A DNA stretch of 64,000 bases from Loxodes magnus (taxonomy: Eukaryota > Ciliophora > Karyorelictea > Loxodida > Loxodidae). The notes beneath the pieces were generated by a model that ran no database searches, was not told the origin of the DNA, and saw only the letters and a program-made list of their open reading frames with translations. Both the position numbers and the translations under genes were made by a program. The stretch is from NCBI GenBank assembly GCA_946699065.1, contig CAMPDV010000108.1, positions 1-64,000 on the forward strand, read 5' to 3'. This document shows positions 1 to 64,000 of the stretch, piece by piece. Each line of letters starts with the position of its first letter. Position 1 is the stretch's first letter.

Positions 1-3000
1 CGAAATTCTATCTTCTTTTCTTACTTTCCTTCTTCACTTTTCAAAATACTTATTACTTCTCAAAGCATACTCAATAAAACCGAAATTCTATCTTCTTTTC
101 TTACTTTACTTCTTCACTTTTCAAAATACTTATTACTTCAAGAAGCATACTCAATAAAACCGAAATTCTATCTTCTTTTCTTACTTTACTTCTTCACTAT
201 TCTAAATACTTATTACTTCAAGAAGCATACTCAATAAAACCGAAATTCTATCTTCTTTCTTACTTTACTCTTCACTTTTCAAAATACTTATTACTTCTCA
301 AAGCATACTCAATAAAACCGAAATTCTATCTTCTTTTCTTACTTTACTTCTTCACTTTTCAAATACTTATTACTTCTCAAAGCATACTCAATAAAACTGA
401 AATTATATCTTCTTTTCTTACTTTACTTCTTCACTTTTCAAAATACTTATTACTTCTCAAAGCATACTCAATAAACCGAAATTCTATCTTCTTTTCTTAC
501 TTTAATTCTTCACTTATCAAAATACTTATTACTTCTCAAAGCATACTCAATAAAACCGAAATTCTATCTTCTTTTCTTACTTTACTTCTTCACTTTTCAA
601 AATACTTATTACTTCTCAAAGCATACTCAATAAAACCGAAATTCTATCTTCTTTTCTTACTTTACTTCTTCACTTTTCAAAATACTTATTACTTCAAGAA
701 GCATACTCAATAAAACTGAAATTCTATCTTCTTTTCTTACTTTACTTCTTCACTTTTCAAAATACTTATTACTTCTCAAAGCATACTCAATAAAACCGAA
801 ATTCTATCTTCTTTTCTTACTTTACTTCTTCACTTTTCAAAATACTTATTACTTCTCAAAGCATACTCAATAAAACCGAAATTCTATCTTCTTTTCTTAC
901 TTTACTTCTTCACTTTTCAAAATACTATTACTTCTCAAAGCATACTCAATAAAACCGAAATTCTATCTTCTTTTCTTACTTTACTTCTTCACTTTTCAAA
1001 ATACTTATTACTTCTCAAAGCATACTCAATAAAACCGAAATTCTATCTTCTTTTCTTACTTTCCTTCTTCACTTTTCAAAATACTTATTACTTCTCAAAG
1101 CATACTCAATAAAACCGAAATTCTATCTTCTTTTCTTACTTTACTTCTTCACTTTTCAAAATACTTATTACTTCAAGAAGCATACTCAATAAAACCGAAA
1201 TTCTATCTTCTTTTCTTACTTTACTTCTTCACTTTTCAAAATACTTATTACTTCTCAAAGCATACTCAATAAAACCGAAATTCTATCTTCTTTTCTTACT
1301 TTACTTCTTCACTTTTCAAAATACTTATTACTTCTCAAAGCATACTCAATAAAACCGAAATTCTATCTTCTTTTCTTACTTTACTTCTTCACTTTTCAAA
1401 ATACTTATTACTTCTCAAAGCATACTCAATAAAACTGAAATTATATCTTCTTTTCTTACTTTACTTCTTCACTTTTCAAAATACTTATTACTTCTCAAAG
1501 CATACTCAATAAAACCGAAATTCTATCTTCTTTTCTTACTTTACTCTTCACTTTTCAAAATACTTATTACTTCTCAAAGCATACTCAATAAAACCGAAAT
1601 TCTATCTTCTTTTCTTACTTTAATTCTTCACTTTTCAAATACTTATTACTTCTCAAAGCATACTCAATAAAACCGAAATTCTATCTTCTTTTCTTACTTT
1701 AATTCTTCACTTATCAAAATACTTATTACTTCTCAAAGCATACTCAATAAAACCGAAATTCTATCTTCTTTTCTTACTTTCCTTCTTCACTTTTCAAAAT
1801 ACTTATTACTTCTCAAAGCATACTCAATAAAACTGAAATTCTATCTTCTTTTCTTACTTTACTTCTTCACTTTTCAAAATACTTATTACTTCAAGAAGCA
1901 TACTCAATAAAACTGAAATTCTATCTTCTTTCTTACTTTACTTCTTCATTTTCAAAATACTTATTACTTCTCAAAGCATACTCAATAAAACCGAAATTCT
2001 ATCTTCTTTTCTTACTTTACTTCTTCACTTTTCAAAATACTTATTACTTCTCAAAGCATACTCAATAAAACCGAAATTCTATCTTCTTTTCTTACTTTCC
2101 TTCTTCACTTTTCAAAATACTTATTACTTCTCAAAGCATACTCAATAAAACCGAAATTCTATCTTCTTTTCTTACTTTACTTCTTCACTTTTCAAATACT
2201 TATTACTTCAAGAAGCATACTCAATAAAACCGAAATTCTATCTTCTTTTCTTACTTTACTTCTTCACTTTTCAAAATACTTATTACTTCTCAAAGCATAC
2301 TCAATAAAACCGAAATTCTATCTTCTTTTCTTACTTTACTTCTTCACTTTTCAAAATACTTATTACTTCTCAAAGCATACTCAATAAAACCGAAATTCTA
2401 TCTTCTTTTCTTACTTTCCTTCTTCACTTTTCAAAATACTTATTACTTCTCAAAAGCATACTCAATAAAACTGAAATTATATCTTCTTTTCTTACTTTAC
2501 TTCTTCACTTTTCAAAATACTTATTACTTCTCAAAGCATACTCAATAAAACCGAAATTCTATCTTCTTTTCTTACTTTCCTTCTTCACTTTTCAAAATAC
2601 TTATTACTTCTCAAAGCATACTCAATAAAACTGAATTCTATCTTCTTTTCTTACTTTACTTCTTCACTTTTCAAAATACTTATTACTTCAAGAAGCATAC
2701 TCAATAAAACTGAAATTCTATCTTCTTTTCTTACTTTACTTCTTCACTTTTCAAAATACTTATTACTTCTCAAAGCATACTCAATAAAACCGAAATTCTA
2801 TCTTCTTTTCTTACTTTCCTTCTTCACTTTTCAAAATACTTATTACTTCTCAAAGCATACTCAATAAAACTGAAATTATATCTTCTTTTCTTACTTTACT
2901 TCTTCACTTTCAAAATACTTATTACTTCTCAAAGCATACTCAATAAAACCGAAATTCTATCTTCTTTTCTTACTTTCCTTCTTCACTTTTCAAAATACTT

Positions 3001-6000
3001 ATTACTTCTCAAAGCATACTCAATAAAACTGAAATTCTATCTTCTTTTCTTACTTTACTTCTTCACTTTTCAAAATACTTATTACTTCAAGAAGCATACT
3101 CAATAAAACTGAAATTCTATCTTCTTTTCTTACTTTACTTCTTCACTTTTCAAAATACTTATTACTTCTCAAAGCATACTCAATAAAACCGAAATTCTAT
3201 CTTCTTTTCTTACTTTACTTCTTCACTTTTCAAAATACTTATTACTTCTCAAAGCATACTCAATAAAACCGAAATTCTATCTTCTTTTCTTACTTTCCTT
3301 CTTCACTTTTCAAAATACTTATTACTTCTCAAAGCATACTCAATAAAACCGAAATTCTATCTTCTTTTCTTACTTTACTTCTTCACTTTTCAAAATACTT
3401 ATTACTTCTCAAAGCATACTCAATAAACCGAAATTCTATCTTCTTTTCCTACTTTAATTCTTCACTTTTCAAAATACTTATTACTTCTCAAAGCATACTC
3501 AATAAAACCGAAATTCTATCTTCTTTTCTTACTTTACTTCTTCACTTTTCAAAATACTTATTACTTCTCAAAGCATACTCAATAAAACCGAAATTCTATC
3601 TTCTTTTCTTACTTTACTTCTTCACTTTTCAAAATACTTATTACTTCTCAAAGCATACTCAATAAAACCGAAATTCTATCTTCTTTTCTTACTTTACTTC
3701 TTCACTTTTCAAATACTTATTACTTCTCAAAGCATACTCAATAAAACCGAAATTCTATCTTCTTTTCTTACTTTACTTCTTCACTTTCAAAATACTTATT
3801 ACTTCTCAAAGCATACTCAATAAAACCGAAATTCTATCTTCTTTTCTTACTTTACTTCTTCACTTTTCAAATACTTATTACTTCTCAAAGCATATCAATA
3901 AAACCGAAATTCTATCTTCTTTTCTTACTTTACTTCTTCACTTTTCAAAATACTTATTACTTCTCAAAGCATACTCAATAAAACCGAAATTCTATCTTCT
4001 TTTCTTACTTTACTTCTTCACTTTTCAAAATACTTATTACTTCTCAAAGCATACTCAATAAAACTGAAATTATATCTTCTTTTCTTACTTTACTTCTTCA
4101 CTTTTCAAAATACTTATTACTTCTCAAAGCATATCAATAAAACTGAAATTATATCTTCTTTTCTTACTTTACTTCTTCACTTTTCAAAATACTTATTACT
4201 TCTCAAAGCATACTCAATAAACCGAAATTCTATCTTCTTTTCTTACTTTACTTCTTCACTTTTCAAATACTTATTACTTCTCAAAGCATACTCAATAAAA
4301 CCGAAATTCTATCTTCTTTTCTTACTTTACTTCTTCACTTTTCAAATACTTATTACTTCTCAAAGCATACTCAATAAAACTGAAATTATATCTTCTTTTC
4401 TTACTTTACTTCTTCACTTTTCAAAATACTTATTACTTCTCAAAGCATACTCAATAAAACCGAAATTCTATCTTCTTTTCTTACTTTACTTCTTCACTTT
4501 TCAAAATACTTATTACTTCTCAAAGCATACTCAATAAAACCGAAATTCTATCTTCTTTTCTTACTTTAATTCTTCACTTTTCAAAATACTTATTACTTCT
4601 CAAAGCATACTCAATAAAACCGAAATTCTATCTTCTTTTCTTACTTTACTTCTTCACTTTTCAAAATACTTATTACTTCTCAAAGCATACTCAATAAAAC
4701 CGAAATTCTATCTTCTTTTCTTACTTTACTTCTTCACTTTTCAAAATACTTATTACTTCTCAAAGCATACTCAATAAAACCGAAATTCTATCTTCTTTCT
4801 TACTTTAATTCTTCACTTTTCAAAATACTTATTACTTCTCAAAGCATACTCAATAAAACCGAAATTCTATCTTCTTTTCTTACTTTACTTCTTCACTTTT
4901 CAAAATACTTATTACTTCTCAAAGCATACTCAATAAAACCGAAATTCTATCTTCTTTTCTTACTTTACTTCTTCACTTTTCAAAATACTTATTACTTCTC
5001 AAAGCATACTCAATAAAACCGAAATTCTATCTTCTTTTCTTACTTTCCTTCTTCACTTTTCAAAATACTTATTACTTCTCAAAGCATACTCAATAAAACT
5101 GAAATTATATCTTCTTTTCTTACTTTACTTCTTCACTTTTCAAAATACTTATTACTTCTCAAAGCATACTCAATAAAACCGAAATTCTATCTTCTTTTCT
5201 TACTTTCCTTCTTCACTTTTCAAAATACTTATTACTTCTCAAAGCATACTCAATAAAACCGAAATTCTATCTTCTTTTCTTACTTTACTTCTTCACTTTT
5301 CTAAATACTTATTACTTCTCAAAGCATACTCAATAAAACTGAAATTCTATCTTCTTTTCTTACTTTACTTCTTCACTTTTCAAAATACTTATTACTTCTC
5401 AAAGCATACTCAATAAAACGAAATTCTATCTTCTTTTCCTACTTTAATTCTTCACTTTTCAAAATACTTATTACTTCTCAAAGCATACTCAATAAAACCG
5501 AAATTATATCTTCTTTTCTTACTTTACTTCTTCACTTTTCTAAATACTTATTACTTCTCAAAGCATACTCAATAAAACCGAAATTCTATCTTCTTTTCTT
5601 ACTTTACTTCTTCACTTTTCTAAATACTTATTACTTCTCAAAGCATACTCAATAAAACCGAAATTCTATCTTCTTTTCTTACTTTACTTCTTCACTTTTC
5701 TAAATACTTATTACTTCAAGAAGCATACTCCTTAAAACTGAAATTCTATCTTCTTTTCTTACTTTACTTCTTCACTATTCTAAATACTTATTACTTCAAG
5801 AAGCATACTCAATAAAACCGAAATTATATCTTCTTTTCTTACTTTACTTCTTCACTTTTCAAAATACTTATTACTTCTCAAAGCATACTCAATAAAACCG
5901 AAATTCTATCTTCTTTTCTTACTTTACTTCTTCACTATTCTAAATACTTATTACTTCTCAAAGCATACTCAATAAAACCGAAATTCTATCTTCTTTTCTT

Positions 6001-6640
6001 ACTTTACTTCTTCACTTTTCAAAATACTTATTACTTCAAGAAGCATACTCAATAAAACCGAAATTCTATCTTCTTTTCTTACTTTCCTTCTTCACTTTTC
6101 AAAATACTTATTACTTCTCAAAGCATACTCAATAAAACTAAAATTCTATCTTCTTTTCTTACTTTACTTCTTCACTTTTCAAAATACTTATTACTTCTCA
6201 AAGCATACTCAATAAAACCGAAATTCTATCTTCTTTTCTTACTTTACTTCTTCACTTTTCAAAATACTTATTACTTCTCAAAGCATACTCAATAAAACCG
6301 AAATTCTATCTTCTTTTCTTACTTTAATTCTTCACTTTTCAAAATACTTATTACTTCTCAAAGCATACTCAATAAAACCGAAATTCTATCTTCTTTTCTT
6401 ACTTTACTTCTTCACTTTTCAAAATACTTATTACTTCTCAAAGCATACTCAATAAAACCGAAATTCTATCTTCTTTTCTTACTTTACTTCTTCACTTTTC
6501 AAAATACTTATTACTTCTCAAAGCATACTCAATAAAACCGAAATTCTATCTTCTTTTCTTACTTTAATTCTTCACTTTTCAAAATACTTATTACTTCTCA
6601 AAGCATACTCAATAAAACCGAAATTCTATCTTCTTTTCTT

Positions 6641-7190
6641 ACTTTTTTCCTTCTTCACTTTTCAAAATACTTATTACTTCTCAAAGCATACTCAATAAAA
6701 CCGAAATTATAAAACCATCTTCTTTTCTTACTTTTTTACTTCTTCACTTTTCAAAATACTTATTACTTCTCAAAGCATACTCAATAAAACCGAAATTACT
6801 TTTATCTTCTTTTCTTACTTTACTTCTTCACTTTTCTTTTAAATACTTATTACTTCTCAAAGCATACTCAATAAAACCGAATTCTTCACTTTTCAAAATA
6901 CTATTACTTCTTTTAAAACCTTACTTTTTTAATTCTTCACTTTTCAAATACTTATTACTTCTCAAAGCATACTCAATAAAACCGAAATTCTATCTTCTTT
7001 TCTTACTTTACTTCTTCAAAATACTTATTACTTCTCAAAGCATACTCAATAAAACCGAAATTCTAACTTTTTTACTTCTTCATTTTATCTTACTTTCAAA
7101 GCATACTCAATAAAACCTTTACTTCTTCACTTCTTCTTTACTTTTAAATACTTATTACTTCTCAAAGCAATAAAACCGAAATTCTATACT
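6641..7190. repeat. Scrambled segment inside the 80-bp array
   Basis: The 80-bp phase breaks down here. Monomer fragments are truncated, re-joined out of order and padded with extra T or A runs, for example acttttttcc, ttataaaaccatct and ttacttttatct. The same words (cttcac, aataaaacc, tattactt) recur at irregular spacing. Regular 80-bp phase resumes at about 7190. A related small scar (gaaaaaccatc) reappears at 13836 and 14155. This could be a rearrangement hotspot or an assembly or consensus artefact. Confidence 0.75.
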
Positions 7191-7380
7191 CAATAAAACC
7201 GAAATTCTATCTTCTTTTCTTACTTTACTTCTTCACTTTTCAAAATACTTATTACTTCTCAAAGCATACTCAATAAAACCGAAATTCTATCTTTTTCTTA
7301 CTTTACTTCTTCACTTTTCAAAATACTTATTACTTCTCAAAGCATACTCAATAAAACCGAAATTCTATCTTCTTTTCTTA

Positions 7381-9740
7381 CTTTACTTCTTCACTTTTCT
7401 AAATACTTATTACTTCAAGAAGCATACTCCTTAAAACTGAAATTCTATCTTCTTTTCTTACTTTACTTCTTCACTATTCTAAATACTTATTACTTCTCAA
7501 AGCATACTCAATAAAACCGAAATTCTATCTTCTTTTCTTACTTTACTTCTTCACTTTTCAAAATACTTATTACTTCTCAAAGCATACTCAATAAAACCGA
7601 AATTCTATCTTCTTTTCTTACTTTCCTTCTTCACTTTTCAAAATACTTATTACTTCTCAAAGCATACTCAATAAAACCGAAATTCTATCTTCTTTTCTTA
7701 CTTTACTTCTTCACTTTTCAAAATACTTATTACTTCTCAAAGCATACTCAATAAAACCGAAATTCTATCTTCTTTTCTTACTTTACTTCTTCACTTTTCT
7801 AAATACTTATTACTTCAAGAAGCATACTCCTTAAAACTGAAATTCTATCTTCTTTTCTTACTTTACTTCTTCACTATTCAAAATACTTATTACTTCAAGA
7901 AGCATACTCAATAAAACCGAAATTCTATCTTCTTTTCTTACTTTACTTCTTCACTTTTCAAAATACTTATTACTTCTCAAAGCATACTCAATAAAACCGA
8001 AATTCTATCTTCTTTTCTTACTTTCCTTCTTCACTTTTCAAAATACTTATTACTTCTCAAAGCATACTCAATAAAACCGAAATTCTATCTTCTTTTCTTA
8101 CTTTACTTCTTCACTTTTCAAAATACTTATTACTTCTCAAAGCATACTCAATAAAACCGAAATTCTATCTTCTTTTCTTACTTTACTTCTTCACTTTTCT
8201 AAATACTTATTACTTCAAGAAGCATACTCCTTAAAACTGAAATTCTATCTTCTTTTCTTACTTTACTTCTTCACTATTCAAAATACTTATTACTTCAAGA
8301 AGCATACTCAATAAAACCGAAATTATATCTTCTTTTCTTACTTTACTTCTTCACTTTTCAAAATACTTATTACTTCTCAAAGCATACTCAATAAAACCGA
8401 AATTCTATCTTCTTTTCTTACTTTACTTCTTCACTATTCTAAATACTTATTACTTCTCAAAGCATACTCAATAAAACCGAAATTCTATCTTCTTTTCTTA
8501 CTTTACTTCTTCACTTTTCAAAATACTTATTACTTCAAGAAGCATACTCAATAAAACCGAAATTCTATCTTCTTTTCTTACTTTCCTTCTTCACTTTTCA
8601 AAATACTTATTACTTCTCAAAGCATACTCAATAAAACCGAAATTCTATCTTCTTTTCTTACTTTACTTCTTCACTTTTCAAAATACTTATTACTTCTCAA
8701 AGCATACTCAATAAAACCGAAATTCTATCTTCTTTTCTTACTTTACTTCTTCACTTTTCAAAATACTTATTACTTCTCAAAGCATACTCAATAAAACCGA
8801 AATTCTATCTTCTTTTCTTACTTTACTTCTTCACTTTTCTAAATACTTATTACTTCAAGAAGCATACTCCTTAAAACTGAAATTCTATCTTCTTTTCTTA
8901 CTTTACTTCTTCACTATTCTAAATACTTATTACTTCTCAAAGCATACTCAATAAAACCGAAATTCTATCTTCTTTTCTTACTTTACTTCTTCACTTTTCA
9001 AAATACTTATTACTTCTCAAAGCATACTCAATAAAACCGAAATTCTATCTTCTTTTCTTACTTTCCTTCTTCACTTTTCAAAATACTTATTACTTCTCAA
9101 AGCATACTCAATAAAACCGAAATTCTATCTTCTTTTCTTACTTTACTTCTTCACTTTTCAAAATACTTATTACTTCTCAAAGCATACTCAATAAAACCGA
9201 AATTCTATCTTCTTTTCCTACTTTAATTCTTCACTTTTCAAAATACTTATTACTTCTCAAAGCATACTCAATAAAACCGAAATTCTATCTTCTTTTCTTA
9301 CTTTACTTCTTCACTTTTCTAAATACTTATTACTTCAAGAAGCATACTCCTTAAAACTGAAATTCTATCTTCTTTTCTTACTTTACTTCTTCACAATTCT
9401 AAATACTTATTACTTCAAGAAGCATACTCAATAAAACCGAAATTCTATCTTCTTTTCTTACTTTACTTCTTCACTTTTCAAAATACTTATTACTTCTCAA
9501 AGCATACTCAATAAAACCGAAATTCTATCTTCTTTTCTTACTTTACTTCTTCACTTTTCAAAATACTTATTACTTCTCAAAGCATACTCAATAAAACCGA
9601 AATTCTATCTTCTTTTCTTACTTTACTTCTTCACTTTTCTAAATACTTATTACTTCAAAAGCATACTCCTTAAAACTGAAATTCTATCTTCTTTTCTTAC
9701 TTTACTTCTTCACTATTCTAAATACTTATTACTTCAAGAA
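7381..9740. repeat. Higher-order repeat within the satellite
   Basis: A distinctive monomer with the joint actccttaaaactg, usually followed by one with ttcactattc, recurs at about 7427, 7827, 8227, 8867, 9347 and 9667 (a first instance is at about 5730). Spacings are 400, 400, 640, 480 and 320 bp, all multiples of 80. The stretches 7381-7780 and 7781-8180 are nearly identical 400-bp (five-monomer) units. This is higher-order structure of the kind made by unequal exchange of multi-monomer blocks. Confidence 0.7.
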
Positions 9741-12700
9741 GCATACTCAATAAAACGAAATTCTATCTTCTTTTCTTACTTACTTCTTCACTTTTCAAAA
9801 TACTTATTACTTCTCAAAGCATACTCAATAAAACCGAAATTCTATCATCTTTTCTTACTTTACTTCTTCACTTTTCAAAATACTTATTACTTCTCAAAGC
9901 ATACTCAATAAAACTAAAATTCTATCTTCTTTTCTTACTTTACTTCTTCACTTTTCTAAATACTTATTACTTCAAGAAGCATACTCAATAAAACCGAAAT
10001 TCTATCTTCTTTTCTTACTTTACTTCTTCACTATTCTAAATACTTATTACTTCAAGAAGCATACTCAATAAAACCGAAATTCTATCTTCTTTTCTTACTT
10101 ACTTCTTCACTTTTCTAAATACTTATTACTTCTCAAAGCATACTCAATAAAACCGAAATTCTATCTTCTTTTCTTACTTTACTTCTTCACTTTTCAAAAT
10201 ACTTATTACTTCTCAAAGCATATCAATAAAACCGAAATTCTATCTTCTTTTCCTACTTTACTTCTTCACTTTTCAAAATACTTATTACTTCTCAAAGCAT
10301 ACTCAATAAAACCGAAATTCTATCTTCTTTTCTTACTTTAATTCTTCACTTTTCAAAATACTTATTACTTCTCAAAGCATACTCAATAAAACTAAAATTC
10401 TATCTTCTTTTCTTACTTACTTCTTCACTTTTCAAAATACTTATTACTTCTCAAAGCATACTCAATAAAACTAAAATTCTATCTTCTTTTCTTACTTACT
10501 TCTTCACTTTTCAAAATACTTATTACTTCTCAAAGCATACTCAATAAAACCGAAATTCTATCATCTTTTCTTACTTTACTTCTTCACTTTTCTAAATACT
10601 TATTACTTCTCAAAGCATACTCAATAAAACCGAAATTCTATCTTCTTTTCTTACTTTACTTCTTCACTTTTCAAAATACTTATTACTTCTCAAAGCATAC
10701 TCAATAAAACCGAAATTCTATCTTCTTTTCTTACTTTACTTCTTCACTTTTCTAAATACTTATTACTTCTCAAAGCATACTCAATAAAACCGAAATTCTA
10801 TCTTCTTTTCTTACTTTAATTCTTCACTTTTCAAAATACTTATTACTTCTCAAAGCATACTCAATAAAACTAAAATTCTATCTTCTTTTCTTACTTTACT
10901 TCTTCACTTTTCAAAATACTTATTACTTCTCAAAGCATACTCAATAAAACCGAAATTCTATCTTCTTTTCTTACTTTACTTCTTCACTTTTCAAAATACT
11001 TATTACTTCTCAAAGCATACTCAATAAAACCGAAATTCTATCTTCTTTTCTTACTTTACTTCTTCACTTTTCAAAATACTTATTACTTCTCAAAGCATAC
11101 TCAATAAAACTAAAATTCTATCTTCTTTTCTTACTTTACTTCTTCACTTTTCAAAATACTTATTACTTCTCAAAGCATACTCAATAAAACCGAAATTCTA
11201 TCTTCTTTTCTTACTTTACTTCTTCACTTTTCAAAATACTTATTACTTCTCAAAGCATACTCAATAAAACCGAAATTCTATCTTCTTTTCTTACTTTACT
11301 TCTTCACTTTTCAAAATACTTATTACTTCTCAAAGCATACTCAATAAAACCGAAATTCTATCTTCTTTTCTTACTTTACTTCTTCACTTTTCAAAATACT
11401 TATTACTTCTCAAAGCATACTCAATAAAACCGAAATTCTATCTTCTTTTCTTACTTTACTTCTTCACTTTTCAAAATACTTATTACTTCTCAAAGCATAC
11501 TCAATAAAACCGAAATTCTATCTTCTTTTCTTACTTTACTTCTTCACTTTTCAAAATACTTATTACTTCTCAAAGCATACTCAATAAAACCGAAATTCTA
11601 TCTTCTTTTCTTACTTTACTTCTTCACTTTTCAAAATACTTATTACTTCTCAAAGCATACTCAATAAAACCGAAATTCTATCTTCTTTTCTTACTTTACT
11701 TCTTCACTTTTCAAAATACTTATTACTTCTCAAAGCATATCAATAAAACCGAAATTCTATCTTCTTTTCTTACTTTACTTCTTCACTTTTCAAAATACTT
11801 ATTACTTCTCAAAGCATACTCAATAAAACCGAAATTCTATCTTCTTTTCTTACTTTACTTCTTCACTTTTCAAAATACTTATTACTTCTCAAAAGCATAC
11901 TCAATAAAACCGAAATTCTATCTTCTTTTCTTACTTTACTTCTTCACTTTTCAAAATACTTATTACTTCTCAAAGCATACTCAATAAAACCGAAATTCTA
12001 TCTTCTTTTCTTACTTTACTTCTTCACTTTTCAAAATACTTATTACTTCTCAAAGCATACTCAATAAAACCGAAATTCTATCTTCTTTTCTTACTTTACT
12101 TCTTCACTTTTCAAAATACTTATTACTTCTCAAAGCATACTCAATAAAACCGAAATTCTATCTTCTTTTCTTACTTTACTTCTTCACTTTTCAAAATACT
12201 TATTACTTCTCAAAGCATACTCAATAAAACCGAAATTCTATCTTCTTTTCTTACTTTACTTCTTCACTTTTCAAAATACTTATTACTTCTCAAAGCATAC
12301 TCAATAAAACCGAAATTCTATCTTCTTTTCTTACTTTACTTCTTCACTTTTCAAAATACTTATTACTTCTCAAAGCATACTCAATAAAACCGAAATTCTA
12401 TCTTCTTTTCTTACTTTACTTCTTCACTTTTCAAAATACTTATTACTTCTCAAAGCATACTCAATAAAACCGAAATTCTATCTTCTTTTCTTACTTTACT
12501 TCTTCACTTTTCAAAATACTTATTACTTCAAGAAGCATACTCAATAAAACTAAAATTCTATCTTCTTTTCTTACTTTACTTCTTCACTTTTCAAAATACT
12601 TATTACTTCTCAAAGCATACTCAATAAAACTAAAATTCTATCTTCTTTTCTTACTTTACTTCTTCACTTTTCAAAATACTTATTACTTCTCAAAGCATAC

Positions 12701-15323
12701 TCAATAAAACCGAAATTCTATCTTCTTTTCTTACTTTACTTCTTCACTTTTCAAAATACTTATTACTTCAAGAAGTATACTCAATAAAACCGAAATTCTA
12801 TCTTCTTTTCTTACTTTACTTCTTCACTTTTCAAAATACTTATTACTTCTCAAAGCATACTCAATAAAACCGAAATTCTATCTTCTTTTCTTACTTTACT
12901 TCTTCACTTTTCAAAATACTTATTACTTCTCAAAGCATACTCAATAAAACCGAAATTCTATCTTCTTTTCTTACTTTACTTCTTCACTTTTCAAAATACT
13001 TATTACTTCTCAAAGCATACTCAATAAAACCGAAATTCTATCTTCTTTTCTTACTTTCCTTCTTCACTTTTCAAAATACTTATTACTTCTCAAAGCATAC
13101 TCAATAAAACCGAAATTCTATCTTCTTTTCTTACTTTACTTCTTCACTTTTCAAAATACTTATTACTTCAAGAAGTATACTCAATAAAACTAAAATTCTA
13201 TCTTCTTTTCTTACTTTACTTCTTCACTTTTCAAAATACTTATTACTTCTCAAAGCATACTCAATAAAACCGAAATTCTATCTTCTTTTCTTACTTTACT
13301 TCTTCACTTTTCAAAATACTTATTACTTCTCAAAGCATACTCAATAAAACCGAAATTCTATCTTCTTTTCTTACTTTACTTCTTCACTTTTCAAAATACT
13401 TATTACTTCTCAAAGCATACTCAATAAAACCGAAATTCTATCTTCTTTTCTTACTTTACTTCTTCACTTTTCAAAATACTTATTACTTCTCAAAGCATAC
13501 TCAATAAAACTGAAATTCTATCTTCTTTTCTTACTTTACTTCTTCACTTTTCAAAATACTTATTACTTCTCAAAGCATACTCAATAAAACTAAAATTCTA
13601 TCTTCTTTTCTTACTTTACTTCTTCACTTTTCAAAATACTTATTACTTCTCAAAGTATACTCAATAAAACTAAAATTCTATCTTCTTTTCTTACTTTACT
13701 TCTTCACTTTTCAAAATACTTATTACTTCTCAAAGCATACTCAATAAAACCGAAATTCTATCTTCTTTTCTTACTTTACTTCTTCACTTTTCAAAATACT
13801 TATTACTTCTCAAAGCATACTCAATAAAACCGAAAAACCATCTTCTTTTCTTACTTTACTTCTTCACTTTTCTAAATACTTATTACTTCTCAAAGCATAC
13901 TCAATAAAACCGAAATTCTATCTTCTTTTCTTACTTTACTTCTTCACTTTTCAAAATACTTATTACTTCTCAAAGCATACTCAATAAAACTGAAATTCTA
14001 TCTTCTTTTCTTACTTTACTTCTTCACTTTTCAAAATACTTATTACTTCTCAAAGCATACTCAATAAAACCGAAATTCTATCTTCTTTTCTTACTTTACT
14101 TCTTCACTTTTCAAAATACTTATTACTTCTCAAAGCATACTCAATAAAACCGAAAAACCATCTTCTTTTCTTACTTTAGTTCTTCACTTTTCTAAATACT
14201 TATTACTTCAAGAAGTATACTCAATAAAACTAAAATTCTATCTTCTTTTCTTACTTTACTTCTTCACTTTTCTAAATACTTATTACTTCAAGAAGTATAC
14301 TCAATAAAACTAAAATTCTATCTTCTTTTCTTACTTTACTTCTTCACTTTTCTAAATACTTATTACTTCTCAAAGCATACTCAATAAAACTAAAATTCTA
14401 TCTTCTTTTCTTACTTTACTTCTTCACTTTTCAAAATACTTATTACTTCTCAAAGCATACTCAATAAAACCGAAATTCTATCTTCTTTTCTTACTTTACT
14501 TCTTCACTTTTCAAAATACTTATTACTTCTCAAAGCATACTCAATAAAACCGAAATTCTATCTTCTTTTCTTACTTTACTTCTTCACTTTTCAAAATACT
14601 TATTACTTCTCAAAGCATACTCAATAAAACCGAAATTCTATCTTCTTTTCTTACTTTACTTCTTCACTTTTCAAAATACTTATTACTTCTCAAAGCATAC
14701 TCAATAAAACCGAAATTCTATCTTCTTTTCTTACTTTACTTCTTCACTTTTCAAAATACTTATTACTTCTCAAAGCATACTCAATAAAACTAAAATTCTA
14801 TCTTCTTTTCTTACTTTACTTCTTCACTTTTCTAAATACTTATTACTTCTCAAAGCATACTCAATAAAACCGAAATTCTATCTTCTTTTCTTACTTTACT
14901 TCTTCACTTTTCTAAATACTTATTACTTCTCAAAGCATACTCAATAAAACTAAAATTCTATCTTCTTTTCTTACTTTACTTCTTCACTTTTCTAAATACT
15001 TATTACTTCTCAAAGCATACTCAATAAAACTAAAATTCTATCTTCTTTTCTTACTTTACTTCTTCACTTTTCAAAATACTTATTACTTCTCAAAGCATAC
15101 TCAATAAAACCGAAATTCTATCTTCTTTTCTTAATTTACTTCTTCACTTTTCTAAATACTTATTACTTCTCAAAGCATACTCAATAAAACCGAAATTCTA
15201 TCTTCTTTTCTTACTTTACTTCTTCACTTTTCAAAATACTTATTACTTCTCAAAGCATACTCAATAAAACTAAAATTCTATCTTCTTTTCTTAATTTACT
15301 TCTTCACTTTTCAAAATACTTAT

Positions 15324-15599
15324 AACTACTCTTGACTCAAAGTTTTTGTAACTCTAAAAGCTAAAATTTTTTCATATTTTACTTCTTCATTTATTTAATA
15401 TCTCAGATCATATTATTTTTTCAACACTTCAGTTTTTGATTCTTTATTTTTCTAATTTCACTATGAATATAATCTTATTATTATACTTATTTTTTATCTA
15501 ACTTTCATATTTAAATAAAAAGTTACTTATAATTCTTTTTTGCTTTTATTCATATCAAAAAATTATATATTTTACTTTGACTATAATTTATTTTTATGC
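15324..15599. other. AT-rich spacer after the satellite
   Basis: The last monomer degenerates after about 15323 and is followed by AT-rich sequence of no recognised content. No coding signal or structured repeat was seen. Confidence 0.6.
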
Positions 15600-15895
15600 T
15601 TAGAGAGTTTCGGACTGCAACTTCTTCTCATTTTACGATCCCAACACTGGCTTCATGGGATATCGGCGATATCCTGTTTCTTTCGAAAAGCTCTTCCTTT
15701 AGCTCCATCGCTATTGGCAGCCAGGCTTCAACCCCCTACCTGGAGTGGATAATCAAGAGAAAGGCTTTTCCTTTCAAAGGTTGACTTTGATCAGTGACTT
15801 TCTCACTTCGTTAAAGGAGCTTGTTCCTATCTATAAGACCTGAAAGTATGATTCGGAAGGTCTATCTCAGCTCCCACCTTTTTAATTATCATTTC
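15600..15895 (-). mobile_element. Dispersed repeat family A, copy 1
   Basis: A less AT-rich patch whose reverse complement matches the patch at 37880-38165. Shared words include ggtgggagctgagat, gcgatgga and caggatatc. Read on the minus strand with TAA/TAG as Gln, one frame gives a conserved GVEAWLPIAMEL segment; the other copy gives GFEAWLLIAMEL. The two copies therefore probably descend from a protein-coding mobile element. Frame is not kept along the whole patch, so this is a remnant. The element type was not recognised. Confidence 0.6.
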
Positions 15896-16134
15896 TTACT
15901 TTTCTTAGCATATTTTTATTTTATTTATTTTATCATTATTTTTGAAATATTTCTTCTTAGTAGATTTTTTTTTTTTTGTATTTCAAGATCTTTTTCTACT
16001 TTTATTAACTCTAAAAATCAAAAAATTTTTCATTACCCAAAAATCAAAAAAATTATCACAACCCAATTCAAAAAAGAATTAGCACAACCCATAATCAAAA
16101 CATTTCGAAACCAAAATCAAATTATATCCTTCAT

Positions 16135-16290
16135 TTTTTTTAATCCCATTTTTTCTCAAAACCCTTTTATATTTTGAAACTTTTTTTAAAAAATTTGTTC
16201 CTTTCTGACCTTTATCTATCCCGATTTCCCCCAGTTTGTTCCGTCCGAAAAAAGTCTTGCAGTGTAAAAAGCTGAGCAAAAAAACAAAAT
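16135..16290. repeat. Direct repeat left of the minisatellite
   Basis: About 150 bp that recurs in the same orientation at 17108-17271. Both copies contain a taatcccattttt-like or attcccattttt start, then tcctttctgacc, then ccccagtttgttccgtcc or ccccagcttgttccgtcc, then agtgtaaaa and a gctgagc or gctgaac word. The pair brackets the minisatellite between them. No function is visible. Confidence 0.7.
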
Positions 16291-16389
16291 TAAATTTTTC
16301 ACGATTTAATGCTTTAAATACTCTTATTCGCCTTTGATTTAGCTCTAAAAATCGAAAAAAATACCAAAACCCAATTCTTAAAATTTTTA

Positions 16390-17105
16390 TCATGCACCAA
16401 AATCTAAAATTTTCAAATCAAAAAAAAACAAAAACTTTCAAAACCAAAACTTAAATCTTTAAAACCAAAATACAAAATCGAAAGTTTTCAAAAACAAATC
16501 CAAAATTTTCATAACCAAAATCAAAACTTTTTCAAAACCGAAATCAAAAATTTCAAAACCAAAATCAAAAATTTCAAAACCTAAATCAAAAATTTCAAAT
16601 CCTAATTCAACAATTTTCAAGCCCAAATCAAAAATTTTCAAAACCGAAATCAAAAATTTCAAAACCAAAATCAAAAATTTCAAAACCTAAATCAAAAATT
16701 TCAAATCCTAATTCAACAATTTTCAAGCCCAAATCAAAAATTTTCAAAACCGAAATCAAAAATTTCAAAACCAAAATCAAAAATTTCAAAACCTAAATCA
16801 AAAATTTCAAATCCTAATTCAACAATTTTCATAACCAAAATCAAAACTTTTTCAAAACCGAAATCAAAAATTTCAAAACCAAAATCAAAAATTTCAAAAC
16901 CTAAATCAAAAATTTCAAATCCTAATTCAACAATTTTCAAGCCCAAATCAAAAATTTTCAAAACCGAAATCAAAAATTTCAAAACCAAAATCAAAAATTT
17001 CAAAACCTAAATCAAAAATTTCAAATCCTAATTCAACAATTTTCAAGCCCAAATCAAAAATTTTCAAAACCGAAATCAAAAATTTCAAAACCAAAATCAA
17101 AAAAA
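16390..17105. repeat. Minisatellite, about 107-bp unit of 18-bp subunits
   Basis: Tandem blocks built on an 18-bp subunit of the type aaaaccgaaatcaaaaatttc. A marker subunit (cctaattcaacaatttt) recurs at about 16600, 16707, 16813, 16920 and 17027, giving a unit of about 107 bp (six subunits). Because the period is near a multiple of three, the minus strand yields long repetitive frames with an FDFGFEI-type hexapeptide. These are best read as by-products of the repeat, since all frames are periodic and there is no non-repeat domain attached. Confidence 0.85.
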
Positions 17106-17107
17106 AT

Positions 17108-17271
17108 AGTCTCAAATTTTTTATTCCCATTTTTTTCAAAAACCTTTTATACTTTAAAAATTGTTCTTGAAAAAAAATATTCCTTTCTGACCCTCTTCTA
17201 ATCCCGAAATCCCCCAGCTTGTTCCGTCCCAACTCAGCCCTATAGTGTAAAACGCTGAACAAAAAAAGGCT
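17108..17271. repeat. Direct repeat right of the minisatellite
   Basis: Second copy of the segment at 16135-16290, in the same orientation, with the shared cccccag/ttgttccgtcc core. Together the two copies and the minisatellite form a roughly 1.1-kb unit. Confidence 0.7.
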
Positions 17272-18093
17272 TTGACGTTTTTCGCCATTTTCACGGCTTC
17301 TAACTCATTAAAATTTAATCTGCTGCACATTAAATGCAGTACATCAAATTTTTCCTATCGTAAAAACACATAATGCAACTTAAAAATAGTAACAAACGTA
17401 ATTAAATTTTATAACAAATTGAAAAAAAAACTTCGCGCTTACACTTAACTCAAAAATTTTTATGACACTATACTATAAAATTAAAAAATTTTATCTCTAG
17501 CACATAACTCAAAAATTTTCCTAACACTAGAAAAATTTAAATATTTTTACTCTAGTACATACTTCAAAAATTTTTCCAATACTAAAAATCAAAATTATTT
17601 AGCTGAGTATATACCTCGAAAATTTTTTCAACACTGGAAAATTTGAAATTTTTTTAACTCTAGTACTTACTTCAAAAATTTTCCTTACACTAGAAAATTA
17701 AAAGAATTTTAAGTCTAGTATGTACTTCAAAAAATTTTCAAACACTTTAAAAAATTTGAAATTTCTCTAACACTTGATTTTAAAATTGAATTAAAAAAAA
17801 TATTAATAAAAATAACTAAATTCAATAAAAAGACTTAGAAAAAATTACGAACTTTAAAACTTTTTTAAATTTAATTGTAATTATGATATTAAGAGTAAGA
17901 ACATAAGCAATAATAATAAAGACTTAACAATTTTAATATTATTTAAATGTAAATATTAAATAGTTTAAACAGTTTAGATAGTTTAAATTCGAATAGATCA
18001 CTTGATGTATCTCTACCTATCCTCCACACTCATTATAGTATTAGCCATTACACAATTGTTAAATGATAATCCATAGTCAGCATATACTTTATT
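17272..18093. repeat. AT-rich spacer with a degenerate 60-bp tandem array
   Basis: From about 17440 to 17780 there are roughly six degenerate copies of a 60-odd-bp unit containing ctctagtacatacttcaa and aacactagaaaattt words. The rest, up to the end of the WD40 gene, is AT-rich and shows nothing recognisable. Part of 17800-18093 will be the 3' untranslated region of the gene to the right. Confidence 0.6.
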
Positions 18094-20337
18094 TCAGTCA
18101 GTCTACTAAATGTGGTGTGTTAAATTAAAACTTACCTATTATTAGCTAGTTGTTTATTCTCCATTCAATAGCCTTCCTAAGTTCCATCTTCGAGTGTTGT
18201 AGTCTTTTGATTAAGCAGGATATATACTTCCATTACTTGATACCAACCATTAATTGTCACTAGATAATGATAAACTACCCACAGTGTCCGTATGACCCAT
18301 AAGTACACAGATACACTATCCAGTATTGATATTTCAGATTCTTATGGTCTTGTCATGAGATCCAGATAAGATATACTTGTTGTTACTTGAGAATATTACC
18401 GAATAGACATAAGATGAGTGTCCCGATAAGACCTTTGTACATTATTGTGTTCTTGAGTTCCATAAACGAATAGTTTCGTCATCCGATCCAGATATGATGT
18501 AAGTGGAATCACTAGATATAGCCACAGCATATACATAACTAGTGTGACCACTCATGGTCTTACAGGTACCTGTCTTGACGTCCCATAGTCTCACCGTCTT
18601 ATCTCAACTTCCCGATACGATGAACTCTGAATCACTGGATATAGCCACAGATGATACAGAACTAGTGTGACCACTCATGGTCTTACAGGTACCTGTCTTG
18701 ACGTCCCATAGTCTCACCGTCTTATCTCTACTTCCTGATACGATGAACTCTGAATTACTGGATATAGCCACAGATCATACATAATGTGTGTGACCACTCA
18801 TGGTCTTACAGGTACCTGTCTTGACGTCCCATAGTCTCACCGTCTAATCTAAACTTCCCGATACGATGAACTCTGAATTACTGGATATAGCCGCAGCATA
18901 TACACAACTAGTGTGACCACTCATGGTCTTACAGGTACCTTCAGCTATGTTGTAGAGTCTTAGAGTTTTGTCAAATGATCCAGATACTATTAAGTTAGCG
19001 TTTGGTGAGATGGCCACGGATGTGACTGAGTTTGTGTGTCCAGTGTATATGTGTGGGTGCTCGGAAGAGATTGAGGTAAGATTGACATTTGAGAGGTCGC
19101 AGTTAATGAATTTTGTATTTCTGAGGTTAGTGGTAGTTAAGTTTGAATTGGAGAAGTTGCAGGAGGTGAAGGTGGTGTCAGAGAGATCAGCATTAGATAT
19201 GTCGATGCTTGATAAGTTTTATTACGTGAAATTATAGTTCATGAAGTTCAATAGAGTTAAAGTGTTCGAGGCTATTTAAGATAATCCCTGTTGAGTTTTA
19301 GATAACTAGATTATCTGATTTAACTTTGAAAGTATTTATTAGTCGGTTACTTAATGTAATTTTAACAAAATTTTTCCTTAGCTAATCAATCCTGACTTAT
19401 TTAGAGGATTTTACTTCAACGTTAATTGATTGAAATTCTCTTCCTTTATCTGGTTTAAGAACTTATTTAAATTTTCGAACGTTATGTTTGTAAAATCCTA
19501 GATTGCATATTTGCTCACTATTTATTACTCTTGATTTTAAGCTTATATCTAAACTAAAGGCTATATTGTAATGCTTGTTACTTAACAAAACTCATTCACT
19601 ACATTTGCTTGCTTGAAATAGTTTTGAATTAGCATCTCTGCCTCATTTAACGTTAATTGCTAGCCGTTAGAATTCTAACTTAAATAACTGAATACCTTGA
19701 ACATACATGATTGAACGACATTTCTTAGATTTTGTATGCTCATTTGTTAGTTCTAAATTTTTTTTAACTCAGTTATTTCTTACATTATTAAATTGAATTC
19801 TTATTAATTATTTTTTTCTAGATTTTACTAGTATTAACCCAATGGCTATTATTAAAATTCACTTGATATCTGAAGCTTAGATAAACGCTTCAGTAAATTC
19901 TTGCTCTTATTATTTGTACCATAAATTTAATCAGTTAAAATTTTTAGTATCTACTGAAATGCCAAAGCCTAGATACTTTGCATATATTAAGAACTTTCCT
20001 ATATAACTTCTTTTATTTCATTATGGTAACTTTATTTTTGAATCTAATATCCCTGTAACCACTTGTATTATTCTTTTATCTGTACTTATTCACCAATTTA
20101 GATCTATTAATGTCTTGGTATTTGCTACTGCACTTGCAGTTAAACTACATATCCTTGTAACTATTCAGGCTGTATGTAGTAAATTTAGTTGTGTTATGCA
20201 CATTCGATTTTTTTTGTAAGTTGAAATACTGTTTAAAAACACTTCAAACATGAACTACATCCACATGGTAATTATTTGTATAATCGCTTGTCTTAATTGA
20301 ATTGCTTTTTACAGTTTGGACACTGATTGCTATCCAT
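18094..20337 (-). CDS. RING-like / pentapeptide / WD40 repeat protein, 747 aa
   Basis: Probably a scaffold or ubiquitin-ligase-like protein. Reading TAA/TAG as Gln and TGA as Trp gives one unbroken, intron-free frame from the ATG at 20337. Residues 6-49 form a RING-like zinc finger (C6, C9, C25, C27, C30, C33, C46, H49). Residues 50-365 are Gln-rich and coil-like. Residues about 366-425 are pentapeptide repeats (ISNADLSDTTF, LTTTNLRNTKF). From about residue 430 to the end there are seven WD40 repeats of the GHTxxVxxVAIS...VSGSxDKTVRLWDVKTG type. Repeats 2-4 are almost identical in DNA, so they arose recently. In-frame TGA codons at residues 521 (YVxSVAIS), 578 (SGSxDKT) and 668 (IRIxNIN) sit at typical Trp positions. 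I took the TGA at 18096-18094 as the stop because similarity ends before it; this is uncertain. The RING ligase role is inferred. Confidence 0.93.
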
Positions 20338-20940
20338 TTATAAAGATTAAAAAACAATTTAGTATATAGAAACTAATTATATTGAAATAAAAATTGATAA
20401 ATTATTTTTATTATTTAAAAATCAAATTTAAAATTTAAAAATTTAAATTTGCGAAATATTTAAATATTTTTAAAAGAAAGAAAATTAAACAAATATATAT
20501 AAAAAAAATCCTAAAAAATAACAAATTAAAAATTTAAACTAGAACAAAAAAAATTTTCTGCAAATTTTTTTAGCTTAGAAAAAAATGAACTTATATAATA
20601 TAAAAAAACTAATATCATATTGACTATACATTAAACATTTTAGTATGATGGTTAAAAATAAATATACTAGAGATTTTTAAGAATGAACAATTTATAACTA
20701 AAAAAAATATTAGAAATTAATGAATTTAAAACAAATTTAAACAGTTATTTCACGAAAAAATGATCAAAAATAATATATATATAAGATTTTAAAAAAAATA
20801 TCTTAAAAAAATAAAAAAAATGGTGGACTAACCAAAATTATTTTTATTTAGCTTATAAAAAAAAGAATAAAGCATGAAATATCTATAATTACATCCACAT
20901 CATCTTAAAAATTAATTTTTTTATAAATAATAAATATGGT
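20338..20940. other. AT-rich upstream region of the WD40 gene
   Basis: Extremely AT-rich sequence with A and T runs immediately 5' of the RING/WD40 gene. It probably includes that gene's promoter, but no specific element can be assigned. No coding signal was seen. Confidence 0.5.
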
Positions 20941-20945
20941 TATAG

Positions 20946-20976
20946 AGAGCGTAGCACCTAGTTGATACGCAGCTCT
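20946..20976 (-). repeat. Dispersed hairpin motif, copy 1
   Basis: Ends agagc and gctct can pair around a core gtagcacc...tgatacgca. Similar elements lie at 29002, 29117 and 35121, all in the same orientation. On the minus strand each starts after gaaag or a similar word and is followed by ctataa. This copy lies about 390 bp downstream of the LINE C-terminus (minus strand), which is where a LINE 3' stem-loop would be. Confidence 0.6.
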
Positions 20977-20989
20977 TTCCATATCTTAA

Positions 20990-21362
20990 TATATGTCCTT
21001 TTCTTCAAGTAAACCTTCAGGTAATAGAAATTCTTCTCCTATTAGTTCCATATCATCATCATTTTCTTCTTCAATATCTCTTGTTCTTCTGTCTTCTATC
21101 TATCTACGCTTTATTAGATCTTTAATGCAAGCTTAATTTATTTTTTCTTATGTATCTTACTAATTTTCGTTTCTAATTCTTTTCTTCTTGATTAAGCTTT
21201 TTTACACTCATAAAAATTATCCTTTTCCTGCTCTTTGGTCTTTTCCTATTTCTTTTTTTCATTCAATTTTCTTTTCTAAGTATCCTTTTTTTTTTCTAAT
21301 ATGTTTTTGATATAATCTTTTATTATCAAGTCAGTTTTAGCTCTTTTTTACTCTTCTTAGGT
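20990..21362 (-). other. Probable 3' untranslated region of the LINE remnant
   Basis: AT-rich sequence between the end of the zinc-finger coding segment and the hairpin at 20946. There is no coding signal. Its position fits a LINE 3' UTR. Confidence 0.4.
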
Positions 21363-23075
21363 TCTAATGAATTTTTCGAATTTTGCCGTACCTCATATTA
21401 TATCAAATAGTTCCATTCCTTGTCTTTCTACTCCTATTGTTCTTAACTTTCTAATACATATTTATCTACTTTCTTTGTATTCTGAGCATTTTTCTATGAT
21501 ATGCCTTTCGTTTTCTCTTGCATCATTACAGAAAGGGCATTTGCTTGTCGCAACTAGGTGTCTTTCTTTTAAACAATCCTGGCTGCCATTACATCTCGTT
21601 CTTATTCTAAATATGTAGCATATTTCTTCTTTTCTATTTTTATTGTATCTCAGGTAGTTGGGTGGTCCTACTACATATTCATCAAATCATGTTTTTCTAT
21701 GCTGTAGAGTTGTTATCATTTACTCCATTCTTTCTCTATCTTCTATGTATACTCTATGTTCTCAAATTGCACGATTAATGTTTCTTCCCTTTTTGATTAT
21801 TATTACCATCATTTATAAATATATTTTTGTCTTCAATTTTTAATTCTAATTTTATTGTCGTGCAGTATTGTTCAAAAATAAAGTTCTCTTCTTTACAAAA
21901 ATCGAACAATGAGTCTTTTGTTTTTCCTTAATTTCCTATTAATTCGCCTCTTAATCTCAACGTTTTTTGTCATAGGTAATGTTTAAATTTCATAAACTGC
22001 AATTCGTGTTCTAACATCTCCTTTTGCACTTAAAAAAGGGGCATCTATGATTGTTCGTAAAGATCTTCTCTATATTATTTCTAAAAATAAAACTTTAAAC
22101 TTAAAGAGTTTTTATACATCTATAACTGCAAGAATTGCTTCCTTCAATTATAGACATTAGTAAATTTTTCTATTGCTTTTAATTATAATCTTGATCTTAG
22201 CAATTTTAAATTACTTTAGTTTAATCTCATCTTTTATTTCTTCCTTTTACGCTTTTTCCATTTCTAATAATTCTAGTCTTCTTGACATAAGTTTCTTGTG
22301 AAATATTTTTTAATTTAAATATCCTAAATAAGACTTAGGAAAGGAGTTTATAAGACCTTAATTATATAATATAAGTCATCTTAAATCATAATTCCCAATC
22401 TTTTACAATAGTAAATATCTTATATTAGAATAGTATATTCATTTAAAAATGTGCTTGAATGTATCATACTCTCCACACATACAGTAGGAATATCTATAGG
22501 ATAGTGATGATCTTAAAGATCTTTTCGAAAGCTAAGGATTGGGTTCTAAATTAAATATAACGATAATTTCTTGTCTTAATTCTTTGTTCAACTTAGTGTA
22601 AGTAATTACTGGAAATTGATTAAGATTACTAAACTGCTCAGTATAAATTTTATCTTTTTCATTTTCTTAAACTTTTGAGTATCTGTTTTATAGAAATATT
22701 TTCTATATCATCTCTAATTGCTCCATCACTTATTTTCCTAGAAATTATTTGCAATATGGGATCACTTCTGCTCCATAACTGAAAACTGAGTTTACGAAAG
22801 TTTTTAACAGTATTTTTAATTATATGATGTTAATCCCTTATTCATTGTTATTTTTCTCAGTATTTATGTTTACATCTTTTATGCTGCTTCTAGTCTATTC
22901 TCCATGTGCTTTTCAAAATTGATGTTTTCTTTTATTATATGAACTAAGTATAAAAGTTCGTTACTCTTTTGATCCTTTAACTGCCCATCTCGATAGTTTA
23001 TCCAGAATATTGTTCATCAAAATATTATTTTAATAGCTAAATAAAATAAGACCCTCATCGCTAGTAAATTTACTA
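21363..23075 (-). pseudogene. 5'-truncated LINE (non-LTR) reverse transcriptase
   Basis: C-terminal part of a non-LTR retrotransposon polyprotein, in pieces shifted by small indels. In order along the minus strand: a degenerate motif-C-like SDEGLILF at about 23060, where active enzymes have ADD; the following segment NNILDKLSRWAVKG; then NINFEKHMENRLEAAQKM at about 22900. Next comes the post-RT hallmark LKTFVNSVFSYGAEV at about 22780 and MEQLEMIQKIF at about 22720. Last is a Cys-His finger CPFCNDARENERHIIEKC (C-x2-C-x8-H-x4-C) at 21539-21486. Several in-frame TGA codons in the finger region fall at plausible Trp positions. The endonuclease and most of the RT palm are missing, as expected of 5' truncation. 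It is inactive. Confidence 0.75.
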
Positions 23076-23559
23076 TCTTCAATTTGAATCTCAGAATTTT
23101 ATATATTGAATATTTGGCCACTTTAATCTGCTGTATTATTCGAGATTTTTAATTCTCAAATCATATTTCACTTTAATTGATAAAAAATTAATTACTACCT
23201 TTAGGTGAAAAATGTTCTATTACCACTGAAGATATCCCTAATAACGAATATTAAGTTGATATAATAAAATTGCAACTTGTTTAATTGCAATTAGTCCCTT
23301 AAAGATTTTTTTTTCAGAAATTACTAAGTTTGTTTGATTTAGGTAATTCAAACTCATAAAAATTTAAGGTAATTGTGATTATAAAAAGAGAATGGGTTTA
23401 TCTTTTTTAATAAAACACATAGTTGAGCTTGAATCTTGCAATGAACATCCATATCCTTATGAATGATTGACTTAAAGCTTCCTTCTCACCCTCCTCTGAA
23501 AATTTCACATTGATTTAAGCAAGTAGAATAGTTCAAGCAATCAAGAAGGTAATCATGTT
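23076..23559. other. AT-rich spacer
   Basis: No motif of the RT palm, no gene and no repeat was recognised between the LINE remnant and the family B copy. Confidence 0.4.
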
Positions 23560-23735
23560 AAGGAATGTATATTGTGTGATCTTCATTTTCGCTTGCTTAG
23601 TAAATAGTCTCAGTACCCTATAGGTGAAGAACAGACAAGAGAAGAGAAGACAAGATTGAAGAGACATCAAGTAGCATTAATGGTGAAAGATGCCAGATAC
23701 TAAGGTCTCTTAGGGCAACATTTCTTAAGCAAGCT
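23560..23735 (+). mobile_element. Dispersed repeat family B, copy 1
   Basis: A less AT-rich patch matching the reverse complement of 29215-29370. Shared words include gaagaacagacaagag-like and agaagacaaga segments, catcaagtag, and gaaagatgccagatacta followed by aggtctctta. Identity is high over about 110 bp and then stops at both ends. It looks like a short interspersed element or a fragment of a larger retroelement. No protein family or RNA polymerase III box was recognised. Confidence 0.65.
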
Positions 23736-26700
23736 AAATTTTTATTTAAGTTTAATAAAATTACTTAGATTTTATTTAAAAAAGTGAAAGATAGTCTCTA
23801 TCATTTAGTACTGAAATATTAATCGCATTATTATGAAATTTGAATAACTTGTTGACATTTTTAATCAATATATAATTGAACTTTAGGAAGAGTTCTTTTC
23901 AGTATTTTTTTAATCATTCTAAGCATTTAATTCTTTATTATCTTCATGTCAGTATTCTACATAATATAAAAGGACTTTTTCAAATTTTGCCAGGAGAAAA
24001 CTTTGGATAAATTTAGATTAATATTTGAAAAAATTATGATAGAGAAAATAGATCTTTTTTAAAGGAATCTTATTTAAAGAAATAAAATAAAATGCAGAGA
24101 GGAGGCAAACAAGTAATAAATATAGCTAAAGATATGATTCTTAATGAGGCAATAAAATTTATTTTATAAATTAAAATATCTCTACTTTTCAAGCAACTGT
24201 TATTTTAATTTCACTCTTTAACTTCTCATTTTCTGTTTTTCAGCAAAGTAAGATTCTTTATTCTTTTAAAAAATTAATAAAATTAATTATTTTAAGCTTT
24301 TAGCAAATATATCTATTCATAATTCATCTTAATAAATTTGATATTAATGTATAAAACATAATATATAAGCTGTATATATAAATCGATATATTCATTATTA
24401 TAATTAAGTTGACTATTAATTATTGATATTTAAATGAGTTATAATCCTAAGTTATTAACATTTTTTAAACAATTTTATTAATTTAACCTTCTTTTAACTT
24501 AGCTTTTTACCTATTTTTACTCAGAGTGATTGAGTAAAAGTTAAGATAGCATATTAAATTATGATAAAATTACTTATGAATAATATAGATAATATTGACA
24601 TTTCCTAGCATCGAAAGATTAAATAAATAATCCAAGTGCGCTATCCTTAAATTTATTATATTAAGTTAATTTCCTAGAGGTATTTTAAATTGTAATCATT
24701 TTCGAAATTATTAAATAGATTACTAAGATATAGAGGGATTATAATCTAAATTCTTCTTAATTTATTTCACTTTTTATTCCTTTAAATTTGTTTCTTCATT
24801 ATTACAAGAGTATTTTATAGCTTTTATTTGCTTTTAGTTATTTAATAAGTAAAATAATCTAGAGTCAATATTCTTAAAGTTTTATTATAACTTTCAAATT
24901 AGTATGAATGATATTTGCTTATTTAAATAACCTAGAAATCAGAAATTTCAGGATAATTATAAATTTAGGTTAAAATAGACAAACATCACAATTTTCTAAT
25001 TCATTGCTTTTAGTACATATCGACCTTTAAAATAAATAAAAAGTTTATAAGAATAATTATTAAATGGGAATGATATTTAATTTTTTTAATGCTAGAAATA
25101 GTTATCCATATAACATTTTATAATAAATAGAAATTTTTAATTTCTAAATTATTTGCTTCTTATGTTTTAGTCATCTTCCTTTATTTATTTCTTAGTGAAT
25201 TGTTAATATTAAGATGCTCTTATTGATTCCCTTTAAAAATTAATTTTATTAAATAAAAATAAGGTTCTAAGTTTATTTAAAAGAATTCGAATAGCTTTGC
25301 TTATATATCATAATTAAGTTATAATCAGATTAAAGTCATTATAAAATCTAGAAGAAAATCCAAGAAAAAGATATTAAATGCGAAATTTTAAAATACATTA
25401 ATCATAATATTTCCATAGAAAATAAAAGCATTTTTATAAAAACTACATTTTATAGTTATTTACTTTAAGAGTAAAAGAATATGAATGCACTTTACACAAT
25501 TTTATAATAATTAAAGGATATCAATATATTTTATGCACAAATGAGATTTATTTAATTTCTACATTTAGTATATTTATTTTAAAATTAATTTCCTAATTAG
25601 ATAATAAATATTTTAAAGAATCAGTTAATAAATCTAAGAAAATTAGGATTTAAAATAACTTTTAAATTTTAGGTAAATTCATTAAATTTAATAATAATTC
25701 CCTACAATTTAATATTAAAGTCAAGCTTTGAACGAAATAAAATAAAATAAATTAAATTAAGATTATGAGTAGCAAATATTTAGCACTTTAACCTCAGAGA
25801 GATAATTTAAATTTGCTTCGAACTAAAAAAATATTACCACAATAAATCTATTCTAATCTTATGTTCCTAGTAAAATTTGAATCAAGATATAACTAAATCT
25901 AAAGAGAGATTTTATCTATAGATTATTTAAATTCATTTTTTCATTCTTCTAGAATTTGAGAATAAAACACTATTTAATAAGAAAGTAGATGTGAAAATAT
26001 AAAACTAAAATTAAAAAAATTGTATTTTAGCTTGAAATAAAGCAAAATAAAGCTTTATACGTAGAATCAAAGAAAATTGATAAAAAATTATATTTAAAAA
26101 AAATTATAAGAATTAAGATAGAGGCTACTAGTATTTTTTATTTTGGAATAACAATAATTGTAAGCTAATAGACTTTTTTTATATGATTAATTATTAATTT
26201 AGCAAAAAAATAAAAAAGTGTATATAAGCGATTAATAATAGAAGGAAATAATTCATTTATTATAATTATTATGAAGAGTACTAAATTTATTTTAAAGCAT
26301 CATGATAAAGCAATTCTAAAGTTAAGTTTTATAATCAAAAAGCAAGTAAAATTTATTAAGAATTATCTAAATCAAATTTTTTTAATTTTAAGGCTATTAA
26401 AATTTTGGATTTTATCAAATCTTCCTAAATAATTATATCTTTAACTCTTTATTTTTATTTAATTTTAAAATAAGAGTGTATGCATTTAAATTATTTATTT
26501 ACATCTTTAGTTGGTATTCTTTATTTTAAGTCTATTTTATTTGCAATGCTTTTTATTTTTAGTAGAGAAATGAGCTTATATGCTTAAAGGTATTTAATAA
26601 TTTGTGAGCATCAATTATTTAATTTTAATATTTTTCTTAATAATTAATTGAATTTTTAAATTATATTATAGCTTTCCTATTTAATAAATTTAAGTGTAAA

Positions 26701-28995
26701 AGCAACTTTAATTTATCATTTTACCTTCAAATTAGTTATTTTAAGTCATTGTTTTCATACTATTTAATTTAAAAATAATTTGAAACCTTTTTACTTTCCT
26801 TAAGAGCAGAAGATAAAATTTTATAAGCATGGAGAAATATAGACAAAAATGTTTTAAATAAGCAAAAGTTACTACCAGTTCCTCAAGCATGGAAATATTC
26901 TTAAATAAAAAGCGATTAAATGGATAGAAAAATACCAAATTTTAAAAGAAGCAACAAATATCTATAACTTAAAATTTAAAATTCTTATCATTAAATTAAA
27001 TTATTTTATGCTCCTAGCTAATTTAATTTAGGATTTTAAAAGAGCTATTGCAATAATTTTTTCCAAACTGAAAGTCAAAAAATTCGAATAATACTAAAAT
27101 TTATTTTTTAAATAAAGTTCAGCACCGCCTCATAATTGTTAACCAGAAAAAAAAATAAGTTTCTGATAATTATTTTAAATTGAAATCTGAGAAGAAAAAT
27201 TAAAAAATTTCCATATTAATATGCGATTTTTAGAGTCATTGTATGCTAAACTTTATGATGATTGATTACACCTAAAATAAGCAAATCTTAAATTAGAAAA
27301 ATAGAAAAATAAAAAAATAAACAATCTTTAATCAAAGAAATGTATTTTAGTTATTAATAATGAATTAAAAAAAAGACAAAACATAAAAAATTTAATAAAA
27401 TCGCCAAATTTTATTTTAAAGCAAAATGCTCAATTAAAATTAATTAAAAGCTATACTAAAGAATATATAAAATAATTTAATGAAGAATATATTAGAATCA
27501 TTTAATTCGAAAAAATAAATGTTTAGAAAAGAGATTTTTAACTGAAATGTTTTATAAGCCTCGAGAAAAAGATAAAGCTCTACCATAAAATATTAATCAT
27601 AATTATTTATTATTTTTGACTCGCAAAATAAAAAAATGCATACTCTAGTAAAATATTTCAAAGCATGCTAATAAATGTTGATAAATTTATATTTAAATCA
27701 GAACTTATTTCATATTTTATTTATAATGATGTTTTAAATTTTTAATAAGAGATATATACTAAATAAATTTATGGCTTAGTTCTTATAAATGTAAATAATA
27801 AAATTAAGATAGATTTTTCATTAAATTTAATCTATTTTAGTTATCTATTTGAAACAACCAATTAATTAGATAGAGTTCTATAAAAATTTAAAAAATCTTA
27901 AATGATTTTTAATAGTAATGTCTTTAAAAATAAAAATTAATTTTATTTAAAATAAAATTATAGTAGAAAAATATGAAGAGAAGAAGGTGAAATTTTGATT
28001 CTAAAAATGATTATCTCCAATATTAATTTATAAATTTGCACTAAGATACACTTCCATATATTTTCATCCTTACTAATTTTCAGTCTAATTTTATAAATTT
28101 TTTTTAATAAAAGAATGAAATAATTATAGAAGATAGTTAATTGATTAAGCAAAATAACTAAAATTTAATTATAGATTAAATTTAATTGATTTATGCTTTA
28201 AAAGATGTAGATAATTCAGTGCTGCTAATTATTATGTAACTTAATGTAAAAGGATATTAAAACTTTTAATTTATAATAGTTGCTAAAGATATTATATATT
28301 TCATTCGCAATATAGTCAAATAGCTAAAAATTAAGTTAATTTAACATTTTTTTAATTTTCTTTAATTTAGAATTAAAATAAGATCAAAAAGTTATTTAAA
28401 TTTAAGCCTTAAAGCTGAAAATCAGATTTATATTAAGGCATATATTCTAAAAATAAGTAGCGAAAATGAATAATCTATCAAACATTTTTAATTAAATTTG
28501 ACTTATAAATGTTACATAATTTATAAAACTAAACTTATTGAAATTCAGAATACATTCATAATAATTATTATTCAACATTATTCTAATTTTAAATAAAAAT
28601 CATTCAATAAACTAAGACTTTCTAATAGATTTGTGCCTAAATTAAATTTAGTCAATAAATTCTTAAAATTATTAAAAATTTAGACTTTAAATTGATTTGT
28701 TAAATCTTAATCAAATATTTCTAAATAAAAAGATGATGAAAATCTTGATATTAGATAACTAAATTAATTTAAGAATTAAACAATTCTAATAAAAGCAACG
28801 AATTTTATATAAACAGTTTAAGTTTCTGATCAAGTATATCTCTTTCATAAATTTTAAATTAAATTTAGATATTTTGTTTAAATAATAAGTAGGTTAGAAT
28901 AATCTTATGTTTAAGAATTAAAAGCTTAATATAAAAAATTAAGTCTTAAATTAAATAGAGTAATAAAATATCTTCTCATTAAAAAAAAAACTTTG
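23736..28995. other. AT-rich desert, about 5.2 kb
   Basis: Very AT-rich throughout with no recognised motif, repeat family or coding segment on either strand. Formally open frames are uninformative under this code, and their composition is that of random AT-rich DNA. It could be germline-limited or intergenic sequence. Confidence 0.6.
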
Positions 28996-29001
28996 ATTAA
29001 A

Positions 29002-29029
29002 CTGCGCGTAGCACCTCAATGGAGCGCAG
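29002..29029 (-). repeat. Dispersed hairpin motif, copy 2
   Basis: A perfect 6-bp inverted repeat, ctgcgc and gcgcag, encloses gtagcacctcaatgga. It has the same orientation and core as the other three copies. It lies about 90 bp beyond copy 3, so two hairpins follow the family B element in tandem on the minus strand. Confidence 0.65.
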
Positions 29030-29116
29030 CACTATGTAATAATTAGAATAGTGTGATTATATATCTCCTATTATTTTAAATTTAGTTAAATAAATAATAA
29101 ATAAATGAGATTATAG

Positions 29117-29142
29117 TGCGCATAACACCTCAATGGAGCGTA
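29117..29142 (-). repeat. Dispersed hairpin motif, copy 3
   Basis: The core acacctcaatggagcg is shared with copy 2. The flanks tgcgc and gcgta pair with one wobble. On the minus strand it follows the family B element (29215-29370), placed as a 3'-end structure would be. Confidence 0.6.
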
Positions 29143-29214
29143 GTTCTTTAATAAAGATTTTTAAAGTTAAAAAAATTCCGTGCTGAAGTCTTCCACAGTG
29201 CTAGCATTCTCTTG

Positions 29215-29370
29215 TGAATTTTTTCTTCTATAGGGCTGCGATCGGAATGCTATCCTAAGAGACCTTAGTATCTGGCATCTTTCATCATTAATTCTACTTG
29301 ATGCCTCTTCTTTCTTGTCTTCTCTGCTCTTGGCTGGTTCTTCATCTATGGGGTACTTCCTGGTACCAGA
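29215..29370 (-). mobile_element. Dispersed repeat family B, copy 2
   Basis: Inverted relative to the copy at 23560-23735, sharing gacctaagg-type complement words such as agaccttagtatctggcat. On the minus strand it is followed within about 75 bp by two hairpin copies, consistent with a SINE-like body plus 3' stem-loop. Coding potential is unclear: the conserved stretch can be read in a frame rich in Lys, Arg and Glu, but the two copies do not keep a single common frame convincingly. Confidence 0.65.
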
Positions 29371-29409
29371 GTTTAAGTCAGTTTCAGTTGGAGGAATGCT
29401 CCTCCCTAT

Positions 29410-30600
29410 TTATTTATATATAATATTTCTGACAGTAAACTTTTAACAAGAAATTTATAAAAAAATTCATAAAATTGAGTCGAAGGAAAATTAAAATTTT
29501 GGAGAATCTCACGTAAAGTAATTTCCTCAAATCCATTAATGGTATCTTTATTTCTTAATATCAGATAAATATAGTATTTAGCAACTATTTAAAGATAGAA
29601 GTAGAAAGTACGTTTGCTTTCCAAGGAATTTATATTTTTAAAATGTAGGAATATCCTTAAAGTAAAAAATAATTTAAATTTTAGAATAAAATGATCTAAA
29701 AATAATTTATTTAAGATGAAATTCTTATAAATATTCTATTAAACTAAAATTATAGCAAAAAATAATCGATTTTATTTATTGAAGAATACTTTCAAATTTC
29801 GTGAAAACAAACTATGATTAAGTTTAATACTTTATGAGAAAAAATTAATTTAAATTAATAAATTAATATATTTAAAAATCATTGGACTATATTTATATTA
29901 CTTAATATATAAATAAAGCAAAAGATAGAAAAATAAATCTATGAAAGAAAAAAGATATATAACTTATAAATTGATAACTAAATAAAATTAAAAAATTGAT
30001 AATAAAATATATAAAATAATTATTTTAGACAAAGCAATTTTAAATGAATAGATAAAGAATAATAATATACCGCAATAGTTTATTTAATAAAATTTTATTA
30101 AGAATTAATTTTAAATGATTGAAGTTTAACAATTTAATATTAGCTATTTCCTTTTTTAATATTAAAGCGAATTTTATTTTATTTTTTATTTTTTATTTAT
30201 TAAAAAATAAAGCCAATTATAGTAGTTATTTTAGTTGGAATTGTCAGAAATTTATTTAGTAGTCAATGTAAGAACAATCTAGATGATTTCAAAAGCTCTT
30301 AGATAATAAATTTACAGGTAAGTTTATTAGAAAAATTTCATAAGAGATCATAGAAATGTATTTAAGACAAAATTATTGTTTATTTATACATTTTAATAAA
30401 GAAAGTTAGAACTATAATAAAATATTTTTTAATTAATAAATTATATCTTTTTTATTTAAAAATGATATAATATAAATTCAAATCTAATTATATTTCTAAA
30501 ATTACTAATTTTCTAAAATTATATATATTTTTTTAAGATTTGGAATTATTCTAAACATACAAAGTACATTAAAAAAAGATATTAAATTATTATTAAAATA
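29410..30600. other. AT-rich spacer
   Basis: No gene, motif or repeat recognised. One GTAAGT...TAG pair lies at about 30318-30330 but no surrounding coding signal supports it as an intron. Confidence 0.5.
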
Positions 30601-30604
30601 ATTA

Positions 30605-31400
30605 AGTTTGGTAATTTTCGAGGATTTTCACCTCTTCATGTCGATCCCAGATTGCTCCGGGATTAAAAAAAGGTTTAAATGTCTTAATCCTCTCCCACCC
30701 ATTTAACTATGTCTTCAGTTCATCAAAGGTTTCTTCCTATTAATATTTCCAAGCTAGTTCATGAATAGTCTCTCTCTAATTTTCCTTTGTTATAGTTGTC
30801 TCATTTTCTTATGCTACGCTTGCTGCTTCCTCTATTTTCTCCAATACTGGTTCTTAAAGTTTAGGAATTATTCACATCTTCTTCATAGGTGTTTCTCTGA
30901 ATTACAATAGTAGCACTTTTTAACTACTTTGATTGTCTTAGTTTTTTTTTCTTGTCAATTACCTCTATCAGCATTGGATCGCCTCTTTGCTCATTAAGTT
31001 TCATTTGCTGTTGCAGCTTCTCTTCTATTTCTCCAAGCTTGTTCCCCAGCTCCGTCTGTCTCTATTGCTAATTTTAGAATTAGCAATTCTGACTCTGTGA
31101 TATGTTCCATGCTCATCTAGCCAGAAGGATTAAATTCCGACACCTCCTGGTGTAAAGCAGACTTTGCCTGCTTTCTAGACTTCTCTAGTGAAGTCGGTGT
31201 TTCAGTATGCTTGCATTTCTGAGCCTTTTTCTGTTCTTCTTGTTAAATTCCAGGTTGTTAAGGTTGTTAATATTAAGAAAAAGGTTAAAGTTGTGAAGAA
31301 GACGACACTCAAGAAGTGATTTCCTGCTTCTTCCCTTCCTCCCTTCCTTTTTGGCTTAGGAAGAGGTGGTATAGAAGCCTTTCTTGAAACCTTCAACCAT
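30605..31400 (-). pseudogene. Gag/ORF1-like protein with CCHC zinc knuckle, copy 1
   Basis: Nucleic-acid-binding ORF1/gag-type protein of a retroelement. From the ATG at 31400 the start MVEGFKKGFYTTSSQAKK matches copy 2 at 40463. A conserved HQEVSEFNPSGQMSME segment follows at about 31130, where TAG is Gln in both copies. Then come a coil-like stretch (LGNKLGEIEEKLQQQ) and a knuckle CYYCNSEKHLWRRC (C-x2-C-x4-H-x4-C, 30915-30874) with TGA read as Trp. The tail EQFLNFKNQYWRK aligns with copy 2. At least three frame changes separate these blocks; one is at an A9 run just before the knuckle. It is probably inactive. No reverse transcriptase follows it. Confidence 0.7.
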
Positions 31401-32640
31401 TTTATTTTTAAAAAAAGATATGAAATTTAATTATGGATAGATATTAATTATAAGGAAACTTTATTTTTTAATTATTTTTGATAAAATTAAAGTATAAGCT
31501 TTCTGCAGAAACATTTAAGCAAAACTTTTAGCAATTTTTTTATAAAATAAATTAGATTTTAATTTATAGGGCATAAAGCTTTATTTCTAAAGCTTTTTTT
31601 CATAGATTTTTTAAAACTTAGTTTAAATAAGTTTTATTAATTAATTCTAAGCTTTACTTATGTCAACTTTTCATAATCTTTTAAATCATCAAACTTAAAC
31701 TTTTAATGATTAAATACTCAAATTTAATAGTATTTGTTAGATTTGAATCATAGAGGGAAATATTTCATATCTTTAAACTTAAAAATATATTATAATAAAC
31801 CTATTTCTGATTTAAGGACTTAGCATTAAATAATAATTATATAGCTAAGACTAAGAATAGATTTGTCTGCTTATACTAAAATTTTAATTTTTATTGTTTT
31901 CTCTTAAAATTTAAGAATAAGAAAATGATTAAAAAAAGTAAAAAAACAAATCTAAATAATAAACAAAGATTAATAAAATGTTTCTATGTTTTAGCTTTAA
32001 ATAAAATAAGCCTAATCTTTATGTATAGAGTTAAGATAAATTGAAAGAAAATTATTATTAAAGAAATATAACTTTATTCTAATAAAGTTAGATCTTACTA
32101 GTCTTTTAACTTTGAGATAAAAATAATTTAAGATTTAGAGTTTCTAAAGTTAGGAATTTTATTAATTTAATAAAATTATAAATGCAAAACAAAAAGAATG
32201 AGATTAGTAATGAAAGAAATTAACCATATCATATAGTTGTTTTAAAGAATAAAAATATTAATTCAAAATATTAAGAAGAGACATTCCTATAGTTACTTAT
32301 ATGTATTAGAAAGTTATAACCAACTATATTATAAAATTTTTTAGTCTCTTTTTTAGATTTTTAAGTTATTTCAATTTATATAATTAGTAGTTATTTTAAA
32401 ATAATGATGTATTTAACTCTTGATTAAGACTCTATTTAATATACAAGCTTATTAGATTAAATTAGTTCTAAAATCTATTAAATATTAATGTTTTTGGTGC
32501 TTTTAGTAATTAAACTTTGAGCAATAAGGCATTTTATTTAAATTTAGCTTAATTATCTATTTACTAAGAAAACTACATTATTAATTTCCTATTTAATTAT
32601 TTAAGTCTGCAAGTAATTTAGCTTTAATATCTATATTTAT
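31401..32640. other. AT-rich spacer
   Basis: No gene, repeat or RNA feature recognised. Confidence 0.5.
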
Positions 32641-32655
32641 ATTGGTTCTTCTTGG

Positions 32656-33432
32656 ATGCTAAGTTCAAATTAATTAGCTTCAATGATACGCAGAAATAAC
32701 TCTACTTATTTAAAGAATAATAGATAAAATAAGTTTCGCATAGAAGAAATTAAAGCACAAAAATTACTAGAATTAAAGAAAAGTAGATGACAAATATTCA
32801 AGAAGGAAAAGCTCTTAAATAAAAAATTGACTCTAAAATGAAGATGCTTAATTTTAATCGTTTTAGCAACTAACTATATAATAAAGATTTGAGATTTCTC
32901 ATTAAAAAATCTTAAATAGTTTTATTTTCCTAGATTGACTAAAGAAATTTCAAAGGGGACAGTATAAAAATTTTATGTAACTACATAACTCAAAGGATTG
33001 AATAGAAACTTATTTCTAAGAACATAAGACCCAATACTACCATTTGTTAACTAAAAATAAAAGCCAAGCATAAGAAAAATATTTTGAATTTTAAATTTGC
33101 TATAAATAAGAATAAAAGTCATAATAAATGTTCTTTAATTTGATTTTCAAGCTAAAAGAATTCAGGATTTATTGATGAGAGACTGCAAGTAAGTAAATCT
33201 TAAATTAAAACGTGAAAAGAACGATGCTTGCATAAAGAATCAAGTATCTCTTAAGAAATTATATACTTTAAAAGAATAAAAAATTGAAGAGTTATAAAAT
33301 CTGAAATAATCAAATATTTTTATTTTACTAGGAAAAAAATAGCAAAAAAATATAAAGAGTTATAACAAATTATAATCAGGTCATTTAATTAATAATACAT
33401 GCATTGCTTTTAAGGTAAGCAAAATTTAATAA
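32656..33432 (+). CDS. Possible hypothetical protein with a coiled coil
   Basis: I do not recognise a family. One frame, read with TAA/TAG as Gln and TGA as Trp, has protein-like composition for about 255 codons from the ATG at 32656. It includes KEISKGTVQKFYVTTQLKGL (about 32941), RTQDPILPFVNQKQKPSIRK (about 33019), and a heptad-rich segment FQAKRIQDLLMRDCKQVN (about 33145) continuing into EKNDACIKNQVSLKKLYTLK and EQKIEELQNLKQ. TAA, TAG and TGA occur about as often as chance predicts, so openness is no evidence. The case rests on the coiled coil and the G, D, P and T content. The 3' end is arbitrary. Confidence 0.38.
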
Positions 33433-33609
33433 GAGCCTCTAAATTTAAATAAATCTAAATTTATAGCAAAGAAACTGATAGAAATTTAATGTTTTAATTA
33501 TTTTATTTTCCATATAAATAATTATTAGATAAAAAATGAGATAAAGACTTAAAGTATAAATTCCATGTTTTTTCATTATTTCATAAAAATTTTCGTTTAA
33601 AATATTTTT

Positions 33610-33870
33610 TTCTTATAAATTTTTTCTCGGCTTTACTATTACTTACGATTTACTTTTTTAAAGTGATTTTTTAATTTATTTTTAATTTTTTTAACTTTTT
33701 TGTAGAAATATTAAAATTTTTTTTCTTTAGATTGGTTTTATTAAAATGTATTTATCTTATTTTATTAAATGAATTATAATATAAAATTATAAAGGCTTTA
33801 TGTTTTTCATCCAGCGTTTAACAGGTTTAAATTTTTCCCATTTTTTTTAATTTTTAAATCGAATAAATAA
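33610..33870 (+). repeat. Direct repeat C, copy 1
   Basis: About 250 bp similar to 40020-40255 in the same orientation. Shared landmarks are ttgactattacttaaaatttactttttta-like sequence (here ctttactattacttacga), an ttttagattggttttatt-like block, aaaggcttt, and gcgtttaacaggttttaa-like or gcgtttagcagttttaa near the right end. Both copies are highly AT-rich, so the match is moderate evidence. No function is seen. Confidence 0.5.
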
Positions 33871-34320
33871 AGAAAATATTTAATATAATAGAAAAAATTA
33901 ACTTTAGTTTAATAAAAGATATATTCAACTTAAAGAAAAATATATGCAGGAAAATATTAATTTAAGATATTAAGAAAGAAGAAAAAGTAATTTGATATAA
34001 ATTTAATCTAAAGCACGGTCTTCATAACATTTCTTTATAATCCTACTTTTAAGTTTGATGCTAATTATAAAAAAATATAAAATCAAGAAATTTGAAAGAA
34101 ATTCTAAACTTCCTTTAAACCTTTTTAAATAATAAAATGCAGTTTTATTTTATAATCTTTGAGAGAAAAGTTTAAAAATATAAAGTTTGCATCTAAGAAT
34201 TAAAAAAAAATCGAAATATTGAATGAAAAAACATTAAAAATTAGAATCTTAAATAAAAAGTTAGAGATACTATTGAATAATAAGTTTCTTATTTTATAAT
34301 AAAAAATAAAATATATTTAA
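33871..34320. other. AT-rich spacer
   Basis: No gene or repeat recognised. Confidence 0.4.
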
Positions 34321-34323
34321 TTA

Positions 34324-35115
34324 ATGGAAAAAGTTATTTTATATTCATCAAGTTGAAACTTAAAACTTCATTAATTTTTTATAAAATAATTTATGTGAAG
34401 AAATTATAGAACTTTTTTTACTCTCTTTTTCCATATCTAGACTGTTCCTAAATTTTTTTTTTGAATAATCAGAAGTCTGTTTAATGAGAAATGAACGTCT
34501 TTAAAAAAAATCAAAATAATCCAATATGTTAAGAAATTATTTTTAGGTTTTTTATATTTACTCCTTCTTAAATGTAATAGTTTAATAACTTCTGAATAAA
34601 TGTGATAAAATTTCACAATAATTTCTTTTAATGAAGAAGAGGAAACTAATAATGATATAATTAGCATCTAAAAAATTAAGAAAAAATTATCAAAAGTATA
34701 TCAATAGAGAATAGAACAAAGAAGTGAGTCATAAATAGTAATCCAAATACTTGAAAAACTCACCCACGAAGTAAAGAAAAGAAAAAATGCCTAAAGTGAA
34801 ATAATCAAAAATCTTGGGTTTAAAAATAAAAATACTAAAACACGAAAATTTACTGTAATGGTACTTGAAAACTAAGAAAGTAAACTAAATTTAAAACAAG
34901 ATTCAAATTAATCTATTAGAATAAAGCTAAAGTGCTACACGATTATAATTTTGAAAATTTTTAAATTCCAATTAACTCCTAACTATGGTTTAAGAAATTT
35001 CTCTGACAGTAAATGTGATAAATCGGATCTATTTTCGATGTCAATTGTAAGAACATTGTGTAAAAAATTGTTTTGGTAGCCTTTATGGTTTTAAAATATC
35101 AGATATATAAATATG
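34324..35115 (+). CDS. Possible hypothetical protein, Lys/Glu-rich middle
   Basis: No family recognised. One frame from the ATG at 34324 reads with protein-like composition for about 260 codons, with only Gln-type TAA/TAG interruptions from 34606 on. Notable stretches are ISFNEEEETNNDIISIQKIK (about 34621), an amphipathic run VIQILEKLTHEVKKRK (about 34738), NTKTRKFTVMVLENQESKL (about 34831) and NYGLRNFSDSKCDKSDLFSM (about 34981). The last 200 codons lack TGA, which is mildly unusual for such AT-rich DNA. The end is placed before the hairpin motif at 35121; this is arbitrary. It could be one exon of a larger gene. Confidence 0.42.
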
Positions 35116-35120
35116 ATTAT

Positions 35121-35153
35121 AGAACGTGTAACACCTCGATGGCGCTCAGTTCT
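35121..35153 (-). repeat. Dispersed hairpin motif, copy 4
   Basis: Ends agaac and gttct pair perfectly; the core is gtaacacctcgatggcg. Compared with copy 1 (agagc/gctct) both sides of the stem changed together, which suggests a selected hairpin. On the minus strand it lies about 130 bp beyond the coding fragment at 35281-35623. Confidence 0.65.
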
Positions 35154-35280
35154 TTCAATATTATTATTAAAAGAAAGTGTTCTCATATTTCTTGTTGCCA
35201 CTTTTACTGTCCAATGAGTCACGTCAGCTTCTCCAAATGAGTGATCTTTTTATTAAAGATTATTATTTAATCTTGAATCA

Positions 35281-35623
35281 AATACTCGAGTCTTGAATAA
35301 GATCAAAATAAGATTTAGTAATTAAGTCATTAGCTAGCCCGTCAGTCAAATGTACAAACTGCTAGAAAGGACCCTCAGGTAAGTTGGGCTTTTTCTGTGG
35401 TGGTACCTATTGCGAGATTATTCGCAATACATTATACACTGCTCCAGATTACATACTAGTTCTCCTAACCGCGACCATATCCATATATTCCTTATAAAAG
35501 GGAGTAAATTCATAATTCTGATACTTTAGTTTAAACTATTACTTGTACAGCTTTTGTTGGATCATTATTAACCGCATTTTTTTTATTTACTTCTGCTAGC
35601 TTTATTCTGGTGGCTAAGCTCAT
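35281..35623 (-). pseudogene. Frameshifted coding fragment of unknown family
   Basis: From the ATG at 35623 the minus strand gives MSLATRIKLAEVNKKNAVNN and onwards to KAVQVIVQTKVSE. After a one-base shift at about 35520 it continues FTPFYKEYMDMVAVRRTSM, NVLRIISQQVPPQKKPNLPE and GPFQQFVHLTDGLANDLITK. TAA/TAG occur only where Gln is plausible. Base composition is richer in G and C than the surroundings. I do not recognise the family. A hairpin of the dispersed type follows at 35121, so this may be part of the same retroelement group. The shift may be decay or a sequencing error. Confidence 0.5.
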
Positions 35624-35902
35624 ATTTTTCTATTATTCTTTCTAAAAATTTAATTTTATTCAAGGCTTTTGCAAAAGTTAAAATAACAAAAAATTGTTTA
35701 AATTATATAAATTTTTGAAATAAATTTTTATTAAATTAGAAAAAATACTATTAGTATACTAATTAAACTTAATAGTTTTAAAAATTGCTTAAGTGGTATA
35801 AATGATAAATATATCAAAATTAAGATAAAAAAATTAATAGAAAATAAGTATAAAATAATTATTAATTAATTATCTAAAGTTATATAAAAAAATGGAGAAC
35901 AG

Positions 35903-36150
35903 ATGAAAATTGAATGTGGACCCCGTTGTTTGCAATCGATAAGCGGAGATGCGTAGTTAATACTGAACACCGACACTGTTTGGAAACTTTCAGCTTCAAG
36001 GGCGAAATATTCCATTCTGATCTCATCCTTTCTTGCCTTTTTTGAGGAAAGGTAAGTATTATTTAGGTATTATCGTAGAGAGAAACAAGAAATTTAACCA
36101 TTCCGTAGGTCCATTAAAGCAGAAAGGAGAATCGAACTCAATTTAAATTA
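35903..36150 (+). CDS. Possible exon pair around a 15-nt intron, unknown protein
   Basis: A GC-richer island in AT-rich DNA. The plus strand from the ATG at 35903 reads MKIECGPRCLQSISGDAQLI, then TVWKLSASRAKYSILISSFL and AFFEER up to a perfect 5' splice site. After removing 36052-36066 it continues YYRREKQEIQPFRRSIKAER. The minus strand also reads like protein (KKGWDQNGIFRPWSWKFPNS with TGA as Trp), so the true strand is not settled. It could also be a fragment of a mobile element. No family recognised. Confidence 0.4.
36052..36066 (+). other. Candidate 15-nt intron
   Basis: The sequence gtaagtattatttag has a full GTAAGT donor, a TAG acceptor and exactly 15 nt, and sits inside a protein-like frame that continues on both sides after removal. 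Introns of 15-16 nt are the norm in heterotrich ciliates (Stentor, Blepharisma). Because 15 is a multiple of three, frame alone cannot prove splicing. Confidence 0.45.
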
Positions 36151-36920
36151 ATTTAATTTAATTTAAAATATTCTTAAAAAATTAAATTATAAGCTTAAAA
36201 AAAATAAACAAATAAAAGACTAAAATTAAAAAAAATTTAAATAATTAAATTTATTAATTTATATTAAATATTAAGAAATTAAAAAATCTAGTAGATGTTA
36301 TAAAAATTTAAGTTGAAATTATTAATATGATCTTAAGTTAATTTTAATAATAGAAATAAGTGAGTGAAACATGTAAGATCATTACAAAAATTTTGTGTTT
36401 AATCTTAAATTAAAACTTTTAAATTTCAAATCCTCTTTTTCATTATCATTATGAAATGATTATTATTTTATGAATTATAAATATTTAGTTATACTAATTA
36501 TATTAGCATAATAATATACCTAATTAAACAAATTTTTATTAACATTCAAACAGAAATTTAGCAACTTAAATTTTTTAATTTTGTTTAAATCACCATAAAT
36601 ATCCAAATCGTAAGAAAAACCAAAGTAAGTAAAAATTTTGTATGCAATATTAATAAAATAAATAGAATATTATATAAAATTTTCGTTCTTAAGGAGGTAA
36701 TTTCTTAAATCACTTATATAAAAAATAATTTATTTATTTGCTAAAATAAATTCTAAGATTTTCTCGGTTTTCATGTAAATATAAGGACTTATTTAAGATA
36801 TTTAGGTTTACACATTAGATTTTTATTTTTTTAATAATAATTTAATCTCAAAAAACTAACTTTAATAGAATAATTTAGTATAATATCAAAAATGTTATAA
36901 TTAAATATTGAAAAAAAGGG
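36151..36920. other. AT-rich spacer
   Basis: No gene, repeat or RNA feature recognised. Confidence 0.5.
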
Positions 36921-36922
36921 GA

Positions 36923-37203
36923 ATGGTACAAGCAGTTCAATTCAAATAATTATTTTGGTTAATTGTACCCTTTAATTGGTGTATGGTGGTGTGCTTTCTT
37001 AACTATTTTTGGAATTTGAGATTTAGATAAGGAGGTTTGGAGTCTAATATTTCGCAATATTTACAATGGATTGCAGATTCGATGATGACTTGGCATTATC
37101 TACAAATTAGGCGTAGAAAAGATCAATTCTCAAGCATAGATTCTAGTGAGGCTATTATGTGTTTTATTTAAGGCTTTCTTGATTCCGAAATTGGGTTCTT
37201 AAG
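36923..37203 (+). CDS. Possible coding fragment, Trp-rich
   Basis: One plus-strand frame from the ATG at 36923 gives MVQAVQFKQLFWLIVPFNWC, then CFLNYFWNLRFRQGGLESNI, SQYLQWIADSMMTWHYLQIR and SSEAIMCFIQGFLDSEIGFL. Trp is encoded by TGG five times and the composition is richer in G and C than the flanks. It may be a transposon or gene fragment. No family recognised, and both ends are uncertain. Confidence 0.35.
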
Positions 37204-37869
37204 CAAAATAAAAATTTTTATATTAATTTTAATATAAAATCTATAACATTTTTTTAAATTTAAATCGAATTTCATTAAATTATTTTCTAATGCTTCAAGG
37301 GCAAATTCATTAATTATATCCACTTCAAGACCGAAAAATCTTTAATCCACCTAGTGATCTATCTAAAATTAGAAATAAAATCAGATAATTAAAAATCTTA
37401 CTCTCGCGGTTCTTTAATCACAAAAATATTATATTTTAGTAATTATATAATCACTTGAGATTTTTATTAAATTTTTTATCTATTATTAACTTTAATAGAC
37501 AAATTATTCTATAAATATTAAGCTAGAATACTGGATTTCAGATTTTTTATTGACTAAAAACAAAAAATATTTAGAATTTTTATTTAAGTAACATGAAATA
37601 TAATATTTTTACTTTTAACAAAAATAGTTAAATTATAAAAAAGCTATAATTTTTGCTCTTTTCAATTATAAACAGTTTAATTTTATTATTTTCCAGTTCG
37701 CCATTCGTAATTTTTTAGCATAATTTGCTTATTTTTACCTCAGTTAAAACAGTTATTTCATAAGGACTATAAAAAAAATTTGACAATCTTTCTTTCAGAT
37801 TTCAAAATTTAGCATAACTTCCACGCAAAAAAAAATAAGAAAGAAAGTTTTAGAATTATTTAATTATAT
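37204..37869. other. AT-rich spacer
   Basis: No gene, repeat or RNA feature recognised. Confidence 0.45.
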
Positions 37870-38165
37870 AATATAATTTAAAAGAGGTGGGAGCTGAGAT
37901 TGACCTTCTTGACTAAACTTTCTGGCTAGGAAAAAGTTCCTGTCTTGTCGCTGAGAAATTCTTTGGTCAGAGTCATTTTCTCAAGGAAACGCTGTCTTCT
38001 AGGTTATCCGCTCTTGGTATGGGTTTGAAGCCTGACTGCTCATAGCGATGGAACTTCCTGGCATTTGTATCTAGAACACAACAGGATATCCCCGTTATTC
38101 CATAAAAAGAGAGAATCGGGTCGTATAACTGGAAAGGAGTTTCAGTTTCCAAAATTCTTTTAGTT
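37870..38165 (+). mobile_element. Dispersed repeat family A, copy 2
   Basis: Inverted copy of the patch at 15600-15895. It starts with aggtgggagctgagattgac and contains gaagcctgactgctcatagcgatgg-type sequence, where the other copy has gaagcctgg. In the shared frame this gives GFEAxLLIAMEL, with TGA at x opposite TGG in copy 1. The frame VGAEIDLL near the left end is also shared (VGAEIDLP in copy 1). It is a remnant of an unrecognised protein-coding element. Confidence 0.6.
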
Positions 38166-38960
38166 AAAATTATTAATTTAATTATATAGTATAAAGTTTA
38201 TCACAACACTTTAGAGTTTTCCGTTCGATGATCAATATATCTCAAACATATTATGCATAAATTTTTCCTATTTACGCTTTTTTTAGAGAAATTCAAAGCA
38301 TTATCTTACCATATGCCCTTTACATTTGCAATATCAGCACCTCATTATTTTCCTACTAAAATTTTAAAATTTCAGAGAAGATATTGATCAACTATCTTGG
38401 ATTATTTTCTTCACTTAGTTAGGTTTGCTCCAATCCAAAATATCTTTAAATTAGCATCTTTTTTAGGCTATTTTAAATTGCATTAATTTACAGCAATATT
38501 TATTAAGATAGAATAATCCAGTTTATTTCTATTCTTATAATTTTATTTTCATTTATAAGTAGATTAATGGATATCATCAAATTCTCAGTTTATCGGCTTA
38601 GATCACTTACTGTTCTTGTAAGTTTTTTGTTCTCTAACAAAAACTATAATTCATTTATAATATCTAGCTAAGTTATACTGGACTCTATGGAAGAAATCTA
38701 TTTCTTAGGTGCCATTTTTAAATTATCTTAATATTTTTTTTATTGAATAAAGCTATTATTTTTAAAGTTAATTTTTGCTTTGTAAAATTAATTGTGGTTA
38801 AAATCCTAAAGCTATTAAACATAAAATTAATAATTTTTATAGTTTTAATCTAAGACTCTTAATTAAAGATTATTACTCATTCGTTTTTGAGAGTTTAACG
38901 AAATTTTAATGAAAAAGTTGCAAAGAAGAAAATTAGAAATTTAATTGATAATAAAAGATT
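38166..38960. other. AT-rich spacer
   Basis: No gene, repeat or RNA feature recognised; the right part may be the 3' end of the repeat-protein gene. Confidence 0.4.
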
Positions 38961-38967
38961 AGGGATC

Positions 38968-39930
38968 TCACAAATTGAAGTAGATATAATCATTAATTAT
39001 AATAATTTGACAATAAGTTTCATTTCTAAAAACTAAAGTATATAAAATTACAAGTTGTGTTGAAGTGATAATATATAAGAATTTCTTATTCTTTGTATTT
39101 TAAGACTAGAACTAATCAAGAGAAACAGTTTGAATACCTATGTTTTTTTTCTTATCATCTTTAAACTTCTCTCTTAAGCTACGATTTAAAGTCACATCTT
39201 TAATTATTAAAATCTTCTGAATTTCGATGAAAAAATACAGTTGTTACTTAGATATTCATATTTCTGATCTCATTCTTACTTCTTAAATATCTTTAAACTA
39301 AGGTCTATCCTTCAAATCTTTTAGTTTCTTTCTGTAATCAAATGAATCCAGTTTGCCTTATCTATACTTTTCCATATCTTGTTAAAACTTCTCTCTAAAG
39401 CGCTTCTGAAAAATCACATCTTCCAATATTCAAATCTTCTGTCCTTCAATGAAAAATTCAATTTTTACTTAATTATGTTTTTTCTCTGTCTTGCTTCAAA
39501 TTTCTTTCTTAAGCTTTTTTTAGAAATATATTCGCTTATTCTAATTTCTATCTGCTGATTTATTCATTCAGCTTTACTTAGTTAAGCCTAATCTCTTTCT
39601 TACTTCAGACTTCACTCTTAAGTTTTTTATTAAATTTATATCTTAAAGTATTTGAAAATTCCGTCTGTCGATATTTTCATTCAGTTTTTCTTAATTATGA
39701 TTTTTCTTTGTCTAATTCTTACTTCTCTCATAAGCTTATCATTATAATTTTATCTTCAAGAATTCTATTTTAAATTTCTAAAATCATAAGTGATTCATTT
39801 TTAGATTATTTTTTTAACTTAATTTTCTTCTTTTTATTGCTTGCTTTTAATTTTACAAGTTTTTCTATCTAGATTTTTAAATATCTTTCTATATGTTTTT
39901 TTATTAAATATATTCAGTTTTTTTTGCCAT
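38968..39930 (-). CDS. Possible basic protein with about 38-residue repeats
   Basis: No family recognised. From the ATG at 39930 (MAKKTEYIQQKNIQKDIQKS) one frame stays protein-like for about 290 codons. It has about five copies of a 38-40 residue unit with the core I-L-x-D-V-x-x-x-K/R-x-L/F-R-x-K. Examples are NFQILQDINLIKNLRVKS, KIWILEDVIFQKRFREKF and KILIIKDVTLNRSLREKF. The DNA is correspondingly a degenerate tandem repeat of 110-120 bp. Six TGA codons are read as Trp, but they are not conserved between repeats (one aligns with Leu TTA), which weakens the coding case or implies decay. The stop is placed at the next TGA, at 38970; this is uncertain. The start lies about 530 bp from the divergent gag-like ORF. 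Confidence 0.45.
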
Positions 39931-40019
39931 TTTTATTTAAAATTTGATTGTTCAATATTTTAATATTTTGGCTATTGTTATTTAATATTATTTTTAATCT
40001 CTTTTTAATTTTTTTAAAT

Positions 40020-40255
40020 TAAAACATAATATTTTGTTTTTTGGATTGACTATTACTTAAAATTTACTTTTTTAATTTTTTAAATTTTTTTAAAACTTTT
40101 GTCGAAAATTCAAAACTTACCTTTTTTAGATTGTTTTTAAAAAAATTATTTAATTTATTTTCTTTATTAAATATAATTTAAAATTAAAAAGGCTTTGCGT
40201 TTTAAACTAAGCGTTTAGCAGTTTTAATTTTTTTTTCAACGCTTTTTAGTGACAT
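40020..40255 (+). repeat. Direct repeat C, copy 2
   Basis: Similar to 33610-33870 in the same orientation, ending in gcgtttagcagttttaa. It lies between the repeat-protein start and the gag-like ORF. Confidence 0.5.
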
Positions 40256-40462
40256 TATTTTAAGACTTCACTATATTTGTTTTCCTTTAACTTTTTCGTT
40301 TAAAAATTATTTTATTAAAGTTATCACTTCAGGTATAATATAATATTCTAAATATTTTTTGGCAAGATATTTTGAATTTTTACTTTTAATATATACAAAT
40401 TTAAAATATCACACTTTAATGTATTTACTTATAAAATATTAATTAACCATATAATTAAAAAA

Positions 40463-41369
40463 ATGGTTGAAGATTTCAAATTAGGCTTCTATACCACCTC
40501 TTCCTAAGCCAAAAAGGAAGAGAGGAAGCAAGAAACAAAGTCTTAATAATTTTAACAATCTTCTCTATCACAACCTTAACCAACACTGAACTAACAACCT
40601 GGAATCTAACAAAACGAACGAAAGCCAACCTTGAAAAATATACACACGGAAACCCCAACCTCAAGCGAGAAACCGAGGAAACAGACGAAGTCTGTTCTCC
40701 ACCAGGAGGTATCAGAGTTCAACCCTTCTGGCCAGATGAGCATGGAGTAACTCATCAAAGTGGTACTGAACCTCCAGGAAGAGGTCAAGAGATTGAAGAA
40801 GGACAATGATATGCTGATGGCAAAGCTAGACCTAGCAGAAGGAATTGAGTCAAGACTTATGTCCTAGGAAAGAGATCTTAACACCTTTTGAAATATCTCA
40901 CAAAGTCAGACTAACGAATCCTAAAATTAGAATTAGCAACAGATTGAACTGGATAACAGACTCGGAAAAGTAGAAGAGAAATTTTAAACTTTTAAGAAAG
41001 AGTAAAGCGAAACTGGAGCTATACAAATGGAAATCGAAGCCTAGAAAGAGCAAACAAATCAAGGAAAATAATTCAAAATAAAAAAAAATGTTTCTGCTGT
41101 GGAAGCGTATGACATTTTATCGGAAGTGAGAAATTCTAATAGAAATAAAGAAACTATTGGATAAAAGAACAACAAAAGAAGAAAAAAGAAGAAGCAAGAA
41201 TGAAAAGAATGTATTGCAACCCGGATGGTTTAATATACAAGATCAAGATGAAACCATATCAAGTAAAAGGAAGGAAAACTTAGAGAAACCCGAGTTCCCA
41301 ATCTCGCTAAAATTGGACGTCCCAAACATTTATATTAACAGCATTGAGCATGAACTGCTGTACTCCTGA
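40463..41369 (+). CDS. Gag/ORF1-like protein with CCHC zinc knuckle, copy 2
   Basis: Retroelement nucleic-acid-binding protein. From the ATG at 40463 one frame stays in register for about 206 codons with 16 TAA/TAG codons, all in Gln-compatible places, and one TGA (TFxNIS). In order: MVEDFKLGFYTTSSQAKKEE; a Gln-rich stretch; the HQEVSEFNPSGQMSME block shared with copy 1; a long coiled coil (LNLQEEVKRLKKDNDMLMAK and further heptads to LDNRLGKVEEKFQTFKKE). A one-base shift at an A9 run (about 41080) leads to the knuckle CFCCGSVWHFIGSE (41089 on), which lacks the last Cys. A separate frame at 41157-41369 reads VLQPGWFNIQDQDETISSK up to a TGA, so the C-terminus is unclear. Inverted relative to copy 1. 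Confidence 0.72.
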
Positions 41370-41399
41370 CGGGGTTGGAAATCCCTAAAAGGGAAAACT

Positions 41400-43735
41400 C
41401 AAAATTAATATTATTATTATAATTAACCATATAAAAAATTTAATGATTCTGATTCAAATTTTCTTTCACATTTAATACTTTCATTTTATTTATTTATAAT
41501 AATTACCAATATAATTATAGGCCTTATTATTGATTTTAAGCTTTTATTTTCTTAATTTTTATAAATGATATAATTTATCTAATTTTGTTTATAACTGATT
41601 TATAAAATAACTAATTTATTAATTAAGATTTTATTTATCTGCATTCATTTTTAGTTTCATTATTTTAGTTAAAATAATTTCGAAGAAAATATTTAGGTGA
41701 TTAAGTCCTTCTAGAAATTTCAATTTCTCAAGTTTATTATAATTACATAAATCTTTGAGTTTTTGCTTTAATCATAGCCATTCAATCTTATAGCTAATTA
41801 CTTTTTAATCTTAAAAATTTTTATAGTATTTTAATACACTTTGTAATTATCCTTCTGATTTTTGCTTATAAGGTTTTTACGCTTTAGCAAGTTTATTTTA
41901 ATGAAGATAGTTCTTTTATTTTGATTCTTTCTAAAAATGAATAAATTTAGATCTTATAAGTAAACTTATCTTTTTTAAACTTTGCTATGTTTAAAATTTT
42001 AACAACTTTAAAGAAGAGAATAAAAAATTAAAAAATGTTATATAATATAAGTTACTAAATTTCTTTCATAATATTAACATTATTAGAAATGTTTATAAGA
42101 AAATGGAAAAAATATTATGTCATTTAAGATTTTGCATGTAATTATTAAATCTTTTTTATTGCAAAATTAAAATTATTAAAAATCAATAAAAGAGAAATCA
42201 ATCTTTAATATTATACTAGTAGTTTTTTCTGCTTTTTTTCTAAGACAAGCATCAAATTTAGAAAGATAGAAGTATCTGATTCTTTGCTTCTTAAATTAGT
42301 TGCTTATTTATGCAAATTATATAATTAGCTTTTAATTCTTCCATTAGTTATATTTTGATCTAAATTAAGATATATTTTTACCAAAGCAATTTTACTTAAA
42401 TTTTAATTTTTCATTTAATATCTTTTATAAATATACACTAAAATTTGATTTTGCATATTTATTAAATGTGATTATTTAAATTATATCTAATTTGAGAAAA
42501 TATTTACATTTAACTTAATAAGAGAAATTTATCTAATAATTCATATTTTGTTAAGTTTAATAAAGACTAAACTGAAAAAATTTAAAGAAATAACACCTTA
42601 TCTATACTAATTAGGAAAAAGTAAAATAACTTAATATTTCAAAATTTTTTTCGTAAAAATAGGTTTTATTTATAATAAAAGACTGATCTATATTTATTTA
42701 AAAATATTTGATCAAATAATAGCATTATTTTTTACAGCTTCAAGATATCCATTTGTTTCCATAAAAAGCATTTTTATAATACTATAGGAAATAAATAATA
42801 GTGATTATTTTAAGATTTACATTTCTCTATTTTTAAAGTTACTATTTTGCCTATTTATAACTAAACTTATTATATCAATAAATTTTATTTTGTAAATTTA
42901 TTCTTTTTTATGATAACTTGAATTTAAGGTTTTAAGTTTGTTATCACCTTTACAAATTTTTATTATTACGAGTAAGCAAATATTTTACTCTGATAAAGCT
43001 AAAATTTTAATAAGTAAAGTAGATTAAAATAATTTGGTTGGATTAATATTTTAATATACTTTTATTTAAATATATTTATTCGATCCAATTTTAAGAATTA
43101 TTAATAGCTTAATTTTAATTATTTTTTATAAAAGCATGTAAATCAATTATTAGGTTAAAATGACTAGTTACAATTATTTATAATATTTAGCATTATATTT
43201 ATTTTAATTATAATTAAGAAATTTTTATACTGATAGAAAAGAGCTTAAATAAGTAAAGAAATTCCAAGAATCATAGAAATCATAGTAGAATCAAATTTAG
43301 ACTATTAATTATAACCACTTTAGTATAGGATAATCTTGATAGTAAATAAAAAGTGCTAAAATAGTAGGCTTTATACATTATAAAAAATGCTCTATTTGAT
43401 ATGAAGAAATAGTACAATTATAGCAAAAATTACTTTAGCGAATTTAAGATATTGGTAAATATTAATGCATTAATGGATATTAAGTTATATAATTTTCAAG
43501 GATAAAGCACTTCAAACTAAAAAATGTCTCTTTTAATAAAGAAAATTGATAAAATATAATAAAAAGTTAAAAGTAGATCTTAAAGTGATATAAAACCTTC
43601 AAGAATATCGCATCGGAAGTAAAATTGTAAAATGAGTTTGTTGAAAAGTAGATGTAAAATGGCTTTTTAGAAAAACCTAACTTTAATTTACGTTAAATTT
43701 AAATTAATTTAAAAAAGTTAAAATTTAAAGGAAAT
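41400..43735. other. AT-rich spacer
   Basis: About 2.3 kb of very AT-rich sequence with no recognised gene, repeat family or RNA feature. Confidence 0.55.
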
Positions 43736-44194
43736 AAAGAGTGAATTGAATAAAAAAAACGAAATAAAAATATAAGAAATCGCAAAAAATTAAGATTTTA
43801 TTTTAACTTACTAAATACTGATGTTTGGAATGAAAAAAGTTTCATATGTTAGATAGATCCTTCTTAAATAAATAAAGCCATTTCAAGATTTATTTTACTC
43901 AATAATGTATGGATTAACGAAAAGTTTATTGGAATAGCCGACGGAGTTTTTGGATATCTAACAACATCAAAAATTATTCATGAGTAATTTTTAGAAGGCA
44001 AGCTGTGGAAATAGCAATAATTTTAGACCTTTAACGAATTTGTGAAAGAAATTTTTTAAAATAAAGCTTATAAAGAGATTTCAAATTTAGATTTGACTAA
44101 AAGCGGAGTCACTATTTTTTACTAAGTTAAAAATACAATAATAGAATAATAGAAATTTCTAAAAACAAATTAAAAATTAAAAAGAGAACTGTGA
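43736..44194 (+). CDS. Possible coding segment, weakly PP2C-like
   Basis: A TGA-free plus-strand frame of about 150 codons reads INEKFIGIADGVFGYLTTSK, FQTFNEFVKEIFQNKAYKEI and LTKSGVTIFYQVKNTIIEQQ. The FIGIADGV segment followed by a SGVT-type segment about 60 residues on recalls PP2C/PTC7-type phosphatases (motif xxxADGVGG...GSST), but the second Gly, the Trp and the later GDSG motif were not found. It may be a diverged or decayed gene or chance. The sequence to about 44750 also contains Lys/Glu/Asn-rich stretches but in shifting frames. Confidence 0.25.
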
Positions 44195-47100
44195 ATTACA
44201 TGCTTTAATATTTTAAAGATTTGTTTGATCATAAATATATAGTGAGAGAATTAAAAAATTATATAAAACATTTATTAATTAAAAGATAAATTTGATTAAT
44301 ATAAAACCTTTAGAACTTTAAGTTTGATGCTAATTGCATGTTAGCAAAGAAAGAACATATGAATTTTAAGGTAAATTTTTTAAGCACTTGAATCTAAGCA
44401 AGACCTTATATGGGTCATCAATTATTTAAAGAATTTTTAGAAAGAAAAAATAAAATGTTTTAAAGACGACATAACCGAATAGCAAAAGAAATGTAAAGCA
44501 GATTGGAAATTATTAATAATTCTGAAAAGGCAACTATTTAAATAGATACAGGAAATTAAAATTAAGAAGATAAGATAGAAGAAAAAATATTATAAAATTT
44601 TAATAAATTTGAAAACAATCAAAAATTTTAACGGAATAAAAAAAAGATGAAAAACTAAAACAAAATTTATGAACTTCATAGAAAAAAGCAAGTTAGGAAT
44701 AATTTTTATAAGCATCAGATTTATTAGATTAATAGAATAAGATTTTGATGAAGAAGATAAAAAATTTTGAGCTGCTGTGGAACTCTGTTATCATACTAGG
44801 GACTAAGATAAACTACTTTTCTTCTTCACTTTTAATAGAAATCTTTTCATTCTTTTCATTCTTTTCTTATTAAGCTTCTATTATTTTATAACTTTCAATT
44901 AAATTAAGATTAAATAAATAAATAAGAAACAAGCTCTAAAGATTATTCTTAAGACCCAGATCTCTTTATTCAATTAAATTTATAGATTGTAGAAAATTTG
45001 ATATACAAAAAAAGAGTATAAACGACCAATTGGAATAAATCTAAAAAAACTTTTTACAATATTAAAAAAAAGTAAAGCCAAAAAATAAATTTTTCCCAAG
45101 TTAATTTTTAAAATCAGAAAAATCAAAAAAATTTAAAGACGATTTTGAAATTCAATAAGTAATTCAATAGAAAATAAGCAAAAATTTTAATTTGCATGAA
45201 TAAAGTTTGTAGTTACAATCAGATGAATATCTTTTAAAAAAATTAAATAAAAATTAAATTATATATTTAATTTAAAATTCAAAATTTTGTGAAATAAATA
45301 TGAAAACTTTTTCGTGTCAAGTTTATTTTAATTATCAAAGTTATCACTACAAGTATAATATACACTTGATTTGCTACATAACTAAGGGTTTTAAAATTAA
45401 ATCAAGTATATTGATTACTACCCTTTAATTTTAAGTTTATAAAGAAGAATTTAATTAAAAAAAAAACTTTTATTAGGATTTTTTTATTTAAACAAAATTT
45501 TAAGCATTTGAGACAAATAATGTTTTTTAATAAAAGCTTAAAAACTTTTGCTAGTAAATATAAATTTTATTTATATACAAAAAATTTCTACTTAAACTTA
45601 ATTTTAAGATAGAATAGTTATTTTCGAAAATTAAAATTGCAATGTACTTAAATTAGAAATATAATATTTTTTTCAAATGTAAATTAAATTTTTTAAAATA
45701 ATTACAAAGTTTAATTTTTTGTATCTTTGGTTTACTCAAATTAAATCTGAATAATTACAAACTTATTTCTTTTAGCTTTTTTTTAGAATTCAAGTTGATG
45801 GTTTCTATAATTTTCTTTTTAAATTTCTTGTTATTATTTTACTATTTACGTTAATTTTTTAAACATTTATGCAATTTTATGAAATATATTGAGATTTTTC
45901 ATAAATTAATACTACTACTTATGTCATTTCTTCGAAGTTTACCTTTTTAATTTTATGGTGATCATTTATTTTAAAATAAAAATTATTTTAACCGTTAATT
46001 TAAGAATGGTCCTGCTCTAAAGTTTCAACTTCATGATAAATTGTTGCTTTCAGTTTTTATATATTTTGTTAAATCGATACCTAACTTTAATCTCGTTATA
46101 TTAAGTTTGTTAAATCAAGAAATTAATTCTATTATAAATTTAGTTTTAAATTTTTGATTAATTTTACTCTATTTATTTTATTCTATAAATAGCTATTATA
46201 ATATATACTACTTATAATAATTTTGTTGCTTGACCTTATTAGTTTATTAATTATTCTTTAAATGATCACAATTTTCAATTTTAATCGCTCTTCAAATTCT
46301 AAATTTATTATTCAAAATTGATTAAAGTTTTTAAAGTTATTTCATGTATATTCTTTTCGCAAATATACCCTATTGTTGGTAAATGTAAAAAATAAGAAGA
46401 ATATATAATATTTTAGTTTTAGTTGCATTATTAAGTAGTATTTAGAGTAATGCAAATCAATCATAGGACTATTTATTTCTTTTTTATAATTTTCTCAATC
46501 TTAATTATATTAAATAATATTCCTAGCATTTATTAAATATTTTAATATTTTAAAAATAAGTTTATCGTCTCTTCAAAAGACAAACTTAATTATTTAAAGA
46601 TAAAAAATTGCTTCTTATTTATCTTATTATTTTTCTTGAATATTTAGCAATTATCACATATTCATTATTTTAACTAAGAATCACTCCTTTACATTTTCTA
46701 ATTTAAAGCATTCTACATATAAAATTTCTGACTAATTTATATTTTAATATTCTAAGAATCAACTTTAAATTTATCTAATTTGTATAGAATTGCGATAAAC
46801 GAATTTAATCAGCGTCAAGAATTTGGATTATAAAATCTTATAAATTAATTTTCTGGAGTTTCTAGTTACTATTATTATTGTTAGTTTATTTTTTTCTTTA
46901 TTTTATTATATTATTATGAATGATTTTCATAATTTTTATTATCATCTTGACATTCTTTTTTATTTAGATTTTTATCTTTTTAAATATTTGTTATTTTAAA
47001 GACATTATTCTTAGACGGTTTTAGATTCTATACTCAAATTTTAGGATTATTTTTTAAGAAACTTTATCTTAATTTTTATTTGCTTTAGTTAAAGTCTTTT

Positions 47101-48880
47101 TGATCTTCTTTTCTTTTATTTCTTTTTTTAATTTAAGTATTCTTCAATTTTATTAGTTCATTTTTTAACTCTTTTTTTGATTAAAAAGCAATCATCTTCA
47201 TTTTGTTAATGTAGTTTTTTCATATTAACTTACCTATTTTACTAATTATCATTAGACTATGTATTCCATAATTATAGAAAAAATGACAATTTTGAAAGTT
47301 TTAATATTCTTAAATTTTTAATTATTGAATTATTTATATAAAGTTATTTTTTAATTTCACATATTGATTTCTTAATTCATTTTCAAATTAAATTCTCTGA
47401 TCAAAGTTTTTCGTTTTACGTTTAAAAGTCTTTTAAACGTAAATTCTTTAAAAGCTTTTAGCCTGCACTGTATTTCCAATATCAATAAAACTTTTCAATG
47501 GTAGTTCCTTAAAATTTATGAATAGTTTATGCATAATATTAAAGGAAATTATTTTATATAATCCTAAATGTCATTGAGTGTAAAGCTATGCTTTACAGAA
47601 AATATGTGTACCAAATTATTAAATGTTTTCTTTTTTAAATTTAGTTAATTATTTTAGTGATGTGCCTTTCAATTCATAGACATTAATTAATGTTAAAACT
47701 AATCTTTATCCCATCAGAAATATCTCTTCTGAAACCTGTGGCTCTATTTATTAATCCAGATTTAGTAATTAAATTTTCAGCTAACATAATTCAAGCATTA
47801 ATACTTTAAATATTTTTTCAAGTCCTTATATTTTAATAATTCCTTTAAATTTTGGCTTTATCTTCGATACAAGGCTTATTTAAACTTTATAAAATGTTTA
47901 AATTATGAGATTATGTTTTCTTTCTAAAAAAAGCAAAGTTTAATTTTAAAATCAAAGTATTTGCTAAAAACTTATAAATAGTTATATAATTCTTTATCTA
48001 TTTCTTGCTAAGATTTGTTATAAAAATTTAATTATCGCAGTTATTATTCTAGAAATGTTACAGTATTTATTTAAATTAATCCTTCTTTTTGCTTGTTTTT
48101 TTAATTTTATTTTATTGAGAATATTTACTTTCCTTTAACTTTAACTGAGCAAAAACTCATACAAAAATTATATTAAAGCCTCAATATTTCATTTATTTAT
48201 TATAGTCTTTTTTCAATTTAAAATCATTATTACTGAGCTTATTTCATCTATAGTTATTCAATTTATATTTTATAATTAATTTTATTTTTTGTTAATTACT
48301 TTTTATGCTAAATCTTTAAATTTACAAGTTAGATTAAGTAAAGAATATATAGTAACTCCGTCAATTGCTTTTGAAGCTTCACCAGTTGTTGCACATTAGT
48401 TCATTAAAAATTATTCTAATTATTTAATTATATTTTCTAGTACCAGCAGATAATAATAGTTTGCATTAATTTTTATATGCATTTTTAAATATATTATGAG
48501 TTTTTAACTTCCTGATAATTTATTATGTCTTCTACTTTAAGCTAATTTTTATTATTTATTTTTCTATTTTATTTTTTAAACATTTTTCGTAATCATATTA
48601 TGTTTTTACTCATTTATTTATTTTAATAGTTTCAAATTCAAATTTTAATATTATGTTTAAAATAGATTTAATTATATGTTTCTTAATGTAAATTCCTTTA
48701 TAAGCTATTAAGTAAATTATTATTGCTATTTAGTTTATAAGCTTCTCTAATTTAAATCTTATAAATTAATGAGCTCAATCTTTAAATCTATTCTACATAC
48801 AACTTTAGTAAAGATATTATTAAACCTATATAGAAAAAAAGGATTCAATACTGCACAACGAGATTTTCTCCTCAGTTAAT
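44195..48880. other. AT-rich region, no gene recognised
   Basis: Highly AT-rich. Fragments with protein-like composition occur near 44400-44760 but change frame and match no family I know. No repeat family or RNA gene was seen. Confidence 0.45.
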
Positions 48881-48891
48881 TAATTACCAGT

Positions 48892-50100
48892 ATGAGTCCT
48901 GAAATATCACTATCTCCAATAAATCCAAAGTTAATGGCTTAATAATGTGGCAAAAATCAAAGTAATATGCTCATTAAGATGCTATAGCTTAACTTAATTT
49001 ACCTGAAAAAGTCTTCTAGGGATCGAGCAGAAAACTTTTGCTCCTGTTAATTTCTTAAATCAGAAGTAAAAAAGCTAGATAAAAGGCAATCCAATTTAAA
49101 AAACATAAATAATAAAGGATTGAACAACTTTAGATAGCTATATAGTAATCTTAATATACTACAGTAATAGCATCAAACTTTAAATACATCCTCATATGAT
49201 AAAATCTAAAAGCTATAAATAAAAAATTAATACATTAATAGAAAATATTGTAAACATTAAATAGTGGAAAATGTTTATTCAAATGGTTCTTTCTGATACA
49301 AACAGAAATTAGGAAAAAATTTGCAAATATTAATATTGGTTAGCAATAAGGAAGATTTTAAAAGTTACTTATGGAATAAGTCTTAAGCAATAAATATTAA
49401 AATAAATTAGAAAAGAGAAATAAGTAATAAACTTAGTAAGTCCTTAATTAAGCTTCGAAGAGACTAATAATTATATAAAATTTGATATAGTTTCATTTCT
49501 TTTCATCAGTATAATATTACCAAGAATAACTAAGTTAAAATTAGAATTTTATTTATGTTTAATTATGAAGTTACTTTCATTATGAGAGAGATTTTTCCCC
49601 TATCATTTATATGAAGGCTTTAGTTGTAATCACTAAGAAATTACTTTTATAAAAAGTTTTTAAAGAAGAAAGAAATTTAGTTTCAACCAAATGTTATGGA
49701 ATTGAAAATCTTTATTGATGATTCTTAAAGCAAAGGATAAACATCCAATTTAGGAGTTTTTTCTGTTTAACTTAAAGCCTATCCAAAGATTCACTTTTCC
49801 ATATTAAAAATGTACAAGATTGTTTACAAAAAAGGAGAACAAAACTTGATCACTAGATTAATGTATAAAAAAATACTTAAAAATGAGAAAATTAATAAGA
49901 GTAAGCTACTGCGAAAACTTTAATAATTATTTGATCAAAGTCAATATAAAGTTTAGTAAATGCTTATTATGCTATAAATAAATTCATAATAAGATCAGTT
50001 CCATAATCTTTTAGATAATAAAAGTACTTAAAGATTAACTGCTATATAAAAATTCTACTTAAGGTATTTGCTATTAATTAATAGCCTAATGTTTTTATTT
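48892..50100 (+). CDS. Possible hypothetical protein, about 400 codons
   Basis: No family recognised. One frame from the ATG at 48892 keeps protein-like composition for about 380-400 codons with no indel. It reads MSPEISLSPINPKLMAQQCG, then a coil-prone stretch (about 49021-49220, DRAENFCSCQFLKSEVKKLD), VSNKEDFKSYLWNKSQAINI (about 49339), MELKIFIDDSQSKGQTSNLG (about 49696) and KIVYKKGEQNLITRLMYKKI (about 49816). It contains three TGA codons, read as Trp (about 49294, 49483, 49612). Frame openness carries no weight under this code. The 3' end is placed where composition becomes random. It ends near the convergent TPR-like region. Confidence 0.45.
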
Positions 50101-50289
50101 AATAAGAATTATATTTAATTTAGTATTTATTTGCAAGCTATGTAACCAACATACGTTAATTAATTAAACTCTAGCTAGTTAAAAAAATAGCTTCTATGCA
50201 TGTTTTAATCCGAAGTATTAATCCCTAAGTAAGAAATACTATTTAATTATTAGACTTAAATTATAAATTATTTCTATTGCTACTAAAGC

Positions 50290-53200
50290 TTATTCCTTTT
50301 TGGCCTGCGCTAAATTATGTTATTCCTTTTTAAATAAATGTGTCTTCATCTTTAGATAAAATTCAATTGTATTATCATAATTTTTAATAACTTCATCTAA
50401 TTTATTCACAGCATAAAGAATTTTACTACTATGAGATAAACTTTCTGTTGATAAGCTTCAATTTTAGATACCATGCTTAGAGATTCAATAACACTCTAAG
50501 TTTAAAATAGTTAATGCTTTGATATAATGAACTTGAACCTTTAAAGAGTTTAAACCTAAAGCTTAGTTCATATTATTAAATGCTACTTCTTGTTTATCTT
50601 ATTTATAGAGAGTATTTCTTCTCAAATTAAGAATATCTCTACTGCTAAAACCTTAGTTAAGTTAATCGCTTTTTTTATTTCTACAACCTTCTTCAGTCTT
50701 TCAAAACAGGAAGACTCTTGAGATCCTTTGCATTATTTTAAGGATGAGTTTTTAACTAAGCATTTACGAGCTGAAATGGGTGATTAACTCTTTCTGAAGT
50801 AATAAGGAGAATTTGCTTTAATGGGAAGTTTTGTTTTTATTATCTTATATTATCTTAGCTTTGATTAGCATGTTTATCTTTGTTTAAGTTAAATAAACAA
50901 AGTGGTTTCTAATAATAAAGTGGCATATTGGTAGAATAGATCTTTTTGAATAATTGAATAGGTACTATAATTAAAATGGTTAGATAGGGAATTCTTTGAT
51001 GATAATATACTTTAACCATTTTGAGATATAATAGAGTAATGATATTATAAGAGACTATAATTGCTATTTGTATCTTGAAAGTAATTTTGGTTGTAAAAGA
51101 AATTTTATCTTAAGATAGAACTAAATAACTATATCATTGATTGCTTGTTGATGTTTACTTAAGCAATTAAAAGGAACTTCTTTAGTATAGTGAGCTATTA
51201 ATATTATTTTTAGATAATGATAAAACTAAGTAATTTATAGCTAACACCTCCTCTTCTTTATTTCCTATTAATTGCACTAAAATAATTCTTAATCATTTAT
51301 AGTTTTGATTACTAATCTAAAGATTAGAACTGTTTATGAGCTATGTATTTGAATAGCTTTAATTAAGTTTATTTGAAATATGTTTCTTCATAAGCAAATC
51401 AAACTTAAATCTTTAGCTGAGTACTTAAGATTGAGGATAAGGAGAATATAAGTTAATGCATCATAATTTTAAGGTCTTTGAAAGTATTAATCAGAACTAG
51501 AAGATTTAAATAAGAATTGAATCATTCAATCAATATCGCTATAGAAACCCTACTAAAGTCTCTATTCAAATAGATTTGAAGCTTCAAGCAATTAAAAAAT
51601 GTAGTAATATCAGAGTTTAATATCTGAATATAGACTAAAGATTTATTTACTCTAGCTATATAATAAGAATCAGATTCTTTATATACACAAACAACTTTAT
51701 TTGTTTAAATTGTTTAAAATAAGTAAATGCTTAAAAAATGCTTCTAGAATAATCTATCAATATAAGTAACTTCTGATAAATATTGACATTATTAGTTTAG
51801 TTATTTGAAAGTTATCTAAATAGCAATAAATAAATAGGATTCAAACTAGAAGATAAATTAATTATTTATATACTCTAATGAGTTCTTCATTATTATATCT
51901 AGCTCATTATAAAATTAGCTGAAGTAGATGAATGATATAAGTACTAAAATTAACTTCATGTTTAATTAACCTTCATTATACTAATTGAGATTCTTTTGGT
52001 TCAAATTAGATTCTAAAACTGCAATCTTTTCTATTAGTTTTATAAATTAGTCTTAGATATTAATCTATTTTCCTTAGCTTTAGGTATTATTATTGATTCA
52101 ATATTGCTATCTAAATTTTTGTATTTTACTTTAAGATTAAGCAGATTTTTATTTTTTAACTTTAAGTTATTTCTTTGAACATTGTGAGTAACGCTGAGGC
52201 GAGATCATAAAAACTGAGGAGAAGTATGGAAATGAGGGTTGTTATAGGTTTTGACTATAGTGTAACTATTTATGAATTATATCTATAATAACTAATTATT
52301 GCTTAACTTTAGAGTGTTTAGTATCTTGCTCTCCTTAAATAATTATGACAACTATGGCTATTCTCCTTTTAAGAGACTATTTCATTTCTTCATATATAAA
52401 GTTGCTTTCTAAATAACTATTTCTCTGTACCTTCATTATATAGTAGCAAGTAAAGAATAAGTTTTATAGGTATAAATAAGTATTACAATTAGATATAGTC
52501 ATAAGTTCTAAATTAGTGCTTAAGAACAAGATTTAGATACTTTTAATCAATCAAAGTAGTTTAACTTAGTAGTTTTAATATTTCTGCTAAGTATGGATCA
52601 GTTCAAATCTTTTTATGTAACATACCTTTAAGTACAAATCAGGCAAGAGAATAGTTAAGCAAACAAGATCTTATGATAAGCTTTTCAAATATTTGCTTTA
52701 AATAATAATAAGATCAGCTTTATATATTTAGCTGAAATGTTGAAGAATGCTAATCAAGAAAATCAATTGTTGGAAGTTTTTATATCAACTATAGATGTAT
52801 ATGGATATAATCCTTTATATTTAGATAATTATAAAACACATCATATTCAAATTTTATTTTCATAGATATTTCAATCTCTTTCGGAAAAGCAAAGACTGAA
52901 GGTAGAATCGATTTTCTTTAGCCTTGTTTATATAATTGAATGCTATACTTATCTTCTTTAAAAGAGAGTTGTTCTTATTAATAAATGAGTTCTGCTATTG
53001 CTAGATCTAAGCTAAGTTAATAGTATATTTTTAATATCTTCTTCAGTCTTTCATAACTCTAAAAGAGCGTAAATCTTCAGCTAGAATTATGTTTTAGAAT
53101 CCGTTTTTAACTTAACATTTTAAACTAGATTGCTTCTTTAACTCTTTCAAAGTAGCAAGAATATTTGTTTTCCTTAAAAATCTTTATTGTTTTTACCCAA

Positions 53201-54450
53201 ATCTAATAGTCTTATGATAGCATTCAATAGCATCTTTAAGCTTATCTAAGCTAAGTAAATAAATGGTTTCTAATAATAAGTATCTACATTCTTAGATATT
53301 TCTTTCAAGTAACACTAAACTAGTTACACTTTCATTTAGAATAGTTAAATTATTTCTAAAAGGTAAATATTTGCTAGTTATAAATATCTTACTTAAGAGT
53401 TCTTATTCATCGTTCAATAGCTTCTGCTTATTTAACTGGCTAGATAGAGAATCTCCTTTATGATATTATATTTGAGTCTTTTTGTCAAATAGTAGAATAA
53501 TCATGTTATAGCAGTCTATAGATTCTTGAAATTTGTATCTTTTAGAAAGCTTTTGCTTTTAAAAGATATTCTAGACTCTCTTTAAGGATACTATTAATTA
53601 TTATAGCATTATATTGCTTCTTGTTACTTATCTTAAGCAACTTCTTTAGTATACTAAGTATGTAAAGAATATTCCTTTAATAATTATCAAGTCTAAACTA
53701 CTTATATCTAGTATCTTTCTCATCTTTATACCATATTAAATGCGCTAGTTCAATTTTTAGTCATCATAATCTAAACATTAGAGCTCTTTAATTCATTATA
53801 CTTCATTAGCCCCATTTCAATAACCTTGCTTCAAATATGATTATCTTAACAATCAGATCAAAGCTAAATCTTTTATCAATCAACTATGATTCAGGCTAAG
53901 CTGGCTAAAAGCTAAATCAATCATTATCTTTATAAAAGTCTTTCTAGAGTCTTTGATGAAATAGACTCCAAGCTTCAAATTATATAGAGATGAAATAAGT
54001 CCAGAGCTTCATTTCTATATAATTTTTAAGATAGATTTGCTCAAGCTATATAATTATAGTCAGACGCTTTATATTAGCAAGAACTTAGTTGTTTAAGATA
54101 ATAAAATAAGCTTATGTTTAAAGTAAATAGAGTAATCCATCAATATATGTATTTAACCAAAACTACTCAATTTACCTGTATGAAATTATATCATTAATCA
54201 GCTTTATTGTTGTGCTAACTAATTAGATCAGTATTATTTCTTTCTTACAGAGTACAAGATCATTATACTTATAGAGAATGCCATGCTTAACTAAATAGCT
54301 TAATCGCAACTCTTGAATATTTAAGTTCATCTGCTTTGCTGCTATAAGCAACTACATTTTTAGGATTTATTTTAATATTCATGCTAAATTTTTGTTTGCT
54401 TTCTCATTTTATCCTAACCCTTTTTTATTAAGGATCTAAACATTTAATAT
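50290..54450 (-). pseudogene. TPR-like repeat gene or pseudogene, duplicated
   Basis: On the minus strand helix-turn-helix repeat sequence is visible, for example QEVAFNNMNQALGLNSLKV and NKLDEVIKNYDNTIEFYLKM (50340-50650) and IAFNYINKAKENRFYLQSLL (about 52950). These have the spacing and A/Y/N positions of tetratricopeptide repeats, a family that mediates protein-protein contacts and is abundant in ciliates. The region is two diverged copies of one unit: 50290-52700 resembles 52700-54450 at an offset of about 2.4 kb, e.g. cttcttcagtctttc at about 50692 and 53040. Reading frame is patchy, so I score it as pseudogene; tiny introns or missed exons could rescue part of it. Confidence 0.45.
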
Positions 54451-54539
54451 ACTTAGTAAGATAGTTTTTTATTTATTATTTAGGTATTTCCATTCAACTA
54501 ATCAATATTTTCCCTTTTTTGTATCCACAATTTGCAGAT

Positions 54540-56117
54540 TTAGAATATAATTCTATAAAACTGCTGTATTTTGATAGAATCGCATCAACTTTTGAGATTT
54601 AAATGTCTTATTTCTGTAATAAAGCAAATCATTATAAAGGATTGATTTCAATAGCTTTATTGAGATTTATGTTTATTCCTTCTTGTTTACTTAGTTATAT
54701 CAAATCCTTCTCTTTTTGGTTCATTCAAAATAAAAATAAAAATAAAATCTGAATTGATACTTTTATCAAATCTCTCATCTATTTCAGTATATTCTTGAAG
54801 TTTAAAAGAGTTAAATCTTGTACCATCAAAAAGTTCTAGAATTAGTTCTAATTAAATAGCTTCTTTTAAGCTTATATCTTCATAATGTTATTCTTTTGTA
54901 GCAACATACAATTTTATCAATCTCATAGATTAAGTAGTTTAGTCCAAAAATAGGATAGTATTAATTTAAATATCCTTATACTATTTTATAATTCTTAGCC
55001 TAATTTTGATTCATGTTGATTTCTTTTTCAAATTACTAAATTGCTTCATTTTAACTCCTAATTAAATATAAAATTTAGCCTTTTATCCTCTAGACTTATA
55101 TAAGGTGAGCATCTTATACATGCTCAATCCGTTTTATCTTAGAGCTTATGCTTCATATATATTATAGTGAAATATTTTATCTTAAGGATTTATTTTAATA
55201 GGGACATTGATATTTTTTAACTTCCTAATATTTATACCAAAGCAGAGTGATTCTCTTTTCATTGTAACCCAAAAATTTGCAGTATCTTAATTTACTTAAA
55301 TACCTAATTTTTGAAAGCAGTGCTTTACCGATTTTAATTTATGCTTTATGTCCAATATTTTTAATAATCCAAATGAAGTAGATCAAGTAAATAAGCTGTT
55401 TAAGGCATTCTTTTACTTTAATGAAGATTAATTATAAATAGGAAATTAACTTTTCTATATTCCTGAAATACATAATTAGGATAGAAGATAAGTGCTTAGT
55501 TTAAGTTAATGCCTTTTTCTTACCTTAAAGACTAGAATTGATATTCCTTTATTGTCAAATCTAGGATTTGTTTCAGGATAATCTTAATGACAAAGTCCAA
55601 AACCAAAAAGTCTTTAATTCTTTCAACTGACTTAATTTTTTTGCTTTTTTTGCCCAAATAATAATAGGATTAATTTTTAAAGTGCTGTTCTACTCCCAAT
55701 ATTCTTTCCTTCTTTACTCTAGATCTAAAAAGCATTCATTTATAAGTATATGCATCATAAGCTAGAATATATCTTGATAATTTTATTAAAGCACTTTTTT
55801 GATTATTTTCACTTTTCTTCTCTTTTCAATTATTATCTTGGATATGAAATGACTTAGCTAGGTATTGTATAAATGGTTTATCTACTATTAAAATAAATAG
55901 TTTAGTTATTATAATATTTAGTTAATCAATATTTCTACTTATTATATATCAAACTAATGCTTTACCTCCTTTCTCATTAATTCACTATTGCTCTTGTATG
56001 CTTCTCATTCAGTGTCTCTTCAACCTTATTAATATATTACGTTATGTACTCTAGACTATCATCTCCTTCTTTTTATTCTAGTCCTACTTATTCCTTTATA
56101 ATGAAGGAACTTATCAT
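54540..56117 (-). pseudogene. Further TPR-like coding remnants
   Basis: Protein-like minus-strand segments continue upstream of the duplicated units. From the ATG at 56117 the frame reads MISSFIIKEQVGLEQKEGDD, then YITQYINKVEETLNEKHTRA. At about 55580 it reads DYPETNPRFDNKGISILVFK. At about 54890 it reads HYEDISLKEAIQLELILELF and EIDERFDKSINSDF. At about 54650 there is NLNKAIEINPL, a typical TPR helix-B ending. They may form the 5' part of the same gene as 50290-54450. No single frame links them, so introns, decay or sequence errors must intervene. Confidence 0.38.
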
Positions 56118-57170
56118 CTCTTACTGTGCTCTTCAATTCCTAAAAAATAATTAGATATATAAAGATACTAAAATAGGAAAAGTAAACTAAAATATCTATT
56201 TAGAAGAATTGTGAGATAATTAAGTATCTCATACCAACTCCTACAGGCAAATACCAATAAGTATCTAAGCTAATCTTTATTAGTTTTAGGTAAAGGAACA
56301 CTTATTCTAGTACTCTTTTTGCTCAAATTATAGTAATTTATGTTTATCCTTTTATAATAATATATCTTTATTTATTAGCTTCCAAGATCCTAGATGCTAC
56401 TCATTAAAATAAGCTCTTTTTCTATTTAATTGCTAAATATTAAAAAATTCTTGGCTCTATTTGAACCCTTAACTCTTAATTTAGAAGACTTAGAAAACTT
56501 ATTAGCTAACTGTTGTGTCAGAAGGCCTTATACTATTATTAATTTCCTAAAAAGTAGCTAACAATTAAATTAATTGATTTTAATTAAATATGCTACTAAG
56601 CTTTATTTCTAGTAAGCTTAGATTTATTTATAATTTTTTAGTTTTATATTAAATTAGCTAATTTAAAGGAATTATATATAAGTTATCTATACTATTGGCT
56701 AGTTAATTATACTTCCTGCTTCAATAATTATAAAGAATCCTAATATTATTAATTCCTTTTAGTCCTTTTGCTTTTCCCTTATATAAGAAACTTGGAGGAC
56801 TTATTTTTATTAACTTATCATATAATTTCTTAGCTCTCACTACTTTTTAAACTGATTATATAAAAAAGTAAATAAGCCTACTTAATATAGAATGTATAAT
56901 AAAGACTAATTGATTATATAGCTGAAGTATCTCTAATCTAATTAAATAAAGCATAATAATAATCCTTATTTAGATTAGCTATATTAAACTACTATTATTA
57001 TATAAGTCATTTGCTTATTAAACTTATTTCAATTTAATATTATCAAAGCAAAGCTTGAGAGATTAATCTAAAGCAAAATGTATTATTGTAAATTAATATG
57101 AAAGTACTTTAGAAACTTAATTAAGAACTGAGAAAAAGTTAAGATTGCTAAAACTATAAGCGGAAAGTAT
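56118..57170. other. AT-rich spacer before the prokaryotic block
   Basis: Very AT-rich, no gene recognised. At about 57150-57250 the base composition shifts towards the less AT-rich block that follows. Confidence 0.45.
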
Positions 57171-57297
57171 CTTTTTCTGAGGAAGTTGAAAAAGAGGCAT
57201 CTTAATGTAAAGGGATCTTCTCTACGGTGAAGTGATTACAAAAAAGTTAACTAAACTTAGGAAAAAAGATTCTATTTAATATTTTCGAGTTTGAAAT

Positions 57298-57477
57298 ATG
57301 ATGGATTCTATTTTAGAATATCCTAACCATGATTATAAATTTTTGACTCACGACATTAAAGGTATTAATAGAGCTCAGTTAGGAAATTTTGTCTTAGTTT
57401 TTAGTGTGGATCATATCAATAAAACTGTCTCTTTTGAAGATTATAACCATTATGACTTCATCTATAAGAAAAAGTAA
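57298..57477 (+). pseudogene. RelE/ParE-superfamily toxin, C-terminal remnant
   Basis: The 59-residue frame resembles the C-terminal half of RelE-type mRNA interferases of bacterial and archaeal toxin-antitoxin pairs. It has a strand-pair segment of the form LGNFVLVFSVD followed by INKTV and the typical ending HYDFIYKK. The frame closes with TAA exactly where the family ends, so it obeys a prokaryotic code and not the host code. The N-terminal half is not intact upstream, and no antitoxin gene was seen. It is a non-functional fragment. The family call rests on pattern memory only. Confidence 0.45.
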
Positions 57478-58370
57478 GTCCCAAGCTCCGTTTTTCTAAA
57501 TAGCCTCAACTCAAGTAACGTAAAACTTACGGTTAACCGAAGTCGTGAGTATTTAAAAATGTGTAGAGGTAGCATGCTGAGCATTTTTCAGAAATGAAGA
57601 ACAATTTGGATGGAACGAAGCGAAACTACAAATGACCGAAGGCTAAATATTTGAGCACATGAATCCTTTTAGCTACGATAAAATATTTTTGAGAAAAGTC
57701 AAGTTGTACTTATATATAGTCGGGAACTAATTATTTTTCTCTTGGGCAAATTGGAACTAATCATGTTTATTTCCTTTTTTCTCGAAGACTCCCTCAACAA
57801 GCAACAGAGAGTGTGAACTGAAATTTTCAGAGGGAAAAAGTTCAAAACTGTAGGCTGAGAAAATATAACAAAGGAAAAAATTTTATTTCTCAAAAGAAAG
57901 TTCGACAGTTATGTATTTATTGTCAATACATTTACAGTCCTTTCTTTCAAAAAACATTATCTGTGAGTATCTAATATTTCTAATTTTTATTCATGCAATC
58001 TATAGGACATGCCAACTTACAATCAAAACCTATTTTACAGGATATATAAATTGGAAACATCTGAATTTTTAGAACATTCGATTAGTACAAAAATTGAAAA
58101 TAATATCAACAACAGGATTAATAATAAGATCGTTCTTTTTTTTATGACATATATTGAGTATAAATTGTACAAATAGCTTTCATTATACTTTCTTTCGAGT
58201 AGTATTAAGCCTAATCAATGTTAACTTCTCTCCAAATACTTGAGGAGGCGAAAAGCTTATGACGAGTAGACCATGCTTTTACAGTTGAGAATTTGTCAAA
58301 TATAAAATAAAAAATATTACACTAGAAAATATAGTTTATCAGACTCGTCGAGAGAGAGGATTATCTTATT
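57478..58370. other. Intergenic part of the prokaryotic-type block
   Basis: Less AT-rich than the ciliate flank. It contains unusual G-rich words such as gaacgaagcgaaac and atgaccgaaggc near 57615-57645. No protein family was recognised on either strand; short protein-like pieces occur in several frames (e.g. about 57780-57950). Confidence 0.4.
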
Positions 58371-58765
58371 TCAGCTGAAGCAAATCCCATAAAACACCAT
58401 ATAAGTCTTCGAAGACTGCAACTGTTCCGTAGGATTCTTCTTTTAGTCCTCTAGCAAATTTAATTTCTTTTAAAATCATTTCATTCCAGTCTCTCTAAAA
58501 GTCATCATTATTAAGAAATAGAAATACCCTATAACCAGATTGATTATCAATTAAAAGATTCCTGTTCATGTTTTGATGCTTTTGCAAGTAATAAAGTTGC
58601 TCCACTTGAATCAGGATGAGAAATTACTACCAAACGTTTGTCTTGTTAAGGTCGATATGCATCTTCAACTAAAGAGAAATTTAGTTTGTTGGTATAGAAA
58701 TAAATAGTTTCATCGTAATCTTTTACAATCAAAGCAATATAGACTATTGATTGCTTTATATTTTA
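58371..58765 (-). pseudogene. VOC/glyoxalase-superfamily protein, frameshifted
   Basis: Members of this superfamily are small metal-binding dioxygenases, isomerases or resistance proteins. On the minus strand the typical order is seen: SIVYIALIVKDYDETIYFYT (first beta-alpha unit), KRLVVISHPDSSGATLLLAK, then after a one-base shift at about 58555 NQSGYRVFLFLNNDDF, and at the end YGTVAVFEDLYGVLWDLLQ, where the Glu of VFEDLYG is the usual metal-ligand region. Two in-frame stops occur by the standard code (TAA after YRP, TAG after NNDDF where relatives often have Trp). The start codon appears lost (ATA). The orientation is opposite to the neighbouring archaeal-type genes. Confidence 0.7.
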
Positions 58766-59049
58766 GTGAATGTATGTGTCTTATTTAATATTTTTGCTAT
58801 ATTAATTAAAAGAAAGATTCTCAATTGAAACTAATCAAGTTATATTCTTCGAAGCGTAGCTGAGGACGGAATACGAAGAATTTCGAGTAGAGAAAGCTAT
58901 AAAAACAGAAAAATTCATATATAAGTTACTACTAACTAGTAATGACAGAAACACAATCTTTGGGAAATCTCTTGGAAAGGGTACTGACTTTAAGAACCTA
59001 GGCAAAAATCAGAGTAATCAGTAATTTTATCTGTTTACAGGAATTGAGA
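58766..59049. other. Intergenic part of the prokaryotic-type block
   Basis: Contains the words cgaagcgtagctgaggacgg and ttcgagtag at 58850-58890, reminiscent of the G-rich words near 57615. No coding signal was identified. Confidence 0.35.
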
Positions 59050-59560
59050 TCCAAATGTGAAGTACTCTGCAGTATTTAATGATTTATCAAAGGCATTTCC
59101 TGAATTTCCTCCTTCAAAAGTAATTTTAATTAGTCAAATGAGATGATATATGAAATAGTAAATGGTTATACTGCTTCTGGACCTGATTTAGAAAAACATC
59201 TTCTTGGATATCTTAAACGAAAAGGCATCTCTGAAACAAACATTATTAAAATAGATGTAGATTTATTTTAAGCTAGCCACTTTCTCTATTATATAATCGA
59301 GGCTATGTTCTCTCAAAGAGACGAACGATTATATGAAATATATGAGCGAAGATTATGACGCAGAAATTTTTCTCTTAAGCACATTCTGTTTCAAAAAGAA
59401 TTTCTCACTAGCATTGATGGAGCTAATCACGTTCCCCTATAAAATAGAGCGTTGTGGTAAGTGGAATAGGATTTTTTATATTTTCTCTCAAAAATCAGTC
59501 AGTTGCTGGTTAGTGAGAAATTTTCTATTATTATAGTACGCAATAGAGAAAAATTCAGAG
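59050..59560 (+). pseudogene. Unrecognised prokaryotic-type coding fragment
   Basis: Well-formed protein sequence on the plus strand that I cannot assign: VFNDLSKAFPEFPPSKVI, MIYEIVNGYTASGPDLEKHL, GYLKRKGISETNIIKIDVDL and AMFSQRDERLYEIYERRL, then a TGA and SLKHILFQKEFLTSIDGANH. The TGA lies in an Arg-rich run and looks like a CGA to TGA change. A frameshift lies near 59140. Composition and decay pattern match the archaeal-type genes to the right. Confidence 0.45.
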
Positions 59561-59688
59561 TAATATTTAATATAACAATGTTATGCCCCTCTCCCTCTTG
59601 AATTCTCACCAAAAGAGCTATTTTTGAGTGCTAGAACTAACAAAAAGGAAAATATTTTAAGAAAACGAAGCTCCCTGAGAAAGTAACA

Positions 59689-59877
59689 ATGCAGGAGATC
59701 TTTTATTCAAGCAATCTAAGTTTTGATGTTTCCATCAGTGCCATTCCCACAATTAATAAGCTAATTGCAACAGGTACAGAGATATCTCCACTCCCTAAGA
59801 ATATTGAAATTGCACTACTTGAGCAAAATATAATTTCGTTTATAAATCCGATTAAACTAAAAGTTTCCTTTTTCTAG
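59689..59877 (+). pseudogene. Unrecognised small ORF, 62 codons
   Basis: An ATG-to-TAG frame with good protein character: MQEIFYSSNLSFDVSISAIP, TINKLIATGTEISPLPKNIE, IALLEQNIISFINPIKLKVS. It is short and may be the start of a truncated gene. No family recognised. It lies 80 bp before the recombinase remnant on the same strand. Confidence 0.4.
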
Positions 59878-59956
59878 TAACTATAATAGATAAGTAGGTG
59901 AGATATTTAAAGTAGTTTTGTTTGGATAACAGTAAAATGATATTTTTAAATTAATA

Positions 59957-60750
59957 TGAAATTAGACGCTCAAAACAGGATTAAGCATCTGGACAATCAC
60001 AACTTATCTTAATTATATACAAAGATTATTTATACAATATACAAAGGATCCTATTGAAATTAATATGACAGATATAAAGGATTTTCTTCATAGATTAGTT
60101 GACAGAAATTTGCCGGGAAATACACTAATTTGCATATGACCAGCCTTAAATTTTCAATATCAAGAAATTGCATAAAAGGCTCTTACTCAGGATATGTTAT
60201 TAGAAATACCCAAAAAAGGTTACCAAATTTTTTAATAAAGGCCTTTTTTAATGCTATTGATAATCCAAAGCACAAGCCTATTATGAAGCTTATCTATTTA
60301 TTAGGATTATGAGTAAGTGAGGTTAAAAAAGGATAATATTGAGATTGAGCAAGGATTTAGATGGGAACTTAAAGGCAAATGTAACAGGATAGTGATTGTC
60401 ATTGCAGACAGCCTGAAGGACGAGTTAAAGGAGTATCAGAGGAATAGTAATAGTTCATGGCTTTTCTCGAGGAGAAATGGACATCCTACTGTCCAGAATG
60501 TGCAGCAAATTTGTTGAGCAATTGTCTTAAGTGCTGTTATTGAAAAGAATGTATATCATCATACCTTAAGGCATACCTTTGTAACTCATCTTACTAAGAA
60601 TGGCTATGATGTTAGATCAGTTTAATTCTTACTAGACCATTTTAGCATCCAGGCAATTATGAGGTATGTACAAATGGTTATGCCCAATATGATCTCTGAT
60701 CAAAAGTCCCTTAGATAGCTTACTATGATAACCAACAACTATTTTTCTTA
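59957..60750 (+). pseudogene. XerA-type tyrosine recombinase, inactivated
   Basis: Remnant of an archaeal XerA/integron-integrase-type site-specific recombinase. N-terminal core-binding pieces: ITTYLNYIQRLFIQYTKDPI and INMTDIKDFLHRLVDRNLP. Catalytic domain: DNPKHKPIMKLIYLLGL, TGA (60310-60312) where the family has the first catalytic Arg of GLRVSE, KKDNIEIEQGFRW, VIVIADSLKDELKEY, then HTLRHTF with the second Arg intact (about 60570), VRSVxFLLDHFSIQ (TAA at x), and IMRYVQ with a candidate Tyr. At least four frameshifts separate these pieces. Relatives known to me from DPANN archaea are close in wording. A transposon-encoded recombinase is less likely, as the neighbours are housekeeping genes. 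Confidence 0.82.
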
Positions 60751-60859
60751 GAACGGATAAATACTGTGTCAAAAAATCAAAATGGAAGTAGGACATATAA
60801 AACTGGGATGATTATTGCAAGAGACAAGGTAAAAGAATCGTCAAATACCCGTAAAAGTT

Positions 60860-61470
60860 AATATGAAAGAAAGCTTTTGGAAGCCAAAAAATCTCAATAT
60901 TTTAAACTCAGACTAACTTGCTGACAAGCTTCATATGGGTAAAACTTGGAGATTTTATGAATTATTCAGGAATAGGGTTGTTTTCCTTGGCATAGAAGCA
61001 ACAGACGTTCTTAAATATGATGAGCTTACTGACATTGGCTTGCTTGATGGGATTGATACAAAGATAATGTTAAAGGCATTAATCTCAATCTTTTTGCATT
61101 AAAACAGAAATTAAGCAAATATAGCCTTATTGTTACCTTTAATGGAGCATCTTTTGGCATACCTTTCTTAAAAAGAAATGCTCTGACATACTACCTAAAA
61201 TCCCACTCTTTATCGTAAAGACAGCATGCAGGAGAATAGAGTTAATTGGCAGCTTAAAAGAAATTGAAAAGCAGCTTGGCATACACGAAATAAGATAATA
61301 AAAGATTTTATGGCCATTATACTGTGGGCTTATGGAGAATGCATCAGGCAAGACGATGAGTATTATGTAAAGCTACTCTTTAAATACAATGCAGAAGATG
61401 TTGTTAATCTCAAGATAATAGCTGACTTTACAATAGATAGGCTACAAGAAATAGTGACTCATCCCTAGAA
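60860..61470 (+). pseudogene. RNase H-like exonuclease (COG3359/YprB-like), frameshifted
   Basis: Predicted 3'-5' exonuclease of the RNase H fold. Pieces in order: MKESFWKPKNLNIL; GKTWRFYELFRNRVVFLGIE followed by ATD (first acidic motif, normally D-I-E-T, here G-I-E-A); DELTDIGLLDGIDTK; ALKQKLSKYSLIVTFNGAS (about 61110) with FGIPFLKR (normally FDxPFL, so the acidic residue is changed to Gly); CRRIELIGSLKEIEKQLGI (about 61225); and IRQDDEYYVKLLFKYNAEDV followed by VNLKIIADF (about 61345). Three or more frameshifts and loss of two acidic residues make it inactive. In archaea such a gene next to a helicase is plausible for DNA repair. Confidence 0.78.
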
Positions 61471-61539
61471 ATTAGTTTATAGTATCCAATATATCTTTCT
61501 GCTTATGAAGTGAGTAGATTAAGGAAATAATTCCAAAAT

Positions 61540-62215
61540 AAATTTATGAAATGCTTTAAAAGAAAAAGTATTGGAACTAAGTCCAACACAAATGGAGGTA
61601 ATAAAAGCAGAATTATTGAAAGAAAAACATCTCTTTATGTAAATGCCAGCTTCTTTATAGAAAAAAATTAAACGCAAAAATTATATCACTTACATCTCTT
61701 ATTTAAGGAAAAAGGGAAGCTATTTGCATAGTCCCATTAGAGGCACTTACATCTAAAAAATACAAGGAATTCGAGATAAAATTTGAGTATTTTGTCAAAT
61801 TTGCTCCTTCTATTGGTGACATTAATGTATGTGAGCCCTATCTTGCAAAATATAACTTGATCATAATCACAAGCGAAAAGCTGGACTAATTGCTTAAGCA
61901 TCATGCGCCCTGGATTCAAAGCATTTAATTTATTATCATTGATGAAATCCATCTTCTCAAAGATCCGGAAAGAGACACAATACTTGAGATTTTAATAACA
62001 ATGTTGCACCAGATTCTTAGGCATGTCCAGATTATTGGGCTATCAGCAAGATTGGCAAGTAAGGGGAATTAGCTGGCTGACTTGATGCAGAACTGGCTGA
62101 GGATGATTAGCTTCCTGTAAAACTGTGCAAGGGAGTGTACTTTAAGGGAGAAATTGAGTTGATGAATAGGTTTTTAATACTAAGATATTCCATTTTTAGA
62201 AAAGTTATAATTTAC
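61540..62215 (+). pseudogene. Hel308-type Ski2-like helicase, N-terminal half only
   Basis: Archaeal Hel308/Hjm helicases act at stalled replication forks. Visible here: KVLELSPTQMEVIKAELLKE (Q-motif-like region, about 61570), a garbled segment where Walker A should be (MPAS, then no GKT), AICIVPLEALTSKKYKEFEI (motif Ia), YNLIIITSEKLDxLLKHHAP (TAA at x), FIIIDEIHLLKDPERD with the DEIH box at 61941-61952, and VQIIGLSA (motif III, ends SAR where SAT is usual). After a frameshift it gives LPVKLCKGVYFKGEIELMNR. The sequence then stops: the second RecA domain and C-terminal domains are absent, and the transporter begins at 62217. Walker A loss and truncation make it dead. Confidence 0.82.
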
Positions 62216-62216
62216 A

Positions 62217-63470
62217 GATGTCACTAACGTTTATATCAATTTTTGACAAGGACTTAAGGGAAATATTATCTTCCCAGATTGTCTCCATACTAGATGGTTT
62301 GATTGCAAACTCGATTCTGGTTGCTTACACTCATAAGATTCTATTAATTCCTGGTATGTTTACTCTTTTCCCTGACTTTCTTTAAATGATAGGAAATATT
62401 AGTGGAATACTTGCAGCACAGCTTAGCTCAGGCTTGTATTTTGAATATATTAAGCCTAACTAGATGCGCTCAAAGGTAATAAGAGAGAATTTATAGAATC
62501 CTTTGCAATGGCTGTCTAATCTCATTGGTCCAAGGTATATCTACATTGCTGTTTAATCTTTGCTTTTACTCAACTTTTAGCCCAAAATTATTTTAGTGCC
62601 TTTTAATACAGGGATAATTACAAGAAATTGATATTCATCTGACCCTTTTTATAACATTCTATCTTTTCCGGAAAAAGTATGACCCGAATAACATCATAGG
62701 TCCGTTTGTAAGCTTAGCAGGTTATATAACAGGTTTTGCTGCATTGCTGGCAACCTTTCTACTGCTATGAAAATCTAAAAAGAACTCAAAATCCTGAGCA
62801 AGATAAGAAGAAAATTTTACCATTCGCTTATTTAAAAAGGGGCATAAAAATACGGGATTTCTAAAAAACACTTCTATACATAAAGGAATATGACTCTCAT
62901 ACGAAAGTGCCAAAAGCAATACCTAAGGAAAGTTTTAAGATTCTGCTTCTAGCGTCATTAATTAGTTCAAGCTGTCTTGTTATTGAGTGCATCGAGACTA
63001 CTTTTATCTCAATCATTCCCCTTATAATTATAATGTCTTCCTTAAATGAAGTAATTAGTGTTTAAGGTATGATAATATCAGCATTAATTTCAACCAAACT
63101 GTATGAGAGAAAAGTAACAAAAAAATGGTGGAAGATAAAGGAGCTTAAATAACTATTTTTGCAAGTTCTAATAACTGTCATGGTTTTGGGTATTGTTATA
63201 TCAATAGTGGCTCTGATTATCCAGTTACTCAGAGAAGTCTGCCAGAGGCATAGCAGTAAAATATAGCTCGTCATTATTTTCGATATAAGAATTTTAGTAA
63301 GCATACTCTACTAATTTCAGTATTTTCGGACCTTTATTTCTACAAAAGGCGGGAAGATTCAAATAACTTTTTAATAGCGCTTACAACTTCGATTGGTGAT
63401 TTTGGGAATGCATTATTCTTATTTTTGCTCTTTATTCTCTTTGCTGAATTTAGTAAGTATGGGATATATC
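62217..63470 (+). pseudogene. MgtE/SLC41-type magnesium transporter, broken
   Basis: Two-half divalent-cation channel of the membrane domain type found in archaea. First half: FDKDLREILSSQIVSILDGL, KILLIPGMFTLFPDFL, GNISGILAAQLSSGLYFEYI (about 62395), then after a shift LTLFITFYLFRKKYDPNNII, GPFVSLAGYITGFAALLATF and a TGA at about 62768. Second half: ESFKILLLASLISSSCLVIE, IPLIIIMSSLNEV, ISALISTKLYERKVTKKWWK (about 63090), and LIALTTSIGDFGNALFLFLL (about 63390). Four or more frameshifts and several TAA/TAG codons interrupt it. The paired motifs P-x(n)-GNISG and DPNN-x-GPFVS are characteristic. Wording again closest to DPANN archaeal relatives as I recall them. Confidence 0.82.
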
Positions 63471-64000
63471 ATAGCAATAGAAAAAATTATATATACTCAA
63501 ACTTTAATGTATTGCATGGAATTTACAGGAGCACAAAGAATCCAGCTAATTCGATGTAAAGTTCTTTGAGGAATAAAAAAATAATTTGAACCAAAGAAAC
63601 CTAAGTAAACTGTACAGAATGAAATTGAAAAATCAAGAAAACAAAGAAGAAAAACAATCAGGTATCCGTAAGACAGCTTGAGCAAGAGCCCATGACCATT
63701 AAAATCTTTTTCTATGTTCTTCCGGTAAAAACGAGGAATTAGTACAATATTCATATCTATTCACCTGGTGACATTACTATTCTAACTACATTCCAATCAA
63801 TGCTTGTTGTATATATTCTTGGGACAGCTAATTTTATGACGAACATAATTCATATTTTGAAGACTCTCTGCGGGTACGCTTTTGATGAAGAGCTCAAGCA
63901 TGAATTAAATCAAATTAAAATTCGCATTAAAGTAAATATGATATATGATAGATGACACGAAGCAGTAACTCATTTACGAATTTTTCATTAAGACTCATGA
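63471..64000. other. End of window, unassigned prokaryotic-type sequence
   Basis: Composition is as in the archaeal-type genes. On the plus strand at about 63750-63900 the segment SPGDITILTTFQSMLVVYIL followed by KTLCGYAFDEELKHELNQIK looks coding, but I do not recognise it. The block probably continues past the window. Confidence 0.35.

Follow-up and report, generated by a model that had tools for sequence, protein, structure and literature searches.

A decayed, multi-copy fragment of Woesearchaeota-like archaeal DNA in the nuclear genome of the ciliate Loxodes magnus

Nuclear inserts of bacterial and organellar DNA are well known, as exemplified by NUMTs, NUPTs, and the nuclear inserts of Wolbachia. 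We know of no resident relation between a DPANN archaeon and the karyorelict ciliate Loxodes magnus. A Rickettsia-derived gene cluster has been described in the genome of this ciliate (PMC11441545), in a paper whose main text contains no word beginning with "archae"; the abstract of the same paper reports Loxodes to be without extensive genome editing, so that DNA of such origin would remain readable. According to a 2025 abstract (PMC12662959), methanogens are the only known intracellular archaea, and in the light of that abstract, DNA of DPANN origin in the nucleus of a ciliate is relevant to whether DPANN archaea inhabit protists now or did so formerly. Among the matches listed from the open-licence literature, no report was found of a multi-gene archaeal insert, let alone a DPANN insert, in a eukaryotic nucleus, or of an inter-domain transfer of this kind. 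The block of DNA described here is very probably one contiguous fragment of a Woesearchaeota-like DPANN chromosome that integrated into the ciliate nuclear genome, decayed, and was then copied.

The window, i.e., the whole stretch of 64,000 nucleotides analyzed here, belongs to contig C108 and carries the block at its right end (57,031–64,000, plus strand). Nine archaeal gene remnants begin at about 57,031 and extend to at least 63,442, up to which the block is assigned by homology: an antitoxin, RelE, VOC, a small membrane protein, XerA, an RNase H-like protein, Hel308, and two MgtE halves. Base composition sets this part apart from the left flank, as an earlier note on this DNA had observed: G+C amounts to 0.312 over 57,031–63,442 versus 0.222 over 30,001–57,000. 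It remains near 0.31 up to about 66.0 kb, extending the block past the window to about position 66,000 of the contig, and homology searches to the right of 63,442 (63.5–66 kb) gave no assignable gene. Both gene content and gene density are those of prokaryotic DNA within a nuclear genome. A scan of the window for tRNAs and Rfam families yielded no tRNA and no family at gathering score.

The left edge lies within a toxin–antitoxin pair. The antitoxin remnant (57,031–57,202, plus strand, two frameshifts) corresponds to residues 17–75 of a 75-residue archaeal antitoxin, with 29–31 of 57–58 positions identical to four loci (L201–L203 and L208); the first 16 residues of this protein stay outside the alignment, and the archaeal fragment therefore seems to end within the antitoxin gene. 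While the earlier note was right about an archaeal block, its edge is thus placed near 57,031, inside this gene, rather than at 57,170. The adjoining RelE/YafQ-type remnant (57,220–57,471, plus strand) had been taken for a mere tail of RelE, yet it is nearly full length, covering residues 5–88 of 88 with 54 of 84 identical to an open reading frame at L201; its YafQ/RelE profile match (E 2.8e-5) is below the cut-off. It contains no frameshift in the window copy and two stop-type codons that are possibly sense in the host. Two remnants follow on the minus strand: a member of the VOC/glyoxalase family (58,345–58,809; two frameshifts; E 2.3e-8; 105 of 155 residues identical to an open reading frame at L200) and a protein of about 57 residues (59,706–59,870; no frameshift; 41 of 55 identical to L204) whose membrane nature was judged by eye. 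The VOC gene had been noted as a neighbor; it is indeed present and, together with the small membrane protein, counts as part of the block itself.

The remnants of XerA, the RNase H-like protein, Hel308, and MgtE, all previously proposed to lie on the plus strand, are borne out by profile matches and frameshift-aware alignments. The XerA tyrosine recombinase (59,978–60,722; residues 13–267 of 267; three frameshifts) matches NF040815 at E 3.3e-23, and its closest relative among 30 references (L171) shares 87 of 247 residues (35%). The RNase H-like remnant (PF13482; 60,725–61,450; residues 1–246 of 262; nine frameshifts) shares 115 of 246 residues with L167, the best of six references, and matches RNase_H_2 at E 0.0028, below the Pfam cut-off. 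Hel308a, the N-terminal gene of a split Hel308 (61,518–62,158; residues 6–218 of 220; three frameshifts), is identical to L002 at 107 of 213 positions and matches PRK02362 (E 1.3e-30) and Pfam DEAD (E 3.6e-12). MgtE is represented by half a (62,239–62,767; residues 2–179 of 180; four frameshifts; 76 of 178 identical to L137, the best of seven references) and half b (62,785–63,442; residues 11–233 of 233; two frameshifts; 97 of 219 identical to L137), with a profile match below the cut-off (E 0.019). Frameshift-aware alignments of these five remnants to archaeal references score 290–466, as compared to 29–46 for shuffled references (five shuffles each). From XerA to MgtE half b, the genes tile nearly end to end on one strand, each of them near full length.

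Hel308 provides the lineage signature. Its alignment ends at residue 218 of 220, and that of MgtE starts 81 bp further on. The idea that the helicase was truncated by decay was rejected, as the remnant equals the naturally split N-terminal Hel308 of about 220 residues found in the Woesearchaeota lineage and thus corresponds to a complete gene. Among 80 Hel308 loci of the class, 50 are split; the first 30 of the 80 listed are all separate open reading frames of 218–235 residues, and the C-terminal part is located elsewhere in many of the genomes of this class. In the Hel308 phylogeny, three ciliate copies fall into a clade with 49 of the 50 split sequences at a support of 94/82, obtained from a bootstrap that had yet to converge and with the value of 94 falling short of the mark of 95; the grouping supports the suggested Woesearchaeota-like origin. 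Less in favor of that origin, a protein-database search that requires exact words and like length returned just two full-length proteins at 47% for Hel308, one of them named Methanothermococcus, and no match for XerA.

The antitoxin–RelE pair, the membrane protein, Hel308a, the RNase H-like protein, and MgtE all match genomes of the same archaeal class. At the DNA level, 99 of 378 genomes of this class match the block at E 1e-3 (best 1.9e-81, many matches being short); the stretch to the right of the block, a shorter query, finds matches in 19 of the 378, the best at 7.2e-6 over 37 bp. It is improbable that the block arose from several separate insertions, or as a patchwork of bacterial and archaeal segments, instead of from one archaeal fragment. 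Such a composite would fit the VOC relatives on Paraclostridium plasmids (71% nucleotide identity), the position of the best references in different genomes, and the failure to find the gene order of the block at the archaeal loci examined. However, the VOC gene has a closer match, at 74% over 472 bp, in an archaeal genome of that class, which weakens the case for a separate clostridial insert; matches within the class extend to most of the other genes; and the run from XerA to MgtE lies on one strand with its members meeting close to their gene boundaries. As regards gene order, none of the 80 Hel308 loci carries another block gene at E 1e-3, and the arrangement is likewise absent from 30 MgtE loci and 30 RNase H loci examined with 1.5-kb flanks. 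In a relaxed search of the Hel308 loci, L065 showed an RNase H-like stretch about 6 kb from Hel308 (E 2e-6); at L076, two weak recombinase-like stretches lie at distances of 1.2 and 2.6 kb from Hel308 (E 0.003–0.006). The absent synteny bears on the donor species and not on the split-Hel308 lineage.

Decay is evident throughout. Since the host can read TAA, TAG, and TGA as sense, the frameshifts are the real lesions, and 21 of them occur within 3,299 bp from XerA to MgtE. The statement that all remnants are broken by frameshifts holds for most of them but not for RelE and the small membrane protein, which have none here; the Walker A motif of Hel308a is lost, as judged by eye. That the genes are intact and their frames broken by sequencing error only is extremely improbable. 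The assembly very probably derives from long reads, and indels are the main lesions; on the same contig, however, a host WD40 gene used as a control (18,001–20,421, minus strand) keeps a single frame without any shift across all seven of its WD repeats, and some lesions of the block recur on other contigs. The WD40 gene has 548 codons without TGA and then TGA codons within the WD repeats, with glutamine at TAA/TAG, which fits the karyorelict code. A role of the block in the ciliate, be it as a domesticated gene set or as a mobile element carrying XerA, would be compatible with the sense reading of stop-type codons and with the spread of an inner part that contains XerA. We nevertheless regard it as very improbable. 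TAA or TAG faces glutamine at just 2 of 20 sites in the block alignments, for which reason adaptation to the ciliate code was rejected, and XerA is frameshifted at all places aligned; each of the 11 places aligned is frameshifted in at least one gene. Between four copies and the window, divergence at third codon positions does not outpace that at the others, and first positions have changed somewhat more (p 0.071, 0.022, 0.024, 0.008); no sign of purifying selection is seen between copies, which have evolved without coding constraint.

The block is multicopy, with at least 68 rows on 32 contigs including C108 among the best places listed; besides a second copy on C108 itself, matches at 77–91% identity lie on at least 31 further contigs. 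The left edge of the block is found again in diverged copies on at least five contigs apart from C108 (C10, C145, C383, C343, and C237), preceded by a short AT-rich stretch common to copies (56,868–57,030) between the archaeal edge and the point at about 56,868–56,881 where two types of left flank part. The right edge is common to C108 and C10, which share 90% unbroken homology over positions 56,868–71,386 of C108, and at the level of the assembly the block is continuous with nuclear DNA of the host at either end. Prokaryotic DNA is, as is generally known, frequent in protist assemblies, and an archaeal contig misjoined to ciliate DNA, or DNA from a symbiont in the culture, might produce a similar picture. 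Several of the matching contigs share flanks, however, many lesions are common to copies on different contigs, and every aligned place is damaged, so that chimerism or contamination is highly improbable. A near-identical living archaeal genome, the anticipated sign of a chimera, was not encountered among the 378 genomes, where the strongest matches reach 74–82% over 176–472 bp. Gene identity, the lineage signature, the diverged multicopy state, and the shared lesions and flanks together support the earlier proposal of a nuclear integration of a multi-gene, Woesearchaeota-like DPANN segment, a proposal made with neither the multicopy state nor the split nature of Hel308 in view.

An inner part of the block (59,434–62,778, plus strand, without 61,972–62,151) is also found elsewhere in the genome. 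The left flank of the inner copies is itself a repeat; 40 of 210 candidate places were scored, nine at 98–100% and 31 at 91–93% identity. With a query that stops at the junction and a listing of the best copy places, these repeat places are suggestive of empty sites. A Pfam search of the inner-copy flanks gave nothing above the cut-off.

In the sequence of events that we propose, a fragment of about 6.4 kb as assigned, or up to 9 kb by G+C, would have come from a donor of the split-Hel308 lineage, food or a resident symbiont being candidate routes of entry. It was probably joined to karyorelict nuclear DNA in a single event, end joining of a loose piece of DNA being the likeliest mechanism, since the left end falls inside a gene. 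The integrated DNA would never have been kept as coding, gathering frameshifts and substitutions, and the block would then have been copied with its flanks by segmental duplication. Later, the inner 3.2-kb part may have become linked to the ciliate repeat and undergone a recent burst to about 26 additional places. With so many diverged copies, the order in which they spread can be traced. A more far-reaching interpretation, which is possible but on balance doubtful, sees in the block a relic of a DPANN archaeon that once lived inside the cells of a karyorelict ciliate, and holds that archaeal DNA became an amplifying nuclear repeat after a ciliate repeat family had captured its inner part.

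Like NUMTs, NUPTs, and nuclear Wolbachia inserts, the block is a multi-gene prokaryotic fragment that ends within a gene, has decayed, and has been duplicated with its flanks; it differs from them in that its donor is a DPANN archaeon. With the Rickettsia-derived cluster of PMC11441545, it shares the nature of a prokaryotic gene cluster in what is very probably the same host genome, but that cluster is bacterial and described there as recent, whereas the block is archaeal, old, decayed, and multicopy. Its Hel308a resembles the split Hel308 of Woesearchaeota in being an N-terminal gene of about 220 residues with the same end, and it differs in being frameshifted, in having lost its Walker A motif, and in residing in a eukaryotic nucleus.

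The block between position 57,031 and at least 63,442 is archaeal DNA, nuclear by assembly, that has decayed and has been copied. Remnants of XerA, RNase H-like, Hel308 and MgtE genes, all on the plus strand, had been read from the sequence in the earlier note and were recovered when 57,000–64,000 was compared with Pfam in three forward and three reverse frames, stop-type codons being read through, and in the forward frames also with NCBIfam. The RelE and VOC neighbours proposed there were found as well, the former as a YafQ/RelE match at the left, the latter on the minus strand. The MgtE, RNase H and RelE matches fall short of curated cut-offs in these frame scans; in frameshift-aware alignments to archaeal references, XerA, RNase H, Hel308 and both MgtE halves score 290–466, as against 29–46 for shuffled references. 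From left to right, the block comprises an antitoxin (57,031–57,202, residues 17–75 of 75), RelE (57,220–57,471), VOC (58,345–58,809, minus strand), a membrane protein of 57 aa (59,706–59,870, minus strand) and, on the plus strand, XerA (59,978–60,722), RNase H (60,725–61,450), Hel308a (61,518–62,158) and MgtE halves a (62,239–62,767) and b (62,785–63,442). Since the last five genes are each near full length and closely spaced, resembling an archaeal cluster, the donor probably carried the piece as one contiguous stretch. The left limit of the piece falls within the antitoxin gene; antitoxin and RelE genes overlap or abut in the four archaeal loci examined (L201–L203 and L208) too.

A donor tree was built for Hel308 alone. 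Scanning the Hel308 alignment against genome contigs yielded 502 confirmed relatives, the best 80 of which were retained; all of the 30 first-listed among these carry separate Hel308 ORFs of 218–235 aa, and 21 of the 30 records bear the name Woesearchaeota, the others being archaeal as well, Nanoarchaeota and Nanoarchaeia among them. Among the matches listed from a search of the class of G001 (234 genomes), G001 being the genome of locus L002, a Woesearchaeota MAG, the N- and C-parts of Hel308 lie apart in many genomes. The window Hel308 is thus not truncated, as it aligns over residues 6–218 of such a split 220-aa gene. In the tree (83 rows, midpoint root), the three ciliate copies tested form a clade with 49 of the 50 split sequences at support 94/82, although the bootstrap had not settled. 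Against a donor of the split lineage stand the protein-database matches, two full-length Hel308 proteins, one labelled Methanothermococcus, returned by a search that demands exact words and like length. Hel308-type genes also occur in three records labelled bacterial (L041, L058 and L080; Omnitrophota, Parcubacteria and Thermotogaceae), where they are perhaps misbinned or transferred.

At the DNA level, of the 378 genomes searched in the class, 99 match the block at E 1e-3, many via short pieces. The strong matches include VOC (74% over 472 bp), antitoxin–RelE (75–77% over about 360 bp) and the membrane protein (82% over 176 bp), followed by Hel308a, RNase H and MgtE; the 2.6 kb to the right of the block find matches in 19 of 378 genomes, the best being 37 bp long. 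VOC has further matches, at 71%, in plasmid records (three Paraclostridium, one Vibrio). The gene order of the block was not found in the archaeal loci examined. In the archaeal locus L112 (G185:C76), a split Hel308a lies about 1 kb from another kind of MgtE, on opposite strands.

A DNA search with 57,100–64,000 against its own genome gave at least 68 rows on 32 contigs, including contig C108, which carries the window. Some contigs may be alternative haplotypes, so that the true count of loci may differ from 32: C145 and C383 are 98.5% alike, and C1051 and C2484 have identical match coordinates. The whole query is spanned by C10 (89%) and C145 (87%), large portions by C383, C343 and C237, and query positions 2335–4872, within the inner part of the block, are covered by 26 rows at 84–85%. 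The search scores best candidates only; C108 itself carries a second copy that it did not report (C108b; 94,949–105,928 of the contig, 80–89% identity). Likeness to C10 runs unbroken at 90% over 56,868–71,386 of C108, past the right edge of the block into AT-rich DNA, and continues in pieces up to 74,327. One left flank is common to C10, C145, C383, C343 and C237 and another to both C108 copies, the two kinds diverging near 56,868–56,881. C328 and C655 hold two inner copies apiece, about 79.5 and 83.7 kb apart, a spacing that hints at a long repeat unit. Outside the block, 15705–15892 and 29100–29342, perhaps parts of interspersed repeats, recur elsewhere, with 77% identity on C10 and 81% farther down C108.

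Loxodes magnus is described as using code table 27 (PMC11441545). The host can read TAA, TAG and TGA as sense, and frameshifts and lost motifs are therefore what counts as lesions. As this table has no always-stop codon, openness alone is no proof of coding; unshifted WD repeats are such proof, and a gene at 18001–20421 carries seven in a single frame (E 8.7e-75). It uses TAA and TAG as sense and lacks TGA in its first 548 codons; within the WD repeats, TGA then occupies codons 549, 606 and 696. By eye, a RING-like Cys pattern is seen at its start, with no Pfam support seen. At the contig end (1–15331), an 80-bp satellite fills 15.3 kb as an array whose strands are strongly asymmetric (GC skew about -0.8), and a 106-bp repeat array made from 21-bp units lies beside it at 16486–17103.

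The frameshift damage reported in the earlier note was confirmed, at 21 in 3,299 aligned bp across XerA, RNase H, Hel308a and both MgtE halves in the window copy, where the Hel308 Walker A motif is also lost (by eye). In these genes TAA or TAG stands opposite a reference Q at 2 of 20 codons, as expected of random mutation. Part of the decay predates copying, since many changes are common to several copies: the XerA frameshift at reference residue 258 (5/5 rows reaching that site), TAA at MgtE-b residue 105 (6/6 rows), TAG at RNase H residue 207 (9/11 rows reaching that site) and TAG at Hel308 residue 202 (4/5 rows). Lesions are not universally shared, the Hel308 part being frameshift-free in two of four inner copies. 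Relative to C10, the window copy differs at 10.4, 7.8 and 7.9% of first, second and third codon positions; relative to C108b, the upper end of the copies compared, the figures are 19.7, 14.7 and 17.6%. Outside the five genes, copies differ by 9.9–15.7%. Third positions are no faster than the others, and first positions are somewhat more changed (p 0.071, 0.022, 0.024 and 0.008 in four comparisons).

In a copy tree with 11 tips and C108b chosen as the root, C237 is the next to separate, and the four inner copies tested branch off late, in a burst, with terminal branches of 0.3–0.7%. The left flank of the inner copies occurs at at least 40 places in the genome. One contiguous archaeal piece would have entered in a single integration via end joining; segmental duplication may then have copied the block together with its flanks, and the inner part would later have spread along with a ciliate repeat. 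The source may have been either food or a resident symbiont.

Among the open-licence papers listed, no prior report of a multi-gene archaeal insert in a eukaryotic nucleus was found. The assembly containing the window (7,843 contigs, 705,730,643 bases) can be set beside the published Loxodes magnus MAC assembly of 706 Mbp (PMC11441545). A word search of the main text of that paper returned no instance of 'archae'; a Rickettsia-derived cluster is reported there for Loxodes magnus (PMC11441545).
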